NCBI RefSeq assembly: GCF_025490915.1
Contig: NZ_JANQBA010000012.1
Span: 1-64,000, forward strand
Length of the DNA: 64,000 nt
Reading direction: 5' to 3'
DNA from: Lacticaseibacillus parakribbianus
Lineage (GTDB): Bacteria; Bacillota; Bacilli; Lactobacillales; Lactobacillaceae
Part shown: positions 1 through 64,000 of the stretch, in pieces
Layout: every line of letters begins with the position of its first letter
Numbering within the stretch: position 1 is the first letter of the stretch
Notes under the pieces: generated by a model
What the model was told of the DNA's origin: nothing
Seen by the model: the letters and a program-made list of their open reading frames with translations, nothing else
Databases searched by the model: none
Translations under genes and position numbers: made by a program

Positions 1-763
1 GACGGGCTGCGAATCCCTTGCTGATGTAGGTTGTTGTGTAGTTATAGTTCTGCGGAGCGTTTGTATCGCCACCAGACCAGAGCAGCGCCCATCCATTGAG
101 ACATTCGTTGATGTTCTTCTCCATCGTCAGCGTTGTGGCCGCAGCCATCTTCCACGCCCCAGACCACAACAAATTCCCGGTGTTGTTGATCTGCTGAAGC
201 TTCTCCGAAGTGAGCACCCCGACATATGCCGGACTCGCATCGCTTTCTTTTGAGTACAAGGAGAGCTCGCCCATCGTCAGCGATGCACTTCTCTCCACGC
301 CGAGATCCGACGTAACGCGGTTGAACGCGCCCGAAGGGCCAACCTCAGTGTGAAAGGCTTCGCCAAAACTAGCATCGTCAATCTTGCCATCAATGACCAA
401 GTAGCCGTCGCCTAGGGTGGCCGTGCCCGAACCCGTCGTCGTCAGCTCTGACTGCACTCCGGCGGCATCCACTGACTGCCTTGAGAAGCTGCTGACGAAT
501 TTTGAGCCGTTAAACCGAACGCCGTTGAAGGTCAACCCGTTGAAAGTGGCTGCCGAAATGGCGGAAGCGCTGATAGGCTGTTCAACCCACTTTGTGCCGT
601 CTGACTTGTAGAATTTTGTCGCGATGCCATCACCATCGAGTAACCAGAATTGGCTATTGGCAGGCGCGACCTTGGTCGGCAAGCTGGTTCCGCTCGCGTA
701 TGACGTGATATCGTGACCGTTTCGCACTTTGACAATCGGAATTTCATCCGAAATTAAAACCAT
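1..763 (-). CDS. Baseplate or tail-fibre protein, C-terminus cut by window edge
   Basis: The frame is open from an ATG at 761-763 to the left edge, giving at least 254 codons; the stop is outside the window. The ATG is preceded by AGGAGG (770-775), which overlaps the stop of the upstream tail gene, so the two are translationally close. The protein has an Asp/Gly-rich start, a run of FNG motifs near residues 80-95 (TFNGLTFNGVRFNG) and Trp/Gly-rich stretches near residues 198-240 (LLWSGAWK, ALLWSGGD). Position just after the tail-tip protein is where lactobacillus siphophages keep baseplate or receptor-binding proteins. The family is inferred from position and composition, not from a recognised domain. 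Confidence 0.75.
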   Translation of the reverse strand, partial: MVLISDEIPIVKVRNGHDITSYASGTSLPTKVAPANSQFWLLDGDGIATKFYKSDGTKWVEQPISASAISAATFNGLTFNGVRFNGSKFVSSFSRQSVDAAGVQSELTTTGSGTATLGDGYLVIDGKIDDASFGEAFHTEVGPSGAFNRVTSDLGVERSASLTMGELSLYSKESDASPAYVGVLTSEKLQQINNTGNLLWSGAWKMAAATTLTMEKNINECLNGWALLWSGGDTNAPQNYNYTTTYISKGFAAR

Positions 764-774
764 CCTATCACCTC

Positions 775-3330
775 CTAATAGTCGAAGGACTGGTCAGTGC
801 CAGCCCCAAATCGCAACAGGTCAACATGATGCTTGTCCGTATCGACCAGTACGACGTCCCACAGATCTTCCTCCAGTTTGCCCAGCGGCCGGTCACCTTG
901 GTCTTTCTTTGGACGGCTCACAGAGCAGCCGATGGAGTAGCTGTGGATGCCATCGGTGCCGACGACCATTTTGTCGTTGTGGAAGTGCCCGTGAGCGAGA
1001 AACGCCAGCAGGCCCTTGGCGCCGCCGAAGTCGCAGTCCACCGAAGCCTTGAAGTCGGCGTTGGCCGTATAGCTGCCACTGTACGTGCCGCCAGACACAA
1101 AGGCATCGATGATGCCATCGATCATCTCGTAGTTGTATGGCACGTAGGCCATCGTATTGCTGTAGCGGTAGCCAAAGCCGAAATGCTGATAGATTGCCAC
1201 CGTGGTGCCGGCCGGCGTATCCATAAGCGTCTGCGCCAACCAGGCAATCTGCGCCTGCCGATAGCCGGCGCAGTTGAGGCCTTGGTACTTGATGTAGCCG
1301 TCCGTATCCAAGCCGTCCGGTATGTCTTGCGGGTTGAGCACCAGCACGCGCATTGGCTTGCCTGGAACGTCATAGTAGTAGTAGCCGCCCGTCGAGTTCG
1401 CCGGGTCAGTCACGATGCCAAAAATAGTGCTCGGCCGCGTGGCTACCTCGTACATCTCGCGGTTGGTCAGCATCTGCGCACCCTTGCCGTGTAGACCTTT
1501 GGTGCCTGGTGTCGCCGGCTTGTAGTTGCGGATAACCTTGCTGATGCTGTTCGTGCGCGTGTCACCCCAGCAGTTGTTATCGTGGTTGCCCCAGCTCACA
1601 AAGTACGGGCACTTGGCAAGGCCGAGGTTAGACACGATTTCGCGAAAGTTTGACAGCGCGATGTCCTTCGACGCCGTGCCGCCGTCGTGCGTGTCACCGT
1701 TGTGGACGATGTAGTCTAGGTCGATGAGCTGGCTCAACTCGGCCACGTTTTTGACATGACCGGCCGAGCGGCTGTAATTTTCGAGGTCGTCGCGCGCAAT
1801 GGTGTCGGTCGCGTAGTGCGTGTCGCTGATGTGGACGGATGTCACTGTATCAGCAGTCTGCAAGCGTAGCGCTTTGCGCGCCACGGCTTTGAGCCCGTCG
1901 ATAAAGTAGATGGCCTGTACCAGCGGCTTTTTGATGAGCATCACCGCACACCGGACTTGGCCGGACTCGACAACGTCCGTGTCGGCCACGGTGACGGCCA
2001 GCTTATCAGCGTTAGCAGCCTCCCACGCCGCGTCGTGCGCCCCGCTTTTATCCACCTTGTACCAGATCAGGTCGCCAGGCGTGAGCGTGCTCGTGATGTC
2101 CTCGCCGTCGCGAAACAGCGTCGCCGTGACCGTGGTGGTCCTGGCGATGCCGTCCACAAAGCCGGAGCCGTTGTCCGTGCTCAGCTTGAGCACGTAGACG
2201 GCTGTATCCTCGACCTGCTGTTGCTTGGCTAGCAGATCGCTGCTGATACGACTGGCAAGTTGGGTGGCGTTGGTGATGGTGATGGTATTTTGTGTCTGAT
2301 CGTCTGGATGCAGCTCCATGCTGGCAACGCGCGCTTTGAGCCGCAGTGCGGGATTGTAGTCCTCGTCGACAAAGGTCAGCGAGTCGCCGACCGCGAAGTC
2401 GCCGTCTTGAAAGACAAGCTCGACCTCGGCGCTAAAGCTCGGCTCGTTGCTTGATTGCAGCACCTTGAGCAGCTCCGTGTAGCAGTCCATCGGGTTCGAC
2501 GCTGTGGAAGTCGCCGACTTCGTGATGAAGCCAGAGAAGCGTTCCTCGCTCGTGTTGCCACGCCCGTACTGCGCATTGGCCACGCGGTCGTAGATGATGG
2601 ACTCGCCCATACGGGTGAAGTATCGGCCGTCGCCAGTGCTCAGGTCGTCGAAGCCGCTGTTGCTGTCCTCGATGGCCGTGATGATGTTGTCGGTGCTGAC
2701 CGACGTGCGCATGGTCGTCACGTCGCGGCCGCTGTAAAAGATGCGGTCGGTCTTGTCGGCACCGATGCGGTGGAAGATGTTGACCAGCTTGCGTTTGATG
2801 CGTAGGTTTTGGAAGTCGAGCGAAAAGCTCATCTCGCAGTCGAAGGCCGTGCAGATGCGCTGCAGGCGAGCCAGTGGCGTCTCATCGCTGGACGTGTCGA
2901 CCAGTGCCTTGATGTCGTGGCCCAACTCGTTGACCCCGATGGCCCACCCGCTGTCGTACAACTCACGCTGCACGTAGTACTCCAAGTACTGCGGCGCGTT
3001 CGAGGCAAAGACCGACGCGGAGCCGTTGTTTAGCTCCATGCCCAGGTCTTTGGCCGTGATAGGCCGCCCGGTCTCATCCTCGCCGTCAGTTGACACCACA
3101 GACACACATACGTCCTGGCCGGCGCCGTCTTGCCACACGAGGAATACGCCTGGCACGACGAGCGCGCTCTCTGGTGTGTCCTTGGAGACTGTGGCCTCTA
3201 AAATAGTCAGCAGCGTGCCGCTGTCCAGGCCAGGAGTAATCTTGAGGTCCTGCAGGATCACACCGGCGCTTGCGGTCGTGTCGATGGTGGTGAGTGCGTT
3301 GTAATTTCTGTCGATGACATGAATGATCAC
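775..3330 (-). CDS. Tail-tip protein with C-terminal metallophosphoesterase domain
   Basis: An 851-residue protein directly after Dit, the place of the Tal / tail endopeptidase (hub) protein. Roughly the first 370 residues look like the prophage tail-hub family. The C-terminal half, from about residue 495, carries the full calcineurin-like phosphoesterase set: DTH (about 504), NGDTH (about 544), GNHD (about 581), a histidine in YQHFG (about 714) and GHFH (about 780). All expected metal ligands are present, so the domain is probably active. Substrate is not visible; a cell-wall phosphodiester such as teichoic acid would suit a tail-tip enzyme, but this is inference. The start overlaps the Dit stop by 4 nt (ATGA), implying coupled translation. 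Confidence 0.87.
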   Translation of the reverse strand: MIIHVIDRNYNALTTIDTTASAGVILQDLKITPGLDSGTLLTILEATVSKDTPESALVVPGVFLVWQDGAGQDVCVSVVSTDGEDETGRPITAKDLGMELNNGSASVFASNAPQYLEYYVQRELYDSGWAIGVNELGHDIKALVDTSSDETPLARLQRICTAFDCEMSFSLDFQNLRIKRKLVNIFHRIGADKTDRIFYSGRDVTTMRTSVSTDNIITAIEDSNSGFDDLSTGDGRYFTRMGESIIYDRVANAQYGRGNTSEERFSGFITKSATSTASNPMDCYTELLKVLQSSNEPSFSAEVELVFQDGDFAVGDSLTFVDEDYNPALRLKARVASMELHPDDQTQNTITITNATQLASRISSDLLAKQQQVEDTAVYVLKLSTDNGSGFVDGIARTTTVTATLFRDGEDITSTLTPGDLIWYKVDKSGAHDAAWEAANADKLAVTVADTDVVESGQVRCAVMLIKKPLVQAIYFIDGLKAVARKALRLQTADTVTSVHISDTHYATDTIARDDLENYSRSAGHVKNVAELSQLIDLDYIVHNGDTHDGGTASKDIALSNFREIVSNLGLAKCPYFVSWGNHDNNCWGDTRTNSISKVIRNYKPATPGTKGLHGKGAQMLTNREMYEVATRPSTIFGIVTDPANSTGGYYYYDVPGKPMRVLVLNPQDIPDGLDTDGYIKYQGLNCAGYRQAQIAWLAQTLMDTPAGTTVAIYQHFGFGYRYSNTMAYVPYNYEMIDGIIDAFVSGGTYSGSYTANADFKASVDCDFGGAKGLLAFLAHGHFHNDKMVVGTDGIHSYSIGCSVSRPKKDQGDRPLGKLEEDLWDVVLVDTDKHHVDLLRFGAGTDQSFDY

Positions 3331-4817
3331 AAGAATTTCTCCCTTTCTGTTAATGTGCCGGTGAAGGTGCCATCAGACATCGCGTAGATGGTGGTGTCAC
3401 CCTTGCCGACCTTGAACATCTGGCTGGAGCCCAGCACGCGATAAGAATCATTTCTGACCCCGTTGATGTAGACCTGGTTGGTCTCGCCATCGACGTGCAG
3501 CTCGTCACCGCTGCTAAAGGTCAGCGGGATAAGCGTGTCGTCTTCCGTGTTGATTTTTGTTACTTTGACGTGGGCAAACTCGATTTGCATTGACGGGAAG
3601 TCCCGCCACTGCGCGCCGTATAACGCAATCTGCGCCGTTGGAAGCATCGCCACCGTGTTGTTTACTCGGCTGAGCGTCGGACTCCCCCAGGTCTCGCGTC
3701 CAGTCTTGCCATTGAGCCGTGCCAGGCGGAAGGTGAAGTTATTGCCAACCTTTTTGATAATGGCAGTGCCGTAAAAGCCGCCGCCATCCTTGAGCACCTT
3801 GGCCGGCAGTGCGGTCGTGTTGACCCGCTCGTCACCAACAAAGAAGCTGTACGTGACCGCGTTGGCGGTCTGCACGTTGTCCTTGAGCTCAAACCCCGCG
3901 ACAAAATTACCATCAGCATCGACCAGGTTGCCCTCGAGCAGGCCTTGGCACTTTGCTCCAGTTTTCGACGGCTTGAAGGTTATGAAGAACACGACCTCCA
4001 CGTTATCGGCGGCCTCGGTCAGCTCCCTATTGAGTGTTGGCCCATGCCAATATCCAGCCTCCGTGTCATGCGCAAAGGTGCCATAGCTAGCCACATTGAC
4101 CAGCTTGCTCTGCCACGACAGGGTGCCATCGGCCTTCGACGTGTGATCGCCATCGTCGGCGCGCCAGCGTATCTTGCCTGCGTTGACCGCCCACAGCGCT
4201 TTGGAGGAGGGCTCCATATAGTCGCTGATGAGTACCTTAGATGCCACGAAGTCGCTATCGTCCGAGTCTGCCTCAGGCGTCCCAAACTGCAGAATGTTGT
4301 CCTCGCTCGCAAAGCCGATTGCATTGGCGTCGGACTCGAATGTGATGTCAATGTCCAGCGGTGTTGCTGTGGTGCCATCGTTGGTGACTGTCACTGACCC
4401 TTCTGCTCCGATCGGAAAGCTACGAGGCGTGACTGAGTGTGCGACAGCGTCCGGGACCAGGAAGGTGATCGTGACGACGTTGTTTTGCACGTCCTCCGTC
4501 AATCCGGTTTGTCCGTCGACAATCGCGTCGTAGTACACGTTTGGCTCATCACCGAACACGAGCTGCTCCGTGCCATCGCTGGCGAGCGCATCAGCTAGCT
4601 CACGCCGCGCCGGGGCGAATAAAATCAAAGCCGCGACAGTAATGGTACCTGCCGCGGCCGTTGTGTACTGGAGTCTTTCCCCATCTGCTTGACCCATCTT
4701 GATTAGCTGAGTGGTCCTATTTTGACCGATATTCCGGACAACCGACTTAACGCCGTCGATCCACTGCATCAGGTCAACGCCGCCAAAGGTCAGCTTGTAT
4801 CCTGTTTTAAGCACCAT
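3327..4817 (-). CDS. Distal tail protein (Dit), evolved form with inserted domain
   Basis: A 496-residue protein between tape measure and Tal. The first about 165 residues and the last about 60 (GDELHVDGETNQVYING) fit the two ends of a siphophage Dit, which normally totals about 250 residues. The middle, roughly residues 170-435, is an extra beta-rich segment (VEVVFFITFKPSKTG, MQIEFAHVKVTKI) resembling the carbohydrate-binding insertions of evolved Dit proteins known in Lactobacillus casei phages such as J-1 and PL-1. It would form the hub ring and probably bind a cell-wall polysaccharide. Start codon and tape-measure stop overlap by one base (TGATG). Confidence 0.85.
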   Translation of the reverse strand: MVLKTGYKLTFGGVDLMQWIDGVKSVVRNIGQNRTTQLIKMGQADGERLQYTTAAAGTITVAALILFAPARRELADALASDGTEQLVFGDEPNVYYDAIVDGQTGLTEDVQNNVVTITFLVPDAVAHSVTPRSFPIGAEGSVTVTNDGTTATPLDIDITFESDANAIGFASEDNILQFGTPEADSDDSDFVASKVLISDYMEPSSKALWAVNAGKIRWRADDGDHTSKADGTLSWQSKLVNVASYGTFAHDTEAGYWHGPTLNRELTEAADNVEVVFFITFKPSKTGAKCQGLLEGNLVDADGNFVAGFELKDNVQTANAVTYSFFVGDERVNTTALPAKVLKDGGGFYGTAIIKKVGNNFTFRLARLNGKTGRETWGSPTLSRVNNTVAMLPTAQIALYGAQWRDFPSMQIEFAHVKVTKINTEDDTLIPLTFSSGDELHVDGETNQVYINGVRNDSYRVLGSSQMFKVGKGDTTIYAMSDGTFTGTLTEREKFL

Positions 4818-7800
4818 CAGTCACGTATCCCCTTTCTGCCGTTTTCGATATGCTGCTGTCTTGCCATCTCTACCTTGAGCACTGGCGCCATCTCTTTGGC
4901 CATCTGGCGTTTATCCAGATATGCGTTGAAATGGGCCTCGATGGTCTCGGTAATACCATTGCTGACCAACGTGGTCATCAGCTCGATGAGTTGGTCGAGC
5001 TGTGCGCTCACGCCACTCCCGCCGCTCTCGCCAATGCCGTCACGTGCCGCCATAGCAGCGGCCGTCTTGCCGAGCATCTCATAACCTCGAGACCGTTTAA
5101 CCGCAGACAGCGGCACAGCAGCTTCTACGCCAGCCTCGCCGAAGATGCTCGGTGTGCTGGCAAAGCCGCCGTTGGCGTAGCCCAGTGGGCCACTGACGCG
5201 GGCGAACATTGACGGGCCGGAGCCGTACCGCGACTTGGCGTAGTGGATTCCGGCCAGCAGGTCGTCGTAGCCGTTCTGGATGTTACCGTGGCCCGGGAAC
5301 TTGTACGCGTTGAAGGTCGGCATGATGGTCTGGACAAGCCCCATCGAAGGCACGCCCGCCTTGGCGTTGCTATCCCACAAGTTGATGGCGTGTGGATTGC
5401 CGCCGGACTCACGCTGGATGACACGCAGCCAGGCGCTGACTTGGCTTGCTGTAGCGTCGAAGCCGTTGGCCTTCAAGGCCTTGATGACACTTGGCTTCCA
5501 CCGTGTGACACCAGAGCCTGTCGGGTTTGCCGGGGATAGCATGTCCTCGACCGCCTTAAGCTTTGACTTCATCCAGGAGCTGACGCCACTTGCCATCTTG
5601 CTGACGACACCCTTGCCCAGTTCTGTGTAGGTGCTGGTTATTGCAGTCAGGCCACTGGTGTACTTGGCGAGCAGATTCTCGACATTCTTGATTGGATGCG
5701 CCAGCCAGTCGGTCACAGCTTCGAGCTTGTCGCCCACACCGTTGAAGAAGCTACCAATAGCGCCGACCCAACCGCCCTTGGCGTAGTGCTCAATGCCTGC
5801 CGCGGACATGAGGCTCTTGGTCTCGCGGCCGTTGTAGACGCGCGTGCCTTCAGGGAGCGCAGTGACCGCGTTGCGGCCATGCAGCATCCCCATTGCTCCG
5901 TTTGGAAGCTGAAAGAGTTCCTTCCAGTCCGGGCCTGGGCCGTCGTTGACCATGACCATGTGCATCTTGCCGACGATGCCGCCTTGGGCGAGCTTTTGAA
6001 TCTTGCCTAAGGCGTTCTTTCCAGTGAACTTGCGCCACAGCCAGTTGATGCCGCCGATAGCGCCGTTGACGATGCCGATCAGGGAGTTCATGCCCTTCTT
6101 GGCGTCAATTGCGATACCGGAGAAGATGGAGCTGAAGAAGGTGCTGATGCCATTCCAGGTGGACTTCCAGCCCTTGGAGAACTTAGTGCTCCAGCGACTG
6201 CGCCAGGACTCGACCTTGTCGCCCCAGTCGGACGCCTTGCTCTTAGCAGAGTCGAGGTAGTCGGACATGCTGCCCTTGAAGTACTTCCAACCCGACTTCC
6301 AGTTTTTCCCGAAGTTGGTCTTCCACTTGCTCCACCAGGTCGAGACGTTCTCGCCCCAGTCACTGACGCTTGTCTTGGCCTTCTTCAGGTTATCCTTGGT
6401 GCCGTCGGCGAAGCTCTTCCAACCGTTTTTCCAGTTCTTGCCGAAGCCCTTCTTCCACTTGCTCCACCACTTGGCGGTGCTGTCACCCCAGTCGGATGCG
6501 GACTCTTTGACTCCATCGAAGTTGTCAGATGCGGTCTTTTTGAAGGACTTCCACTTCTTTGACCAGGATTTGTCCTGGGCCTTACCCCACTTCGAGATTT
6601 TGGACTTCACGCCATCCAACTGTTTGCCGATGGCCTCGTTGAGGCCCATGGTGCGGGCGTCCTTCTCGAATCCGCCAAGCCACTTGCCGAAGGACTTCTT
6701 GGTCGACTTAAAGGTCTTATCGAGCCCGGTCTTCACATCGTCGAATTTATCGGTGATGTTGGTCTTGACCTTGTTAACGCCGGCTTTGGCATCTTTACTG
6801 GTCTTGTCTAGCCATGACTTGGTTCCTTTGCGCACGCCGCTCCAAAAGTCGTCCCAAGCCTTTTGCTGCTTCTTGTTGGCGGCCTTCTGCTTCTTCTCCA
6901 TTTTGGCTTGTGCCTTCTGGTTTTCCTTCTGGATCTTATCCCACCATTTTTTGATGCCGCTGACACCCTTGTGCGCGTCATAGCCGAGCTTGCCGAGCCA
7001 GTCATCGGGCTTCTTGCCCTTGACTTTATCCCAGCCACTCATGAAGCCCTTAGCGGCGGTGCCGCCCCGCTTGCCGGCTACACCGCCAATTGCTGCGCCG
7101 AGCGCCGCGCCCATCGGGCCGCCGAAGGCCAGACCAATGCCGCCGCCCAGTGCCTTGCCGATGCCGGATCCGGCATCCTGGTACTTGGCCTTGCTGTCCG
7201 TGTCCGTGAAGGCCTTATAGATGTCCAAACCCGCGTCAATGCCGACACCTACGCCAGCGGCGCCCGTGGCAACCTTCCCGAGCTTAGTCATCTGCGACCA
7301 GCCACCAGCGCCCTTGACAGTGCTGAGGGCGCCACCAAAGGAATTGCCAGACAGTGCATTGCTAGTGACGTTCTTGATGGTGCTACCGACGCCAGTGGCG
7401 AGTTTACTACCAGCGATGGCCTTGAGGGTCGAGTACACGCCTTTCAGCGCCTTGCCGAAGGTGAGCACCTTGCTGGTCATCCAGAGACCGGCGAGCACAC
7501 CGCCGAAGGCCTTGACGCCGTCGCGGTGCTTCACCATCCAGTCGAGGATGGCGTGGATCTCTTGGAGCGGGTCCTTGGCCTTCTTGCCGTTCTTGCCCGT
7601 GACGCCGAGCAGGTCGCCAACGGTCTTGAGCGTGCTCTTGAAGACATCCCAAGCGCCGCCCGTGATGAGCTTTACGATTTGCCAAGTGTCGCCGGCGATG
7701 CCCTTGATGTCCTTGGCGTGCTTGGCCAGGTAGTCGAAGGTGCCGGAGATGGTCTTCTGCAGACCCTCCAGACCGCGGTTGAGATAGGACACCAGGCTTG

Positions 7801-9394
7801 CGCTGCTATCCTTGCCGCCGCCGAATGCGTTGATGGCCTTGGTAAGGCCAGCGGAGAAGGTCTTGCCGATGCTGGTGAACTTGGCCTTGGTCTTGGACGA
7901 AGCCACCCAGTCTGACATGGTGCCGATGAGTGGGTTCGCCGCGGTGGTCAGCGGAGTGCTGATGGCGGACAGGAGCACAGGCATCTGCGACTTGACCGTG
8001 CGGATCATACCAGGAATGGTGTGCCCGAAGTTCTCGGTCGCTGATCCGTACTGCTTAGCGGTGTCTTTGAGGACCTTCTCCATCGTGTCGGATGAGATCT
8101 TGCCCTGAGACATTAGGTCGTTCATTTGCTGCATCGACAGCTTGTGGTTACCAGTAATTTGCCGTTCGGTCTTGAGCAGGTTCGTGCGCAGGACCGGGAA
8201 GGTGTTGACGAAGGACATCATGTCCTGCGCGCCGACCTTACCATTGGCCATCATCTGCGCGAACTGAGTGCCGAAGTTCTCGACTGCCGCGTCGCTGGCG
8301 CCGAAGGCGTCTTGCAGCGTGAGGACGGACTTGGTCAGCGCCTTGGTAGTGTCAGCGTTCTTGGAGATGGCGTAGAACTTCTGGTTCATGCCATCGACCA
8401 TGTCCGTCGCATTGTTGGCCGCAATGGCCATGCTGTTGGTCATGTCGGCCATGTCCTGGCCTGACTTGGCGTTGCCCGTCAGCGTCGTCCAGGTTGCATT
8501 CATGGTCTGCTGAGCGAGACTGTACTCTTTGGCCGAGTCGACCGCGGAGCCAATCCAGCTGCTCAGGTGGCCCCAAACGTTCTGAACGGCGCTAGACAGG
8601 ATGTTGGCGGAGAACACGTTCTTGAAGATGCTCTGGGTTTTTTCAGCCTTTTCGTTGACGCCGCCGATGGCCGTCTTGAGCCGTGTGAAGATGCCGGGGT
8701 TGGCCTTCTTCATGGCGTCGTCGAGCTGGTTCATTCGGTTCTTGGCCTCGGCCATCTTGGTCGCGGTTTCGTTGACACGGATAGACTGCTTGGCGTACGC
8801 CTCGGAGGTCTTGCCGCTGGCAGCCTCAATCTTCTTGAGCTCCGTCGCCTGCGCGCGGTAGATGGTCGACATCTTGTCGTACTGCTTGCCCAAGTTCTCG
8901 GCCTCAGCGCGGTTGGCTTGCGTCTGCTTGCCCTCCGCCTTGAGCCGCTCGACGTAGGCCTTGGATGTGTTGCCGATACGCTCCAGTTCCTTTTGGGCCT
9001 CAGCCACGCCGGACTTGTAGTAGTCCAGCGAGTCCTTGGCTCGGCCCTGTTGAGCGGTCATGGACTGCAGCTTCGTCGTAGCGCCGACAATCTGTTTCTC
9101 CATCTTGGCGAAGTCCTCGCCGCCTTTGGTCGTGCTAGTATCAAGCTTGCTCTGCTCAGCGCGCAGCTGAGCGATGTATTCCTTCTGGTGCTTGACGGAA
9201 GCAGAGAGGCCCTCGTACTTGGCCTTGGCCGCGCCCAGCTTATCACCGGCTGAGGCGAGTTCGGTCGACTGGGCCTTCCACTCGCCAGTCAGCGCGCTGA
9301 CTTCTGTTTTGAGTTGACGCAGCGTCTTGACGGACTGGTCGCCGTCCAAGCTGATGCGCGTATTGAAAGTGCCTGCTGGGATTTTCCCTGCCAT
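4817..9394 (-). CDS. Tape measure protein with lytic transglycosylase domain
   Basis: 1525 residues, the longest phage gene here, after the frameshifted chaperones as expected. The N-terminal 250 residues are coiled-coil rich; residues about 260-520 hold the tape-measure N-terminal domain; about 650-800 is Gly/Ala-rich and probably membrane active (GGGIGLAFGGPMGAALGAAIGG region). Residues about 880-1080 contain Lys/Trp-rich tandem repeats of about 44 residues built on SDWGxxxxxWWSKWKxxFGKNW. Residues about 1300-1410 hold a transglycosylase-like domain with the catalytic Glu in VIQRESGG (about 1327). The start is the ATG behind GGAGGT at 9401-9406. It sets tail length and likely locally degrades peptidoglycan at DNA entry. 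Confidence 0.93.
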   Translation of the reverse strand: MAGKIPAGTFNTRISLDGDQSVKTLRQLKTEVSALTGEWKAQSTELASAGDKLGAAKAKYEGLSASVKHQKEYIAQLRAEQSKLDTSTTKGGEDFAKMEKQIVGATTKLQSMTAQQGRAKDSLDYYKSGVAEAQKELERIGNTSKAYVERLKAEGKQTQANRAEAENLGKQYDKMSTIYRAQATELKKIEAASGKTSEAYAKQSIRVNETATKMAEAKNRMNQLDDAMKKANPGIFTRLKTAIGGVNEKAEKTQSIFKNVFSANILSSAVQNVWGHLSSWIGSAVDSAKEYSLAQQTMNATWTTLTGNAKSGQDMADMTNSMAIAANNATDMVDGMNQKFYAISKNADTTKALTKSVLTLQDAFGASDAAVENFGTQFAQMMANGKVGAQDMMSFVNTFPVLRTNLLKTERQITGNHKLSMQQMNDLMSQGKISSDTMEKVLKDTAKQYGSATENFGHTIPGMIRTVKSQMPVLLSAISTPLTTAANPLIGTMSDWVASSKTKAKFTSIGKTFSAGLTKAINAFGGGKDSSASLVSYLNRGLEGLQKTISGTFDYLAKHAKDIKGIAGDTWQIVKLITGGAWDVFKSTLKTVGDLLGVTGKNGKKAKDPLQEIHAILDWMVKHRDGVKAFGGVLAGLWMTSKVLTFGKALKGVYSTLKAIAGSKLATGVGSTIKNVTSNALSGNSFGGALSTVKGAGGWSQMTKLGKVATGAAGVGVGIDAGLDIYKAFTDTDSKAKYQDAGSGIGKALGGGIGLAFGGPMGAALGAAIGGVAGKRGGTAAKGFMSGWDKVKGKKPDDWLGKLGYDAHKGVSGIKKWWDKIQKENQKAQAKMEKKQKAANKKQQKAWDDFWSGVRKGTKSWLDKTSKDAKAGVNKVKTNITDKFDDVKTGLDKTFKSTKKSFGKWLGGFEKDARTMGLNEAIGKQLDGVKSKISKWGKAQDKSWSKKWKSFKKTASDNFDGVKESASDWGDSTAKWWSKWKKGFGKNWKNGWKSFADGTKDNLKKAKTSVSDWGENVSTWWSKWKTNFGKNWKSGWKYFKGSMSDYLDSAKSKASDWGDKVESWRSRWSTKFSKGWKSTWNGISTFFSSIFSGIAIDAKKGMNSLIGIVNGAIGGINWLWRKFTGKNALGKIQKLAQGGIVGKMHMVMVNDGPGPDWKELFQLPNGAMGMLHGRNAVTALPEGTRVYNGRETKSLMSAAGIEHYAKGGWVGAIGSFFNGVGDKLEAVTDWLAHPIKNVENLLAKYTSGLTAITSTYTELGKGVVSKMASGVSSWMKSKLKAVEDMLSPANPTGSGVTRWKPSVIKALKANGFDATASQVSAWLRVIQRESGGNPHAINLWDSNAKAGVPSMGLVQTIMPTFNAYKFPGHGNIQNGYDDLLAGIHYAKSRYGSGPSMFARVSGPLGYANGGFASTPSIFGEAGVEAAVPLSAVKRSRGYEMLGKTAAAMAARDGIGESGGSGVSAQLDQLIELMTTLVSNGITETIEAHFNAYLDKRQMAKEMAPVLKVEMARQQHIENGRKGIRD

Positions 9395-9398
9395 TAGC

Positions 9399-9990
9399 TC
9401 ACCTCCTGCTCTTGAGTGATTGCATCCAGGTGAAGGCGTCCACTGGACGGTCCTTCTTGGCCCTGGCCTGCATAATTTGGTTCATTCGCTGGGCGCCAGC
9501 TTCTTCGTAGACGTCCGGCATGATGCCGAAGTTGACCATTGCCTGCTGTTCGTTATAGTCGAAGTCCTCGATCATATCGTCTAGCTGGTCGAGGTAGTCA
9601 CTCGGCGTCGCTTTTTTGGTCGTCTTCGGTAGCGCCCTCCTGGGTGATGCCAAGCACCTTACCAGCGATATCCAGTGCGAAGAACGACACGTCCGCGCCG
9701 CTTGCCTTCTCAGTCCAGCCCAGCTGGAGCTTGGTAAGCCCAAGCGTCTTGACGATGTAGTCCACGTAGGTGTCCATCAACGCGAGCTGCGCGCTCATTG
9801 CATCGAGGATGCCCTGCGTGCTGGCCACTTGGCCTTCTGCCTTGTCCTGGTCAAGGTCGGCCTGAGCGCTGGTGCGCATGATTTCCATCGCGCGGCGCTG
9901 ATTGCCCATGGACTCAGCCACCTTGAAGGTCTTCTTGATGCCGATTGGTGTCGCGTCAATCTCTACGTAGGTCATTGTTGATTCAGTCAT
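9399..9990 (-). CDS. Tail assembly chaperone gpG-T frameshift fusion
   Basis: Two overlapping frames lie between tail tube and tape measure. The first (gpG) ends at 9598. The second continues as KKATPSDYLDQLDD... to 9399 and has no ribosome binding site or sensible start of its own. It is in the +1 (equivalently -2) frame relative to gpG, and the frames meet at a run of six A (minus strand, 9617-9612). This is the usual gpG/gpGT arrangement of siphophages, in which a minor fraction of ribosomes shift to make the long chaperone needed for tail assembly around the tape measure. The exact shift direction is inferred. Confidence 0.8.
9598..9990 (-). CDS. Tail assembly chaperone gpG (unshifted product)
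   Basis: 130 residues starting MTESTMTYVEID at an ATG with GGAGA upstream, ending SDAE. It sits between the major tail protein and the tape measure gene, the fixed place of the G-type chaperone in siphophage tail modules. In other phages the unshifted product is made in excess and coats the tape measure during assembly; it is not in the virion. The 3' end holds the slippery run used for the G-T fusion. No motif was recognised beyond position and size. Confidence 0.85.
   Translation of the reverse strand: MTESTMTYVEIDATPIGIKKTFKVAESMGNQRRAMEIMRTSAQADLDQDKAEGQVASTQGILDAMSAQLALMDTYVDYIVKTLGLTKLQLGWTEKASGADVSFFALDIAGKVLGITQEGATEDDQKSDAE
9610..9618 (-). promoter_or_regulatory. Ribosomal frameshift site in tail chaperone gene
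   Basis: On the minus strand the zero frame reads CAA AAA AGC and the downstream frame reads AAA AAA GCG. A P-site lysyl-tRNA on AAA can re-pair perfectly with the overlapping AAA one base downstream (+1), or a -2 slip on the six-A run gives the same result. A standard -1 slip would enter the wrong frame. Confidence 0.65.
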
Positions 9991-10029
9991 GATTGTCTCC
10001 TATTCCTCCCACCCACCCGCTAGTAGTGA

Positions 10030-10689
10030 CTAGCCTTGAGCTTGGGTAGTAGTGGTCGTGGTCGTCGGATTGGTCGTCGTTGTAGTGCTGGTGTTCTTGG
10101 CCTCGTAGCCGGCAAAAATGAAGGCCAGCATCTTCTCGTAGTCGAAGTCCTCGTCGTCAGAGTAGAACTTCTGGTACACGAGATGGTCGGATGCGCGCGC
10201 CTGGACACTGAAGGTCAGCGCATCGTGCGCGACCGTCGGGGACTGCTGGTTGGTACCAAGCGTCAAGTCGCCTGGCGTGTACAGGCCGGACGGGAAGGCG
10301 ATGTACGCGTCCACGTCGCCGGTACGGTTCTTGCTGTGCAAGATGAGACCACCTTCAACCAGCACGCCGGACTTGCCTGCGTAGCCGCCGTTGACCTTGT
10401 CCGCGACAAGGCCGGAGTACTCGTCCATGATCTCGTGCGGGATGTCGTTAGCTGCCAGGGCGACAGACGGCTGAAGCACGCCGATGGTCTGCTCGGCCAC
10501 GGCATCAGAACCGTAGACCTTCTCTGGCGCCGTAGACAGCCCGGTGATGTTGCCCTGAGTAGAACCCAGAGACGTGGACAGGTTGACCGTGAACGGGTTG
10601 GTGCTGGTGGAACCGGAAGTGGTGATGATTTGGTGTGTCTCGTTATCGTAGTGCGCGAGAACAAAGTCTGCTAAACCGCGTAATTCCAT
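10030..10689 (-). CDS. Major tail (tube) protein with Thr-rich C-terminal tail
   Basis: 219 residues in the tail-tube position. The core (MELRGLADFVLAHYDNE to about residue 198) fits the phage major tail protein family, with the FSVQARASDHLVYQKFYSD stretch near the end of the core. The last 21 residues are almost pure threonine split by NP (TSTTTTTNPTTTTTTT, then QAQG). The tail is read in the normal frame. A nearly identical Thr-rich segment is encoded after the capsid gene in the -1 frame. Such tails are candidates for surface-exposed, modifiable extensions. An AGGAG precedes the ATG. Confidence 0.9.
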   Translation of the reverse strand: MELRGLADFVLAHYDNETHQIITTSGSTSTNPFTVNLSTSLGSTQGNITGLSTAPEKVYGSDAVAEQTIGVLQPSVALAANDIPHEIMDEYSGLVADKVNGGYAGKSGVLVEGGLILHSKNRTGDVDAYIAFPSGLYTPGDLTLGTNQQSPTVAHDALTFSVQARASDHLVYQKFYSDDEDFDYEKMLAFIFAGYEAKNTSTTTTTNPTTTTTTTQAQG

Positions 10690-10692
10690 GTT

Positions 10693-11061
10693 TTATCTCT
10701 CCTTTTGATTGGTGAACTGAAAAACCTTCGTGTACTGGCCCGTCGTCGGGTCGTACGTGTGCGGCGCTGAGTAGGTCTCACCCCACCCGGCGCCCTCAAA
10801 CGCATCAAAAACGGCCCGTTCCACGGCCGACGCATCGTCGGTCTTGGACAAGCCGTAGAAGATGTTGATGGCGACTGTCCGAGTGAAGCGCGTGGCCTTG
10901 TCGCCGCCGTACTCATCCGGCGTGTCGCCTTGTGCCTCTGTCAGCAGCACCACTGTTGACGTGGTGTCGTCGGCTGCGGCGTCTGGCAATCGGTTTGGGT
11001 AAACACCGTCCAGGTGTGGTACCTGGTCGATGATTGCTTTGGCTTCCATGACAGTGCTCAT
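10693..11061 (-). CDS. Tail terminator / tail completion protein
   Basis: 122 residues (MSTVMEAKAIIDQVPHLDGV start) placed between the gp10-like protein and the tail tube, where the tail terminator ring protein is encoded in HK97-like and lactobacillus siphophages. Size and mixed alpha/beta composition fit, but no specific motif was recognised. The start overlaps the upstream stop by 4 nt (ATGA), so it is translated as part of the head-tail joining operon. Confidence 0.7.
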   Translation of the reverse strand: MSTVMEAKAIIDQVPHLDGVYPNRLPDAAADDTTSTVVLLTEAQGDTPDEYGGDKATRFTRTVAINIFYGLSKTDDASAVERAVFDAFEGAGWGETYSAPHTYDPTTGQYTKVFQFTNQKER

Positions 11062-11522
11062 GACTCACCACCTCCAGTCAGCTGTTGATACTTGGCAAGC
11101 ATGGCCGCGAATACATCACCCTTCGCCGCCTCTTGGGCGCGATCTGTGAAGTGCAGGTTGGCTAGCTCCTTGGTACTCATCTTCTTCTGGCCGTCGTTGA
11201 GCAGGCGGGCCAAGAAGTCGAAGTAGTGGTCGGACTGACCAACATCTGTGTCGCCCGTATTCAGGCCATCGGCAGTGTAGCCGTCCTTGTAGCGGTACTG
11301 GTCGGCCAAGTGCGCGCGCTTCTTCCGAGTTGCGTGTCCCGCCCGCTTACCGCCTTTTGAATAGTCGACATGCGAGCGCGGCGTCATGCGCTTGAGCACC
11401 TTGACGTACGCTGCGGCGCCAGCCGCAGTAATCTCGCCGCGCTCGGCGGCGGTCAGCGTCACGGCGGACTCTAGCTGCTTGTACCACTCCTTGATGGCGT
11501 CTCCAAAGTCATCACTAGCCAC
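11058..11522 (-). CDS. HK97 gp10-like head-tail joining protein
   Basis: 154 residues. The signature layout of the HK97-gp10 family is visible: an N-terminal helix (DFGDAIKEWYKQLESAV), a helix followed by a PRSHVDY / GHLADQY-like loop (TPRSHVDYSKGG, AHLADQYRY), then YFDFLARLLNDGQKKM and a C-terminal helix (VFAAMLAKYQQL). It acts at the connector between the head completion protein and the tail. It overlaps both neighbours slightly. Confidence 0.85.
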   Translation of the reverse strand: MASDDFGDAIKEWYKQLESAVTLTAAERGEITAAGAAAYVKVLKRMTPRSHVDYSKGGKRAGHATRKKRAHLADQYRYKDGYTADGLNTGDTDVGQSDHYFDFLARLLNDGQKKMSTKELANLHFTDRAQEAAKGDVFAAMLAKYQQLTGGGES

Positions 11523-11859
11523 GTCGAACCACCTCCCGCAGTGTCAGCAGGTCGTAGGCGCGCGGCCCCGGTGCCGGCTCGGACTGGACGTCTGTGAGCT
11601 CGTAGGTGTGACCGAGCATCTGCACTCGGGTGATGCCGTCGTAGCTCGCGGCGTGCCGCGCTACGTACATCACCGTGTGCTCCCGGTCGGTGCCGGCAAG
11701 AGCGTACTGCTGGAGCATTGTGCGAGACCAGGCGCCGGCCAGCGCCTTGCGAGTAGCGACGAAGACGTCGATAGGGACGCCTTCAGAGCTGTAGGTGGTC
11801 CCCATATGGCCAAGCACCATGAGCCGGTCAAGCCGTACCGGTGTCGCCAGTTGTACCAT
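11515..11859 (-). CDS. Head-tail adaptor / head closure protein
   Basis: 114 residues, beta-rich, third of four short joining genes. The RLDRLMVLGHMGTTY start, the central VFVATRKALAGAWSR and the VQMLGHTYELTDVQ stretch match the pattern of SPP1 gp16-like head closure proteins, which plug the portal-connector channel. It overlaps the upstream connector gene by 32 nt and the downstream gene by 8 nt, a tight translationally coupled layout. Confidence 0.75.
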   Translation of the reverse strand: MVQLATPVRLDRLMVLGHMGTTYSSEGVPIDVFVATRKALAGAWSRTMLQQYALAGTDREHTVMYVARHAASYDGITRVQMLGHTYELTDVQSEPAPGPRAYDLLTLREVVRRG

Positions 11860-12178
11860 CTTGGCTCACCTCCCATCGTGCTCGAAGCTTGCCAATAAGG
11901 TTGTTGGACACAATGTCCACGACCACGGGTGCGGATCCGGACTGCACGGCGACGGGGTTCTGGTAGTACGCGCCAGCAATTGCCAGCACTGCCACGTCCA
12001 TCAGGGCTGCGTTGCCATCTGCCACGGCGAAGTCATCGTCGCAGCCTACCGAGTCCTTGACGTAGGTCTCGGCGGCGTTAAGGTATCCCTGGAGCAACTT
12101 GTCCTCGGCCGCATCTAGCTCGTCGTCATCGAACCTGGGCTTGCGCAGCGATGTGCGCAGGTCATCAAGTGTTGCCAT
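11828..12178 (-). CDS. Head-tail connector protein (gp6/gp15-like)
   Basis: 116 residues, mostly helical, beginning MATLDDLRTSLRKPRFDDDE, with the LLQGYLNAAETYVKDSVG helix and VAVLAIAGAYYQNP typical of gp6-like connector proteins (phage QLRG family) that dock below the portal. The order capsid - connector - closure - gp10 - terminator - tube supports the call. Its start lies 14 nt inside the end of the glycosyltransferase-like gene. Confidence 0.85.
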   Translation of the reverse strand: MATLDDLRTSLRKPRFDDDELDAAEDKLLQGYLNAAETYVKDSVGCDDDFAVADGNAALMDVAVLAIAGAYYQNPVAVQSGSAPVVVDIVSNNLIGKLRARWEVSQDGTTGDTGTA

Positions 12179-13058
12179 CTATCATCACCGCCTTTATCGC
12201 ATCCACATACTTGACCGAGCAACGCGCTGGGTCGACGAAATTCAAATCATCCCCAAATGGTGTGCGGTCGGTGTATTGGCCTTTGAAAAAGAGCTGGTCG
12301 TCGTCCGGAGTCACGCCGGCGTTGTGCAGGAGTTTGACCTGCCCCCAGCGGTCTACCGGGTCCGTCGGCCAGCAAAAAGCCAGCTCCGGGCTCACCATTG
12401 GACCGATGTTGAAGTACATCATGTTCCAAAGCTGCGCCCACATCTCGGCCGTCCAGACCTGAATATCGGACCCGCTGGCCAGTAGGTACTCGTACAACCG
12501 AACACTATCGCGATAGACCTTGCCCCAATATTCGGCGCTCGGGTCTTTGATCACCCACTGCGCGCCGCCACTGTTGTGGTTGATGGTTTCGAGAGACTCG
12601 GTCGTCACGCCAACGATCTCGGCCATTCGCGACAGCACGGTTGGCCCGTCGCGGCACTGGCGAATATAGTCCAGGCTCAAGTAACCGACCGTGTCCGAGC
12701 AGTACCACCGATCCGGCGTCGCGTTGACGGTGCGGAAGTCCGGTCGTGCGCGGAAAATCACGTCACTATCGATGTAGAAATACTTCTCGTGTTCGCGACT
12801 GCTGTCCTCTGCCAGATACCTCCACCACAGATACGGTTTGACCGATGGCTGATAGATTTTGTTTTCGCGCTGGTCTTGATACACATGGACCTCGACTCCA
12901 TACTTTTTCGCCAGGCGTTGCGGTACGGATTGGTCGGACTGGGCAAAAAGCAGCACGATGTCAGCCAACCTGAAACCAACGGCCTTGGCGTTAGTCAGAA
13001 ATACCTCCAGCTCCCACTCAAAGCGCGTGATGGCCGGCTGGCATAGGATTAGCTTCAT
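12165..13058 (-). CDS. Glycosyltransferase-like protein in the head module
   Basis: 297 residues. The N-terminus is Rossmann-like (MKLILCQPAITRFEWELEVF). Around residues 92-100 it has KYFYIDSDVIF, a DxD motif of the kind that binds nucleotide-sugar and metal in GT-A fold glycosyltransferases. Downstream HNSGGAQWVIK and WTAEMWAQLWN resemble the acceptor side of such enzymes. The gene lies between capsid and connector, within the structural operon, with AAGGAGG (13071-13077) upstream of its ATG. This ribosome binding site overlaps the end of the frameshifted capsid extension. The donor and acceptor are unknown; the adjacent Thr-rich capsid tail is an attractive acceptor (inference). Confidence 0.75.
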   Translation of the reverse strand: MKLILCQPAITRFEWELEVFLTNAKAVGFRLADIVLLFAQSDQSVPQRLAKKYGVEVHVYQDQRENKIYQPSVKPYLWWRYLAEDSSREHEKYFYIDSDVIFRARPDFRTVNATPDRWYCSDTVGYLSLDYIRQCRDGPTVLSRMAEIVGVTTESLETINHNSGGAQWVIKDPSAEYWGKVYRDSVRLYEYLLASGSDIQVWTAEMWAQLWNMMYFNIGPMVSPELAFCWPTDPVDRWGQVKLLHNAGVTPDDDQLFFKGQYTDRTPFGDDLNFVDPARCSVKYVDAIKAVMIDGNT

Positions 13059-13061
13059 CGG

Positions 13062-14341
13062 CTAGCCCCCCTCCTTGGTAGTCGTAGTCGTGGTGGTTGG
13101 CTTGGTGGTGGTCGTGGTTGTGGTGCTCGTCGTCGTAGTCTCAGACGACGCTACGCTTTTGGGGTCTGGTCAGCAATGGCGCTGAAGGAACCGTATACAG
13201 CAGCCTCGTCGTCGGTCAGCTGAACGTCGAAGCGGTCAATGACACGAATCTTGGTCTGATCCTTCTCGAAGGCACCGCCGCCAACGTTGGTGGTGAGCAA
13301 AGACATGTTCTCGCGGTCGAACAGCGTAACAGCTTCTGCCGTGTCGCCGTAGATCAGCGGGAAGCTGCCATCTTCGGCGCTCGGCAGGTCACGGTCTTCA
13401 ATGACATGCACAGTGACGCCTTCAATCTGCTTGCGTTCCGGCTGGGTGACGTCTGGCTGGACCATGTAGCGGCCCTCGGCATCCTTCACCTTGGCGAGCA
13501 CGGCGAAGCCGGACTTGTTGGTGATGATGAGCGAAGATGCCTGCAGCGCGGTGTCCACGCCAAGCAGAATCAGGTCCTTGACGTCGTCGAAGGTGGCAAC
13601 CGTCTTCTTGTTCTTCAGGCCTGCGAATGCGGCGACAATCTTCTGGTTGCGGGTCACAACGACCTTCTTGGCAATCCAGCTGGAGAGCCATGCCAGTAGG
13701 TTGTCGGCAGTGTCCTTGAGCAGAGAGTTAGTGATGGTGTTGATGCCAGCGTACCGGTGAATCAGGTACTTGATGAGGTGCAGCTTCGGGTCGTCGTTGT
13801 CGGCGATGGTAGCCGTCTCGTCGTCCAGGTCAGCCAGTGGCGTAATCTCGGAGAACTTCTCGTACACACGGGAGCCGCTGAGCGTGCCAACCTTCTCGAC
13901 TGTGACGAATTGTTCCAGCTGGTCGTACTTGCGCTTGAGCAGGTTGATGGCGGTCTCGATGTCCTGCGGAATGGTCAGGCCAATCGCGTTGCCGGCTTCG
14001 TCGGTGTCAGAAGTGATCAGGTTGACAATCTTCGCGTCCCCGCGAACCATCGCCTTGAAGTCGGCGACGAACTTGTCCTCGACGCTCTTCTCTGGTTCGG
14101 ACAGCGGCTTCTTGGCGTTGTTGTCCATCTTAGCGACTTCAGCAGCGCGGGCCTCAGCAACCTGGCCGCCGAGTGCATCGCGCTGGGCGCGTGCATTGTC
14201 GCGCTGGGCCTTCAGGGACTCGAAGTCTTCCTTGCTGAACTTGTCATCAAGAGCTGCAGCGTTGAGCTTGGCGTTAAGGTCTTCGACCTTCTGACCGGCG
14301 CCGATCCAGGCGTCGTTGAGCTTGTTAATATCTGGGTGCAT
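13062..14341 (-). CDS. Predicted -1 frameshift product of the capsid gene
   Basis: The capsid frame reads ACC CCA AAA GCG TAG at its end. A -1 slip on CCCAAAA (13163-13157) bypasses the stop and adds 31 residues: SVASSE, then four Thr, Ser, seven Thr, Lys-Pro, seven Thr, and KEGG, ending at a TAG at 13062-13064. The -1 frame has no start or ribosome binding site and its composition matches the Thr-rich tail of the tail tube protein, so it is unlikely to be accidental. Programmed -1 frameshifting on CCCAAAA for the major head and tail proteins is known in Lactobacillus casei phage A2. Expression here is inferred. Confidence 0.65.
13151..14341 (-). CDS. Major capsid protein, HK97 fold
   Basis: 396 residues. 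Residues 1-110 are a charged, Ala/Lys-rich coiled-coil delta (scaffold) domain (LNDAWIGAGQKVEDLNAKLN) that the prohead protease would remove. The rest is the HK97 capsid core, with GNAIGLTIPQDIETAI, the E-loop region and the ending VQLTDDEAAVYGSFSAIADQ. It follows portal and ClpP-type protease as in HK97-like phages. It is followed by the -1 frameshift signal described separately. Confidence 0.95.
   Translation of the reverse strand: MHPDINKLNDAWIGAGQKVEDLNAKLNAAALDDKFSKEDFESLKAQRDNARAQRDALGGQVAEARAAEVAKMDNNAKKPLSEPEKSVEDKFVADFKAMVRGDAKIVNLITSDTDEAGNAIGLTIPQDIETAINLLKRKYDQLEQFVTVEKVGTLSGSRVYEKFSEITPLADLDDETATIADNDDPKLHLIKYLIHRYAGINTITNSLLKDTADNLLAWLSSWIAKKVVVTRNQKIVAAFAGLKNKKTVATFDDVKDLILLGVDTALQASSLIITNKSGFAVLAKVKDAEGRYMVQPDVTQPERKQIEGVTVHVIEDRDLPSAEDGSFPLIYGDTAEAVTLFDRENMSLLTTNVGGGAFEKDQTKIRVIDRFDVQLTDDEAAVYGSFSAIADQTPKA
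13157..13163 (-). promoter_or_regulatory. Slippery heptamer C CCA AAA at end of capsid gene
   Basis: A canonical X XXY YYZ -1 frameshift heptamer in the correct reading phase, one codon before the capsid stop TAG (13151-13153). Downstream, the repetitive ACC/ACG region is available as a stimulator, though no clear pseudoknot was worked out. Confidence 0.7.
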
Positions 14342-14343
14342 TG

Positions 14344-15066
14344 TTATTCCTCCTCGGGCTCTCGGCCCATCAAAATAGCCAGCTTTGCGTCTCGCAGAGT
14401 TGGCTTCGTCTTAGCGGTTGGTTGTGGTGCTGGTGCGGCCGTCGGGTTGAGCTTGTCGAACAGCGACCGCATCCGGTCGAGCGCCGAATTAGGCACGGCG
14501 CGGTGACTGGCACTGGCGGCGACCTGAGGCTTGGCATCGTCGAACATGATGCTATCGGCGAAGCCCCAATCCACCGCCTGCTTGGCAGTAATCCAGGACT
14601 CCTTGACCATCAGGTCGAGAATCTCACCTTCAGTCTTCCCAGTCTTGGCGACGTACGCTGGCACGATGGTCTGGTCGACCTGGTCAAGCATTGTCTTGGC
14701 TTGATTCATGTCGTCAGTGTTGCCTTGTGCCACGGTGGAAGCGCGGTGAATCATCAGTGCGCCGGTCGGCGAGATGTTGACGGTCTTGCCTGCCATTGCA
14801 ATCACGGAGCCCGCCGAAGCGGCAAGCCCTACGATGTTGACGGTCACGTTGCCTGGCCGTGCCCGCAGCATCGAGTAGATGGCAGACGCCGAGAAGACGT
14901 CGCCGCCGTCGCTTGAGATGTTGACCGTGACGTCGTCTGTTTCGTCTGCAGCCAGCTGGCGGCGGAAGGATCCCTCGCTGATGCGCGGGATACCGAAGAA
15001 GTCGTACATTGGCGCGTACTCGTCGTTTTCGGCCAGCACGTCGCCGTGTGCTTCAATCGTAATCAT
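14344..15066 (-). CDS. Prohead maturation protease, ClpP-like
   Basis: 240 residues. The ClpP-type serine protease signature is clear: NISSDGGDVFSASAI at 49-63, LAASAGSVIAMAG with the probable nucleophile Ser84, and LMIHRAS with His107. A catalytic Asp would lie in the 120-160 helix region. In phages with this class of protease it processes the capsid delta domain during maturation. The C-terminal about 50 residues are Ala/Pro-rich. The start overlaps the portal stop by 4 nt. Confidence 0.93.
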   Translation of the reverse strand: MITIEAHGDVLAENDEYAPMYDFFGIPRISEGSFRRQLAADETDDVTVNISSDGGDVFSASAIYSMLRARPGNVTVNIVGLAASAGSVIAMAGKTVNISPTGALMIHRASTVAQGNTDDMNQAKTMLDQVDQTIVPAYVAKTGKTEGEILDLMVKESWITAKQAVDWGFADSIMFDDAKPQVAASASHRAVPNSALDRMRSLFDKLNPTAAPAPQPTAKTKPTLRDAKLAILMGREPEEE

Positions 15067-16229
15067 TCGTTTTCACCTCCCTTCGGTGGTTCAGTGATCG
15101 GCGCTGGCACCGTGGTGGCATCGGGCATGTCGTCGCGTAAGTAGCCGGTGTTCTTCAGCAGCCAGACCGCTTGGGCGCTGTCAATGATGCCGCCCTTGCG
15201 CATGTTGACGGCCGCGGCGGCGAAGTTGCTACCCATTGGGTCAATCACCGGCCACAGGTCCGCCTCGAAGTCGGCTGCGCACTTGACGTTGAGCTCACTC
15301 ACCGCGCTTTGTGCGTACCGGTTTAGCGCCTTGACGTACATCCCCGTGATCTGGTCGACAGAAGACTGTTGGTCGCCCTGCCCGTTGACGTAGGTATCCG
15401 GAATCCCGTACACCTTGGCAATTTGCTTAGCCGTCCAGTCGGTTTGGCTGAGCAGCTGGGCCACGTTACTCTGAACTTCAAGCTTCGAGTAGTCTTCGAG
15501 GTCGTCCAGCACGATTGGGCCGCCGTTACTCTGCTGCTGTTGTGCCATAAACTCACGCGAGCGTGTGGCCTTTTCCTTGGCGTTGAGCAGGCCGCCCTTG
15601 GTCACCTTCAAGACGCCAGGCGCAGTCACGGCCTGGCTCAATGCGTCCAGGGTCAGCTTGTTGTTGGCCTTCTTGATGTTGAGCTCGTCTGCCAGAGCGG
15701 ACAGCGGGCTGATTGCGGTCATCCCGCCGTTCTTTGATAGCAGGCGGAAGTGCAGCACATCGTTTTGCGGCACGGCCTGAAGCAGGCCGATGTCCGGCTC
15801 ATCGAAGGCCAGATTGTAGATCAGCCCGGAGCCGTCGGATAGCTGGAAGGCATTGACCTGCGAGGGACGCAGGTACTCCCAGCGCACGTCCACGCCGTTG
15901 ACGTTGCGCCAGCGGTACACGAAGGACTCACCAGACAGCAGCAGCTGGGCGAACACTGATGTCCAGAACGAATGCCCGTTGCTGGTGGCACTTGGGTTCG
16001 CCACGAAGGCGTCCATGCGCTTGCTCGTGGCGCGGTAGTTGATCGTCGCCAGGTCGCTTGCCAGCTGCATCACCACGGAGTAGATGTCCGAGTTGTGCAG
16101 CGCGCGGTCAGCGCTCACGTACTGGCCGGAGCTGCCGCTGTTCGCGATGGCAAAGTTCAGCACGTCCTCGTAGTTGTCGCTGGCGGGCGCGAAGGGATCA
16201 GCCTTGTTCTTGATGGTAAAAATCGGCAT
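15063..16229 (-). CDS. Portal protein, HK97 family
   Basis: 388 residues. Recognisable portal features are the N-terminal ALHNSDIYSVVMQLASDLA, SFVYRWRNVNG, PQNDVLHFRLLS, SPLSALADEL and the crown-side QIAKVYGIPDTYVNG. The C-terminus is Pro-rich. It forms the dodecameric DNA gate at the capsid vertex and docks the terminase. It lies between the small membrane protein and the ClpP-type protease; neighbours overlap, so the block is a single operon. Confidence 0.94.
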   Translation of the reverse strand: MPIFTIKNKADPFAPASDNYEDVLNFAIANSGSSGQYVSADRALHNSDIYSVVMQLASDLATINYRATSKRMDAFVANPSATSNGHSFWTSVFAQLLLSGESFVYRWRNVNGVDVRWEYLRPSQVNAFQLSDGSGLIYNLAFDEPDIGLLQAVPQNDVLHFRLLSKNGGMTAISPLSALADELNIKKANNKLTLDALSQAVTAPGVLKVTKGGLLNAKEKATRSREFMAQQQQSNGGPIVLDDLEDYSKLEVQSNVAQLLSQTDWTAKQIAKVYGIPDTYVNGQGDQQSSVDQITGMYVKALNRYAQSAVSELNVKCAADFEADLWPVIDPMGSNFAAAAVNMRKGGIIDSAQAVWLLKNTGYLRDDMPDATTVPAPITEPPKGGENE

Positions 16230-16423
16230 TAGTCATCACCTCCCTTCTGGCCTGCGATCACCTCGCACAGCCAGCCGAGGAAGGCCAAAGACAGCGCCAA
16301 GGCGAGGTAGAACCACCCGAGGCCAAACTGGTAGGCCCCAGCGCAGAACGCCACCAGCGCCAGGATAAAGCACAGCACGTCGGCGACGTGCCAGATGGCG
16401 GAACCTAATCTACTGAAGATCAT
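16229..16423 (-). CDS. Small membrane protein between terminase and portal (DUF1056-like)
   Basis: 64 residues from the ATG at 16421-16423 (MIFSRLG), which has GGGAGGTGA 6-8 nt upstream; a longer TTG start at 16441 lacks spacing and is rejected. Two hydrophobic segments (ADVLCFILALVAFCAGAYQF and WFYLALALSLAFLGWLCEVI) indicate a two-helix membrane protein. A short gene of this kind is often found between terL and portal in lactobacillus siphophages (DUF1056). Function unknown. The frame overlaps the terminase stop. Confidence 0.75.
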   Translation of the reverse strand: MIFSRLGSAIWHVADVLCFILALVAFCAGAYQFGLGWFYLALALSLAFLGWLCEVIAGQKGGDD

Positions 16424-18305
16424 CCGTGTCACCTCCCTCAAGGTTGTGTTGGCTGCGGAACCACTCGGCGACTTGCTCCTGCGTCATGCGGTCGACCTGC
16501 TTGGACTTGTCGTTGACCATCGAGTAGCCCTCGAAGTCGTACATCGCCTGGTACATCGAATCGATGCCGGCGTCGACAACGTCGATTTTGTAGGTGGCCG
16601 CGGCCTTGTCGACCTGGATGCCAATCTTGTCCTCGTACAGCTGGGCGTTGATGAGCGCCTTGGCCATGATTGGGTCGTCTGGACGGTCGATGGTGCCTTC
16701 GACAAAGCATTTCTGCAAAAACTTAGTCGGATCCTTGAGTTCACTAGTGCGCTGCCGGATGGCTTCGAGCGGCCAAGACGTGTTGAGCTCCAGCTGCTTG
16801 ATGGCCTTGGTCGCGCCCCAGGCGTCGTAGCCGAAGAAGACCACGTCCAGGCCATTGTCGTCGACAAAGTCCATCAGCCACTGGTAGACCTGGTCGTCAT
16901 TGATGAGGCCCTTCGGGTGGCTGGTGATGGTGCAAAACTCCGGAAACTCGCGGTAAGCGATGCCGTCCTGTTTTTCCTTGGCCGCGATGGACCCGGCGCG
17001 CTCCCACGGGATGAAGCTGTGCTGTTCGACGTGCCAGTGCTGCGAGCCGTCATCCCGAAGGTACGGGTAGGTGAACCAGATGGCAGTGTTATCGCTGAAC
17101 ATCGAGTAGTCGAAGCCCACGTAGACGCGACGGCCGCGGATTGAGAAGTCCGGAATCACAGACCGCTCGATGTCGTGAAGCTTCAGGAAGCTGCTGGCCT
17201 TCTCTTGGAGCCACATGTTCAGATTTTTGTTTTGAAACTCGGCTACGGTTCCGTTCGCCAGGGCCTGGTCGCGAGCGTCGGTCAGTCCGCTGATGAGTGT
17301 GTTGTACTGATCCTTGAGACCAAGCAACGGGTTAGACTTCGACCATGTCTCGGGTTTGTAGGTCTCGGACAGTTCGTCCTGCGCCCACACTAGGCAGAGG
17401 CGCCGGTCGTTGGAGCGGTCGCTATCGCGCTCCATGACTTCCTGCATCATCTTTTGGTCGACGTGGAACGGTACTGACGGGTCAGGGTAGCTGGTAGAGA
17501 TCTGGATGTACTGATGGTTCGGCACCTTGACCTGGCCGGACGTAATCTTGCTAATACGGTCGCGAGTCTTGACCTCGCCCACCTCGTCAAACACAGCAAC
17601 GGTGAAATGGTAGCTGTCGTACTGGCCCGACTCGTGTGGAATCTCGCGCAGCACGTTGTTAACCGTGCGTTGGACGAATTGGTCATTGAGCAGCACAAGA
17701 CCGGACTGCTTGGCTAAGGCGTCAAACGGTGGAATCTGAATGATTGCACGCAGCATCGTTTTGATGTAGCCAAACAGCTTATTCGTCTGTTTGAAATTGA
17801 TGGAGCTGACCAGGAAGTCCTGGTTCGACCGGCCGAGCGGCTCAATCAGAAAGCTGTAAGACATGTAGATGCCCATCAGGTAGGTCTTGCCCTGGCCGCG
17901 GCCGACGCTCAGGTCTGCACGGGTGTACCGCTTCTGGCCGTCTAGCGTCACCCAGCCAAAAAGCTGACTCAGTGCGAACTTCTGCCACAACATGAGCTTT
18001 GACGGTTCGCCTGAGTCGACGTCCGGGCAGATGGCAGCAAACTTGAGGATGGCTCCCGTCTTCCCTAGGTCGTAGCGAAATGGGAAGTTCTCTTGCTCAG
18101 CCTCGGCGCGGCGCAGGTCCTGCACGTGCCGAAAACACGCCAGGCGCATCGTGTAGCCGGCCAGAATCTCGCCGTCCAGGACACGAAAGGCGTAGACAGT
18201 GCCCGGGTCCTTGTACTTGTCGCGAATGGCGCGGTAGTCGTGCTTGCGATAGGCGCCGATGACGTCGTGGCTCTGCGTGAGGTCCAGTGGCTCATCATCA
18301 ATCAT
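16410..18305 (-). CDS. Terminase large subunit
   Basis: About 631 residues. The ATPase half shows DLSVGRGQGKTYLMG (Walker A) and VAVFDEVGEV (Walker B); the nuclease half shows RRVYVGFDYSMFSDNTA and YDAWGATKAI, as in HK97-type TerL. It pumps and cuts DNA with the P27-type small subunit. The ATG at 18303-18305 (MIDDEPLDL) is chosen over a GTG at 18317; the ribosome binding site is weak (GGTGGTG) and translation is probably coupled to the small subunit, whose stop overlaps this start. Confidence 0.94.
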   Translation of the reverse strand: MIDDEPLDLTQSHDVIGAYRKHDYRAIRDKYKDPGTVYAFRVLDGEILAGYTMRLACFRHVQDLRRAEAEQENFPFRYDLGKTGAILKFAAICPDVDSGEPSKLMLWQKFALSQLFGWVTLDGQKRYTRADLSVGRGQGKTYLMGIYMSYSFLIEPLGRSNQDFLVSSINFKQTNKLFGYIKTMLRAIIQIPPFDALAKQSGLVLLNDQFVQRTVNNVLREIPHESGQYDSYHFTVAVFDEVGEVKTRDRISKITSGQVKVPNHQYIQISTSYPDPSVPFHVDQKMMQEVMERDSDRSNDRRLCLVWAQDELSETYKPETWSKSNPLLGLKDQYNTLISGLTDARDQALANGTVAEFQNKNLNMWLQEKASSFLKLHDIERSVIPDFSIRGRRVYVGFDYSMFSDNTAIWFTYPYLRDDGSQHWHVEQHSFIPWERAGSIAAKEKQDGIAYREFPEFCTITSHPKGLINDDQVYQWLMDFVDDNGLDVVFFGYDAWGATKAIKQLELNTSWPLEAIRQRTSELKDPTKFLQKCFVEGTIDRPDDPIMAKALINAQLYEDKIGIQVDKAAATYKIDVVDAGIDSMYQAMYDFEGYSMVNDKSKQVDRMTQEQVAEWFRSQHNLEGGDTDDLQ

Positions 18306-18780
18306 CAGCACCACCACCTAACAGATTCTTGAGGGCCTTGCCCACGTCCACGTCACCGGATGGCGAAGTGCTGCCGACCAGTTCGGCCAGCTCAGCCCGA
18401 GACTTCGGTGATAGCCCGAGCTGAGCGCCAACCGAGGCCAGCTGCTTGAGAGCGTCGTTGTAAATGGATGTGGCAGGGTTGCGCTTGTAGCCGAGGAAGT
18501 CCTTGCCAATCACCTCACCGCGGTTGTTTTGCACTGAACGGTAGGCTTCGGTCTGGGCGCCATTCTTTTTGATGCTTTCGTAAGCCTTGCGGTAGATTTC
18601 GTACTGTGTGCAGTACATCTCGACCAGGCTTTGGTCAATACGGCGGACGTCGTGACCCTGGACCATCAAAAAAGGGACGATGCGGCGCCAGGTGGCAGCA
18701 GCAATCCTCCCAAAATATTTCGGCGGGTCTTTCGACAATTGGCCGCCGTTTTGAGCGTTAAAGGCTGATTTTCCCATCAT
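18298..18780 (-). CDS. Terminase small subunit, P27 family
   Basis: 160 residues with GGAGG upstream of tandem ATG codons. The helical region WRRIVPFLMVQGHDVRRIDQ and VEMYCTQYEIYRKAYESIKK, then YKRNPATSIYNDALKQL and LGLSPKSRAEL, is typical for P27 terminase small subunits of cos-type phages. It recognises the packaging site, which should lie close by. It is encoded just after an HNH endonuclease, a combination known to be functional in cos cleavage of HK97-like phages. Confidence 0.93.
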   Translation of the reverse strand: MMGKSAFNAQNGGQLSKDPPKYFGRIAAATWRRIVPFLMVQGHDVRRIDQSLVEMYCTQYEIYRKAYESIKKNGAQTEAYRSVQNNRGEVIGKDFLGYKRNPATSIYNDALKQLASVGAQLGLSPKSRAELAELVGSTSPSGDVDVGKALKNLLGGGADD

Positions 18781-18900
18781 CTTCGCCTCCTTTCGGCCCC
18801 GGTGGGTCGAATTGTTTCAGACACGCCGTTTGCGCGTCCCTGTGACTGTGTGTGCGCTCCTCCTACTCCCGCAAGGGGGCGGGGGGATGAAAAATAATTG

Positions 18901-19404
18901 CTAGAATTTGATGGGTAGCTTGTAAATATCACGAATCCAAGGCGCGCCGGTCGGCTGATTTCCTTGGCCTGTGCCGTAATACTCTTGCTCCCACTTAGTT
19001 TTGGCTCTGTGTGTTGCTGGTGAGCATGTGACTAAGTTGCTTGGGTCATCCATCAACTCCGGTGCAATCTCTGCGGGAACGATATGATCAACCGTATTGC
19101 CTTGCACTATCCGACCTGCAAGCTTGGCATAATGATCCATGTGCATGTCCCTGTCCATCACCTCACGCCGTAGCGACTGCCATTGGCGTGACCGATAGAA
19201 CTGATACTGCTTGGACTTGGTAGCGTTGCGATTGCGTGTGTGTTGGTTGTACTTGCGTTGATAGTTGGTATCATGACCGCGTGCCCAGCGCTCACGAGTA
19301 GCTAGATAGTCAGCCTCTTGGTCGATATGCTTAACACAATACCAGTGCGGTATCTCACACATTGCATGACAGCCAGTGGCTCGGCATCGTCTAACTCTTG
19401 GCAT
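18901..19404 (-). CDS. HNH endonuclease next to terminase
   Basis: 167 residues from ATG 19402-19404 (MPRVRRCRATGCHAM), which is 8 nt after GAGGAG; an in-frame GTG at 19413 touches the ribosome binding site and is rejected. It has zinc-binding Cys pairs near the start (CRATGCH and YCVKH), and an HNH core: QGNTVDHIVPAEIAPELMDD, then a downstream NLVTCSPATHRAKT. HNH proteins beside the terminase support cos cutting in related phages. The 120-nt gap to the terminase gene (18781-18900) contains only an A/G-rich stretch and no gene. Confidence 0.9.
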   Translation of the reverse strand: MPRVRRCRATGCHAMCEIPHWYCVKHIDQEADYLATRERWARGHDTNYQRKYNQHTRNRNATKSKQYQFYRSRQWQSLRREVMDRDMHMDHYAKLAGRIVQGNTVDHIVPAEIAPELMDDPSNLVTCSPATHRAKTKWEQEYYGTGQGNQPTGAPWIRDIYKLPIKF

Positions 19405-19409
19405 GTGTG

Positions 19410-19568
19410 TCACTCCTCATGTAAGACGATTGCCAGCACTATCCAGAATACTATCCAAATCATCCATGCAAGCAGCGGCATGAATACTAGCAACCAACCC
19501 CATGCAATTAAGCCGAATAGCTTGGCCAGCACGAATATGAGCGTCAGAAACAACAAAAAATAGTACAT
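19410..19568 (-). CDS. Small hydrophobic membrane protein
   Basis: 52 residues (MYYFLLFLTLIFVLAKLFGL start), almost wholly hydrophobic with two membrane segments and many Trp. The ATG at 19566-19568 has TTGGAGGAAG 6-8 nt upstream. Upstream in-frame starts lack a ribosome binding site. Its stop overlaps the ribosome binding region of the HNH gene, so both are in the same transcript. Function unknown; not recognised. Confidence 0.6.
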   Translation of the reverse strand: MYYFLLFLTLIFVLAKLFGLIAWGWLLVFMPLLAWMIWIVFWIVLAIVLHEE

Positions 19569-19751
19569 GCGTTCTTCCTCCAATATTGAGACAACGTGCT
19601 TTAAATAGACAATTCGTTTATTCTGCCTATTGCATCTGTTCACCTGCTGAAATATAATTAACCCGTCCAACACGATTAGGTGTTGTTCACCCCTGACGTC
19701 CAGTTTATTCACACGACGTATGCCCTTGGCCCCCAACCGAGGGCTATTTGC

Positions 19752-19781
19752 TTGCATTATTTAATAAGTCTGTGAGATAAT
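19752..19781 (+). promoter_or_regulatory. Promoter of the CsbD-like gene
   Basis: TTGCAT (19752-19757) and GATAAT (19776-19781) are 18 bp apart, with TGTGA just before the -10 (extended -10). The RBS AGGGAGG and ATG follow within 30 nt. It fires opposite to the phage late operon. Confidence 0.6.
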
Positions 19782-19805
19782 GCTAAGTAAAGGGAGGTAA
19801 TATCT

Positions 19806-20015
19806 ATGAGCTTAGATGGTAAAATTGATAGCACTAAGGACAAGATCTCCGGTAAAGCAAAAGAAGTTGAAGGTAAAGTTACTGGTGATAAAGCCCGCGA
19901 AGCACAAGGAAAGGCTGAAGGCGTACTTGGCAAAGTAAAAGAAAAGTTAGACGATGCCAAAGATGCCGTTAAAGATACTGTTGATGATGTGAAAGAAAAA
20001 CTTGATAAAGATTAG
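19806..20015 (+). CDS. CsbD-like stress protein
   Basis: 69 residues: MSLDGKIDSTKDKISGKAKE, then EGKVTGDKAREAQGKAEG and a Lys/Asp-rich end. This matches the CsbD/YjbJ family of small, charged, helical stress-induced proteins. The codon use is AT-richer than the structural genes around it. It has its own promoter and a downstream hairpin (20023-20038), on the strand opposite to the phage late genes, so it behaves like a lysogenic accessory gene expressed from the prophage. Confidence 0.85.
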   Translation: MSLDGKIDSTKDKISGKAKEVEGKVTGDKAREAQGKAEGVLGKVKEKLDDAKDAVKDTVDDVKEKLDKD

Positions 20016-20022
20016 TCTTACG

Positions 20023-20038
20023 GCCGGCATTTGCCGGC
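20023..20038 (+). terminator. Hairpin after CsbD-like gene
   Basis: GCCGGCA-TT-TGCCGGC followed by TATTTGTTTGC, a modest rho-independent terminator directly behind the CsbD-like stop. Confidence 0.5.
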
Positions 20039-20090
20039 TATTTGTTTGCAAAAAAATAGCTCCTCACCGTTTGGCGGAGTGCTTGCGTAA

Positions 20091-20111
20091 ATAAAAAGAC
20101 GCCTAAGCGTC
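20091..20111 (-). terminator. Terminator of secreted coiled-coil gene
   Basis: On the minus strand GACGC-TTAG-GCGTC followed by five T, 16 nt after the stop of the 20127-20657 gene. Confidence 0.7.
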
Positions 20112-20126
20112 CTTGAGAAATAAAAC

Positions 20127-20657
20127 TTATTGGTTATTTTGAACGGCCTGATCAGCTTTAGCGTGTGTCGCCTGAACATCACTCAATGCTTGGTTCATAT
20201 CGGCATTGTTTTTGTTTTGCGCATCGGAAAGCTTTTGCTGTGCGTCTGCTAGCTGTTGTTGAAGATCGGAGACTTTCTTGTTGGCTGCATCAACCTCAGC
20301 TTGCTTAGCAGCAACTTTCTGGTTGCCTTCATCAATTTTCTGATTGATTTCGTTAATTTTTTCTTGAATCTCAGTCTGCTTGTCGGCATTAGCCTGAGTG
20401 AGTTGGTCCTGTAGGGCCTTAATCTGATCTTGGTAACCACTAACGGAAGACTTGGCATTACCAAGGTCAGTCGTCAACTGTGTAATCTGACTGTTCTTAC
20501 TTTGGACACGACTGGCAAGTGTGTCAATGTCGGTGTTAATAGCTTCAACATCTACGTGTCCTGCCCAATAATCATCCGCAAAAGTTTTTACGCCAAATCC
20601 AGTTCCCAGTAGCGCAATCGCAGTGGCGGAAATTACTAAGCTCTTTTTTAAATTCAT
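20127..20657 (-). CDS. Secreted coiled-coil protein
   Basis: 176 residues from ATG 20655-20657 (MNLKKSLVISATAIALLGTG), preceded by AGGAGG. Lysines, then a hydrophobic run and an Ala-Asp region near residue 25 (KTFADDYW) make an N-terminal signal peptide. Residues about 35-165 are continuous heptad-rich coiled coil (IDTLASRVQSKNSQITQL, LQQQLADAQQKLSDAQNK). There is no wall anchor. It has its own terminator and lower GC than neighbours. It is probably a lysogenic-conversion (moron) gene exporting a coiled-coil protein; its target is unknown. Confidence 0.75.
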   Translation of the reverse strand: MNLKKSLVISATAIALLGTGFGVKTFADDYWAGHVDVEAINTDIDTLASRVQSKNSQITQLTTDLGNAKSSVSGYQDQIKALQDQLTQANADKQTEIQEKINEINQKIDEGNQKVAAKQAEVDAANKKVSDLQQQLADAQQKLSDAQNKNNADMNQALSDVQATHAKADQAVQNNQ

Positions 20658-20742
20658 GACGGTAGTTCCTCCTATGATTTGATTAGTAAACAGCAACGTG
20701 CAAAATATTAACACGTATGACTAGGTTATGCAATGCTTTGAT

Positions 20743-20814
20743 GCAATCGGCTGGATTTGAACCAGCGACATACGTCGTTTAGGCGATGGCTCTACCATAC
20801 TGAGCTACGATTGC
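20743..20814 (-). tRNA. tRNA-like gene with irregular anticodon arm
   Basis: A 72-nt cloverleaf on the minus strand: 7-bp acceptor GCAATCG/CGATTGC, D arm GCTC-AGTATGGTA-GAGC and T arm GCTGG-TTCAAAT-CCAGC are all perfect. The anticodon region CATCGCCTAAACGACG pairs poorly: best is a 5-bp stem with one mismatch and a 6-nt loop CCTAAA, so the anticodon cannot be assigned (a CCT arginine type with lost bases is one option). CCA is not encoded. It lies between the late regulator and the terminase genes. It may be a decayed phage tRNA. Confidence 0.55.
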
Positions 20815-21118
20815 TATACTGTCCGTCATCACGTCCTCAACGGTATGAGTGGCACGAAGGCCATATGCGTGATGCAGTATTTTTGAGTCGCTCGCTCGCC
20901 CAGTTTAGTATGGGGTCATCGCAAGCTCTTCCCCGTGCCGGAATCGGACCGGCAGCCGTGCGTGGCTTCCATATCGGGGTTACCTGTCCATGGCTTTATC
21001 ATCACCACAGACCGACATAAACCAAGAAAGAAGGCGTGCCTCAGGTTCTCGCCTTTGGCACAATACAATAATAACATGCAATTTCAGGGTAGATGTCCAG
21101 TCTTTGTCTACTCTTTGT

Positions 21119-21574
21119 TTACCTTTTGTCCACTGTTTGTCTACTTTTATTAACCAGCAATCCATGACTACCAACAGGCCATATACTGGCAAAAGCGTAC
21201 AAGGCTTCTTTGAGCGCGATATAGTATCCGGCTTTACTATATCCAGAATCCGCAATCAACAGTTCTACGGCAATGGGTCGCTTAATGTAATAGTCTCTCA
21301 GTATGTTTCGCCGAGCATCATCTTCGATGCACTCGATTGTCTTTTCGCATACTTCTACGTACGTTTCATCATCCAAACGGTTGGTGATCTTTATCTCCAT
21401 AACGTTGCCGATTGATGATGATCTTGGCATACCGTCAAGTGATGGCGACTGGATAGAAGCCTTGACCCGTGACCTTTGTTTTCGTCTACGATAGTCTTCT
21501 AGCACATTGTCAGCTTCTGCTACAGACGCTTCATAATCCCACGGGCTCACAGCACTAGCTGTTGTCTTTCTCAC
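21119..21574 (-). CDS. ArpU-like late transcription regulator
   Basis: About 151 residues from GTG 21572-21574 (VRKTTASAVSPWDYE), 10 nt after AAGGAG. The frame is open further upstream (through MLFIALVGVWFWANW) but those starts lack a ribosome binding site and would add a membrane segment. The C-terminal half (DARRNILRDYYIKRPIAVELL, IADSGYSKAGYYIALKEAL) has the sigma-region-4-like helix-turn-helix of the ArpU / RinA-type phage late regulators. Placement at the end of the early genes, before the late genes, fits activation of late transcription. Confidence 0.75.
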   Translation of the reverse strand: MRKTTASAVSPWDYEASVAEADNVLEDYRRRKQRSRVKASIQSPSLDGMPRSSSIGNVMEIKITNRLDDETYVEVCEKTIECIEDDARRNILRDYYIKRPIAVELLIADSGYSKAGYYIALKEALYAFASIWPVGSHGLLVNKSRQTVDKR

Positions 21575-21645
21575 TTGCGCACTGCTCCTTTCCCAATTAG
21601 CCCAGAACCACACGCCCACCAAGGCTATGAACAGCATGACGGCAA

Positions 21646-21759
21646 TCAACGATCATGCCACCAGTTGTAAATTAACCAGATAGCAAACGCGGTGAGGCCG
21701 ATAATTGTAGTGATGGCCTCCCACCAGAGCTTGATTCCAAGATAATCATGCAGGCTCAT
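21646..21759 (-). CDS. Small single-pass membrane protein
   Basis: 37 residues, MSLHDYLGIKLWWEAI then TTIIGLTAFAIWLIYNWW and HDR. Start ATG 21757-21759 has GGGGAG 6-8 nt upstream. One membrane helix with flanking Trp. It fits between two early genes with correct spacing. Function unknown. Confidence 0.55.
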   Translation of the reverse strand: MSLHDYLGIKLWWEAITTIIGLTAFAIWLIYNWWHDR

Positions 21760-21771
21760 TTCGTTCTCCCC

Positions 21772-22071
21772 CTATATGAAAAAGTGCAACACGAACATCA
21801 TTAGCCAAACGTACAGTGTCGTGAGCATGGCGATTATTAGGTCTTCCCAAGTCATTCGACTGTCGTCAGAGAAGTCTTTTCTCTTCGTGATTAGGTAGTT
21901 GAAGAATACTAGAAGACCCCATGTACTTATTAACTTCAGCTTTGGTACTCCGAAAGCGCTGGCCACAAACGTGTTCCAGCCATACATCGAGACCACCGCA
22001 TCAAGAAGCCCCAGAGGCACAGTGACAAACAGCGCGCCCAGAATGTGAATTTCATGCCGTTTCTCTATCAT
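21772..22071 (-). CDS. Phage early membrane protein
   Basis: 99 residues from ATG 22069-22071 (MIEKRHEIHILGALF), which overlaps the upstream stop by ATGA. Three hydrophobic segments (IHILGALFVTVPLGLL, LISTWGLLVFFNYLI, LIIAMLTTLYVWLMMFVLHF) suggest an inner-membrane protein. Not recognised as a known family; holin-like topology is possible but the location among early genes argues against lysis. Confidence 0.6.
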   Translation of the reverse strand: MIEKRHEIHILGALFVTVPLGLLDAVVSMYGWNTFVASAFGVPKLKLISTWGLLVFFNYLITKRKDFSDDSRMTWEDLIIAMLTTLYVWLMMFVLHFFI

Positions 22072-22454
22072 TTTCCCGTCCTCAGTCTCCGACCACACAT
22101 CGGGCAGTAGTTGATTGATATTGTTTCATCGACTTCTGCATTGTCGTATCCCACTGCCATAATGGTGTGAATAGCCCCACCCGGTGTCGGCTTTGGCGGT
22201 ATGCCGTTCCAACTGTCGCCGCCAGTCATACCAATGCGAAGAAAGTTGTCAGACTCACCGCCCCAACCAAACTCATCGTCTGTCGGAATTACCCTGTGTG
22301 GTTCGTGGCAGTACGGACACGTCCTATGTGTCTCCGTCTCACCATCTGAGGCGGCGGCGTAACGACAGATAAGAACATCTGGGTTGGGACAATCCGAACT
22401 ACATGCCGCTAGGTCTAACACCTCGTCAAACACTTCTTGCTTAGTTTCTGTCAT
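22068..22454 (-). CDS. Zinc-ribbon phage protein of unknown function
   Basis: 128 residues from ATG 22452-22454 (MTETKQEVFDEV), overlapping the upstream stop by 4 nt and preceded by GAGAGG. It has three cysteine clusters: CSSDCPNPDVLIC, RTCPYCHEPH and, near the C-terminus, NYCPMCGRRL, which together look like a zinc ribbon. Proteins of this kind are common in the early regions of lactobacillus phages. No function can be assigned. Confidence 0.65.
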   Translation of the reverse strand: MTETKQEVFDEVLDLAACSSDCPNPDVLICRYAAASDGETETHRTCPYCHEPHRVIPTDDEFGWGGESDNFLRIGMTGGDSWNGIPPKPTPGGAIHTIMAVGYDNAEVDETISINYCPMCGRRLRTGK

Positions 22455-22690
22455 AGTCCTCTCCATTCGTGCAGTTTCTTGAGCTCGTCATAGCTTATCG
22501 GTTCATCTTGCGGTGTAGCAGATGCGCCACCCATCGCTTCCACGATGCGGTCACGGTCGGCTTCGGTGATTTGCGTGAAGTCTCCATCGCGGAATCGCGA
22601 TTGAACGTCCATCGCCATCTGACAGTCAGAAGTAATCACCATGATGTGGTCGGTGTTTACGTAGTCGCCGTTATCCAGCTTAATCAGCAT
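22451..22690 (-). CDS. Hypothetical early phage protein
   Basis: 79 residues (MLIKLDNGDYVNTDHIMVIT). The N-terminal segment is beta-rich; the C-terminal part (ISYDELKKLHEWRGL) is helical. Start overlaps the upstream gene by 11 nt and its stop is overlapped by the next start, so it is in the early operon. Not recognised. Confidence 0.6.
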   Translation of the reverse strand: MLIKLDNGDYVNTDHIMVITSDCQMAMDVQSRFRDGDFTQITEADRDRIVEAMGGASATPQDEPISYDELKKLHEWRGL

Positions 22691-22937
22691 TGCCAGTCAC
22701 CTCCACCAGCTTCTTGAACTCGTTAAACGTGTCACGCCCATAGTCGTTGTGGTAGTGCTCTCCACACAGCTTGCGAGCCTCTTTAAGCGTCCCGGCGGTT
22801 CCAACAATCCAGTCGTTGTCAAAACAGGTTTCGCAGACTTCCTGGATCTCATCTACCTGGTTCGGGTCGTCATCATCGACCTCCGTCCAGTAATCTCCGC
22901 CTATATGGCCATCGACCAGGTACCATCGCTTACTCAT
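22680..22937 (-). CDS. Hypothetical early phage protein
   Basis: 85 residues from ATG 22935-22937 (MSKRWYLVDGHIGGDYWTEV), preceded by GAGAGGTG. Acidic, with one Cys pair (VCETCFDND) and GTLKEARKLCGEHY. The start lies inside the end of the DUF1642-like gene. Not recognised. Confidence 0.6.
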   Translation of the reverse strand: MSKRWYLVDGHIGGDYWTEVDDDDPNQVDEIQEVCETCFDNDWIVGTAGTLKEARKLCGEHYHNDYGRDTFNEFKKLVEVTGNAD

Positions 22938-23520
22938 CTCGCACCTCTCCATCGTCAGTCACCTCGACAGTGGTTCGTGCAGAATCTGCACAGACCACTT
23001 TCTGGCAGTCTCCCAGTCCGTAGTGCTCGATCTCGGCGAGGGTGAACTTCTGTGCTAGGTCTTGGTCATAAGTAGCATTCACTTTGCCGTCAGAATTGAC
23101 GAAGAACCACAGTCCCTCTTGTGCGTCAACATGTGGAACCTGGACGTTCCACCGCTTCGGCTTCTCGACCACCCAGCCGTTGACGTAGGCGCGCATGAGA
23201 CGATCTTCCGCTTTGCGGTCATCGTCATACTTGTCATGAGAGTTGACGAACCCGACAATTAACTCGGCGGGGTCATCATCAAACTTCGCCTGCTCCAGCA
23301 TCTCCGCTTCCTCTGCGCTCACCACAACCTTCTCCGGCGCTTCGACTAGCTCGACGACGTGGCCACCTTCCCGTTTGGCGATGGTCTTGGCAAGTTCCTC
23401 GTCTTCTTGATATGATCCGAACACAGCGCGAATGGCGTCATCGTCTCCATCACCATCTAGCCAGATACCTCTCACCGATAGAAACTCTTGATTATCATTT
23501 TCAATCGCCCAAATGCTCAT
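22930..23520 (-). CDS. DUF1642-like phage protein
   Basis: 196 residues. The second half, from about residue 90 (YVNGWVVEKPKRWNVQVPHV, then DLAQKFTLAEIEHYGLGD), matches the layout of DUF1642 proteins, which are common in early regions of lactococcal and lactobacillus phages. The first half is acidic (DGDGDDDAIRAVF, EDEELAKTIAKREGG). Role unknown. Start overlaps the upstream stop by 4 nt. Confidence 0.6.
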   Translation of the reverse strand: MSIWAIENDNQEFLSVRGIWLDGDGDDDAIRAVFGSYQEDEELAKTIAKREGGHVVELVEAPEKVVVSAEEAEMLEQAKFDDDPAELIVGFVNSHDKYDDDRKAEDRLMRAYVNGWVVEKPKRWNVQVPHVDAQEGLWFFVNSDGKVNATYDQDLAQKFTLAEIEHYGLGDCQKVVCADSARTTVEVTDDGEVRDE

Positions 23521-23846
23521 CGCTCGTCCTCCTCAACCTTGACCAGCTTCGCGTGATAATCGTCGCCATCGTCCAGCTCGTAGATCACCTTGCCCCAGTC
23601 GTCGCTCATCGCGTAGGCCACGCGCTCGGCTTCACTTGTGCCGCGAATCGCCTGGTTCAGCGGATAGTGGCGTAGCTTAATCACATCGCCGTCAGCATAG
23701 TGTGACTTCGCGTTCCACTTGGCAGCGCCTTGTGCCGCAGCCTCCAGCGCCGCTTCCTTGCTGTCGAACACGCCGATAACGTACTCGGTGTAGTCTGAAT
23801 ACTCTCCTGACGTGTGAACCGGAATATAGATCATCTTCCCTGTCAT
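23517..23846 (-). CDS. Hypothetical early phage protein
   Basis: 109 residues (MTGKMIYIPVHTSGEYSDYT). It has a beta-rich start, then a helix FDSKEAALEAAAQGAAKW and a charged C-terminus. An in-frame ATG four codons later (MIYIPV) is an alternative start. It follows ssb in the early operon. Not recognised. Confidence 0.6.
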   Translation of the reverse strand: MTGKMIYIPVHTSGEYSDYTEYVIGVFDSKEAALEAAAQGAAKWNAKSHYADGDVIKLRHYPLNQAIRGTSEAERVAYAMSDDWGKVIYELDDGDDYHAKLVKVEEDER

Positions 23847-23858
23847 ATCGCGTCCCCC

Positions 23859-24347
23859 CTAGAACGGCAGGTCATCATCACTGATGGCCGCTGCTGCGCC
23901 TGCGAACGGGTTGGCCGCTGCCGTGGCGGTTGCCGCCCACCCCGTCGATTGTGCTGGTGCTGTGGTAGCCGCTACCGGTTGGGCTGACGGCGCCGCTGAT
24001 GGCTGCGATGCGGGTGCTGCCTGCTGGTTCTTGCTCTCAAGCAGCGCGAAGTTGTCGACCACGACCTCGGTCACATAGACCTTCTGGCCTTGGTTGTTGT
24101 CGTAGTTGCGCGTCTGGATGCGGCCCTCGATTCCGATCAGTGAGCCCTTGCGCGTGAAGTTGCTCAAGTTCTCCGCGCTCTTGCGCCAGATCACGCAGTT
24201 GATGAAGTCGGCCTCGCGCTCGCCGTTGGCGTTCTTGAAGCTGCGGTCAACCGCAAGCGTGAATGAGCCAACCGCGGTGCCGCTCTGCGTGTACTTTAGT
24301 TCGATGTCGCGGGTCAGGCGACCCGTAAGTGAAACGTTGTTGATCAT
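23859..24347 (-). CDS. ssb: Single-stranded DNA-binding protein
   Basis: 162 residues. The OB fold is clear: [60 protein letters not shown] and [20 protein letters not shown]. An Ala/Gln-rich linker leads to the acidic tip DDDLPF that recruits partners. It protects ssDNA during phage replication and recombination, and works with the nearby annealing protein and resolvase. Confidence 0.96.
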
Positions 24348-24730
24348 GCTTGTTCCTCCTTGTTTAGCTCGTAGACTTCCACTCGTGGGTTCACCTTATC
24401 GATGTAGAACCGGTCGGTGTACCCCGCGCCGACACGATCCCAGTTGTCGTTGTCCAGGAACCCGGCCGCCATCATGCCGTCGAACACAAACTTGTGCTGG
24501 AAGGCGATGTTATCTGGATCTGTGCGGTGGTCGTACCAGTACCAATCGAAGGCTAGCGGGTGTCCCCACTCGAACGTGATGCCATCAAGCATGGCACGCT
24601 GCACGAACATCTCGACGGTCGCAGTCGCCTGCTTCTTGATTTTGGCGCCGCCGAACCGGCTGCCGCGCTCCGACTGGATGTACTGGTTCAGGGTCATCAG
24701 CGGCAGCGGGATTACAATCTTGTCTGTCAC
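24344..24730 (-). CDS. RusA-like Holliday junction resolvase
   Basis: 128 residues. The RusA signature is visible: N-terminal [19 protein letters not shown], the acidic pair [18 protein letters not shown] and [13 protein letters not shown], with Asp residues that bind metal. It would cut branched recombination intermediates before packaging. ATGA overlaps on both sides show it is coupled to ssb and the upstream gene. Confidence 0.85.
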
Positions 24731-25467
24731 GGCTCAATCGACCCCCACTCTTTGAATCCCGTCTTCGTATCGACCCAGTGGCCTTTCTCGACCGTGTAGC
24801 CAGGCACGAGGTTGTGGCTGATCGTGTACAGACTGCAATCGTCTCGCTCTGCCATGGCCTCGACTGCGGAGTAGTAGTACCGGAAGTGATCACCCTTGAT
24901 GAACCGTACGCCGTACGGCACCGGGTAGTTGATGCCAGTCGCCTTCTCCACCTTCGACAAAAACTCCTGGCTGACGTGCTCGCGCAGTCGCACCTGCTTG
25001 CGGTTCACGCCGCGCTCGTAGTAGTCTCGCAGCTTCGGTGTGAATTGCTTGATACGTTCCTCCGCCAATCGGTGCGTCTCAAGGTTCGCCTCGCTGACCG
25101 TGCGCTTCTTGCGCGGCTTGGTGCTCTTCCTCACCCTGGCCAGCGAGTGTCCTGGCATGAAGTGGTCATCGGCCCGCGGGTCGCTTTGATACATGGCGAC
25201 GTCTTCAGGATCTAGCCCCAATGCCCGAACTGACACGCATATCTTGCCGTGCAGTTGTGCCATCTGCTGCCGCGTGACACCGCCAAGTACCGTGCCGATG
25301 AACGAGTTGCCGCTCGGATATACCTTCTCGACCCGCAGCTTGAGCTCCTGCGTATCAACCGCCGTGTCTTTGCGATATTCGCGACTAATCGAGCTCTCTA
25401 AAAAGCTCCGATGCTGCGGCGGTACCTTCACCACCAGTCCTGGTTTGAGATCCATTGCTGAAATCAT
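24727..25467 (-). CDS. Unrecognised protein of the replication block
   Basis: 246 residues; ATG 25465-25467 (MISAMDLKPGLVVKVPPQ) is 8 nt after GGAGG. A basic segment near residues 110-130 (RVRKSTKPRKKRTVSEAN) and a Tyr-rich region (GDHFRYYYSAVEAM) are visible. No domain recognised. It overlaps 83 nt of the downstream part of the LexA-like HTH gene, an unusually long overlap. Location suggests a role in DNA metabolism, no more. Confidence 0.6.
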   Translation of the reverse strand: MISAMDLKPGLVVKVPPQHRSFLESSISREYRKDTAVDTQELKLRVEKVYPSGNSFIGTVLGGVTRQQMAQLHGKICVSVRALGLDPEDVAMYQSDPRADDHFMPGHSLARVRKSTKPRKKRTVSEANLETHRLAEERIKQFTPKLRDYYERGVNRKQVRLREHVSQEFLSKVEKATGINYPVPYGVRFIKGDHFRYYYSAVEAMAERDDCSLYTISHNLVPGYTVEKGHWVDTKTGFKEWGSIEP

Positions 25468-25726
25468 GTAGCTTTCCTCCGTGTTGTTTTGCGAATTCCG
25501 CGCCGGCGCTGGTGACGCGCATCATGCGCGGCTTGTTCGGGATCTTCTCGATTAGACCGAGTTCACCCATCCGGTCGAGATGTTGTGCCGTGGTTGAAGT
25601 CGAACTCCAGCCCATGTACTCGCCGATCTCGCGAATCGTCGGCGCCTGCCAAGAGGCGTGCTGCCAGCACATATAGGCGATGATGTCCGCGTAGCGCTTG
25701 CTGCGGTTCTCACTATGCCGTCCCAT
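25385..25726 (-). CDS. Winged-helix DNA-binding protein, LexA N-terminal type
   Basis: 113 residues. Residues about 10-70 (YADIIAYMCWQHASWQAPTI, REIGEYMGWSSTSTTAQHLD, LGLIEKIPNKPRMMRVT) match the LexA-type winged helix. There is no protease domain, so it is a stand-alone DNA-binding protein; the last 35 residues are Gly/Ser-rich. It may regulate or assist replication. It overlaps both neighbours. Confidence 0.7.
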   Translation of the reverse strand: MGRHSENRSKRYADIIAYMCWQHASWQAPTIREIGEYMGWSSTSTTAQHLDRMGELGLIEKIPNKPRMMRVTSAGAEFAKQHGGKLHDFSNGSQTRTGGEGTAAASELFRELD

Positions 25727-26672
25727 TCTTCGCCCCCTCCAGCTGCTTCAACGCCGCCAGACGTGCCTGAATCTCTTCCTGCTGGTCGTCCGTGGTCTGC
25801 ACGTCAGGAGCTTGGTAGTCAGGCTTTGCCCAGTCTGGTGTCGTCTCCTGGCGTGCTTGCTTGCCGTAGCGTTGCGGACGCGGGGCGTTGGCCTTGGCCG
25901 TCTGCTCGTGGTCCTTAGCCTCAGCCTCAGCCTGCTCGACAGTCTTGATTCCTTGCTCGCGGTACTGCGTCAGCACACGGTCGAGGTACTTGTCAGCCGC
26001 CTTGGCTTTCACGGCGCGGCGGGCGGCGTAGTCGATCACCCACATCACCAGCTCATCGCCAAACTCATCGACCCAGTTGGCAAGGTCCTGCTGAGCAACC
26101 GCGTTGGGGAACCCCCAGATCTCTTGCCAGCGGTTGAACGCCGATTTTTCGTGCACGCGTCCGTCAGACAGACTGTCTTTGGTTTTATTTTCTTTAGTTT
26201 TATTTAGTTTAGTTTTATTGCCATCGGTTTCGGTTGGCATTGCCATAGCTTTGCTATCCTCGCTCGGTGGCATTGCCATGGCATTGCTATCCGGTTTGGT
26301 TGGCATTGCCATAGCTTTGCTATCCCACCTCTTTGCAGCACCTTTTTTGCCAGCTTCGGAGCGCTTCGTTCGTTTTCCGTCCATGTGCGCCATGCGGTCG
26401 TTTAGACTCTCGGAGTAGAAACACTCACCGTCATCGGTGAAGGCAAATAACCCGAAAGACTCAACCACATTTCTTACTTTCTCAGCGTCGGCATGTAGAT
26501 CAAACCCGATTGCGTTGTAGTCCTTTTTAGCCGTATAACTTGGCTCCTCTCGAAGCCGCTCAATGATGCAGAAGTAAATCCCGTAGCCCTCCATGCCGTA
26601 CTTCATTCGGAGGTTGATAATCTTGTCGTCGTTTCTGGCGTTGCTGTCATGTGAGAAGTACGAGCTTGCCAT
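25713..26672 (-). CDS. Replication initiator, DnaD-like, with internal origin repeats
   Basis: 319 residues. The N-terminal 110 residues (YFSHDSNARNDDKIINLRMK, YGMEGYGIYFCIIERLREE) are the Lin1244/Lin1753-like (DUF4373) initiator domain. The C-terminal part (FNRWQEIWGFPNAVAQQDLA, WVIDYAARRAVKAKAADKYL) is a DnaD/DnaB-II helix bundle that loads host DnaB helicase. Between them residues about 115-165 are low complexity (three SKAMAMP-like units, then Asn/Lys/Thr), encoded by iteron-like DNA repeats and an AT-rich tract, the usual place for the phage origin. Confidence 0.9.
   Translation of the reverse strand: MASSYFSHDSNARNDDKIINLRMKYGMEGYGIYFCIIERLREEPSYTAKKDYNAIGFDLHADAEKVRNVVESFGLFAFTDDGECFYSESLNDRMAHMDGKRTKRSEAGKKGAAKRWDSKAMAMPTKPDSNAMAMPPSEDSKAMAMPTETDGNKTKLNKTKENKTKDSLSDGRVHEKSAFNRWQEIWGFPNAVAQQDLANWVDEFGDELVMWVIDYAARRAVKAKAADKYLDRVLTQYREQGIKTVEQAEAEAKDHEQTAKANAPRPQRYGKQARQETTPDWAKPDYQAPDVQTTDDQQEEIQARLAALKQLEGAKNGTA
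26178..26325. repeat. Probable phage replication origin: three iterons plus AT-rich tract
   Basis: Copies at 26232-26259, 26266-26292 and 26298-26325; the first and third are identical 28-mers (GGTTGGCATTGCCATAGC then TTTGCTATCC). The shared TGGCATTGCCA core recurs with an exact 33-bp period, close to three helical turns. Each unit has inverted repeats (TGGCA-T-TGCCA; ATAGC-TTT-GCTAT in copies 1 and 3). An AT-rich stretch (26178-26220) lies immediately beside them and would serve as unwinding element. The location inside the initiator gene is typical of siphophages. Confidence 0.7.
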
Positions 26673-27379
26673 TACACCGCCCCCAATCCATCGAACCGGT
26701 TGAAGTCGGCTTTCGTGTTTAGCTTGAGACTGATAAGCGCGGCCTCGTCGAGTTTTACCGGTTTAATGTGGTAATGGTCGATGAACGCGTCAATCCCCAG
26801 ATCATGCCGGATGGTGTGGTGAACCCGGCACAGCGGGAAGAACTTGTATCTGCGATTGTCAATCTCGTTACGGTTACGTCCGCTCCCAATAGGTGGCTCA
26901 TGGTCAATATCCGCGTGCTTTCCACAGATAACGCACATTCGGTGTTTCAAACATTGCATCATCAGCGGGTAGTCGCTTGGGATAGAATCCAGGTGCTTTG
27001 TCTGCCATGGAATACCACGTTCAAACCCGAAGTTAATCACGTAGGTCAGGAACTCGGTTGCCTTGCTCATGCTGCAATCTGAAAGCGAGAAGTAGTCGCT
27101 CCCAGTTTCCGCCATGTAGTAGGCCTTGACCCACGCTTCCATCTCAAGCGGGTTGTACCCGGTGAAGTCTGCGTAGTCGTTGAGCAGCGCCCACACTTTC
27201 CGCCGCTGCTCCGGGCTGATGCTCCGGCCGTCCTCAACGTCAATCGACACAGACGGCCGCCTTCCTGCCGCAAGCTGGGCAACCCGCAGCGTATCGACGT
27301 CCCGGCCGCCGGTTAGGCTTACTGTGATGGTCGCACCGCTGATTGCGGTAATCTCGCCGTCAAGCCGCACATTGCTCAC
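26672..27379 (-). CDS. Putative HNHc nuclease of the recombination block
   Basis: 235 residues. Near residues 165-200 are CLKHRMCVICGKHADIDHEP and FFPLCRVHHTIRHDLG, a Cys/His HNH-type centre like the HNHc_6 phage family. The N-terminus (VRLDGEITAISGATITV) is beta-rich. The GTG at 27379 overlaps the upstream stop (GTGA); a GTG three codons later (27370) has better spacing from AGAGGGG and may be the true start. It lies between the annealing protein and the initiator and probably acts in replication or recombination. Confidence 0.78.
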   Translation of the reverse strand: MSNVRLDGEITAISGATITVSLTGGRDVDTLRVAQLAAGRRPSVSIDVEDGRSISPEQRRKVWALLNDYADFTGYNPLEMEAWVKAYYMAETGSDYFSLSDCSMSKATEFLTYVINFGFERGIPWQTKHLDSIPSDYPLMMQCLKHRMCVICGKHADIDHEPPIGSGRNRNEIDNRRYKFFPLCRVHHTIRHDLGIDAFIDHYHIKPVKLDEAALISLKLNTKADFNRFDGLGAV

Positions 27380-28149
27380 CCCTCTTGCTTACTTGCCAGC
27401 TTAGCCTTTGACTGATTGATAGCCCGCAAGAGAAGACCGTATTGATCAGCCGTAAGTTTATCCACCGGAACAACTTCTTCTGACTGAATCCCAACAATCT
27501 GTGCGCGGCGCTCAAGCCCGAGAAGTACCTGCTCGTATGTGAACCTTTCCGTTCCACTCGCAATCTCGTCTACCATCGTCCGCGCGGCGTTTGCCTGGGT
27601 CTCATCAACAATGTTGCGCGCGTCGGCTGCGGCGTTAGCCGTAGCACTCTCGTCCGCTTCTTGGCTCGGGAAGTCTTCACCGGCGTAGATGTACAAGCCG
27701 ATGCCGTGAAGCGCCAGGGCTTTGACGAACGCGCGCTGACGCGTCTTGTTAATCTGCATCATGTCAGGGCGAAGCACCGCAGCATTCTTGAAGTCCATCA
27801 CGGGCAGTGATTCGGTTTCACTGATTCCGTTGATGGTAACCGTGCATTCGACCAGCGCTCCTTGAGGGGTAATCAGATATGGTACCTTGCGTCCGGTAAG
27901 CTCTCCATTAGGCCCAACCTCGTCGAACATCGTGTACTCGCGTGTCGCAGCCGGATCAGCCTTTTTCATCTCCGACCAGCCCCACACCCACGACAGGTAG
28001 GAAAGCTTGGCGCTTTTGGTCTCGACCTTCTGGATGTGGTCAGAAACGTTGAGGTGGCTCAGCATCTCGAACTGGCTTGGCTTCGTGCGTTCCTCTGCCG
28101 ACCTAAGGACCTTCTTAGCAACATCAAGTTTTTCGGTTTTGTCATTCAT
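27376..28149 (-). CDS. Single-strand annealing protein, DUF1071 / Sak type
   Basis: 257 residues. The N-terminal half has the DUF1071 signature (VETKSAKLSYLSWVWGWSEM, TVTINGISETESLPVMDF, INKTRQRAFVKALALHGIGL), a Rad52-like annealing family in phages of Gram-positive bacteria. The C-terminal third is Ala/Glu-rich and probably contacts SSB. It acts with Gp157, the RusA-like resolvase and SSB in phage recombination. Start overlaps the upstream stop. Confidence 0.88.
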   Translation of the reverse strand: MNDKTEKLDVAKKVLRSAEERTKPSQFEMLSHLNVSDHIQKVETKSAKLSYLSWVWGWSEMKKADPAATREYTMFDEVGPNGELTGRKVPYLITPQGALVECTVTINGISETESLPVMDFKNAAVLRPDMMQINKTRQRAFVKALALHGIGLYIYAGEDFPSQEADESATANAAADARNIVDETQANAARTMVDEIASGTERFTYEQVLLGLERRAQIVGIQSEEVVPVDKLTADQYGLLLRAINQSKAKLASKQEG

Positions 28150-28643
28150 CAGCTCATCCTCAATACGATTCCGCGGGGCTTGAATTCTGCCCCGACAACT
28201 TTGTGCCCTGCCGCCAAAGCGCGGCGAATCTTGTCTTTGTCAGGCCGCAGCTCGGTCTTGAACATATCAGCCTGCAAGTGGTCTCCATCAATGTTGATAC
28301 CGAGCTGGCCACCGGCGTTTTGAATGTGCAGGTAGGTGTCGTCAGTTTCGATGGTCTTCAAGTCGTAGGCCCGCATTCGCTCCTTGACGATGGTGAACAT
28401 CTTGTCCGCTAGGGCCTCATTCTTTGCAGCGCGGCCCGCCCACTCCTTGATTTTGTTTCGCTGGCCAAGCGCTAACGCTTTGGCATTTTCGCCGATGTGT
28501 GCGTAGGCTACCAGTTTGTCTTGAAGCGAACCGTCAATCAGTGAATCGACGCTGTCCTGGTAGGCCTGCTCGTCGATGTCCCCGGCCTGGAATTTTGCCG
28601 TTAGATCGGCAATTTTAGCCTCGATGTTGTATAATGTGTCCAT
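28149..28643 (-). CDS. Siphovirus Gp157-like protein
   Basis: 164 residues, helical: MDTLYNIEAKIADLTAKFQA, LGQRNKIKEWAGRAAKNEAL, MRAYDLKTIETDDTYLHIQN. This is the Gp157 family layout. Proteins of this family stand before the annealing protein in many phages of lactic acid bacteria and have been linked to phage resistance in Streptococcus thermophilus. The gene is coupled to the annealing gene by a one-base overlap. Confidence 0.85.
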   Translation of the reverse strand: MDTLYNIEAKIADLTAKFQAGDIDEQAYQDSVDSLIDGSLQDKLVAYAHIGENAKALALGQRNKIKEWAGRAAKNEALADKMFTIVKERMRAYDLKTIETDDTYLHIQNAGGQLGINIDGDHLQADMFKTELRPDKDKIRRALAAGHKVVGAEFKPRGIVLRMS

Positions 28644-28681
28644 GAATGTTTTCCTTTCCAGTCATCGGTTGCCTCCGGTGG

Positions 28682-28912
28682 CTATTTTTCGTCCCACGAG
28701 ATCCACTGGCCGCCGCTGATTGGGTCTAGCGTGAAACCGAGCGACGACAGTTCGATAATCTCCTGCGGGCTGACGTCCTTCACAGTCACGCTGGACTGGC
28801 CTCTTAATGCTGCGCCGTGGATGGCCGCCATCACGGTGTCGGCGTGCTGCTTAGCGCGAGCGTCGCGGGTGTAGGACTGAACCTGTTCGATTGTGGTGTC
28901 AAATAGTGTCAT
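28682..28912 (-). CDS. Hypothetical early phage protein
   Basis: 76 residues (MTLFDTTIEQVQSYTRDARA); AAGGAGGTGAGACC precedes the ATG. C-terminal half (VTVKDVSPQEIIELSSLGFT) is alpha/beta. It is divergent from the plus-strand gene at 28966, with only 53 bp between starts. Not recognised. Confidence 0.6.
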   Translation of the reverse strand: MTLFDTTIEQVQSYTRDARAKQHADTVMAAIHGAALRGQSSVTVKDVSPQEIIELSSLGFTLDPISGGQWISWDEK

Positions 28913-28925
28913 GGTCTCACCTCCT

Positions 28926-28933
28926 TTCGTGTG
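28926..28933 (+). promoter_or_regulatory. Candidate extended -10 promoter of the 28966 gene
   Basis: TG-A-GATAAT without a convincing -35, ten bases before the ribosome binding site AAGGAGG. The same layout (GATAAT, 9-10 nt, AAGGAGGTG) precedes the other antisense gene at 30526. Confidence 0.45.
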
Positions 28934-28965
28934 AGATAATTCACCTCGGAAAGGAGGTGATTGAT

Positions 28966-29535
28966 ATGGAAACGTCAGATTGGGTCCAGACCATCACTAG
29001 CGTTGTTGCAGTGATCATTGCCTTAGGGTCTCTGTGGTGGTCGGTAAAGATTCAACACGATGCGAACCGTCCGTATGTTATTGCCAAACTAGAGCCAATC
29101 CGTATTCATGGGTACACATTTGTCTACCTAGTTATCGAAAACTATGGCAACACCGGCGCAGACATTCGTGGGTTCAAAGCATCAAAAAACGTGGTGGCGT
29201 ATGACGAAGCGCCATACAACAACAATCCTTTTGAGAACGTCCATCAGATGCTCATCGCTCCGGGACAAACGATGAAGGCGGGCGTTGCTGTGAATACTCA
29301 CAATCCGAACAGGAACAGTAAGATTTCGGAGTTTGATTTGTCGTTCGAGTGGAGAGCTGTGGGCGGTAATAAGTGGAGTAAATCAACTTTTCATTTAGAT
29401 TTGGAAGCCGCTCTCGATATGCAAGTGTTGTATGCTGCTCCTGATACAACGGGACGCGATGTTGCGAAAGAGGTAAGCAAGCTAACCAAGATAGTTGCGG
29501 AAGTGTTCAGAGAGTCAACCATCAACCACCTTTAA
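28966..29535 (+). CDS. Membrane-anchored beta-domain protein, antisense accessory gene
   Basis: 189 residues from ATG 28966 (METSDWVQTITSVVAVII), 7 nt after AAGGAGGTG. Residues about 8-28 form a membrane helix; residues 35-160 are a beta-rich domain (YVIAKLEPIRIHGYTFVYLV, FDLSFEWRAVGGNKW). It is transcribed opposite to the early operon that surrounds it, from a GATAAT element at 28928-28933 with TGA in front (extended -10). Such inserted, self-promoted genes are typically expressed in lysogens. Superinfection exclusion or surface alteration is possible but unproven. Confidence 0.75.
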   Translation: METSDWVQTITSVVAVIIALGSLWWSVKIQHDANRPYVIAKLEPIRIHGYTFVYLVIENYGNTGADIRGFKASKNVVAYDEAPYNNNPFENVHQMLIAPGQTMKAGVAVNTHNPNRNSKISEFDLSFEWRAVGGNKWSKSTFHLDLEAALDMQVLYAAPDTTGRDVAKEVSKLTKIVAEVFRESTINHL

Positions 29536-29682
29536 TTTGGCAAACTCATCCAAGTTAATGTTTTCTAGAAGCATCTTCGCCAGTTGGAGATCGTTCGTGT
29601 GTCCCAAAATGACTCGAACGATTTCTTTTTGCGTCTCGCGGATTTCAGCTGGTTCCATGATCGAATTTTGTGTCGCGTACAA
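29515..29682 (-). CDS. Short early protein starting at TTG
   Basis: 55 residues, TTG start at 29680-29682 with GGGAGGTGA 8 nt upstream; an in-frame ATG eight codons later (MEPAEIRETQKE) lacks this. The protein is helical and charged (EIRETQKEIVRVILG, NLDEFAKLKVVDG). Its last 21 nt overlap the end of the plus-strand gene 28966-29535 in a convergent arrangement. Not recognised. Confidence 0.5.
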   Translation of the reverse strand: MYATQNSIMEPAEIRETQKEIVRVILGHTNDLQLAKMLLENINLDEFAKLKVVDG

Positions 29683-29697
29683 TCGGCTCACCTCCCC

Positions 29698-30000
29698 TCA
29701 AAATTGTGCGTCGTAGTCGTGGTCAATCTTCTCCCCGACCGGGTCAGGTTCCGGCTTCGGTTCTGGCGGGCCTTGACGAAGAATCACGCTGGCATCGAAC
29801 GGATAGTCAGATACAATGCGATAGCTAACTTGGTCTTTCCGCTTCGGTTTTACGTGCCGGATTGGTTCTCCAACAGCCACTGCGAATGGCGCAAGTAGTT
29901 CGTTGGCCTTCGTGTTCGACCTATCGAAGTACGTCACGCTGACCCGCGCGCCTTTCCGCATCGCTTCCACGACGGCACGCTCCAGTGATGTGATTTCCAT
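29698..30000 (-). CDS. Hypothetical early phage protein
   Basis: 100 residues from ATG 29998-30000 (MEITSLERAVVEAMRKGARV), with GAGGAGG upstream and the stop of the upstream gene overlapping (TGATG). Beta-rich middle (VSVTYFDRSNTKANELLAPF) and a Pro/Glu/Asp C-terminus. Not recognised. Confidence 0.6.
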   Translation of the reverse strand: MEITSLERAVVEAMRKGARVSVTYFDRSNTKANELLAPFAVAVGEPIRHVKPKRKDQVSYRIVSDYPFDASVILRQGPPEPKPEPDPVGEKIDHDYDAQF

Positions 30001-30155
30001 CAGTCCGCCTCCTCTTCCGTGTTGTCCACCGCGTGCAGGTCGCCGGTGATGTCCAGCAACCAGTGCGGCATTGGCTTGTCTTCCAGGAACTCGGCGATGG
30101 CGCATAGGGCCGCCAGAACGGCGCCTAGGATGGCGCCGAATTGCAAGTAGATCAT
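30000..30155 (-). CDS. Small membrane protein in early operon
   Basis: 51 residues from ATG 30153-30155 (MIYLQFGAILGAVLAALCAI), 6-8 nt after AAAGGAGG. One membrane helix at the N-terminus and an acidic tail (HAVDNTEEEAD). Start overlaps the upstream stop (ATGA) and its stop overlaps the next ATG, so translation is coupled. Function unknown. Confidence 0.6.
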   Translation of the reverse strand: MIYLQFGAILGAVLAALCAIAEFLEDKPMPHWLLDITGDLHAVDNTEEEAD

Positions 30156-30460
30156 GATTGTGCCTCCTTTGCGATGCTGCGGAACTCCGTCCGCATGAAC
30201 TCCGAGAACGCCAGCGGCTCGAACCGCCAGCCGATGCGCCCGCCGTAGTTGAAGGCGAAACCGTCGAGTTCACGCTGGAACCTTGGCTTGTCGAGAACGT
30301 GTGTGGATAGCCACGTCTGCGTCAGGCCGTAGCGGTCGAGCACGTCGGCAGCCGACCACCAGCGGCGGTAATCAGGCTCGTGCTGGAGACGTTCAGCCAC
30401 GGCCTTGTCGACCGCTTGCTGAATCAGTTCTGGCGGAACTGAGATTGTGATTGGTGGCAT
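30152..30460 (-). CDS. DUF771-like DNA-binding phage protein
   Basis: 102 residues (MPPITISVPPELIQQAVDKA). The centre, WWSAADVLDRYGLTQTWLST and PRFQRELDGFAFNYGG, fits the DUF771 family, which resembles excisionase-type helix-turn-helix proteins and is common after the switch region in lactobacillus phages. AGGAGGC precedes the ATG. Divergent from the plus-strand gene at 30526. Confidence 0.75.
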   Translation of the reverse strand: MPPITISVPPELIQQAVDKAVAERLQHEPDYRRWWSAADVLDRYGLTQTWLSTHVLDKPRFQRELDGFAFNYGGRIGWRFEPLAFSEFMRTEFRSIAKEAQS

Positions 30461-30525
30461 GGATCAGGCCTCCTTTCGTTTGAACCTCGCTTGGCGGATA
30501 ATGTGTCCGGGAAGGAGGTGTGAAA

Positions 30526-30891
30526 ATGAACATTGATGAATTCGATAAAGTTGCCGTCACTATCATGAAGGCTGTGTATTCCCACCCTCAGTCAGAGCCG
30601 GGCTTCACTCAGGTCGAAAAAATTTTTACGGCAGTCAAGCCAACGCCATACGAAGTGGTCTGGGGCTATCTAAAAACTCTAGATGCCGACGGTTGGCTCA
30701 AACTTGACGGCGATTGGAGCGATGGCAAAGGCTTTTCTGACGACCTGGTCACCGCATCGCCAACTACAAAAGGCCGTACCTTTGCCGGACGTCACGAGCG
30801 ATTACAGCGAGCTTTCGTTGTAAAACATTTTGTGGCGCCATTCATTACAGGCGTCGTAACTGCCGTCGTGGCATATCTACTTTCCAGATAA
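30526..30891 (+). CDS. Winged-helix-like protein with C-terminal membrane anchor, antisense accessory gene
   Basis: 121 residues from ATG 30526 (MNIDEFDKVAVTIMKAVY), 8 nt after AAGGAG; an in-frame GTG at 30520 is too close to the ribosome binding site. Residues 5-75 look like a small helical winged-helix domain (PTPYEVVWGYLKTLDADGWL); residues about 100-120 form a membrane helix (FVAPFITGVVTAVVAYLL). It is transcribed opposite to the early operon, with a GATAAT at 30500-30505. Function unknown; a lysogen-expressed accessory gene by context. Confidence 0.65.
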   Translation: MNIDEFDKVAVTIMKAVYSHPQSEPGFTQVEKIFTAVKPTPYEVVWGYLKTLDADGWLKLDGDWSDGKGFSDDLVTASPTTKGRTFAGRHERLQRAFVVKHFVAPFITGVVTAVVAYLLSR

Positions 30892-31026
30892 GAAGTAAAT
30901 CGCAATGCCATACGCGACTCCCGTAAGAACAGACAGCGCGATTGGTAGTACCCACTCGTGATTGATGTTGAAGTTGTCCGCCGCCTCTGTCAGGCGACCT
31001 TTTAGCTTGCGTAAGTGTCTCATCAT
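30877..31026 (-). CDS. Small single-pass membrane protein
   Basis: 49 residues (MMRHLRKLKGRLTEAADNFN), a basic amphipathic start then a membrane helix (VLPIALSVLTGVAYGIAIYF). It begins 1 nt after the upstream stop. Its last 15 nt overlap the end of the plus-strand gene 30526-30891, convergent. No strong ribosome binding site; coupling to the upstream gene is likely. Not recognised. Confidence 0.5.
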   Translation of the reverse strand: MMRHLRKLKGRLTEAADNFNINHEWVLPIALSVLTGVAYGIAIYFLSGK

Positions 31027-31027
31027 T

Positions 31028-31171
31028 CTAGTAGTACCGGATAAGTGTTGCGTAGAGTTCCGCGATGGCTGCCACCATTGCGGGCTCTTTTTTTAGCTCT
31101 GGGTCGCGCAGTGTTTCGACGATATAGTTCGCGACTTCCTGGTTGACGTCGACCTCTTTTGTTTTTGACAT
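31028..31171 (-). CDS. Small helical early protein
   Basis: 47 residues from ATG 31169-31171 (MSKTKEVDVNQEVANYIVET), AGGAGG 8 nt upstream. Charged, helical, no membrane segment. It directly follows the antirepressor-like gene. Not recognised. Confidence 0.6.
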   Translation of the reverse strand: MSKTKEVDVNQEVANYIVETLRDPELKKEPAMVAAIAELYATLIRYY

Positions 31172-31173
31172 GG

Positions 31174-31920
31174 CTAGACCTCCTGAAGCTTCCCGATTCT
31201 GAGGGCCTCTGCTTTGATTGCCACGACGCCCTTGTCGAAGTACAGCCAATTCGGGGTTTCCTTTGGGCCGTGTTGCGACTTGTCAGCCGCCCAGCGGCCG
31301 TACTCGTTTTGGCCCGGCTGTTCTGCCTTAAGCCCCAGTGCATTGCTGATGCGCCCGACCATCGCTCCAGATGAGATGCCTAACTTCCTGGCGACTTCCC
31401 CGGCGGTGTACTCAGCCTGTTTCATGACCGGGATCAGGCACTCACCGGTGATGATTTCAGCGGCGCGGGACAGCATCTGTTCGCGTGCTGACTCGGACGT
31501 AGTTTTGTTGGCGATTCGATACAACGCGTTAGCCTGGGCCGTCTTGGCGCGGCTGATTGCCAGCTCAGCTTGGAGCACTGGGTCAAGCTTCTTGGCCGGC
31601 ACCTTCTTGAGCGTGGTTTCCATCGCGTTGAAGGCGTCGATGTACTGGAGCTTGAAGCTATCGGCCTTCTTACCAGTGAACCCGAACGCGATGAAAGTGA
31701 AACCGTCGCGGTTCATGTAGTAGAGCTTCTGGTCACGGTTCCGGCCGTCCTTGTATGTGCCCTCGGCGAACATCTTCTTGTAATCGGCGGAATTTTCCGC
31801 CGATTGAATCTTGGTCTCAATGGCCTCCAGTACATCCTTGTGCTGCTTGCCGAATGTCTCGGCTACTTGCAGGCTGGTGGTGACCGCCCGCTTGTCGTGC
31901 ATGATGACTAAGTCGTTCAT
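31174..31920 (-). CDS. Rha-type phage regulator / antirepressor
   Basis: 248 residues. The N-terminal 110 residues are the phage Rha domain (VTTSLQVAETFGKQHKDVLE, YYMNRDGFTFIAFGFTGKKA, KLQYIDAFNAMETTL). The C-terminal part (LIPVMKQAEYTAGEVARKLG, SSGAMVGRISNALGLKAEQP) has a helix-turn-helix like other antirepressor C-terminal domains. It probably counteracts or modulates the CI-like repressor. The first nine codons are duplicated 700 bp upstream (see repeat). Confidence 0.87.
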   Translation of the reverse strand: MNDLVIMHDKRAVTTSLQVAETFGKQHKDVLEAIETKIQSAENSADYKKMFAEGTYKDGRNRDQKLYYMNRDGFTFIAFGFTGKKADSFKLQYIDAFNAMETTLKKVPAKKLDPVLQAELAISRAKTAQANALYRIANKTTSESAREQMLSRAAEIITGECLIPVMKQAEYTAGEVARKLGISSGAMVGRISNALGLKAEQPGQNEYGRWAADKSQHGPKETPNWLYFDKGVVAIKAEALRIGKLQEV

Positions 31921-31922
31921 TG

Positions 31923-32123
31923 CTAATTCTCCTTTCTAAAGTCGTCCATGCTGACCCCTAGCACGTCAGCAATTCGTGCAACGGTGGCATACGTTGGGTC
32001 AGTACTCGACCCATCCTTTAACCGGTACAACGATCCACGTCCCAGGCCAGTCACCTTCCAAAGCTGGTAGAAGCTGAAGCCTCTCGCTGCCATTAATGAA
32101 CGCAGTTTTTCGTTATCGAACAT
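31923..32123 (-). CDS. XRE-family DNA-binding protein
   Basis: 66 residues, a stand-alone Cro/XRE helix-turn-helix: MFDNEKLRSLMAARGFSFYQ, LWKVTGLGRGSLYRLKDGSS, YATVARIADVLGVSMDDF. It lies just before the Rha-type gene and downstream of cro. It may act as a second regulator. GGGAGAAAGG precedes the ATG. Confidence 0.8.
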   Translation of the reverse strand: MFDNEKLRSLMAARGFSFYQLWKVTGLGRGSLYRLKDGSSTDPTYATVARIADVLGVSMDDFRKEN

Positions 32124-32153
32124 CCTTTCTCCCCCTACATATATGGTTCACCA

Positions 32154-32182
32154 TTGAGCAATACCCACATGAGGTATATAAT
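32154..32182 (+). promoter_or_regulatory. Sigma-A promoter of the YjzC-like gene
   Basis: TTGAGC (32154-32159) and TATAAT (32177-32182) with 17-bp spacing on the plus strand; a leader of about 70 nt follows before the ATG at 32260. Confidence 0.7.
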
Positions 32183-32259
32183 TAGCGTATCGGGTTTCCT
32201 TCAGTTCTTTCCGGGGCGTGAGTGGCAAACCTGAAATACTAACTTTTGGAGTGAGCTAA

Positions 32260-32430
32260 ATGTCAGAACCAATTAAGCCAGGAACCGACAATCAATCTGC
32301 GGGTTCCTATCACGAAGTGGGCCCCCGTGGTGGCAATGTTTCTGGTGGTCGCGTGGTTCATATCGACCATGGCGACCGCCTTCCGCCAACCCAAAAACCG
32401 GGGAACGGGTGGAGCAAAGGAACTAGGTAA
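32260..32430 (+). CDS. YjzC-like small protein
   Basis: 56 residues: MSEPIKPGTDNQSAGSYHEV, GPRGGNVSGGRVVHIDHGDR, LPPTQKPGNGWSKGTR. The KPG...aGxYxEvG...G...v.l..GDrlPPt..... order matches the short YjzC family of Bacilli. It has its own sigma-A promoter, a GGAG ribosome binding site and a terminator, and is opposite to the surrounding early genes. It is another lysogen-expressed gene; function unknown. Confidence 0.7.
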   Translation: MSEPIKPGTDNQSAGSYHEVGPRGGNVSGGRVVHIDHGDRLPPTQKPGNGWSKGTR

Positions 32431-32432
32431 GT

Positions 32433-32576
32433 CTACCGGCCGTCTTTGGACGGCTTTTTGATTACCATCTTGCGATCAGAAAAGATGAAGCATTTGCCAA
32501 ACAGGTTTAACTGTATCCACGCTTCAGCAATCAGTTCGCCGCGATCGTTTACATACTTGGTTAAGTAGTGGTGCAT
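32433..32576 (-). CDS. Short basic early protein behind a G-tract
   Basis: 47 residues from ATG 32574-32576 (MHHYLTKYVNDRGELIAEAW) ending KMVIKKPSKDGR. The ribosome binding site is part of a nine-G run. One more G would join the duplicated rha start (MNDLVIMHE) in frame to this gene, so the tract could switch its N-terminus. Not recognised. Confidence 0.5.
   Translation of the reverse strand: MHHYLTKYVNDRGELIAEAWIQLNLFGKCFIFSDRKMVIKKPSKDGR
32439..32459 (+). terminator. Terminator of the YjzC-like gene
   Basis: GCCGTC-TTTG-GACGGC followed by TTTTT, 9 nt after the stop codon. It overlaps the 3' end of the convergent 47-residue gene. Confidence 0.8.
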
Positions 32577-32622
32577 CTCGATGCCCCCCCCCTTTCGTGC
32601 ATGATGACTAAGTCGTTCATTG

Positions 32623-32856
32623 TTAGGCCTCCCGCTTGGTGTTAGTTTCCGGTTTAACCGGAGCGTCGGGTAAAAAAATAAGATCTTCATAGCCGACACC
32701 CGTAACCTGCTTAATTCGTTCCAGAACCTTGATGTCTGGATAGGTCTTGCCTCGTTCGTAGTTGCGCACCGTGGTGTCGGTGACGCCGATACGTTTAGCA
32801 AACTCGGACTGGGTCAGCCCAACATTAACTCGTGCGGCTTTCAGTGTGATGCTCAT
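32623..32856 (-). CDS. Cro-like repressor
   Basis: 77 residues from ATG 32854-32856 (MSITLKAARVNVGLTQSEFA), with AAAGGAGGTGA upstream. Residues 5-60 are an XRE helix-turn-helix (KRIGVTDTTVRNYERGKTYP, IKVLERIKQVTGVGYEDL). It is divergent from the CI-like gene, with operators between and one operator inside its own 3' end. A longer frame upstream has no ribosome binding site and would run through the operator. Confidence 0.88.
   Translation of the reverse strand: MSITLKAARVNVGLTQSEFAKRIGVTDTTVRNYERGKTYPDIKVLERIKQVTGVGYEDLIFLPDAPVKPETNTKREA
32648..32662. promoter_or_regulatory. Operator inside cro 3' end
   Basis: TCCGGT-TTA-ACCGGA, a perfect 6-bp inverted repeat with 3-bp spacer, same as the operator at 32892-32906 except for the spacer. 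Confidence 0.6.
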
Positions 32857-32884
32857 TGGCTCACCTCCTTTCTCAACACAAACA

Positions 32885-32913
32885 ATCATAATCCGGTTAG
32901 ACCGGAAATGCAA
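32885..32913 (-). promoter_or_regulatory. Early (lytic) promoter PR with operator in its spacer
   Basis: On the minus strand TTGCAT (32913-32908), 17-bp spacer, TATGAT (32890-32885). The perfect palindrome TCCGGT-TAG-ACCGGA (32892-32906) fills the spacer, so repressor binding would directly block RNA polymerase. Confidence 0.75.
32892..32906. promoter_or_regulatory. Primary CI/Cro operator
   Basis: Perfect 15-bp operator TCCGGT-TAG-ACCGGA. Degenerate relatives lie at 32922-32935 (half site ACCGGA) and 32964-32976 (TCCGGTACTGGTA), the latter inside the repressor promoter. Confidence 0.75.
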
Positions 32914-32954
32914 GAAGTTTTTCGACTTAACCGGAAATATTTTCTGCTTTTCCT

Positions 32955-32982
32955 TGTATTTTTCCGGTACTGGTATATAGTT
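32955..32982 (+). promoter_or_regulatory. Repressor promoter (PRM-like)
   Basis: TTGTAT (32955-32960), 16-bp spacer containing a degenerate operator, TATAGT (32977-32982); the cI ribosome binding site AGAGG follows at about 32992. Confidence 0.55.
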
Positions 32983-33003
32983 ACCTATAAAGAGGTGTCC
33001 AAT

Positions 33004-33672
33004 ATGTCAGACTTAGGAAATAAAGCAATCTTCGGCAAGAACCTAACCGAAATGATGAATCAGAGGAAAATGTCGGTGACTGACTTGGCTTCTGCCCTTG
33101 GCTTCAGCACCTCAACCGTGTGGGACTGGGCGAACGGAAAGACCTACCCACGTATTGATAAGATTGAAATGATGGCCAATTATTTTGGCGTTAAGAAGTC
33201 AGCACTGGTTGAGCACCACGATAACGGTGTTCCTCTACCAATCCACACCTACCCATACATCCCCGCCGCCATCTCTGCTGGTACGCCAACCGAGGTTGAA
33301 GCCATCACCCCAGACCAGCTGGAACAGGTCGCCATTCCAGACGCGGTCATGGGCAAGTGGGCCGGTCACACCGACGTCACGCTCATGCGAGCCAATGGCG
33401 ATAGCATGAACCGCGTGATTCCGAACGGATCGCTGATCGGCGTACGCGGCGTTGACGACCCGGCAGACCTCAAGGACGGTGACATCGTGGTCTTCGACTG
33501 TGATGGTGAGTATGCCGTCAAGCGGTTCTTCAATGACCGCACGGGCCGCGCGTACATCTTCCAGCCCGACTCAAGTAAGCCTGGGTTCGCACCGATTGTT
33601 CGCCGGTACGACGATCCAGACCTCACAAACATCGTCGGCAAGGTCGTCCTCTACGTGGTCGAACTCGCCTAG
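33004..33672 (+). CDS. CI-like repressor with LexA-type (S24) autocleavage domain
   Basis: 222 residues from ATG 33004 (MSDLGNKAIFGKNLTEMMNQ) after AGAGGTG. Residues about 10-65 are an XRE helix-turn-helix (SVTDLASALGFSTSTVWDWA). The C-terminal S24 domain has the cleavage site Ala92-Gly93 (SAGTP), Ser134 (NGDSMNR) and Lys173 (YAVKRFF). The repressor keeps the prophage silent and is inactivated by RecA filaments after DNA damage. It opens the plus-strand lysogeny operon. Confidence 0.94.
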   Translation: MSDLGNKAIFGKNLTEMMNQRKMSVTDLASALGFSTSTVWDWANGKTYPRIDKIEMMANYFGVKKSALVEHHDNGVPLPIHTYPYIPAAISAGTPTEVEAITPDQLEQVAIPDAVMGKWAGHTDVTLMRANGDSMNRVIPNGSLIGVRGVDDPADLKDGDIVVFDCDGEYAVKRFFNDRTGRAYIFQPDSSKPGFAPIVRRYDDPDLTNIVGKVVLYVVELA

Positions 33673-33738
33673 CCCACTCCAGCGGCAGGCCCGTGCAAGC
33701 CGGGCCGTGTGGCTTACGTCCAGCCCGGATCGACGTAA
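33671..33738 (+). ncRNA. Structured RNA element, copy 1
   Basis: It begins in the cI stop codon. P1: AGCCCAC (33671-33677) with GTG-T-GGCT (33707-33714). Joining TCCAGCGGCA. P2: GGCCCG / CGGGCC with loop TGCAAGC (33694-33700). P3: TACGTC / GACGTA with loop CAGCCCGGATC (33721-33731). A second copy at 34145-34210 shares joining, loops and lengths but has different stem bases that still pair. Five stem positions show compensating changes. Function unknown. Confidence 0.65.
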
Positions 33739-33765
33739 AAAGCTGTGGAGTTAGGGGAACATAGT

Positions 33766-34137
33766 ATGAAAGTAACAAAGCTGATTGTGGGTATTCTTCA
33801 GATTGTCTTGTCCTTGTTTATTCTGCTTCAGTCTTGTGCAGTTGGGCTTGGCCACGCCGTCGAAAACAAGACGTCAGATGCTGGCGGCTCAGCGGGCGTA
33901 TTCGTCGCCATTCTGTTTTTGGCCGCCGGCATCACCTACATCGCTACACGCAAAATGGTGAAGCTTGGCGGTGACATTGCTGGTCTCGTTCTGATGGCAA
34001 TCGCATGGATTTTCGGCATCTCAAACGCTGCCGACTACTCTGATCTCGCTATCTGGGGCTGGCTGTCCTTGATCATCGGTGTTGGCTTCTTCGTCTGGCA
34101 CCTACTGGCAAACCGAAAGGCAGCAAAGGCTGAGTAG
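33766..34137 (+). CDS. Four-helix membrane protein of the lysogeny module
   Basis: 123 residues from ATG 33766 (MKVTKLIVGILQIVLSLFIL) after AGGGGAA. Four hydrophobic segments: residues 4-25, 45-62, 68-85 and 93-113. Between the CI-like repressor and the HEPN-like gene and on the same strand, so expressed in the lysogen. Superinfection exclusion is a common role for such genes but nothing in the sequence proves it. Confidence 0.75.
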   Translation: MKVTKLIVGILQIVLSLFILLQSCAVGLGHAVENKTSDAGGSAGVFVAILFLAAGITYIATRKMVKLGGDIAGLVLMAIAWIFGISNAADYSDLAIWGWLSLIIGVGFFVWHLLANRKAAKAE

Positions 34138-34144
34138 CTGCTAG

Positions 34145-34210
34145 AAGCCTTCTCTAGCGGCGGACGTGTGCGAGCCACGTCGAAGGCTTATGTCCAGCCC
34201 GGATTGACGT
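34145..34210 (+). ncRNA. Structured RNA element, copy 2
   Basis: P1: AAGCCTTC (34145-34152) with GAAGGCTT (34182-34189). Joining TCTAGCGGCG. P2: GACGTG / CACGTC with loop TGCGAGC (34069+ pattern at 34169-34175). P3: ATGTC / GACGT with loop CAGCCCGGATT. Same order, stem lengths and loop lengths as copy 1. It lies after the stop of the membrane protein gene and before the ribosome binding site of the HEPN-like gene. Confidence 0.65.
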
Positions 34211-34225
34211 TAGGCAAAATAAAAA

Positions 34226-34240
34226 GCCCTCGGTGAGGGC
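34226..34240 (+). promoter_or_regulatory. Hairpin in front of HEPN-like gene
   Basis: GCCCTC-GGT-GAGGGC sits immediately before the ribosome binding site GGGAGG (34241-34246). It could limit or pace translation initiation of the downstream gene. Confidence 0.4.
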
Positions 34241-34252
34241 GGGAGGAAATGC

Positions 34253-35092
34253 ATGATAGAGTATGAAACTATTTGCCCAGAGTGCCTGACTCAAAGCCGA
34301 AACTCCAGCAGCGGGCGCATCCAGATTTCCCTAATGATGGGGAGTATAACGGATGCCGACTTTGTTGAGGCTAAGTGTCAAAACGGCCACACGATAAACA
34401 TTTTCCCGCGTGAAGGTAAGTACAACTTCATCTTAGCTCACGCCTTTAGAGCTTTTCAGTCCAACCAGTTCTACGAAGCCGCTGCATCGGGCTATGCGGC
34501 ACTTGAAGACTTCATGAAAGTGTATATTCAGGCAAGCACTTGGGTAGCAATGAATCAGCCTGAAGATGTGAAGAAGCTCTACGAGGATGTTAGCTCGAAC
34601 AAACTGCTGATGGGCAACTCTACGCGAATCATTGGAGCCTATGCCTATCTCTATCAGACGAATACTGGCACCGTTATTACCCCGAGTGAGTTTGAAAAGA
34701 TGTCGCACATCAGAGACGACATAATTCACGCCGTCAAACTACCGAAGAGGAATGATGTTGAAAAGCTGCTAGTGTCAATCTACAAGCACCTCGCGATTGC
34801 GTCGATCAGGTGGACTCATTCACCCAAAAAGGGTAACCCGCTGCTACAACAATGGATTCCCGACTACAAAATGCAGCTAGCAATTGCATCATTGAAAACA
34901 TCCGGTATGGCTTCCAAAGATGTACAGGGGAGCATCAACCAACTTAGTCAGTCGACCACTCTCTTCTTACCCGAGACGCTCTTTTTCGACAACGTCGATG
35001 CGCGTAATTCCGAGATTGAAGCCATTTCTACTGGATATAAGGACGCTACTGTCATTGCCAAAATGATTCCAGACCTACAAGCATATGCTTAG
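34253..35092 (+). CDS. HEPN-like protein with N-terminal zinc finger, candidate defence gene
   Basis: 279 residues from ATG 34253 (MIEYETICPECLTQSRNSSS). Residues 8-50 hold CPEC and AKCQNGH, a probable zinc-binding unit. The helical middle region contains MSHIRDDIIHAVKLP (about 156-170), an RxxxxH motif typical of HEPN ribonuclease-type domains, preceded by long helices (FRAFQSNQFYEAAASGYAAL). Location in the lysogeny module next to cI suits an abortive-infection or exclusion gene. The RNase activity is inference from the motif alone. Confidence 0.65.
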   Translation: MIEYETICPECLTQSRNSSSGRIQISLMMGSITDADFVEAKCQNGHTINIFPREGKYNFILAHAFRAFQSNQFYEAAASGYAALEDFMKVYIQASTWVAMNQPEDVKKLYEDVSSNKLLMGNSTRIIGAYAYLYQTNTGTVITPSEFEKMSHIRDDIIHAVKLPKRNDVEKLLVSIYKHLAIASIRWTHSPKKGNPLLQQWIPDYKMQLAIASLKTSGMASKDVQGSINQLSQSTTLFLPETLFFDNVDARNSEIEAISTGYKDATVIAKMIPDLQAYA

Positions 35093-35254
35093 AACCCTCT
35101 CGAGTTCATCAAAACTAATTTCTTCACCGACTTCAAGCCCTCCATCCAGCGGAAGGAGATCAGAACCTGTTGAAATTGTCTCAATAAGCGCTTCGCGTGG
35201 CAGTTTGCTCAGATAATCGAGCAGCTGGCCAACATTACGGATTTTTTCGTTCAT
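35075..35254 (-). CDS. Small acidic protein convergent with HEPN-like gene
   Basis: 59 residues from ATG 35252-35254 (MNEKIRNVGQLLDYLSKLPR), ribosome binding site GGAAAGGTG upstream. Acidic C-terminal half (DGGLEVGEEISFDELERVL). It has its own promoter (TGATATAAT) and its last 18 nt overlap the end of the HEPN-like gene. Size and charge would suit an antitoxin or regulator of its neighbour, but no family is recognised. Confidence 0.55.
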   Translation of the reverse strand: MNEKIRNVGQLLDYLSKLPREALIETISTGSDLLPLDGGLEVGEEISFDELERVLSICL

Positions 35255-35284
35255 GATGATTCACCTTTCCTAGAATTAGTTGAA

Positions 35285-35293
35285 ATTATATCA
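35285..35293 (-). promoter_or_regulatory. Extended -10 promoter of the 59-residue gene
   Basis: On the minus strand TG-A-TATAAT at 35293-35285, followed about 30 nt later by the ribosome binding site and ATG. No good -35. Confidence 0.55.
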
Positions 35294-35305
35294 CCATCAT
35301 AACAC

Positions 35306-35347
35306 AAAAACGCCGTCCACTCACCCGGCAAGATGACTGTGGACGGC
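35306..35347 (-). terminator. Hairpin between integrase and the 59-residue gene
   Basis: GCCGTCCAC (35312-35320) pairs with GTGGACGGC (35339-35347); on the minus strand five T follow. It shields the small gene from antisense transcription through the integrase. Confidence 0.6.
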
Positions 35348-35407
35348 AAGCAAACAACACTATCAGTGCGCTCTTTGCGTACTCCAGTATAGCACATGGA
35401 GGAAATC

Positions 35408-36565
35408 ATGGCATCAATCGAAAAACGTGGTAAGACGTACGGCTACCGCATTCGCTACAAGACCGTGGACGGCGTGTGGCGTGAAAAGTCTAAGGGCGGG
35501 TTCCGCACGAAGAAACTGGCAGAAGCAGCTGCGGCGGAAGTCGAGCACGACAAGCGCTCTGGTGCTGACCTGTCCGATGTGACGCTGCTTGCCTACTATG
35601 ATCGGTGGCTTGCCACCTTCAAGGCTGGTAAGCACTCACAAATTACCGAGGCCAGGTACGCTACTATCCGCAAAGCACTGGCGGAGTATTTCGGCAGCGA
35701 CCAGCCGCTTAAAGAGATAACGCGCACGGCGTGGCAGACCTTCATCAACACCTATGCCGCAGGGACCGTCGTGCCGCGCAACGCCAAGCAACCTAAGCCA
35801 CGGTCGCGTGATACCGTGTCCAAGCTGAACGGCTACATCAAGGCTATGTGTGATGATGCTATCGCTGACCGTATTCTGACTGCGAACTTTGCAGCCCGGG
35901 TGGTCAACCCTGGCGCCGCCGCCAAAGCAAGTGACTTGAAGTTCCTTGAGCTTGACGAGTTCTCCGCTCTGCTCGCCTACTGCCGCGAGCACGCCAAGCT
36001 GTCGAGTATGTACTTGTATTGCATTGCTGCTGCCATTCTCACCGGGTGTCGAGCCTCCGAGCTGATTGCGCTCCAGTGGGCCGACGTAGATCTAGACGCT
36101 CGCATCATCCACGTCACGAAGTCATGGGATTACGTGTACGGCACGGGATTCAAGCCCACTAAGACCCCTTCTGGCGTGCGAGACATCGACATACCGGGTG
36201 AGCTGGCGGTGATGCTCCAGAAGCTCCACGGCGAGCAGGCAGCGGCCAACCTGCGTACCGGCTACCGCGACGAGCTAGACATGGTCTTCCGCAACAATCG
36301 CCACCAAGTGCCGAGCGACTACGCGCTGAACCACGGACTCAAGCGTGTGGAGGACAAGCTCGGCTTCCCGTCGCCTGTCACCTTCCACGGGCTCCGGCAC
36401 ACCCACGTGAGCTACCTGCTCGCCAAGGGCGTTGACATCGCCTATATCTCCAGACGGCTCGGTCACTCGGATATCACGATCACGCTTCGGGTGTACCAGC
36501 ATTTGTTGAAGGCCCACGAGCAGGAACAAGCACAAGCGGCGGTAAAAGCACTGTCTGCGCTGTGA
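35408..36565 (+). CDS. int: Tyrosine integrase
   Basis: 385 residues from ATG 35408 (MASIEKRGKTYGYRIRYKTV), preceded by GGAGGAAATC; an ATG at 35396 lacks a ribosome binding site. Domains: N-terminal arm-binding (AP2-like) residues 1-60, SAM-like core-binding 60-160, catalytic 180-385. Catalytic residues: Arg in TGCRASEL (about 214), HGLRHTH (about 327-333) and Tyr in LRVYQHL (about 363). Last phage gene, reading outward to the attachment site. Two arm-type repeats follow its stop. Confidence 0.95.
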   Translation: MASIEKRGKTYGYRIRYKTVDGVWREKSKGGFRTKKLAEAAAAEVEHDKRSGADLSDVTLLAYYDRWLATFKAGKHSQITEARYATIRKALAEYFGSDQPLKEITRTAWQTFINTYAAGTVVPRNAKQPKPRSRDTVSKLNGYIKAMCDDAIADRILTANFAARVVNPGAAAKASDLKFLELDEFSALLAYCREHAKLSSMYLYCIAAAILTGCRASELIALQWADVDLDARIIHVTKSWDYVYGTGFKPTKTPSGVRDIDIPGELAVMLQKLHGEQAAANLRTGYRDELDMVFRNNRHQVPSDYALNHGLKRVEDKLGFPSPVTFHGLRHTHVSYLLAKGVDIAYISRRLGHSDITITLRVYQHLLKAHEQEQAQAAVKALSAL

Positions 36566-36566
36566 G

Positions 36567-36586
36567 TTTGTGGGAATTTTGTGGGA
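36567..36586 (+). repeat. Two TTTGTGGGA repeats behind integrase (probable arm sites)
   Basis: TTTGTGGGA at 36567-36575 and 36578-36586, same orientation with 11-bp period. Position between int and the host junction fits P'-arm binding sites. The attR core is therefore expected in about 36590-36700 but cannot be fixed without the left junction. Confidence 0.55.
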
Positions 36587-36670
36587 GAATAGGTCAGAAA
36601 AGCCGGTACAGCGGCACCATTTAATCCTGTACTCTCCTTCTAAGCACGTCACGCTTAACTGCATCGCGTA

Positions 36671-36697
36671 AAAGGTCGAGAAATCGGCCTTTTTGTT
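36671..36697 (+). terminator. Terminator near the right prophage junction
   Basis: AGGTCGA-GAAA-TCGGCCT followed by TTTTGTTTT. It would end the integrase transcript, or a host transcript truncated by the insertion. Confidence 0.6.
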
Positions 36698-36918
36698 TTG
36701 CCCGGGCAGCTTGGTTGGCTATGTTTAATGCTTTCTTGTTGCCAAGAATGTTGCCAGGCAATCTGGCCGCCTGCCACCCACGCGGCGTGGCCACAAAACA
36801 AAAACGTTTGACGCTGTACCCATTATGCCCCAACGGGTACGGCGTTTCAGTCTGGCAACGAAGCAATTCACGATTACGGTTAGGGTCACTTTTGGTTCCA
36901 GCATCGAGGCCGACCATC

Positions 36919-36951
36919 AAAAAGCCGCCGCAACCCAAGCGTTGCGGCGGC
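36919..36951 (-). terminator. Strong minus-strand terminator
   Basis: GCCGCCGCAA (36924-36933) pairs with TTGCGGCGGC (36942-36951); five T follow on the minus strand. Confidence 0.75.
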
Positions 36952-37309
36952 CACGCCGAAGCCACCGGACGCGGTGAATCCGGTGGCCTTGGCCTGATTC
37001 GGTTACGATGCTGGCTTCGTCTTACCAAAGTGGCTCACCATCGCTCTCGCCGGGGCCGCAGCTACCTCGCGTTGCGAGTAGGTCCCAGCTTGGTGCGAGC
37101 GGTGGGTTGGTGAAATCCTTTACCCTGGTATCTCCTCCTAAGTTGAAGGAGTTGCACTAAAACTCTTGAGTTTGAAAGCCGCGTGGCGCTACACTGCGGC
37201 TTGGCATGGGTGGGGTACTAGAGGCGCTTGCGCTCCGGATCGTTCCCCTATGCGGCAGAGGTGCCAGCGCTGCGGCCGCAGCGCCATCCCCGCACGTGAC
37301 TGATCATTC
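36919..37309 (-). ncRNA. Candidate non-coding transcription unit
   Basis: A sigma-A promoter (37316-37344) and a strong terminator (36919-36951) bracket about 390 nt on the minus strand without a convincing gene. It contains a perfect 18-bp palindrome (37267-37284) and several GC hairpins, such as CCACCGGA / TCCGGTGG around 36960. There is a lone AGGAGGAG (near 37130) with no usable start codon at the right distance. A 32-codon leader ORF starting ATG-GCG-CTG is possible. No tmRNA, RNase P, SRP, 6S or T-box signature was seen. The identity is unknown. Confidence 0.4.
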
Positions 37310-37315
37310 GAGTGT

Positions 37316-37344
37316 AGCTTAACACCGGACCAATTAGCCGTCAA
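37316..37344 (-). promoter_or_regulatory. Sigma-A promoter of the candidate non-coding unit
   Basis: Minus strand TTGACG (37344-37339), 17-bp spacer, TAAGCT (37321-37316). Confidence 0.55.
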
Positions 37345-37395
37345 GCAATTTGACTCGCCGCTTTGAAGACACAGCAGGCACAGCGATGGGCCACG

Positions 37396-37424
37396 CAAAA
37401 AGGCCGCCGCGGCGGCCTTTTTTC
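37396..37424. terminator. Bidirectional terminator downstream of DUF960 gene
   Basis: AAAAAGGCCGCC-GC-GGCGGCCTTTTTT, with A and T runs on both sides, 6 nt beyond the stop of the DUF960-like gene. Confidence 0.85.
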
Positions 37425-37429
37425 GGCAA

Positions 37430-37744
37430 TTAGTGCTCACCGGCCTCGGCCGGCAGCAGAATGGTTTGGCGCTGGCCGTCGTCGTAGGCCATCACGGTTT
37501 TGGGTAGCCGGGTCTGGTAGTCGAACGGCAGGTCAACGGCGATCTGGGTGTCGTCGCCTTCCTGGGAGAAGGCGACGGTCAGCTTGCCCTTGGTGTTCAG
37601 CAGGTCAAAGCGCAGCAGGTGGCCCAGCGGCACGACGCCGCTGAGGTTTTGATCGATGATCAGCCAGATGCTGTCGATGATCTCGCCTGGTACCTGCGAG
37701 ATCACGCCAAACGTGGCAAAGCGACTGTGTTCAGGTGAAAACAT
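37430..37744 (-). CDS. DUF960-like protein
   Basis: 104 residues (MFSPEHSRFATFGVISQVPG, EIIDSIWLIIDQNLSGVVPL, HLLRFDLLNTKGKLTVAF). This is the layout of the short DUF960 family of Firmicutes, of unknown function. It is 13 nt downstream of the ybaK stop, so the two are one transcript. Confidence 0.8.
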   Translation of the reverse strand: MFSPEHSRFATFGVISQVPGEIIDSIWLIIDQNLSGVVPLGHLLRFDLLNTKGKLTVAFSQEGDDTQIAVDLPFDYQTRLPKTVMAYDDGQRQTILLPAEAGEH

Positions 37745-37757
37745 GTGGGGACCCCCT

Positions 37758-38270
37758 TCATTCGGCCTGTTCGGTCAGTGCGGTGATGTCTTGAAACTCG
37801 GCCTGGACCAGCTTGGCCAGGTCCTTGGGCGCGACGCCCACGGAGCGGCCGATTTTGCCGGCCGACACCAGAATTTCGCTTTCCTCAAGCGCTTCGGTGC
37901 CGATGAAAATCGGGTAGCGGTACCGGGCGTGGATGCCGATCGGCGTGTTGGCACCGTGCTCGTAGCCGGTCGTTTGAACCAGATCGCGCAGCGGCACCAT
38001 GCCGACCTTCTTGTTGCCGGACACGGCCGCGAGCTTCTTGTAGTCGATGTGGCGATCCAGCGGCACCACCCCCACCACCGGGCCGGTTTTGTTACCGGTC
38101 AGGACCAGGGTCTTGTAGATGCGGTGCTCGGGAACGCCGATGTGATCGACCGACAGCTGCGCCACGTCGCCTTGCTCATGGGTGGGAAACTCGTACGGCA
38201 CGTAGGCGACCTTCGCCTTGTCCAGCATTTTCTCCACCAGCGTCTTATCGTCTCGCTTCTTCTTGCTCAT
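37758..38270 (-). CDS. ybaK: YbaK/EbsC-type Cys-tRNA(Pro) deacylase
   Basis: 170 residues from ATG 38268-38270 (MSKKKRDDKTLVEKMLDKAK) after GGGGAGGCAG; upstream in-frame starts lack a ribosome binding site. The YbaK fold is seen in AQLSVDHIGVPEHRIYKTLV, VGVVPLDRHIDYKKLAAVSG and GYEHGANTPIGI. The enzyme hydrolyses mischarged Cys-tRNA(Pro) in trans. It is cotranscribed with the DUF960-like gene. Confidence 0.9.
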   Translation of the reverse strand: MSKKKRDDKTLVEKMLDKAKVAYVPYEFPTHEQGDVAQLSVDHIGVPEHRIYKTLVLTGNKTGPVVGVVPLDRHIDYKKLAAVSGNKKVGMVPLRDLVQTTGYEHGANTPIGIHARYRYPIFIGTEALEESEILVSAGKIGRSVGVAPKDLAKLVQAEFQDITALTEQAE

Positions 38271-38331
38271 GTCTGCCTCCCCTTCTATCATCGCACTTGG
38301 CCGCGGCCACTGCAATGTTTGGCCCTGACGC

Positions 38332-38361
38332 AAAAACCGGCAGGGCCAAACCCCGCCGGTT
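38332..38361 (-). terminator. Terminator of the recJ-apt operon
   Basis: AACCGGC (38335-38341) pairs with GCCGGTT (38355-38361); five T follow on the minus strand. It starts 4 nt after the apt stop. Confidence 0.8.
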
Positions 38362-38365
38362 GAAC

Positions 38366-38893
38366 TTATTTGCCTTGGTAGGTGGTCAGGGTGAACATGT
38401 CGTAGTCCTTGATCTTGTCGCGGCCGTGCAGGTCGGACAGCTCGACCAAAAACGCGGTGCCGACCACCACGCCGCCGAGCTTTTCAACCAGCTCGATGGT
38501 CGCGGCGATCGTGCCGCCGGTGGCCAGCAGGTCGTCGCAGACCAAAACGCGCTGGCCCGGGCGAATCGCGTCTTGGTGCAGGTACAAGGTGGCCTGGCCG
38601 TACTCCAGGTCGTAGCTGGCGCTGACGGTCGGCCGCGGCAGCTTGCCCTTCTTCCGCGCCGGGGCGAAGCCGACGCCCAGCTTGTAGGCGACCGGGCAGC
38701 CGACGATGAAGCCACGCGCCTCGGGCCCGACGATCATCTCGACGTTCTTGTCCTTGGCGTAGGCGACGATTTCGTCGGTGGCGGCGGCGTAGGCCTCGCC
38801 ATCGGCCATCAAAGGCGAGATGTCGCGGAACACGATGCCGGGCTCCGGAAAGTCCGGAACGCTTGCGATGTAGTCTTTAAAATTGATTGCCAT
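38366..38893 (-). CDS. apt: Adenine phosphoribosyltransferase
   Basis: 175 residues. Family features: [52 protein letters not shown] and the PRPP-binding loop [17 protein letters not shown]. It makes AMP from adenine and PRPP (purine salvage). Directly downstream of recJ (15 nt), as in many Bacilli. Confidence 0.97.
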
Positions 38894-38908
38894 GTTGTTG
38901 CTCCATTC

Positions 38909-41185
38909 CTAATGATTCGTCAATCGTGCTTCAAGCTCGCGCCGGTCTGCGGTTTGCAACTCATGCGCCAGCGCCAAAAAAGTGGCCCGAGCCTGGTAGG
39001 CCGCGGCGTCTTGCAGCGGCTTTTTGGCCGGATGCTCGGCCAGGTCGATAAACGCACCCTTTATTGTAACAAACCCGAGTTCAAAAAACACCTGCACCGC
39101 CAAGATTGCCTGGCCGACCGCGACGTGAACCGCCTTGGCCAAGGCCGGCAGGTGGTGCTTGTCAAACTGCGGGTGAGCGGCCAGGTAGCGCAGCACGGCG
39201 GCACACTCGCTGCGCGTCGGCAAGGCGACCAGCTCCGCCGGTGCGGCGTAAAACATCACCCGCACCGGCAGGCTCAGCTTGGCCAGCGCGGCGTCCAGCT
39301 GGGCCGCGTCACTGGGCAGATCCACCAGCACCGCGTCGGCGGTGCCTGCGGCCAGGTCCTGGGCCAGCACGGTCGGGCCGCCGAACTGAAACTGGCGGGT
39401 GAATTTGGCCTGCCGCTTGGCGTCAAAAAACACGTAGGTCAAGGCCGGCCGAAACTGGGCGGCGCTGATGTCTGGTCCCCGCCAGTCGATGACGGCCGGC
39501 GCCTGCAGCTGCCAGTCGCACAGCCGCAGTTGCAGGCTGGTGTTGCCCTGCCAAGTGTTGGCGTCCAGCCGCACCGCCAGCTTCACCTGCGTCGCCTGGC
39601 TCAAGGCCTGCGCCTGATCGCCGTAACCGAAGGCCACCACGGCGGCGCCGTCGGCCACGAAGCGCAGATGCGCGTTGGTCTGACCCATGGTTTTGATCCG
39701 GTCGATCAGGTCCGGGCGCAAGGAGAAGGTCGGCTCCGGGTTGCCGTTGCCAAACGGCGCGAGCTGGCGCATGGCCCGGTAGTGGTCAAGCGTCAGGTCG
39801 GCCGTGGTCAGCCGCGCGGCGATGGCAAGCGGCGGCTTGGGCTGATCCTTCAAGCTGGTCGCCGCCGCCTGTTCCATCGCGGCCTGGAGCTTGGGCAGGT
39901 TGGCCACCGGCACCGTCAACCCGCAGGCCATGCCATGGCCACCAAAGGCGGTCATGGCGGCGCGTTCGGCGTTCAGCGCGTTGAACAGGTGGAAGGCTGG
40001 CACCGAGCGGCCGGAGCCCTTGGCGCTTTGACCATCCGCCGCGATATTCAAGACCAAGGTCGGCTTGCCGGTCGCCTCGACCACCTTGCTGGCGACGATG
40101 CCAAGCACCCCTTCGTGCCAGCCGGCGTGGGCCAGAATCAGGGTGCGACGGCCTTGGTTTTCCGGCGTCTGCGCCATTTCCAGGGCGACCTTGCTGATGT
40201 CTTGCACCAGCGCCTGACGCTTGGCGTTCAGGTCGTTGATGTTTTGGGCCAGCGCCTGGGCCTCCGCGTCGTCGAAGGTGGTCAAAAGCGTGACCCCGGG
40301 ATTGGCGTCACCGAGCCGCCCCAGCGCGTTCAGGCGTGGCCCGATGCCAAAGCCGATGCTGGTTTCGTCCACCGTCGCCGGGTCGATTTTGGCCGCGGCG
40401 AGCAGCGCGGCGATGCCGACCCGCGGCTGGGTGCGAATCATGGCCAGGCCCATCTGCACGATGATGCGGTTCTCGTCGGTCAGGTCGACTAGATCGGCCA
40501 CCGTACCCATCGCCGCCAGGTCAATGCTTTCAACCGGGGCGGCGCCGAGCAGCGCCGAGGCGACCTTAAAGGCCACCCCGGCCCCGCTCAGGCCGCCGAA
40601 GGGGTAGTGACCCTCTGGGTGGCGCGGATGCACCACCGCCACCGCCTGGGGTAAAACGGCCGGCAGCTCGTGGTGGTCGGTCACCACCACGTCCATCCCG
40701 GCGGCCTGGGCGGCATCGATCACCGCCGCCCCGCCAACCCCGTTGTCGACGGTGATCACCAGCTGGGTGCCGGCGCTTTGCAGGTAGCGGTACACCGCGG
40801 CGTTGGGGCCGTAACCGTCGGTGAAGCGGTCCGGAATGAACACCGTGGGTTCGGCCCCCATGCTCTGCAGCGTCTCCAGCATGATGCTGGAGGCGGTCAG
40901 CCCGTCGACGTCGTAGTCCCCGTAAATGGTGATTTTCTCCTGATTCTCGATAGCCTGCTGAATCCGCGCGACCGCCTTGTCCATGTCGTGAAGCAGGAAG
41001 GGATCGTGCAGCCGCGCCATGTCCGGGTTGATGAACGCCTCGTAGGCCTCCGGGGTCGTGATCTTGCGTTGTATCAACAGCCGCGCCAAAAACGGCGGCA
41101 CCTTCAGGTTGGTCGCCACCTCCGTTATCGCGTCGCTTTCTGGTTGTGCCTCAAGTTGCCAATCGTACCGTGGGCTCACATGCAT
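38909..41185 (-). CDS. recJ: Single-stranded-DNA-specific exonuclease RecJ
   Basis: 758 residues, usual for Firmicute RecJ. The DHH core is intact: ITIYGDYDVDGLTASSIM (about 78-95), VTVDNGVGG, VTDHHELP (about 170) and the DHHA1 part LAHAGWHEGVLGIVASK. The C-terminal extension (from about 560) is the Firmicute-specific domain. It degrades ssDNA 5' to 3' in RecF repair and mismatch repair. The ATG at 41183-41185 has AAAGGACG upstream. Confidence 0.96.
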   Translation of the reverse strand: MHVSPRYDWQLEAQPESDAITEVATNLKVPPFLARLLIQRKITTPEAYEAFINPDMARLHDPFLLHDMDKAVARIQQAIENQEKITIYGDYDVDGLTASSIMLETLQSMGAEPTVFIPDRFTDGYGPNAAVYRYLQSAGTQLVITVDNGVGGAAVIDAAQAAGMDVVVTDHHELPAVLPQAVAVVHPRHPEGHYPFGGLSGAGVAFKVASALLGAAPVESIDLAAMGTVADLVDLTDENRIIVQMGLAMIRTQPRVGIAALLAAAKIDPATVDETSIGFGIGPRLNALGRLGDANPGVTLLTTFDDAEAQALAQNINDLNAKRQALVQDISKVALEMAQTPENQGRRTLILAHAGWHEGVLGIVASKVVEATGKPTLVLNIAADGQSAKGSGRSVPAFHLFNALNAERAAMTAFGGHGMACGLTVPVANLPKLQAAMEQAAATSLKDQPKPPLAIAARLTTADLTLDHYRAMRQLAPFGNGNPEPTFSLRPDLIDRIKTMGQTNAHLRFVADGAAVVAFGYGDQAQALSQATQVKLAVRLDANTWQGNTSLQLRLCDWQLQAPAVIDWRGPDISAAQFRPALTYVFFDAKRQAKFTRQFQFGGPTVLAQDLAAGTADAVLVDLPSDAAQLDAALAKLSLPVRVMFYAAPAELVALPTRSECAAVLRYLAAHPQFDKHHLPALAKAVHVAVGQAILAVQVFFELGFVTIKGAFIDLAEHPAKKPLQDAAAYQARATFLALAHELQTADRRELEARLTNH

Positions 41186-41311
41186 CGTCCTTTCTAACCG
41201 AACTAGTATAACAAAAAACGGCGCGGATATCCGCTGAAGGTGTTACAATAATGTTGTAAGATTTTTCAGCCCTACTCCAATCAGCGACTGATGCAGATAG
41301 GAGAGATTGAC

Positions 41312-41638
41312 ATGGCAGCAACTGCTGAAGCATTAAAGATTGCCGAAGACGCAATCAACAACCAAGGGTTCGTCACCGAAAAGGAGCTTGCAGACCTGAA
41401 GGACCGCGATTACGCGCGTGATCTGGCCGCAACGCTCACCAAGTCCCGGGAAAAGAAGCAGGAGGAAGGCTACATCTACGCCGAGCCCTTCGACTTCGCC
41501 GGCGGTGACATTGAAAACATCGTGTGGAACATGGACGTCATCAAGACCCGCGACGCCGCCAAGCAAAAGCTGGCCGACGACATGGGCCTGACGATGCCAA
41601 CCGCCACCCTGTCAGACGTCGACAAAGTCGAGTTCTGA
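41312..41638 (+). CDS. Hypothetical small soluble protein
   Basis: 108 residues from ATG 41312 (MAATAEALKIAEDAINNQGF) after AGGAGAG; the ATG at 41291 has no ribosome binding site. Charged and mixed alpha/beta; the middle (ATLTKSREKKQEEGYIYAEP) is Lys/Glu-rich. Divergent from recJ, with TGTTACAATAAT (about 41241) as possible -10 region, and a strong terminator behind. Single-gene unit. Family not recognised. Confidence 0.7.
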   Translation: MAATAEALKIAEDAINNQGFVTEKELADLKDRDYARDLAATLTKSREKKQEEGYIYAEPFDFAGGDIENIVWNMDVIKTRDAAKQKLADDMGLTMPTATLSDVDKVEF

Positions 41639-41651
41639 CCTCAGTCAACCG

Positions 41652-41680
41652 GACCCGGGCCGCTGCCCGGGTCTTTTTTT
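41652..41680 (+). terminator. Terminator of the 41312 gene
   Basis: GACCCGGGC-CGCT-GCCCGGGTC followed by seven T. Confidence 0.9.
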
Positions 41681-41716
41681 ACCCAATCGGCGCTTCCCGC
41701 CAGAAAGCAGGTTCCC

Positions 41717-42175
41717 ATGACCCCAGACACATTCTTCGCCCAGGCCAAGCAGGCCGGGGCCATCACCCCAGACGCAACGCTTGATTCCGCCTACCAGTTC
41801 GGCGCCGACCCCCAAACCGCCACCGCGCTGGCAACGCTGGTGCTCAGCGGTCAAAAAACGGCGACCACCAGCGGCTTTGCGCTGTATCGGCTGAACCACG
41901 AGCCGCTGCCGGCAACCGGGGAGCTCGACATCATCCTGGACGGCGCCGGTGAGCCGGTCGCGCTGACCGTGACCACCGCCGTCACGGTCCAAGCCTACGC
42001 CCAAGTCGGGGCCGCTCACGCCGCGGCGGAAGGCGAAGGCGACGGCAGTCTGGCTTACTGGCGCCGGGTTCACGATGCCTTTTTCACCGCCGAGTACCAG
42101 GCGGCCGGCCTGTCCTTCGATCCGGCCACCGCACTAGTGGTGCTCGAGCACTTTCGCGTCATCTACCGCGGCTGA
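41717..42175 (+). CDS. ASCH-domain protein
   Basis: 152 residues (MTPDTFFAQAKQAGAITPDA). ASCH features are LSGQKTATTSGFALY, LPATGELDIILDGAGEPVAL, and GDGSLAYWRRVHDAFFTAEY with conserved Trp and Glu. Proteins of this family bind RNA or act on modified nucleosides; the specific role is unknown. It ends in a strong terminator. Confidence 0.85.
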   Translation: MTPDTFFAQAKQAGAITPDATLDSAYQFGADPQTATALATLVLSGQKTATTSGFALYRLNHEPLPATGELDIILDGAGEPVALTVTTAVTVQAYAQVGAAHAAAEGEGDGSLAYWRRVHDAFFTAEYQAAGLSFDPATALVVLEHFRVIYRG

Positions 42176-42190
42176 ACCAGCCGCAACGCC

Positions 42191-42241
42191 AAAGCGGTCG
42201 CCCCACGCTCCTATGCCAAGAGCGTGAGACGACCGCTTTTT
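42191..42241 (+). terminator. Long terminator behind ASCH gene
   Basis: Outer stem AAAGCGGTCG (42191-42200) / CGACCGCTTT (42230-42239), inner stem ACGCTC / GAGCGT, then TTTTTG. It may also stop minus-strand transcripts. Confidence 0.8.
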
Positions 42242-42287
42242 GTGTTGCGCCACCTGGGTGCCGGCCGGCGGTAGGACCCGCTTTTGC

Positions 42288-44855
42288 CTAGGCGCGGCTT
42301 GACTCATCCCGTAGCAGCGCCACCACCAGCGCGTCCGGAATCACCCGGGCCGAATCGCCAATCTGCTCGCCGCGGTCCAGCCGCTTGGCCAGCGCCAGCT
42401 TGTGCTGATGAACCACGGTGTCGGCGAAGGTTCGCGCCCAGCGCCCGTTGGCCCGCTCAGCCGGCGGTAGCTGCAAGTAGCGCTGCGACGCGACGGCCTT
42501 GAGCAGCTCGCAATTGACCTGCCACTGTTGGCCGACGACGGCGACCACGATGTCGCCGATCTCATCTGGGGTGTAGTCGGCGAATTCGATGGTCAAGGGA
42601 ATCCGCGACCGCAGCCCCGGGTTCGCATCGAGAAAATGCGCCATCTCCTTGGTGTAACCGGCGAAGATCGCGACGAACTGGTCGCGCTGGTTCTCAAGCG
42701 CCGTGATGAACGTCTCCACCACCTGCTTACCGAAGTCGTTGCCAGACTGGCCCTCAAGCGTCAGCTGGTAGGCCTCATCGACGAACAGGACCCCGCCGAG
42801 GGCGTCGCGAATCACCTTTTGCGTCTTGGCCTCGGACTGACCGATGTAGCCGGCGACCAGGTCCGGACGCGAGACTTCCACCACCGTGGCGCGTGGCAGG
42901 ATGCCAAGGTTGTAAAACAGCTTGGCGATCAGCCGCGCCACGGTCGTCTTCCCGGTCCCGGGATTACCGGCAAAAACCATGTGGTAAGTCGGCTTGGCCG
43001 CGTCCCCGAGGGTGTCGGCCAAAGCCGCATTGACCTTGACCTGCTGGACCAGATCGTGAACGAAGGCCTTGACCTCAGTCAGGCCGATCATGCCGTCCAG
43101 CTGGGCCAACAGCTGCTCGGTGCTGTCGGCCTTGTCGCCGTCGTCGCCGCCGGTCAGCTCGCCGATATCCGCGTCGGTGATCGCATCGAACACATCCGGG
43201 TGGTTCTTCGCGGCGATGCGAATCAGCTCCTCGTTTTGGTTGCGGACCCACCGCGCGTTGTCGTGGCTGACGTCGGCCTGGTAGGCCCTGACAATCGCCT
43301 TTTCGTACAGGTCTTGGTTCAACTGGAACCCCTTGCTTTGCAGCTCCTGAGTCCCAATCTGGGCGATCTCGGCCGGTGCGTAGTCCTCGAAGTTGAAGGT
43401 GTTGGGGGCCCGGCTGGCCAGGCCAGGGTTCATGCTCAGAAAATCATTCATCTCCTTGGTGTAGCCGGCGAAGATGATCATTAAGTCGTCGCGGTGATCC
43501 TCCATGTACTTGAGAATCGTGTCGACCGCCTCTTGCCCCCAGTTGGTGCCGCCTTCTTGGTACAGGCTGTAGGCCTCATCGACGAACAAGACCCCCCCTC
43601 GGGCCTCCTCGAGCTTCTGTTGGGTGTTCAGGGCCGTCCCCCCGACGACGTTGGCGACGAGGTCCTTGCGGCTGACCTCGACGTAGTGATCGGTCGGCAG
43701 CACCCCCTCCTCGTACATCGCCCGGCCGACCAGCCGGGCCACCGTCGTCTTGCCGGTGCCGGGGTTCCCCAGAAAAAGCGAGTGCAGCGACTGGGACACC
43801 GATTCAAACCCCTGTTCCTCACGCCGTTTGGAAAACTGCGCGAGGTTCACGAATTGGGCGACCTCGGCCTTCACCTGTTCAAGCCCAATCATCGCGTTGA
43901 GCACATCGATGGCGCGAGGGGCGTCGTCGGTGGCCGCGGCCTGGCCGGAGGCCGTGTCCTGGTCGCCTTGCGCTGAGTCGGCGGCCCGGTCATCCCCGTT
44001 CGCATCGGCAGTCTGGTCCGCTCCGCCTTCGTCGCCGGCTTGGGCCGCCTCCCCGCCTTCTGCCTGCATCTGGCCCCACTCGGCGCCGGGGACGCTGGCC
44101 TCAGCCGTCGCGTCGGGATAGACGATGATCCGGTGGTCGTCATCAACGTTGGTGGCCTGAACCGTCAACGCGCTGTCCGTGACGTCGATGTTGGCGACGC
44201 CTTCCTCGATGTTTAGATCCTCGATGGTGGCCGCGCTCCCGCTCAAGAACCTCAGTGTCCAGCGATCTGAGGCAGCCGGAATCAAGTAGAGACTCGAGGC
44301 CTGAAGCTCGGCGTGGTTCTGAAGGTAACTGAACCCGCTGAGTTGTGTCTCGGCGATTTCAATCTGTGATTGTATAATCGCGACACCGTGAACGTCGCAC
44401 TGGGTCAGTGTGACATGCGAAGCTTCCTCAACATAGATACCAAATTCCTCATCCTCAGCGTGTTCGATTTCACACGCCGTCAGGCTGAACGTCGCACCAG
44501 TGCCGTGCAGTGTTGGGTAATTATACCGAAGCCCAATCACAACGCAACGTGACAGCGTAACCGCACCCATGGCGGCAAAAATTGCGCCGGCCTCCTCACC
44601 GAAGCTTTCGAGCTGCAAGTTTTCAAGCGTCAGCTGCCCGTTTTGCTGCACGACCATCTGGGCCCGGATGATCACCTCCCCCGGCGCCTCGCCCAGCCCT
44701 TTGACCGTCAAGGAACGCGAGCCAATGTCGTAGCCGTTCGCCAGGTTGTACTCCCCGGGCTCCACGCAGACCACATCCCCTGCCTGGGCCGTGTTGAAGG
44801 CCTCCTCCAGCGATTTTTTGCCAAAACCGCGGCCGACCGTGATTGCTCTTCTCAT
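42288..44855 (-). CDS. Beta-helix protein with two CbxX-type AAA+ ATPase domains
   Basis: 855 residues. Residues 1-240 form a right-handed beta-helix-like repeat region (SLTVKGLGEAPGEVIIRAQM, LTLENLQLESFGEEAGAIFA, HVTLTQCDVHGVAIIQS). Residues about 255-320 are an acidic Ala/Asp/Gly linker. Two AAA+ modules of the CbxX/CfxQ (SpoVK-like) type follow: Walker A GNPGTGKTT at about 362 and 628, each with Walker B LFVDEAY and FAGYTKEM. EccA of type VII secretion uses the same ATPase type. The gene is cotranscribed with the membrane protein gene upstream. The beta-helix/tandem-AAA fusion is unusual; client unknown. Confidence 0.85.
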   Translation of the reverse strand: MRRAITVGRGFGKKSLEEAFNTAQAGDVVCVEPGEYNLANGYDIGSRSLTVKGLGEAPGEVIIRAQMVVQQNGQLTLENLQLESFGEEAGAIFAAMGAVTLSRCVVIGLRYNYPTLHGTGATFSLTACEIEHAEDEEFGIYVEEASHVTLTQCDVHGVAIIQSQIEIAETQLSGFSYLQNHAELQASSLYLIPAASDRWTLRFLSGSAATIEDLNIEEGVANIDVTDSALTVQATNVDDDHRIIVYPDATAEASVPGAEWGQMQAEGGEAAQAGDEGGADQTADANGDDRAADSAQGDQDTASGQAAATDDAPRAIDVLNAMIGLEQVKAEVAQFVNLAQFSKRREEQGFESVSQSLHSLFLGNPGTGKTTVARLVGRAMYEEGVLPTDHYVEVSRKDLVANVVGGTALNTQQKLEEARGGVLFVDEAYSLYQEGGTNWGQEAVDTILKYMEDHRDDLMIIFAGYTKEMNDFLSMNPGLASRAPNTFNFEDYAPAEIAQIGTQELQSKGFQLNQDLYEKAIVRAYQADVSHDNARWVRNQNEELIRIAAKNHPDVFDAITDADIGELTGGDDGDKADSTEQLLAQLDGMIGLTEVKAFVHDLVQQVKVNAALADTLGDAAKPTYHMVFAGNPGTGKTTVARLIAKLFYNLGILPRATVVEVSRPDLVAGYIGQSEAKTQKVIRDALGGVLFVDEAYQLTLEGQSGNDFGKQVVETFITALENQRDQFVAIFAGYTKEMAHFLDANPGLRSRIPLTIEFADYTPDEIGDIVVAVVGQQWQVNCELLKAVASQRYLQLPPAERANGRWARTFADTVVHQHKLALAKRLDRGEQIGDSARVIPDALVVALLRDESSRA

Positions 44856-44866
44856 CGTGTCCCCTC

Positions 44867-45562
44867 CTAATTATTGAGCTTCTTGGCGACAATCAGCATG
44901 TAGATGAGCCCGATCGGCCCGATCACGATGCTGAGCGGAAACTTGATCAAGAAAAAGACAAAGTACAGCCCAAACCGCAGCAGCTCCGAGCTAGTGTCGG
45001 CGGCCGGCTCCCCTTGGCCGTGGCCGAAGAAGGCGTCGGTCACGACGAAGCGATTGGCGTGCATCGCCCGACCGATTTCCTGCAGCACAGTGGTCGCAAA
45101 CGGGTACAGCAAGACGGTGAGGACGGTGAACCACACCGGCACCCGGACGTACCACAGCCAGACGGCCCCCAGAATTGCATACACGTAGCGCGTGACCCAA
45201 AACAAGACCGGCTGCATAGTAAACAACCGCACCAAGACGTTGTCGGACTTGGTCGCCGGCCTGATTGCGCCGCTCTTGGGCGCAATGCCTTTTTTTCTGG
45301 CGTCGGCCGCTTCGAAGGCCTTCAAGATGGCCTGCGTGTCGGCGTTGCGCTTGGCCTCTCGTCGTTCGGCCTCCGCCGCCTGTTCGACCGCCTGCGCGGT
45401 CACCGTCGCGGCCATCGCCTCGCGGTTCTTGACCGCGGCCGCGGTGGCGGCATCGACCCCGAACTTGGGGTGTGAGCCGCGCTTTGGCGGCTGATCTGCG
45501 GCGGCTTGCTTGGTGGCTGACAGCGGCGCGGCATCCACGCCAAACTTTGGTTTACTCGACAT
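44867..45562 (-). CDS. Membrane protein with PKFGVDAA repeats
   Basis: 231 residues. The N-terminal 110 residues are polar and Ala/Lys-rich, with the motif PKFGVDAA at residues 4-11 and again at about 32-39 (SSKPKFGVDAAPL, SHPKFGVDAATAA). Three or four hydrophobic segments follow (VLFWVTRYVYAILGAVWLWY, WFTVLTVLLYPFATTVL, GLYFVFFLIKFPLSIVIGPI). It is 11 nt upstream of the ATPase gene, so it is likely its membrane partner; the repeats could be the ATPase recognition tags (inference). GGGAGGAACG precedes the ATG. Confidence 0.75.
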   Translation of the reverse strand: MSSKPKFGVDAAPLSATKQAAADQPPKRGSHPKFGVDAATAAAVKNREAMAATVTAQAVEQAAEAERREAKRNADTQAILKAFEAADARKKGIAPKSGAIRPATKSDNVLVRLFTMQPVLFWVTRYVYAILGAVWLWYVRVPVWFTVLTVLLYPFATTVLQEIGRAMHANRFVVTDAFFGHGQGEPAADTSSELLRFGLYFVFFLIKFPLSIVIGPIGLIYMLIVAKKLNN

Positions 45563-46156
45563 AAGCGTTCCTCCCGTTGTGAAAAATGGCGTAAAAAATA
45601 GCCAACCCCTGACCAGGCCTCACAAAATCGGAATCGCGTTACAAATATGCAACTCCGATGGTGATGAACCTGTTCAACTGATTAGCTAATCATTTTTTGA
45701 ATATAAAATGAGTCGTTATAACGAGGTTAATGCTACCCCAAACGCAAGAAAAACTCAAGTGGGTTTCGATGGGGCGAGCAAGACCTTACCGCCTATGTCA
45801 GCGCGACTGAAACCACGGCCAAAGTCCCCGCCGTTGCCGCCATGGCTGTCGATGCAACTATGGACAAACCGAGGCAACCAATTCGTTAATCTCCTCACCG
45901 GCCATGTCAGCCATTTTTGCGGATTGACTGCGAACCAAGCTGACCAAATCCAGCACAGGGTCACCGACTGACACTCACCTGGCCTCACGATCGCCCATCC
46001 CCCATTGGATGGGCGATTTTGCTAACCCCACATCTCTTAACCGCTTTGCGACAAGCTAGCACCGCTTCAAATGCAAGCCCTCAAAACCTGCGGCTCCGCC
46101 GCCTCGGCGCTTCGCGCCGTAAGAATCCCAGGTGATCTAGGAAAGGGGTGAAGCAC
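45563..46156. other. Intergenic, AT-richer segment with gene remnants
   Basis: No intact gene supported. On the plus strand a frame from about 45738 to 45889 (GFRWGEQDLTAYVSATETTA, KVPAVAAMAVDATMDKPRQP) has no start, and a second frame runs on to 45971 (FVNLLTGHVSHFCGLTANQ), suggesting a decayed gene. Hairpins: GATTAGCTAATC with T run at 45680-45698 and a strong terminator at 45990-46020. Confidence 0.5.
45990..46020 (+). terminator. Terminator in the remnant segment
   Basis: ATCGCCCATCC-CCCATT-GGATGGGCGAT followed by TTTTGC; a perfect 11-bp stem that outlasts the gene it served. Confidence 0.75.
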
Positions 46157-46219
46157 ATGCTCGACTTGATGTCCGTATTGGGAAGCATCTGGGGTAACAG
46201 CACCGGCACCCACAACTAA
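46157..46219 (+). CDS. 20-residue peptide gene, candidate signal for the double Rgg regulator
   Basis: The peptide is MLDLMSVLGSIWGNSTGTHN. The ATG at 46157 follows AAAGGGG with 8-nt spacing, the stop is TAA at 46217-46219, and a dedicated terminator follows 10 nt later. It stands 88 bp upstream of, and in the same direction as, the Rgg-like regulator. The N-terminus is short and hydrophobic without a Lys/Arg start, so it is not a standard Sec signal; a leaderless or specially exported pheromone, or a small bacteriocin-like peptide, are both possible. Confidence 0.55.
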   Translation: MLDLMSVLGSIWGNSTGTHN

Positions 46220-46229
46220 CTTTTCACAT

Positions 46230-46258
46230 AGCTCGCCTATATGGCGGGCTTCTTTTTC
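46230..46258 (+). terminator. Terminator of the peptide gene
   Basis: AGCTCGCC-TATAT-GGCGGGCT (one G-U pair) followed by TCTTTTT. Confidence 0.8.
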
Positions 46259-46306
46259 TCTGAACCAGGCGGTATCATAATTACATCGAAGCGAGGAGGC
46301 ACGGGT

Positions 46307-48082
46307 ATGAATGGACAGGAACTGGGCGCCATTTTCAGACGATTCCGCATAAATCACGGCGTCACCACCAAGCAGGCAGCCGGCGCTAACGGATCTGCGG
46401 CCACAATATCGCGCTTTGAGCGTAGCGAAAGTGACATTTCAACCGAAACAGCAGCCACTCTGATGTACAACATTGGCATGGGATCGAGGGAGCTCGATGA
46501 CCTCATCATTACCCCCGGCTATCACTTCCCCGACCCACGCGATTACGTGGTTAAAGACGATTCGGAAGGCCTGCTCAGAGAAATCGAGTCCTACACCAAG
46601 GCCCACCCAGGTTTCAATGGATCTAGGGCGATGCGGCTCATCCTCTCGCTTATCAGCACCACTAACGAAGCCTTTCTCACTAAGCCCATTGAGCAAGCTG
46701 CTGCGGATGTTCTAGCATACCCGGCTCAAGCAGATATGCTTGAACTCACAGTCTTGCTTTACGTTCTACCCCGCGCCAGCGTTGAACTAATCGCGCTGAT
46801 TTGGCGACGCTTGATGGCCTTGCCGTTAGCACAGATTGTCTGGGTTCAGCCGTTCATCTGTTACACTGCACTCTTTGGCGTATTGCGGGGTGATGTTCCT
46901 CTGCGTGATGAAATCAAAGCCAAACTGTCAGCACACATCAGCGACTCAAAAACTGAAGCCAGCTACCGCGCTGAGTACCCCATTTCAGAAATCACTTTAG
47001 CGCTAGCTAATGGGCAAGACGTTGAGCCCTACCTCGCTGCCTTGGAGGTGCTAGGCGCTGAATTACTCGCGAAATGGCTCCGCAAGACGATTACCCGCCA
47101 GGAAGCGGGAGTGATCCACAACGCTCAACTAGTCGACAACGCCAAGCTGGCGTTGCAGATTCGACCCAATGAGAGCCTACTTTCAGGTTCAACCTTAAGT
47201 AAGATTAGAAAGCAGCACGGTCAAACAATCGACAGCCTCAACATCTCCTGGTCAAAAGCCGCACAGTCGCGTTTTGAAAACGGAAAGACACAGCCCGGCT
47301 TTCTCAAAACGTTACAATTATTCGAGGCGCTCTACATTCCCCTTACGCTTCTCAATCGTGGCGGCGACTTGGTGAGTTCCTATCGCCGCGCCTATAATCA
47401 AGTCACCGGCCTCGCCCGCGAGGCCAAGGCCAAGCACCACACCCGCAAGATGTTGCTGAAAGTCGTTGACGATTTCATTAAAGCAAATCAGGGCACGCCA
47501 GCTGGCCTGCTGCACCTTCAAGAGCGCTCCCTCATCAGCTCCCTGGTTGGGATGGCGACCGAGCTTTTTCCGTACGACGATCCACTTAACCGCGGCTTAA
47601 CAGCCGAAGAATCAGCTGACGTGGTCGCCTACTACGCAAGCCAAACTGATATCTGTATCGGTGATCTGGGGCTTTCACTTCACGCGCTGGAGATTCTCGA
47701 CCAAGAATATCTGCCACCAATGACCGAAGCTATATTCACGCATCTCCGACCAGAATCCAAAGCCTGGGAATTATGTGTGGAAGAAGCAGACACATTCATG
47801 TGCGGCCCCGTCTACTTTCAAAACCGAAGTCTCATTACGCGTGTCGCCAAATACTTCAAGAACACCAGCTCATTCGCGGAATATAACTGGAATGTGCAGG
47901 CTGCCGTCACGCAAACCGAGCTTATGGCAAAAGCATTCCGGCAGAACACACCAGAGACCAGGACTGCCGTTGCCGCATTCAATAAGGCGCGGGCGCTGAT
48001 TATGCCACAGCCTGCTAACGCCTTTGAGCCGGCAAATTGGATGTTGTTTGCGCTGGATAAAGACTATGGGCACTTCAAGTAG
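46307..48082 (+). CDS. Double Rgg-like regulator (two HTH plus two TPR-type regions in one chain)
   Basis: 591 residues from ATG 46307 (MNGQELGAIFRRFRINHGVT) after GAGGAGG; a longer frame upstream lacks a ribosome binding site. Rgg/MutR regulators are normally about 290 residues. Here residues 1-60 are an XRE helix-turn-helix (TISRFERSESDISTETAATL), 100-285 are helical repeats, then at about 294 a second helix-turn-helix begins (GSTLSKIRKQHGQTIDSLNI, SRFENGKTQPGFLKTLQLFE) and a second helical region runs to the end. It looks like a fused duplication. The peptide gene upstream suggests RRNPP-type peptide sensing. Codon use is AT-richer than the flanking housekeeping genes. Confidence 0.75.
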   Translation: MNGQELGAIFRRFRINHGVTTKQAAGANGSAATISRFERSESDISTETAATLMYNIGMGSRELDDLIITPGYHFPDPRDYVVKDDSEGLLREIESYTKAHPGFNGSRAMRLILSLISTTNEAFLTKPIEQAAADVLAYPAQADMLELTVLLYVLPRASVELIALIWRRLMALPLAQIVWVQPFICYTALFGVLRGDVPLRDEIKAKLSAHISDSKTEASYRAEYPISEITLALANGQDVEPYLAALEVLGAELLAKWLRKTITRQEAGVIHNAQLVDNAKLALQIRPNESLLSGSTLSKIRKQHGQTIDSLNISWSKAAQSRFENGKTQPGFLKTLQLFEALYIPLTLLNRGGDLVSSYRRAYNQVTGLAREAKAKHHTRKMLLKVVDDFIKANQGTPAGLLHLQERSLISSLVGMATELFPYDDPLNRGLTAEESADVVAYYASQTDICIGDLGLSLHALEILDQEYLPPMTEAIFTHLRPESKAWELCVEEADTFMCGPVYFQNRSLITRVAKYFKNTSSFAEYNWNVQAAVTQTELMAKAFRQNTPETRTAVAAFNKARALIMPQPANAFEPANWMLFALDKDYGHFK

Positions 48083-48455
48083 CCGCATTGCCGCTTCAAA
48101 CGGCTTTTAATCCAACCGCGCCCGCGATTTTGAAGCCGCCCTCATCGCGTCCAGCAGCCCTTGTGCTTCGCTATTGGTCAGCTGCCGCCCGATAATCGCC
48201 GACACGCCAAACACGCCGCCTGCCTCCTCACAAGCAGACGGCTCTTTTGTTGCCTCGGCGAGGCGAAACGTCACCGAGATTACCGCTTACGCGATCACGA
48301 CAAGACGGAAGCTATCCTCACTATTCTGACAAGGCGTTTTGAGGAAGCGAGATTTGATTTTTATGAGCAAGCATAGGCAATTAAGTTATAAAGCCCATAA
48401 ATATTTAGGCGAAACAGACTTCACAATGTTCTTCGAAAAATCGCGATAGTGTATC
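48083..48455. other. Intergenic segment with gene fragments
   Basis: A minus-strand fragment ending at about 48111 reads GVSAIIGRQLTNSEAQGLL, then DAMRAASKSRARLD and stop. A plus-strand fragment ending at 48376 reads RHRDYRLRDHDKTEAILTIL and TRRFEEARFDFYEQA. Neither has a start with ribosome binding site. Both look like remains of decayed genes, in keeping with past insertions here. Confidence 0.45.
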
Positions 48456-48479
48456 AAAAAAGCCCTGGTATCAAGGGCT
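48456..48479 (-). terminator. Terminator of lepA
   Basis: AGCCCT-TGATACC-AGGGCT on the minus strand followed by six T. Confidence 0.7.
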
Positions 48480-48526
48480 CGACGTATATTTAACTCTTCC
48501 CGATTTAAGTTTCGCTTGTTCAATTC

Positions 48527-50365
48527 CTATTTGCCTTTAGTATCCTCACTATTCATCTTCAGAATACTCATGAACGCCTCTTGCGGCACCTCGACGGAGC
48601 CGACCGCCTTCATGCGCTTCTTGCCGGCTTTTTGCTTCTCCAGCAGCTTGCGCTTGCGGGTGATATCGCCGCCGTAGCACTTGGCCAAGACGTTCTTGCG
48701 GTAAGCCTTGACGGTGCTGCGAGCGATGATCTTGTTGCCGATGGCGGCCTGGATTGGAATCTCGAACTGCTGGCGCGGAATGGTTTCCTTCAGCTTGGCC
48801 ACGATGGCGCGGCCGCGGTCGAAGGCGAAGTCCTTGTGAACAATCGTGCTCAGCGCATCGACCGCGTCGCCGTTGAGCAGGATGTCCATTTTGACCAGGT
48901 CGGACTCGCGGTAGCCGGTGATCTCGTAGTCCAAGCTCGCGTAACCCTTGGTCGAGCTTTTGAGGTCATCGAAAAAGTCGTAGATAATCTCGGACAGCGG
49001 CAGGTTGTAAATCACGTTGACGCGGTACTTGTCGAGGTAATCCATGGTGACGAACTCGCCGCGCTTGCGCTGGGCGATTTCCATCACCGGTCCCACGTAA
49101 TCGTTGGGCACCATGATGCTGGCCTTGACGTAAGGTTCGGCAATGCTGCGAATCTCGCTGGGCTCCGGCAGCTCGGCCGGGTTGTCGATGGTAATGGTGC
49201 TGCCATCGGTCAGCTTGACCTGGTAATCCACGGAAGGCGCGGTCATGATCAGGTCCAGGTTGAACTCACGCTCGAGCCGCTCCTGCACCACGTCCATGTG
49301 CAACAGCCCCAAGAAGCCGCAGCGGAAGCCAAAGCCGAGGGCCTGGGAGGTTTCCGGGGTGAATTCCAGCGCCGCATCGTTGAGCTGCAGCTTCTCCAGC
49401 GCCTCGCGCAAGTCGTTGAAACGGGCGTTGTCGACCGGGAACAGGCCGGAGTAGACCATCGGCGTGATTTTACGAAACCCATCGAGCGCCTTGGTCGCCG
49501 GCCGGGCGGCCAGGGTCACGGTGTCGCCGACGCGGGTGTCTTGGATGGTCTTGATGCTGGCGGTGATGTAGCCGACGTCGCCGACCATCAGAAAGTCCCG
49601 CGGCACGGCCTTGGGCGACATCACGCCGACCTCGGTCACGTCGAAGGTCTTGCCGTTGCTCATCAGCTGAATGGTGTCGCCGGGCCGCACCATCCCTTGC
49701 TTGATTCGCACGGCCAGTACGACGCCGCGGTAGGAATCGTAGACGGAATCGAAAATCAGGGCCTCAAGCGGCGCATCCAAGTCGCCGCTTGGCGCCGGGA
49801 TGTCCGAGACGATTCGCTCCAGCACCTCCGGGATACCCAGGCCAGTTTTGGCGCTGGTCAAAATCGCCTCGGAGGCGTCCAGGCCGATCATCTCCTCGAT
49901 TTCTTCCTTCACCACGTCGGGATGGGCGCTTGGCAGATCCACCTTGTTGATGATCGGCACGATCTCCAGGTCATCGTCCAGCGCCAGGTAGACGTTGGCC
50001 AGCGTCTGGGCCTCGACCCCCTGCGCCGCATCGACCAGCAGCAGTGCCCCTTCACAGGCGGCGAGGCTGCGGCTGACCTCGTAGGAGAAGTCGACGTGGC
50101 CCGGGGTGTCGATCAGGTGAAAAATGTAGGTCTCGCCGTTTTGGGCCTGGTAGTGAAGCTCCACCGCGTTGAGCTTGATGGTGATGCCACGCTCGCGCTC
50201 AAGCGGCATGTCGTCCAGCACCTGCGCCTGCATGTCGCGCTTGGCAATCGTGTCGGTCAGCTCCAAGATGCGGTCGGCCAAGGTCGACTTGCCGTGATCG
50301 ATGTGGGCCACAATCGAGAAGTTGCGGATGTGCTGCTGGCGGTTCAATAACTCTGCTTTATCCAA
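48527..50365 (-). CDS. lepA: Elongation factor 4 (LepA)
   Basis: 612 residues, the usual length. GTPase motifs [15 protein letters not shown] (about 19-33), DTPGHVDF and NKVDLPSA; then EF-G-like domains and the LepA C-terminal domain ([20 protein letters not shown]). It binds stalled or mistranslocated ribosomes. It lies just after dnaJ in the same direction, a standard lactobacillus order, and has its own terminator. Confidence 0.98.
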
Positions 50366-50615
50366 TGGGTTGCCTCTTTCTGAAAGTCACTGCCTCTAGT
50401 ATACCCGAACTGCGCCCGAATGCGCCACTGCCGTTGCCGCATTGACCCAGCGCGATCGCCCGCTCGCCGCCTGCCGCGATGGCTCCTGGAGACGCGGCCA
50501 TTCCCAGCCGGCTGGGGGCAAGCGCTGATTGGTCACACAACCTGACCCCAGAGGCCACCCTCGCCGACGCGAAGGCGGCCCGCCCCCACCGGGACGGGCC
50601 GCCAAGCGGTCAACT

Positions 50616-51767
50616 TTACTTTTTGAACGCGTCTCGCACCTTGTCGAAAAGCGACCCTTCGTGCGGGGTGACATCCTCGCCGCTGGCAGCGGCGAAGGCC
50701 ATCAGCGCGTCTTTTTGCTTCTGGTTCAGGGATTTTGGCGTCTTGACCGTCACCGTGACGATCTGGTCGCCGGTGCCGGCGCCTTGCAGGCGCGGTGCCC
50801 CCTTGCCCCGCAGGCGGAACTTGCTGTCCGTCTGGGTGCCGGCCGGAATCTTGAGCTCAACCGGACCGTGAACCGTGTCGACCTTAATGGCATCCCCAAG
50901 CGCCGCCTGGGCGAAGCTGATCGACAGCTTCAGGTAGATGGTCGCGCCGTCGCGCTGGTACTTCGAACTTTCGGCCACGCGGAACACGATGAACAAATCA
51001 CCGTAAGGCCCCCCGTTTTGACCGGCCTCACCGGCCTCGCGCAGGCGCATCTGCTGGCCGTCCTCGACGCCGGCTGGGACGGTCACATCGATGGTGTGCC
51101 GCTCCTTTTGGTGGCCGGTGCCGTGGCAGTCCACGCACTTGTCCTTGATTTCCTTGCCGGTGCCGTGGCAGACGTCGCAGACTTCACGGCTCATCATGGC
51201 CCCAAGCGGCGTGTTGCGCTGCACCTGGATGTAGCCGGAGCCGTGGCACTTGCTGCAGGTCACGGGACTGGTGCCGGGCTTGGCGCCGGAGCCGCCACAG
51301 GTGTGACAGACCGCATCGCGATCATAGGAAATCTTGGTGGTTTTGCCGAAAATCGCCTCGGTGAACGTCAGGTCCATGCGGTACTGCAGGTCGGCGCCTT
51401 GGCGCGGCGCGTTAGGCGCCTGGCCGCCGCCGGCCCCACCGAAGAACTGGCTGAAGATGTCGTCGAAGCCGCCGAAGCCCTGGCTGGAGAAGCCCTGACC
51501 GCCGAAGCCTTGGCCACCGAACCCTTGGCCACCGCCGAAGCCCTGGGGACCGTCGGCCGAGCCGTACTGATCGAAGGCCGCTCGCTTTTGGGGATCGGAC
51601 AGGACCTGGTAGGCCTCGTTAATCTCCTTGAATTTCTGTTCCGCACCGGGCTCGTGGTTGATGTCCGGGTGGTACTTCTTCGACAACTGGCGAAAGGCCC
51701 GCTTGATGGTCGCGTCGTCCGCATCGCGGCTGACGCCCAGAATGTCGTAATAATCTTTCTCTGCCAT
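50616..51767 (-). CDS. dnaJ: Chaperone DnaJ
   Basis: 383 residues. J domain 1-70 with HPD ([10 protein letters not shown]), Gly/Phe-rich linker 75-125 ([20 protein letters not shown]), four zinc motifs of the CxxCxGxG type at about 150-205 ([32 protein letters not shown]), then the substrate-binding region. It stimulates DnaK. Fourth gene of the heat-shock operon, separated from dnaK by a hairpin that may reduce read-through. Confidence 0.98.
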
Positions 51768-51840
51768 ATTGTCTCCTTTGAGCGGCGCGTGGCGAAGCCG
51801 ACGCGCGGAAAGTCCTTTCAGGATAGCACAATCTCAATCA

Positions 51841-51871
51841 AAAAGCCAAAGCCGCCTGGGCTTCGGCTTTT
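51841..51871 (-). terminator. Hairpin between dnaK and dnaJ
   Basis: AAAAGCCGAAGCCC pairs imperfectly with GGCTTTGGCTTTTT on the minus strand. Probably a partial terminator that sets the DnaK to DnaJ ratio. Confidence 0.65.
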
Positions 51872-51889
51872 CAACGGGACCTACTGGGC

Positions 51890-53749
51890 TTACTTCTTGT
51901 CGACGTCCTTGTACTCGCCGTCGATGGTGTCGTCTGAGTCACCCTTCTTGTCGTCTTTTGCCTGCGTCGCATCGCCAGTCGGGTTGCCTTGGGCACCGGC
52001 CGCCTGCTGCGCCTTTTGGGCTTCTTCGTACATCTTGACGGTCATGTCTTGGACAATCTTGTTCAGGTCGTCGCGCTTGGCCTTCATGTCTTCGATGTTG
52101 TTTTCTTGCTGAGCCTTCTTCAGGGCTTCCTTGGCGTCTTCAGCCTTCTTAATCTCGTCGTCGGAGACCTTACCCTTGAGTTCCTTCAGGGTCTTATCCG
52201 TCTGGAAGAGCAGCTGGTCGACGTCATTTTTGAGGTCGACTTCTTCCTTGCGCTTAGAGTCGGCTTCCTCGTTCTCCTTGGCTTCCTTCATCATGCGATC
52301 GATTTCGTCATCGGACAGGCCTGACGAGCTCTTGATCGTAATGTTTTGGGACTTGCCGGTGCCGAGGTCCTTGGCGGAAACCTGCACGATGCCGTTCTTG
52401 TCGATGTCGAACTTGACTTCGATCTGAGGAACGCCACGTGGGGCAGCCGGGATGTCGGTGAGCTGGAAGCGGCCCAGGGTCTTGTTATCCGCGGCCATCG
52501 GGCGTTCACCCTGCAGCACGTGGATGTCAACGGCCGGCTGGTTGTCGGCGGCCGTCGAGAAGACCTGGCTCTTGGAGGTTGGAATCGTCGTGTTGCGGTC
52601 GATCAGCTTGGTGAAGACCCCACCCATGGTTTCAATCCCCAAAGACAGTGGGGTCACATCGAGCAGCACCACGTCCTTGACGTCACCGGAGATGACCCCG
52701 CCTTGGATGGCAGCGCCGAGCGCAACGGCCTCGTCTGGGTTGATGCTGTGGTCCGGTTCCTTGCCGGTCCAGGACTTGACGGCGTCTTGAACGGCCGGAA
52801 TGCGGGTGGAGCCACCGTTCAAAATCACCTTGTCCAGGTCGGCGGCGGTCAGGCCGGCATCGCGCAGGGCGTTGTCAACCGGCACCTTGGTCTTTTGAAC
52901 CAGGTCTTCAGTCATCTGGTCGAACTGGGCACGCGTCAGCGTCCGCTCCAGGTGCAGCGGGCCGTTGGCGCCGGCGGAGATGAATGGCAAAGAAATCTGC
53001 GTGGAGGAAACGCCGGACAGGTCCTTTTTGGCCTTTTCGGCGGCGTCCTTCAGGCGCTGCATCGCCATCTTGTCCTTGGCCAGGTCGATGCCGTTTTCCG
53101 CCTTGAACTCGCTGACCAGCCAGTCGATGATCTTGTTATCGAAGTCATCGCCGCCCAGCTGCGTGTCGCCGTTGGTCGACAGCACTTCGAACACGCCGTC
53201 GCCCAACTGCAGGATGGAGACATCGAAGGTCCCACCGCCGAGGTCGTAAACCAGGACTTTTTCTTCCTTATCGGTCTTGTCCAGGCCGTAAGCCAGACTC
53301 GAGGCGGTCGGTTCGTTGACGATCCGCGACACGTTCAGGCCGGCAATCTTGCCGGCGTCCTTGGTCGCCTGACGCTGGGAGTCGTTGAAGTAGGCCGGCA
53401 CGGTGATGACCGCATCCGTCACTTCTTCGCCCAGGTAATCCTCGGCGAACTTCTTGATGTACTGAAGAATCATCCCGGAAATTTCCTGCGGGGTGTATTC
53501 CTTGTCGCCGACCTTGACCTTGTAGCCGGCCTCGCCCATGTGACGCTTGATGGAGATGATGGTGTCTGGGTTTGTGATGGCCTGGCGCTTGGCGACCTCA
53601 CCGACTTGAATCTCGCCGTCCTTGAACGCGACGACGGAAGGCGTGGTGCGGTTGCCTTCTGGGTTGGTAATGATCTTCGGCTCGCCGCCTTCAAGCACGG
53701 CGACGGCGGAGTTGGTGGTCCCTAAGTCAATCCCGATAACTTTACTCAT
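51890..53749 (-). CDS. dnaK: Chaperone DnaK (Hsp70)
   Basis: 619 residues. Nucleotide-binding domain begins [20 protein letters not shown], with [36 protein letters not shown] and [13 protein letters not shown]; substrate-binding domain with [16 protein letters not shown]; Ala/Gln-rich C-terminus. Third gene of the hrcA-grpE-dnaK-dnaJ operon under HrcA/CIRCE control. Confidence 0.99.
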
Positions 53750-53785
53750 AGTAGTATCCCTTCTCTTTACGATTTAGATTCAGTG

Positions 53786-54367
53786 TTAATTGGCCACGAC
53801 GACCATGGCCGGCCGCAGCACGCGGTCCTTGAGCATGTAGCCCTTCTGCAGGACCTGGACGACGGTGTCTTTGGGGTGATCGGCAGAAGCCGGCACGGTT
53901 TGAACGGCCTGGTGCAGCGTTGGGTCGAACTTCGCCGTGGCGTCGATTTCGGTCACCGCGTTGTCCTTCAGCGCCGTTTCGAGGTGGCTGTACACCATCT
54001 CGACGCCCTTCTTCAGCGACTGTGCGGAATCCGCATCCACCGGCGTCTGCAAGGCGCGTTCGAGGTTGTCGAGCACCGGCAAAACTGCGGCGGCGAGCTT
54101 TTGGCCGTCGTACTTCAGCAGCTGGGCCCGCTCCTTTTTGAAGCGGTTGTTCATGTTGCTGATCTCGGCGGCGGCTCGCAGGTACTTGTCTTCGAGCTCG
54201 TCGCGCTCCTTTTGAAGTGCCGGCACGTCGATGGCGTCTTCTTTCACCTGGGCGTCTAGATCTGCGGCCATTTCGGCGGCGATTTCGTCCTTCAAGGACT
54301 GCTTCGGCGCCGCGTCGGGCTGGGCCTGCTTTTCATCAGGCTGCGTCTCTTTCTCCTTTTTCGTCAT
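53786..54367 (-). CDS. grpE: Nucleotide exchange factor GrpE
   Basis: 193 residues from ATG 54365-54367 (MTKKEKETQPDEKQAQPDAA), preceded by AAGGAGG; a longer start has none. The family is clear: KYLRAAAEISNMNNRFKKER, VLPVLDNLERALQTPVD, FDPTLHQAVQTVPA and GYMLKDRVLRPAMVVV. It releases ADP from DnaK. Acidic, disordered N-terminal 50 residues. Confidence 0.97.
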   Translation of the reverse strand: MTKKEKETQPDEKQAQPDAAPKQSLKDEIAAEMAADLDAQVKEDAIDVPALQKERDELEDKYLRAAAEISNMNNRFKKERAQLLKYDGQKLAAAVLPVLDNLERALQTPVDADSAQSLKKGVEMVYSHLETALKDNAVTEIDATAKFDPTLHQAVQTVPASADHPKDTVVQVLQKGYMLKDRVLRPAMVVVAN

Positions 54368-54380
54368 GGGAGCCTCCTTG

Positions 54381-55424
54381 TCATTGATCAAAATGCGTGT
54401 AGTAGTTGGTCAACCGCTTGGCCAGCTCCTCACGAAAGGCTGACAGCAGACCAATCATCTTGGAATACGGCATCTGCGTCGGCCCAATCAAGGCGATCAT
54501 GCCGGTGCCGTGCTCGCCGACGCTGTACTTGGCCGTGATGACGCTCAGGTTGGCCAAGACGTCCGGCGTCAGCTCGGCCCCCAGGCGAACCTGCAGGTCG
54601 GCCGCGGTGTTTGGGTTGAGCAGCCGGTTGATGTCGCCTTGCTCCGAGTCGATCATGCCCAAAAGCTGCTTGAGCTGCCCGGCATCCGCATCGCCGACGT
54701 AATCCATCAGGTTCAGTCGACCACCGACAAAGAAGCGCTCGGCCGCCGCCTTTTGCAAGACATTGCCGAAAATGTCCAGGAAGCCATCGGCGGAGGTCAT
54801 GTACTTGAACAGCACCGCCGGCACATCGGTTTGCAACTTTTGAGCAACTGCCCCGAGCGGCAGGCCGACCAGCTGATCGTTGATGATGCGGATCGCCTTT
54901 TCGACCTCGTCGGGATCAACCTCCGGCGGCAGCGTGAACAACTGGTTCTCCACGTTGCCGTTGCTGGTGACAAGAATCGCCATCACCTGGTGGTTGCCCA
55001 GCGGCACCAGCCGAAAGCCCGTCAGGCGAATGTTCGTCACCTCGGGGCCAAGGCTGATGGCGGTGTAGCTGGTCAGATTGGACAGGATGCGGGCGCTTTG
55101 GGCCACAATCTCGTCAATCTTGTAAAAGTGGCCGCCGAACCCCTGCTGAATCGCAGCGATTTCGTTGGGCGTCGCTTGCGCCGGCTCCACCAGGTTGTCC
55201 AGGTAATAGCGGTAGCCCTTCGTCGAGGGGACGCGGCCGGAACTGCTGTGCGTCTTTGTAATCAATCCCTGCTCTTCCAAGGCCGCCATGTCGTTGCGGA
55301 TCGTCGCCGAGCTGACGTGAATCGGTAATTCCGTCATCAAGGTTTTCGAACCCACAGGCTGACCACTTTCCGTGAATAGCCGAATGATTTCCTTTAAGAC
55401 GAGCAGTTGGCGTTTCGTCAACAT
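54381..55424 (-). CDS. hrcA: Heat-inducible repressor HrcA
   Basis: 347 residues from ATG 55422-55424 ([20 protein letters not shown]), with AGAGGTGG upstream; the longer frame would run into the CIRCE element. Winged helix at 1-75 ([20 protein letters not shown]), then the GAF-like domain and [20 protein letters not shown]. It binds CIRCE and represses its own operon; the GroE-type chaperone normally tunes it. Confidence 0.97.
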
Positions 55425-55438
55425 ATTGCCACCTCTTT

Positions 55439-55465
55439 TTAGCACTGCAAAGCAATGAGTGCTAA
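55439..55465. promoter_or_regulatory. CIRCE operator
   Basis: TTAGCACTG-N9-GAGTGCTAA, one mismatch from the consensus in one arm. It lies between the promoter and the hrcA start, where HrcA binding blocks transcription. Confidence 0.95.
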
Positions 55466-55475
55466 CACAATTACT

Positions 55476-55504
55476 AATATAGCAACCGCCCTTAGCAAAG
55501 TCAA
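55476..55504 (-). promoter_or_regulatory. Sigma-A promoter of the heat-shock operon
   Basis: Minus strand TTGACT (55504-55499), 17-bp spacer, TATATT (55481-55476), just upstream of CIRCE. The -35 sits inside an additional inverted repeat TTAGCAA / TTGCTAA (55492-55518). Confidence 0.85.
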
Positions 55505-55540
55505 CCCCGGGTTGCTAAATCAGCCCTGCGCCCGAGTCGC

Positions 55541-56686
55541 TCACACCAGTGGCTCGTCCAACAAGAACTGCTGGAACACCTCATTGCCCAAAAACATACC
55601 CTGGTTGGTCAGGCTCAGGCGCCCGGCGACCTCCTTGAGCAGCTGCTGTTCCTTGAGCCGGTCGATCAGATCCCCGTAGACGTCTTCAATCTGCAGGTGG
55701 TAGCGAGCCGCGAAGCGCTTGCGGCTGACCCCCGCCCGAGTGCGGAGACCCAGGAACATTTCCTCTTCAATCTGCTCTTCAAGCGGCACCAAGTGGTGTT
55801 CAATCACCGGCACCTTGTTGGCCTCAAGCGGCGCCAGGTACTGCTGAATCGGGCCGAAGTTGTGGTAGCGGTCGCGGCCCAGGTAGCCGAACGCGCCGGC
55901 GCCAAAGCCGAAGTACTTGTCGTTTTGCCAGTACAGCAGGTTGTGTTCGCACTGGTAGCCGGGCTTGGCGAAGTTGGAGATCTCGTATTGCTCGCGGCCG
56001 TTGGCCCGCATCAGGTCGATGGCGTCTTGGTACATGTCGGCCTCGACGTCTTGGCTGGGCAGCTGCAGCCGCCCCTTGCGCATCAGGTTGTAAAAAATCG
56101 TCTTCTTCTCAAGAATCAGCGAGTAGGTCGAGTAGTGCGGCAGATCAAGCGCCAGCGCCTCGTGGAGGCTGTGCAGGAAGTTCTCGCGGCTTTGGCCGGG
56201 CAGCCGGAAGATCAGGTCGATGGACAGGTTGTCAAAGCCGACCTGCCGGGCGTTTTCAATCGCCCGATAAACATCTTGGGCCTTGTGGGTGCGGCCGATG
56301 CGCTTGAGAATCTGATCATCAAAGGACTGCACCCCGATCGACAGACGGTTGACCCCGTGGTCGCGCATCACCTGTAGCTTGTCCAGCGTCAGCAGGTCGT
56401 TGGGGTTGGCCTCAACGGTGAACTCTCCCTGCGTGAAGTGCAACACCTCACGCACCCCGGTGAGCAGCCGGTCCAGCTGCTGGGCCGAAAGCGCCGTCGG
56501 GGTGCCACCACCGATGTACACGGTTTGAATCACGTCTTTCGCGTGAGCGGCCATCACCAGCCGCATCTCCCGCAGCAGCATGTCCAAGTAAGTGTCGACC
56601 GGCTGGCCCTCGATGAACACCTTGTTGAAGTCGCAGTAGTAGCAGATGTGGTCGCAAAACGGGATGTGAATGTACGCGCCGGCCAT
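55541..56686 (-). CDS. hemW: Heme chaperone HemW (radical SAM)
   Basis: 381 residues. Radical SAM cluster CxxxCxxC in FCDHICYYCDF (residues 11-18); GGGTPTAL and RLSIGVQSFDD follow, as in HemW; the C-terminal HemN-like domain contains FGFGAGAFGYLG. Such proteins were long misnamed coproporphyrinogen oxidase; HemW traffics heme. In lactobacilli without heme synthesis its client is unclear. It is coupled to ribF by a one-base overlap. Confidence 0.95.
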   Translation of the reverse strand: MAGAYIHIPFCDHICYYCDFNKVFIEGQPVDTYLDMLLREMRLVMAAHAKDVIQTVYIGGGTPTALSAQQLDRLLTGVREVLHFTQGEFTVEANPNDLLTLDKLQVMRDHGVNRLSIGVQSFDDQILKRIGRTHKAQDVYRAIENARQVGFDNLSIDLIFRLPGQSRENFLHSLHEALALDLPHYSTYSLILEKKTIFYNLMRKGRLQLPSQDVEADMYQDAIDLMRANGREQYEISNFAKPGYQCEHNLLYWQNDKYFGFGAGAFGYLGRDRYHNFGPIQQYLAPLEANKVPVIEHHLVPLEEQIEEEMFLGLRTRAGVSRKRFAARYHLQIEDVYGDLIDRLKEQQLLKEVAGRLSLTNQGMFLGNEVFQQFLLDEPLV

Positions 56687-57633
56687 CAGTTCCCAAGCTC
56701 CTTGAGGTAAGCCTCGGATTCCGCCTGGTCGTGCTGCAGCTGCGCGATCAGCCCGGCGGCCCCATCAAACTTGACCTCGCCGCGCAGGTAGTGCAGCCAC
56801 TCGACTTGGGTGGCCGCACCGTAGATGTCAGTATTGAAGTCAAACAGGTTGATTTCAAGCGTCACCGGTCGCCCGGCGCCGAAGGTCACGTTGCGTCCCA
56901 CCGAGGCCATCCCCGGCACCCAGGCGCCGCGGACCAGCACCCGCACCACGTAGATGCCGATGCCCGGCAGGCGTTCGGCCGCCGGTGTGTCAATGTTGGC
57001 GGTCGGAAAACCAAGCGTCCGCCCCCGCGCCTCGCCGTGAACAACCGGCCCCGAGGTGCGGTAGGCGTAGCCCAACAGGCCGTTGGCCAAGTCGACATCG
57101 CCGGCGTCAAGCGCCTTTCGGATGCGCGTCGATGAGATTTTCTGCCCGTCCTGCAGCGCCTCGGGCACCGTCACCACAGCGAAGCGTGCGGCCGCATACG
57201 TCGGCAGCGTGGCCATGTTGGCCACCGCTCGCTTGCCGTAGGTGTAATCGAACCCGGCCACGACCACCGCGGCGTTGAGCCCCACCAGATACTGATCGAC
57301 AAAGGCCTGCGGAGCAAGCGCCGCGAACTCGGGCGTGAAGTGGACAAAGTACAGCAGATCCACCCCGCAGTCGGCCATCAAGGCCTCCTTGCGCGGTCGT
57401 GGCGACAGGTAGCGAACGCTTGCGGCCGGCACCCCGCGGTAAATCACCGCAGGGTGAACATCAAAGGTCATCACGGCCAAGGCCAGGCCGCGGCGATCGG
57501 CCTCCTGCCTGGCCCGGCGCAGCACCGCCTGGTGACCCAGGTGAACCCCATCGAAGAAGCCCAAGGCCAGCACCACCGGCTTCTTTGGCCGTAGCGCCGC
57601 ATCAAGCGGCGGTAAAATATCAAAGACTTTCAT
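56686..57633 (-). CDS. ribF: Bifunctional riboflavin kinase / FAD synthetase
   Basis: 315 residues. N-terminal FAD synthetase with LALGFFDGVHLGHQAVL (about 22-40) and VVAGFDYTYGKRAV; C-terminal flavokinase domain with GRTLGFPTANIDTP and LEINLFDFNTDIYG. It makes FMN and FAD from ribo­flavin. Start overlaps the truB stop by 14 nt. Confidence 0.97.
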   Translation of the reverse strand: MKVFDILPPLDAALRPKKPVVLALGFFDGVHLGHQAVLRRARQEADRRGLALAVMTFDVHPAVIYRGVPAASVRYLSPRPRKEALMADCGVDLLYFVHFTPEFAALAPQAFVDQYLVGLNAAVVVAGFDYTYGKRAVANMATLPTYAAARFAVVTVPEALQDGQKISSTRIRKALDAGDVDLANGLLGYAYRTSGPVVHGEARGRTLGFPTANIDTPAAERLPGIGIYVVRVLVRGAWVPGMASVGRNVTFGAGRPVTLEINLFDFNTDIYGAATQVEWLHYLRGEVKFDGAAGLIAQLQHDQAESEAYLKELGN

Positions 57634-58549
57634 TCATCGTATCCCCGTTCATCCAAACATTGGCCAAAAACATCACATCCGGGCGGTACAACTCGCCGAC
57701 CCGGTGGTAAATCGCCTTGAGCGTGGCGCCTTGCATCAGGGCCAGCTGCGGCGCGGTTTGGCTCAGCAAAAGGGCCTTGCCGTTTTGCACGTCGCCCCAC
57801 TGCGCCGCCGTCAGGCTGACGCGCGGCACCGTGGGATAGGCGTACTCGATTGGCCGCAGGTGAGCCTGGGCCGCCTCAGGGGCAGTCTCTCGCGATAGCG
57901 CCCGCAGATCAAGCGTCTGCGCCAGCGTGAAGCCGCCGCTTTGAGTGCGGGTGAGCTGGCTCATCACCGCCGGCAGCCCCAGCGCCTGACCGACATCCAC
58001 AGCAAGCGTGCGAATGTAGGTCCCCTTGCTGACCGTGGCCGTGAAGGTGAAGCTGACGGTGCCGGCCGCTTCGTCGAACACCGGGGCCGCGGTTCGGGTG
58101 AACGCGTAGACATGGGCCGCTCGCCGCGGCCGCTCGACTTGCTCGCCGTGTCGCGCGTAGTCGTATAGCCGCCGCCCGTTGACCTTGACCGCCGAGTACA
58201 TCGGCGGAATCTGCACAATATCTCCGGTCAGGCTCGCCATGGCCGCATCGATGGCGGCTACGTCAAGCGGTGCGACCAGGCGCTGCCGCGCAATCTCGGC
58301 CCCGTCGAGGTCCTCGGTTTCGGTTGCGACCCCAAGCAATACTTCGCCGGTGTAGGTCTTGCCCAGTGCCATCAGCGCCGGGACCGCCTTGGTCGCCGCC
58401 CCAAGCGCAATCGGCAACACGCCATCGACGCTCGGGTCCAGGGTACCGGAGTGGCCGATCCGCCTCATCTGTAGCAGGTACCGCAGCTTGCTGACCACGT
58501 CTGCAGAGGTCATGCCGCTGGGTTTGTATACTGGCAAAATACCGTCCAT
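57620..58549 (-). CDS. truB: tRNA pseudouridine(55) synthase TruB
   Basis: 309 residues from ATG 58547-58549 (MDGILPVYKPSGMTSADVVS), ribosome binding site GGGAG. Catalytic Asp in GHSGTLDPSVDG (about 38-49). Also MYSAVKVNGRRLYDYARHGE and KGTYIRTLAVDVGQALG. It makes pseudouridine 55 in the T loop of tRNAs. Cotranscribed with ribF, a conserved pairing. Confidence 0.97.
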   Translation of the reverse strand: MDGILPVYKPSGMTSADVVSKLRYLLQMRRIGHSGTLDPSVDGVLPIALGAATKAVPALMALGKTYTGEVLLGVATETEDLDGAEIARQRLVAPLDVAAIDAAMASLTGDIVQIPPMYSAVKVNGRRLYDYARHGEQVERPRRAAHVYAFTRTAAPVFDEAAGTVSFTFTATVSKGTYIRTLAVDVGQALGLPAVMSQLTRTQSGGFTLAQTLDLRALSRETAPEAAQAHLRPIEYAYPTVPRVSLTAAQWGDVQNGKALLLSQTAPQLALMQGATLKAIYHRVGELYRPDVMFLANVWMNGDTMNESL

Positions 58550-58753
58550 ATCATTGCTCCCATCCGGGTCGCCGTGCGACCGCATTCAGTCTATTATACC
58601 GTGCCGCGGCCAACGGGCCAAGGGTGCCTGGACTGCCAGTCCGGCGAGCGGCCGCTGGGCCATGACGGCGTTCGACCGCTGGACGAAGACGGTGTTCGGC
58701 CGCCAGAACGCGCGGCCGCCGGCTTTTGCCACCCCCCGCTTCGCCAGGCCAGC

Positions 58754-58781
58754 AAAAAAAGCCGCACAGCGGCGGCTTTTT
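58754..58781. terminator. Terminator between rbfA and truB
   Basis: GCCGC (58761-58765) / GCGGC (58772-58776) extended by A and T runs on both sides. It ends the nusA-infB-rbfA transcript on the minus strand. Confidence 0.75.
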
Positions 58782-58786
58782 CGTGG

Positions 58787-59131
58787 TTAATCCTTGTGCA
58801 TTTCGTTGAGCAGCTGATCGATACGCGCCCCGTACTGAACCGAGGTGTCTTGGACGAAGGTGATCGTCGGCACCTTGAACAGCTTGATGCGCTGCCCGAC
58901 CTCGCGGCGAATCAGCCCCTGGGCCTTATCCAGGCCGGCTTGGGTCTCCGCGACGTGCTTGGCGTCGTCTTGCAGGACGCTGTAGTAAACGGTGGCCTCC
59001 TGCAAATCGCCGGTCATGCGAACCCCGGTGATGGTGACCCCTTGCACCCGCGGATCGTTGACATCCTTGAGCAAAATGTCGTCGATTTCCCGCTGAATCT
59101 GCGTTTCAACGCGCCCGATTCGATGTTTCAT
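58787..59131 (-). CDS. rbfA: Ribosome-binding factor A
   Basis: 114 residues. Family features: HRIGRVETQIQREIDDILLK, DPRVQGVTITGVRMTGDLQE and IRREVGQRIKLFKVPTITFV. It helps mature the 16S rRNA 5' end in the 30S subunit. Follows infB by 40 nt as in most Firmicutes. Confidence 0.97.
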   Translation of the reverse strand: MKHRIGRVETQIQREIDDILLKDVNDPRVQGVTITGVRMTGDLQEATVYYSVLQDDAKHVAETQAGLDKAQGLIRREVGQRIKLFKVPTITFVQDTSVQYGARIDQLLNEMHKD

Positions 59132-59171
59132 GTTGCTACCTCCGCGGCGATGCGGCCGTTGGCTGCACCGC

Positions 59172-61937
59172 TTACTTGACTGGCACTTCTTCCATCGTGT
59201 AGGCCTCGATCTGATCGTCGACCTTGATGTCGTTGTAGTTCTCGATGGTCAAGCCGAGCTCAAAGCCCATGGTGACCTTCTTGACGTCATCCTTGAAGCG
59301 ACGTAGCGAGCCGAGCTTGCCTTCGTGAATTACGATGCCGTCGCGGATCAGGCGAACGCCGGCGTCGCGGGTGATGTACCCGGAGTCGACGAACGCACCG
59401 GCCACCGTGCCGATTTTCGACACGTTGATGGTTTCGCGAACCGTCAGGGAGCCGATGACCTTCTCTTCGAAGGTCGGTTCAAGCATCCCCTTCATCGCGG
59501 ATTCGATCTCCTCGATGGCCTTGTAAATGACCCGGTGCAGGCGAATGTCCACGTCGTCGGCGTCGGCCTGTTGCTTGGCCTGAGGCGTCGGCCGAACGTT
59601 GAAGCCGATGATGATCGCGTTGGACGCACTGGCCAGGGTGACGTCGGATTCGTTGATGGCCCCGACGGCCTGGTGAATGATGTTGACGCGAACGCCTTCG
59701 ACCTCGATCTTGTTGAGCGAGCCGGCCAGTGCCTCGACGGAGCCTTGCACGTCACCCTTGATGATGACGTCGACTTCCTTGAGTTGGCCTTCCTTCATGG
59801 TCTCAAACAGGTTATCAAGCGTCACGCGGTGCGTTTCCTGACGAACCTTGTCAAGCGCCCGCTTCGCGCGTTCCTCACCGGCAGCCCGGGCGCTCTTTTC
59901 ATCGTCGAAGACCACGAACTTATCGGCGGATTGCGGCACGTCGTTGAGCCCAGTGATTTCAACCGGCATCGCCGGCACGGCTTCCTTGACGCGACGGCCA
60001 CGATCGTTGGTCATGACCCGGATGCGCCCGAAGGTGTTGCCGACCACGACCGGATCGCCGACGTGCAGCGTCCCTTGCTGAACCAGCACGGTGGTGACAG
60101 GGCCGCGGCCCTTGTCCAGCTTGGCTTCGATGACCGTGCCAATCGCTTTTTGCTGTGGGTTGGCCTTGAGCTCCAAGACGTCGGCTTCCAGCAGAATCAT
60201 TTCGAGCAGCTCGTCGATGTTCTTGCCGAACTTCGCCGAAATCTGAACGAAAATGGTGTCGCCGCCCCAGTCTTCTGGGATCAGGCCGTACTCGGTGAGC
60301 TGTTCCATCACGTGGTTCGGGTTGGCGCCTGGCTTATCGATCTTGTTGACCGCCACGATGATCGGCGCATTGGCCGCCTTGGCGTGGTTGATCGCCTCGA
60401 TGGTCTGCGGCATCACGCCGTCGTCGGCCGCAACCACCAGCACGATGATGTCGGTGATGTCGGCCCCCCGCGCCCGCATGTTGGTGAAGGCCGCGTGCCC
60501 TGGGGTGTCCAGGAAGGTGATCAGGCGATCGTTCAAGCGCACCTGGTAGGCCCCGATGTGCTGGGTGATCCCGCCGGCTTCGCCTTCGGTCACGTGGGTG
60601 TGACGCAGCTTATCCAACAGCGTCGTCTTCCCGTGGTCGACGTGGCCCATGATGGTCACAACCGGCGGCCGCGGTGCCTGGTGGTCCTTGTTGTCGGCCT
60701 CGGCCTCGAACAGCGTGTCGATGTCGGCGATGTCTTCGACGACCTTCTCTTCAGCCTCGATGCCGTAGTCGGTCGCGATCAGCTCGATGGCGTCCTTGTC
60801 CAGGCTCTGGTTTTGGTTCACCATTACGCCGAGCATGAAGAGCTTCTTGATGATTTCGGCTGGTTCGCGGTGCAAAATCTTACCCAGGTCCTGGGCGTTC
60901 ATTCCGACCGTGTAGATCAGTTTTTCTGGCAATGGCCGCTCCTTACGTTGTGGCATTTCCTTCTTCGGCTGTGCCTGAGCACGACGCTTGTTCTTCTTGT
61001 TGCGCCGCTTGTTGAAGGAGTTACCGCGATTGTCGTTAGATTGCTGTTGACGTCCTTGGAACTGTGGCCGGCTGTGCTCGGCCCGAGCCGCCGGCTTGGC
61101 CGGCTGGCTGGTCTGGGCAGCCTGAGCGCGTGGCGCCTCGGCCGGCTTGGCGACCGGACGCGGTGCCGGCTTCTCGGCAGACTTTTCAGCCTGCTTTTCG
61201 GCCTTTTGCTCCTCGCGCCGGCGCCGGGAGTCCTTCAGTTGCTGAATGAACTTCTCGTCGTTGCCGGCAACCGGCCGCGGATTCGAGTTGGCCTGGGTCG
61301 CCCGGCCGGCGCGTGGCCGAGGGCTTGGCGCCCCGTTGTTGGCGAAACGATCGTTGCGGCGATCGTTGCGCTGGCCGCCTTGGCCCTGGTTCGGCCGCTG
61401 ACTCTGCTGGCCGCGGTTTTGGTTGCTGCCGCTTTCGTTGCGACCCTGACCGTTGCGGTTGTCGCGCGGCTGGCCACCGCGGTTTTGACCGCCGCGATTG
61501 CCTTGACCTTGGCCGCCTTGGCCCTGCTGGCCGTTTTGACCGCGGCCCTGACCGCCACCCATCCGCTGACCACGTGCCGGGGCGTTCTTCGGCCGGCGAA
61601 TGGCCGACTTCGAAATCTTGGTCTTGCCATCGGCGGTTTTTTGAACCGTGTGGTGGGTCCCAGGCGCCGGCTTCTCGGTTTCGGCCGGCTTGGCCGCCGG
61701 TTGCGCCGGGGCAACCTGAGCGGCGGCTGGCTTGGTTGTAGCAGGCTTGGCCGCGGGTTGGGCCGCCTGCGCCTTGGTTGCGGGGGTCAGACCCGACTTG
61801 ATGGTCGCCTCTTGCGCCGCGTCGATGGTGGCCATGTGCGACGAGAAGACAATGCCCTTCGCCTTGGCGGCATCGAGCACCTGCTTGCTTGTGACGTTCA
61901 ATTCTTTGGCAAATTCATAAACGCGTTTTTTGCCCAT
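59172..61937 (-). CDS. infB: Translation initiation factor IF-2
   Basis: 921 residues. The N-terminal IF2_N unit ([20 protein letters not shown]) is followed by a long low-complexity stretch to about residue 330: Ala/Pro/Lys, then Gly/Gln/Asn/Arg-rich ([20 protein letters not shown]). A second IF2_N unit, then GTPase motifs [14 protein letters not shown] (about 431-444), DTPGHAAF and NKIDKPGAN, and domains II to IV. It brings fMet-tRNA to the 30S subunit. The GTPase core is standard; the linker is long. Confidence 0.98.
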
Positions 61938-61958
61938 TTCTTCACGCTCCCTTGTTTT

Positions 61959-62258
61959 TTAGGTGAGCAGCTTTAATAGCTTTTTTGCAAAGCCGGTATC
62001 GCAAACCGCGATCAGACTCCGCTTAGCGCCGATCGCGTGCGACAGCTGGCCAGTGGTCAGGCTGTCGACAAGTGGAATCTCGTAAAAGCTACTTTTGTCT
62101 GTAAATTTCTTGTGAGTGTTGGCGCTGGCATCGCTGGCAACCAGGATCAGCTTGGCGCTTTGGTCCCGAATGGCCCCCAGCACGAAGCTCTCCCCGGTCA
62201 CGAGGCGGTCGGCCCGTTTGGCCAGGCCCAGCAGATTCAAGGCTTGCTCTTGGGTCAT
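61959..62258 (-). CDS. ylxQ: L7Ae-family RNA-binding protein YlxQ
   Basis: 99 residues (QALNLLGLAKRADRLVTGES, KLILVASDASANTHKKFTDK, LSHAIGAKRSLIAVCDTGFA). L7Ae/L30e fold, probably binds kink-turn RNA. Conserved between nusA and infB; overlaps ylxR by 4 nt. Confidence 0.93.
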   Translation of the reverse strand: MTQEQALNLLGLAKRADRLVTGESFVLGAIRDQSAKLILVASDASANTHKKFTDKSSFYEIPLVDSLTTGQLSHAIGAKRSLIAVCDTGFAKKLLKLLT

Positions 62259-62554
62259 TGCTTGTCGCCGAAGAGTTCAAGCCGCGCCTTTTGGTGATCG
62301 ACATAGGCGAAGAGTTCGTCGTAAAATTCCGGTGCCACCTTGATGCCAAAGGCCTTTTCGATGACCTGCTTCTTCTTAGCGGCCTTCACGGCTTCCGGAT
62401 CCAGGGCAACGTAGGCCCCGCGTCCTTGCGCCTTGCCGGTCGGGTCGATGGCGACGGTGTCGTCGGCGTTTTTCACGATCCGCACCAGAGATTTCTTGGG
62501 GAACATCTCGCCGGTCAACAGGTCCTTGCGAAGCGGGATCTTGCGAGTTTTCAT
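62255..62554 (-). CDS. ylxR: YlxR (DUF448) RNA-binding protein
   Basis: 99 residues (MKTRKIPLRKDLLTGEMFPK, KSLVRIVKNADDTVAIDPTG, KAQGRGAYVALDPEAVKAAK). The GRGAY motif and position after nusA identify YlxR, linked in other Firmicutes to RNase P modulation and gene regulation. The usual CVVTGE stretch is DLLTGE here. Confidence 0.94.
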   Translation of the reverse strand: MKTRKIPLRKDLLTGEMFPKKSLVRIVKNADDTVAIDPTGKAQGRGAYVALDPEAVKAAKKKQVIEKAFGIKVAPEFYDELFAYVDHQKARLELFGDKQ

Positions 62555-62566
62555 AGCGTCCTCCTA

Positions 62567-63778
62567 CTACTCGGCATCCGCCGTGTCGGTCTCGGCCGAA
62601 TCGGCGTCAGCCGCCGCTTCAGCGTCGGTGTCCGCTTCGGCGTCTTCTGCCGGCGTCGCCGCTGCGGCATCGTCTTCGGCCGCGGCGTCTTGCGCTTCGA
62701 CGGCCTCATCGGCCTCTTCAAGCTCCTCGTCGTCGACGAATTCGACTTCGGATTCCGGCTTGATGTCAATCTTGTAGCCGGTGAGCTTGGCGGCCAGCCG
62801 GGCGTTTTGCCCCTTCTTACCGATGGCCAAGGACAGCTGGTAGTCCGGCACGATGACCGTGCAGGAGCGGTCGTTGTCCTCGTCGTTGAACTGAACGGCG
62901 ATCACTTGCGCCGGGTTCAAGGCGTTGGCGATGTAATCCACCGGGTCCTCTTCCCACTGCACAACGTCCATGTTTTCACCGGACAGCTCGTTGACGACGG
63001 CCTGCACCCGGCTCCCCTTGGGCCCGACGGTGGTGCCGACCGGGTCGACGGAAGGGTTGGTCGACCGCACCGCAATCTTGGTGCGATCGCCGGCCTCACG
63101 GGCAATCCCCGCGATTTCGACGACGCCCTGGAAAATCTCCGGGACTTCCTGTTCGAACAGGCGCTTCACCAGGCCGGGGTTGGTACGGGAGACGAAGACC
63201 TGAGGGCCCTTGCTGGTGTTTTCGACCTTGGAGACGAAAACCTTGATGCGGTCGTGGGCCTCGTAGTGCTCGTTGGGCATCTGATCTTGCTTGCCCAAGA
63301 CGGCCTCGATCTTGCCGAGGTTGACGTAGATGAACTTGTTGTCGCGTCGCTCCACCTGGCCGGTCATGATTTCGTCTTCGTACTGGGAGTACTCGTCAAA
63401 AATAATGCTGCGTTCGGCTTCACGCACCCGCTGCATGATCACCTGCTTGGCGGTTTGGGCCGCGATGCGGCCGAAGTCACGCGGCGTGACCTCGAAGCGA
63501 ATCTCGTCGCCGACCTCGTAGGCGCGGTTGATTTCAAGCGCGTCCTTCAGGCCCACTTCAAGGCGGGAGTCAAAGACCTGCTCCGTCACTTCCTTGACGG
63601 CGTAAACGTGAATATCGCCCTTCTTGGGGTCGAAGTTGACCTCGACGTTTTGGGCCTGGTTGTAGTTGCGCTTGTACGCAGAAACCAGGGCCGCCTCAAG
63701 CGCCTCGATCACGACCTCTTTTTTGACGCCCTTCTCTTGCTCAAGCGCATCGAGGGCTTCGATCATTTCCTTAGACAT
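62567..63778 (-). CDS. nusA: Transcription termination/antitermination factor NusA
   Basis: 403 residues. N-terminal domain (IEALDALEQEKGVKKEVVIE), S1 domain around 135-200 (TGQVERRDNKFIYVNLGKIE), KH1 with GPKGSRVQAVVNELSGENMD, KH2 with AIGKKGQNARLAAKLTGY. The last about 60 residues are an acidic Ala/Asp/Glu tail. It binds RNA polymerase and nascent RNA. Confidence 0.98.
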   Translation of the reverse strand: MSKEMIEALDALEQEKGVKKEVVIEALEAALVSAYKRNYNQAQNVEVNFDPKKGDIHVYAVKEVTEQVFDSRLEVGLKDALEINRAYEVGDEIRFEVTPRDFGRIAAQTAKQVIMQRVREAERSIIFDEYSQYEDEIMTGQVERRDNKFIYVNLGKIEAVLGKQDQMPNEHYEAHDRIKVFVSKVENTSKGPQVFVSRTNPGLVKRLFEQEVPEIFQGVVEIAGIAREAGDRTKIAVRSTNPSVDPVGTTVGPKGSRVQAVVNELSGENMDVVQWEEDPVDYIANALNPAQVIAVQFNDEDNDRSCTVIVPDYQLSLAIGKKGQNARLAAKLTGYKIDIKPESEVEFVDDEELEEADEAVEAQDAAAEDDAAAATPAEDAEADTDAEAAADADSAETDTADAE

Positions 63779-63814
63779 GTTGTTCCTTCCTTTACAGCGC
63801 GTTCGCGCGATTTG

Positions 63815-64000
63815 CTAGAATTCAATCGCCAGGCGGGCGTTGGCGATGTTTGGTCGCGCAAAGACCTGCGTGTGCTTGCGTCCCTTGTCCTTGAGCTCAA
63901 GGGTCAGGGAGTCTTCGGTCAACGCCTTGAGCGTGCCTTCGAACACCTTCTTGCCGTTGAGCTTGGTGAACAGCGAAATGTGAATGTAGTCATTCACCGC
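63815..64000 (-). CDS. rimP: Ribosome maturation factor RimP, C-terminal part
   Basis: The last 61 codons only; the gene starts beyond the right edge. The SH3-like C-terminal domain is visible (YIHISLFTKLNGKKVFEGTL, ALTEDSLTLELKDKGRKHTQ, NIANARLAIEF). The order rimP-nusA-ylxR-ylxQ-infB is conserved in Firmicutes. It helps 30S assembly. Confidence 0.92.
   Translation of the reverse strand, partial: AVNDYIHISLFTKLNGKKVFEGTLKALTEDSLTLELKDKGRKHTQVFARPNIANARLAIEF

Follow-up and report, generated by a model that had tools for sequence, protein, structure and literature searches.

Behind two consecutive genes of a phage lysogeny module in Lacticaseibacillus parakribbianus, the same compact sequence plan occurs twice, which raises the question of what kind of RNA it specifies and what it might do at the end of a gene. 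The window, that is, the whole stretch of 64,000 nucleotides that was analysed (contig NZ_JANQBA010000012.1, positions 1 to 64,000), carries on its + strand a cI-type repressor gene (33004-33672, HTH and Peptidase_S24), a small gene that is a membrane protein by eye (33766-34137), a further gene of the lysogeny module (34253-35092) and, at the end of the module, a phage integrase gene (35396-36565). The small gene and the one following it match phrog_9418 and phrog_19381, respectively, both of unknown function, and neither has a Pfam match. The first-pass annotation had described, after the cI and membrane-protein genes, two copies of one three-stem RNA (P1, P2 and P3) belonging to the lysogeny module, with compensating changes in the stems. 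Both copies are present with that plan, at 33671-33738 and 34145-34210, and comparative evidence confirms a genuine structured RNA; each copy consists of two separable modules, called here A (P1 and P2) and B (P3).

Module A is about 42 nt long, with a P1 of 6-7 bp, a bulge of 9-10 nt (NCYAGCGGCR), a P2 of 5 bp plus an invariant G-C pair, and the loop UGCRAGC. The P2 originally drawn with 6 bp does pair, and is better described as five base pairs plus the invariant G-C closing the 7-nt loop. Copy 1 (33672-33714, + strand), a putative tRNA-elbow mimic, overlaps the cI stop codon TAG (33670-33672); its P1 is GCCCAC/GTG-T-GGC (33672-33677 with 33707-33713, with one bulged U, U33710), followed by the D-loop-like bulge (33678-33687), the T-stem-like P2 GGCCC/GGGCC (33688-33692 with 33702-33706, plus G33693-C33701) and the loop GTGCAAGCC (33693-33701, the T-loop-like part being 33694-33700). 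Copy 2 (34145-34189, + strand) begins 7 nt past the stop codon TAG of the membrane-protein gene (34135-34137), the location at stop codons being as previously claimed, and has the P1 AAGCCTTC/GAAGGCTT (34145-34152 with 34182-34189), the bulge at 34153-34162, the P2 GACGT/ACGTC (34163-34167 with 34177-34181, plus G34168-C34176) and the loop GTGCGAGCC (34168-34176). The first copy of module B (33715-33745, + strand) is the hairpin TACGTC/GACGTA with the loop CAGCCCGGATC, followed by AAAAGCTG, with the next start codon 20 nt downstream, and the second (34190-34210, + strand) is ATGTC/GACGT with the loop CAGCCCGGATT, lacking the AAAAGCTG tail; the P3 hairpins themselves span 33715-33737 and 34190-34210. 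On the opposite strand, a terminator-like hairpin with a T-run lies at 34226-34240, between the second module B and the next gene; the region has five such minus-strand sites, a number close to that obtained from shuffles.

Single-sequence folding gave z values of -0.64 and +0.18 for the two copies in 70-nt windows and of -2.64 and -0.82 in longer ones; for neither copy does the minimum-energy fold contain the complete P1/P2 structure proposed. As energy folding of single copies is mixed, the case for the structure of module A rests on comparison. A covariance model trained on ten sequences, copy 2 among them and copy 1 left out, gave copy 1 a score of 48.6 bits (E 1.4e-9, filters off), compared to 13.4 bits for its runner-up place within 20 kb.

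Searches of phage and Lactobacillaceae genomes with letter patterns and covariance models, the latter as the first-pass annotation had proposed, did bring further elements with covariation, and in these the two modules mostly occur apart: a B hairpin lies within 40 nt downstream of 5 of 87 distinct A elements, and an A element precedes 5 of 115 distinct B elements. Phages PLE2 and R23.9 have A without B behind it, and R23.9 and R3.3 have B without A before it. Because of this separate occurrence, A and B are treated separately, and the reading of P1, P2 and P3 as one RNA is rejected. Membership of the lysogeny module is not supported either, as A is also found between genes that are tail-like by eye, and a second branch of elements, described below, lies between early genes of unrelated phages. 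A further pairing considered, between AAGCC in the loop and a 3' GGCTT after P1', fits the Lacticaseibacillus copies and was discarded on failing in others.

Module B follows the pattern GTCCAR-N2-6-KGAYNGAC plus AAAAGCTG, with a fourth stem pair that varies between C-G, U-A and A-U. It usually stands without module A, ahead of ribosome binding sites, and its distance to the start codon downstream is most often 21-34 nt. A search at E up to 1 found it in 46 phage records, mostly from Lactobacillus and Lacticaseibacillus; a single Lactococcus phage and a single Streptococcus phage are among them. A hydrophobic N-terminal segment is encoded by 25 of the 30 gene clusters downstream of B, versus 17% of 909 control ORFs. 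In phage A2, module B carries an annotation as a cI terminator. With examples in the window and in three further loci, it is abundant in Lactobacillales phages, as a 5'-UTR hairpin at the head of lysogeny-module genes. Two more B hairpins lie elsewhere in the host genome (C1:358207-358234 and C7:35146-35173), upstream of lipoprotein-like and membrane-protein-like genes, where the neighbours (response regulator, amino-acid permease and ClpP) are by eye chromosomal and not prophage.

For module A, viral contigs were scanned with patterns fixing only bulge and loop letters and leaving the stems free, which gave 53 places, 45 of them distinct. P2 pairs at 5/5 positions in 23 of these places (22 distinct), at 4 in 7 and at 0-3 in 23, and an upstream ORF has its stop codon no more than 25 nt away in 16, 3 and 1 of them, respectively. 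By our own estimate, assuming even base use, two 5-nt strands pair fully at random in about 0.7% of cases, so that well under one perfect P2 would be expected among 45. The invariance of the bulge and loop letters is partly by construction, as the fetching patterns fix them. The alignment of 41 matches, which come from 34 sources and give 39 distinct rows, some of which had served for training, has 96.2% of its 419 cells paired, a percentage inflated by the alignment of the rows to the model, just as those of the ten-row and 52-row sets are inflated because the rows were picked for pairing stems. The covariation score of the 39 rows was 1.04, compared to at most 0.165 when the partner strand was slid; in shuffle controls on the same rows, the 11 pairs changed on both sides were reached in 87 of 500 shuffles, the pair types in 27 of 500 and the other three measures in 0 of 500. 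Related sequences among rows and elements, here and below, are not independent events.

A model built from ten A elements, R1, matched 11 of 301 genomes of the family (E up to 0.1), all from the window's own genus, of which the set lists 15 genomes; in the window's phylum, it matched 1 of 299, namely the own genome. A weak third match in the own genome, on C11, looks coding by eye and was set aside. A genome-wide pattern scan gave 11 matches, four of them in named Lacticaseibacillus species and with the structure by eye; the other seven, in other taxa, lack it by eye and were rejected. All named bacterial matches with the structure are thus Lacticaseibacillus. In four loci of Lacticaseibacillus prophages, A lies between genes that by eye resemble those for a major tail protein and a tail chaperone. 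Two near-identical A elements flank a 328-codon ORF in another locus (L316:5344-5388 and 6437-6481), each followed by the same hairpin, in a cassette-like arrangement. Comparing L260 with the window (33600-33715), as well as L237, L244 and L263 with L239, agreement runs through A and divergence sets in right after it, which reads in these sequences as gene exchange at the element boundary.

The entry point to the second branch was a pair of weak matches, in phage contigs also carrying A, that have the loop GTTCGAGCC of tRNA. Scanning with the pattern GGCAGGC-N5-8-GTTCGAGCC gave at least 120 stretches, and 128 places were read among the matches listed; P2 pairs at 5/5 positions in 68 of these, 62 of them with a P1 of at least 5 bp. 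At the commonest spacing, again among the matches listed and before any pairing filter, 62 of 77 distinct places have P2 at 5/5 and 58 have P1 at 5/5. For 52 of those 58 pairing places, also among the matches listed, the covariation score was 0.86, compared to at most 0.173 for slid versions. The loop of this branch is GTTCGAGNC, and R-C stands directly after P1' in 132 of 136 elements, resembling R73-C74 of tRNA. A 43-nt query against 50,697 phage records matched 131 at E up to 0.5 (113 from Streptomyces, 11 from Mycobacterium, 6 from Riemerella and one other) and 168 at E up to 10. In 50 listed of the 168, no feature is annotated under the matches, and in 60 listed of the 131, one match lies under a hypothetical protein.

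R2, the covariance model for this branch, detects 159 elements within the 453 kb of the 51 loci that had been fetched for the branch or named, and none in 299 genomes of the window's phylum; on the window it does not find the copies, its best place being elsewhere at 15.0 bits. Reciprocally, R1 finds nothing on phages Papyrus and Joe and only partial matches on Hydra (E 0.16-0.2). Consequently, the two branches are linked not by model scores, being instead joined by shared contacts and by intermediate forms, which are six elements with an 11-nt bulge and the A/G combination described below. Module A is in this way a single branch of a wider family, whose members occur in Lacticaseibacillus, Streptomyces, Mycobacterium and environmental phages. 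Phage phiC31 has no elements. The Riemerella phages H160-H162, from another host group, have 28-nt stretches that match the core of the second branch, a possible further spread. In a phage contig carrying several elements (L353:6409-6496), ARAGORN reports a tRNA with a four-base anticodon.

The contacts shared by both branches connect the bulge and the loop. Across the 122 distinct elements that have the standard length, a standard pair between bulge column 17 and loop residue 60 is present without exception (GC 58, AU 51, CG 6, UA 4, GU 3). The mutual information is 1.26 bits for this contact, 1.07 bits for bulge columns 10 and 16, which covary with each other, and 0.32 bits for the next bulge-loop value. 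A wider script run on all loci, requiring the stems and the bulge GC and leaving loop residues 54, 55, 59 and 60 and the other bulge letters free, collected 163 distinct elements. In 161 of them, column 17, the third bulge base from the 3' end, pairs with residue 60 (GC 77, AU 71, CG 5, GU 4, UA 4); the bulge-internal pair 10-16, closing a mini-loop, is likewise formed in 161, and both occur together in 160. The counterpart of the tRNA 18/55 contact (bulge column 12 and loop residue 55) is G/U in 134, A/G in 27, and C/G and G/C in one each, with G/G and A/U absent among the 163. Of the 27 A/G elements, 21 belong to the window's branch and were fetched by patterns fixing those letters; the remaining six, found on five contigs, have the 11-nt bulge, and these letters played no part in their selection. 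The G of bulge column 13 and loop C56 were fixed by the search. G-U pairs are present in stems and contacts.

As described in the excerpt of PMC4810234, residue 18 of the tRNA elbow contacts Psi55 and residue 19 pairs with C56. The loops of both branches (G-UGCRAGC-C and G-UUCGAGN-C) follow the T-loop pattern G53-U54-N55-C56-R57-A58-N-N-C61, in which G53, C56 and C61 were fixed by the search pattern. The bulge, of 9-11 nt in most elements, has neither D-stem nor anticodon arm, and P1 runs gap-free from the 3' strand of P2, as in tRNA. Very probably, the loop represents a T-loop and the bulge a D-loop in minimal form, the two making up a tRNA-elbow mimic on an acceptor-like stem; the bulge-loop covariation bears out D/T-loop elbow mimicry at the level of sequences rather than of a three-dimensional structure. 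P1 has 6 bp in 35 of 53 A elements, which together with the 5+1 bp of P2 adds up to 12 bp between T-loop and 5' end; the other A elements range from 10 to 14 bp, and the second branch has 11. In tRNA this distance is 12 bp, according to the excerpt of PMC11143913. Some features speak against reading the elements as tRNA mimics: R-C is missing behind P1' in the window's copies, a CCA was not seen, the stack of the second branch measures 11 instead of 12 bp from the T-loop to the end of P1, and residues 59-60 pair with the bulge, unlike in tRNA. Moreover, neither ARAGORN nor the Rfam tRNA model (RF00005) gave a tRNA match overlapping A or second-branch elements in the loci examined, where tRNAs were found elsewhere.

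In phages Hydra, Papyrus and Joe, which were chosen because of a BLAST query match, all 28 elements lie on the strand of the flanking genes and 25 lie wholly in annotated gaps. Within NC_042052:38000-50000 of Streptomyces phage Hydra, R2 places 10 elements, each of them on the gene strand and entirely inside an annotated gap; of the 11 gaps that are 80 nt or longer, 10 contain an element. Mycobacterium phage Papyrus (26 kb) has 10, all on the gene strand, eight wholly in gaps and two extending over the annotated start of the gene that follows. In Streptomyces phage Joe (19 kb) there are eight, all on the strand of the flanking genes, seven in gaps and one under a weak opposite ORF. Second-branch elements start 6-8 nt past a stop codon in 53 of 121 cases, with a median of 42 nt from P1' to the next start; these distances come from a simple ORF finder and have noisy tails. 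Module A stands 7 nt past a stop in 37 of 75 cases, many of them close relatives.

Taking the fold and its position together, module A is read here, with a probability of about 0.5, as a minimal tRNA mimic in phage mRNA that is predicted to be cut by RNase P and/or RNase Z, the structure being very likely and the processing role about even. P1 would serve as the acceptor stem and P2 with its closing G-C as the T-stem, with no nucleotide between their 3' strands, and the bulge of 9-11 nt would replace the D-arm, anticodon arm and variable loop, its D-loop-like strand docking into the T-loop. The polycistronic phage mRNA would then be cleaved by the host RNase P on the 5' side of P1, by RNase Z on the 3' side of P1' or by both, parting the cI message from the membrane-protein message and the latter from that of the next gene, so that each separated message would be translated and decay on its own. 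Module B would be a hairpin of its own in the 5' UTR of the gene behind it and might shield the new 5' end or regulate it, and in the second branch, a hairpin folded downstream would sit at the new 5' end, like module B in Lactobacillales. In favour of these enzymes, RNase P, RNase Z and CCA-adding enzymes grip the tRNA elbow (excerpts of PMC4810234 and PMC4919913), hairpins of acceptor and T-stem-loop are RNase P substrates (excerpt of PMC11143913) and other tRNA-like RNAs recruit RNase P (excerpt of PMC4810234). Further points against this reading are that cutting by RNase P alone would leave the upstream mRNA without a 3' structure, that neither branch's model finds the other branch at a significant score and that phiC31 carries no element. 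In its widest form, which we judge to fall somewhat short of even odds, the proposal is that phages of at least two bacterial phyla carry elbow mimics of about 40 nt as punctuation, in some genomes after nearly every gene followed by a gap, and that host RNase P and/or RNase Z cut the mRNA there into single-gene messages; the window would represent the Lacticaseibacillus branch, combined with a second conserved 5'-UTR hairpin heading lysogeny cassettes.

The main rival, to which a clearly smaller share of belief is given, is that A stays uncut and caps the 3' end of the upstream mRNA, its compact fold stopping 3'-to-5' exonucleases, or barring 5'-to-3' ones, and so stabilising the message. The position after stop codons would suit a cap, and so would phage R3.3, in which the homologue of the window's membrane gene (67.6% identical in DNA) has an intrinsic terminator, by eye, where the window has A, as though terminator and A were interchangeable 3' ends. 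However, a generic hairpin would suffice for such a cap, leaving the tRNA-specific contacts and the nearly constant R-C after P1' of the second branch unexplained. It is rather unlikely that A marks transcription termination or pausing, often with a following hairpin and without a U-tract; the stretch downstream of second-branch elements does fold with z below -2 in 24% of 136, versus 8% of upstream control stretches, but in the window there is no U-run after A and a terminator scan gave no + strand site between 32456 and 36669, and a terminator needs neither the conserved T-loop nor the D-loop-like strand.

The remaining explanations are less probable still. That A and B act as DNA, marking cassette boundaries whose folded single strand serves a recombinase in exchanging lysogeny-module genes, would account for the different gene clusters flanking them (24 upstream and 27 downstream of A in 76 elements; 28 upstream and 37 downstream of B in 112) and for one genome, G277, in which the window's sequence from cI through the first A turns into a different sequence right after A. 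We hold this improbable, as DNA sites would have no need of the coding strand or of a place close to stop codons, shared intergenic sequence allows exchange without any special site, and stems and contacts include G-U pairs. No better is the chance that A acts as a decoy or recruiter of other elbow binders, such as the ribosome, the CCA-adding enzyme or tRNA-modifying enzymes, many cellular factors being known to bind the elbow (excerpt of PMC4810234); the regular occupation of the longer Hydra gaps fits a role in cis better. Slightly below these ranks a self-cleaving ribozyme, for instance a degenerate twister-sister, or a ligand-binding riboswitch. Twister-sister (RF02681) is the window's second Rfam match, around copy 1, and has the terminal loop GUGCAAGCC in common with it, a similarity that the T-loop motif explains; its 17.3 bits (E 0.69) are far under the gathering score of 34, and the strands of the internal loop do not align, GCAAGG being placed on GCCUAG and most of GCGCUCAU on a gap. 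Membership was accordingly rejected. Copy 2 had no twister-sister match in the Rfam search, and for a riboswitch no expression platform was seen.

The claim that the class is unrecognised stands in part, since in the window no Rfam 15 family matches at its gathering score (flpD, around copy 2, has 17.4 bits against 40), while the loop is now recognised as a T-loop and the bulge as a D-loop-like docking strand. In 26 further loci, Rfam 15 gave four matches, all tRNAs elsewhere in those loci and none at the elements. The class of structured RNA is real, apparently undescribed in the open-access literature searched, and without a matching Rfam 15 family. It would be a widespread phage RNA class that annotation misses, and would show DNA phages mimicking tRNA within their own mRNAs; if the cleavage mechanism is true, it would explain gene-by-gene mRNA levels in long phage operons, and should there be no cleavage, the coordinated switch at 18/55 and the additional pairs between bulge and loop would still amount to a new minimal elbow design.

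Compared to tRNA, the elements share the T-loop, the GG (or AG) docking strand, the seamless 3' strand from T-stem to acceptor stem and, in the second branch, R-C, and differ by the topology of the bulge. The tRNA-like domain of tmRNA presumably has the same T-loop and a docking strand resembling theirs. In mitochondria, tRNAs punctuate the transcript, being tRNA-shaped marks between genes that RNase P and RNase Z cut out; the working of the phage marks would be alike, although they are not tRNAs and their cutting is predicted. Viral tRNA-like structures, such as the TYMV TLS, and MALAT1-type RNAs are, like A, non-decoding RNAs with an elbow on an acceptor-like stack (excerpt of PMC4810234), and A would be placed beside the viral structures by its look rather than by demonstrated tRNA-enzyme action. 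It differs from those RNAs in being far smaller (about 42 nt), without D-stem, anticodon arm and CCA, in pairing its bulge with residues 59-60, and in occurring in up to ten or more copies per genome stretch inside the polycistronic mRNA of DNA phages. The closest architecture, nearly the same, is that of the RNase P model substrates, hairpins of acceptor stem, T-stem and T-loop such as AT1 (excerpt of PMC11143913); those were designed, whereas the A elements are natural and carry a docked D-loop-like strand.
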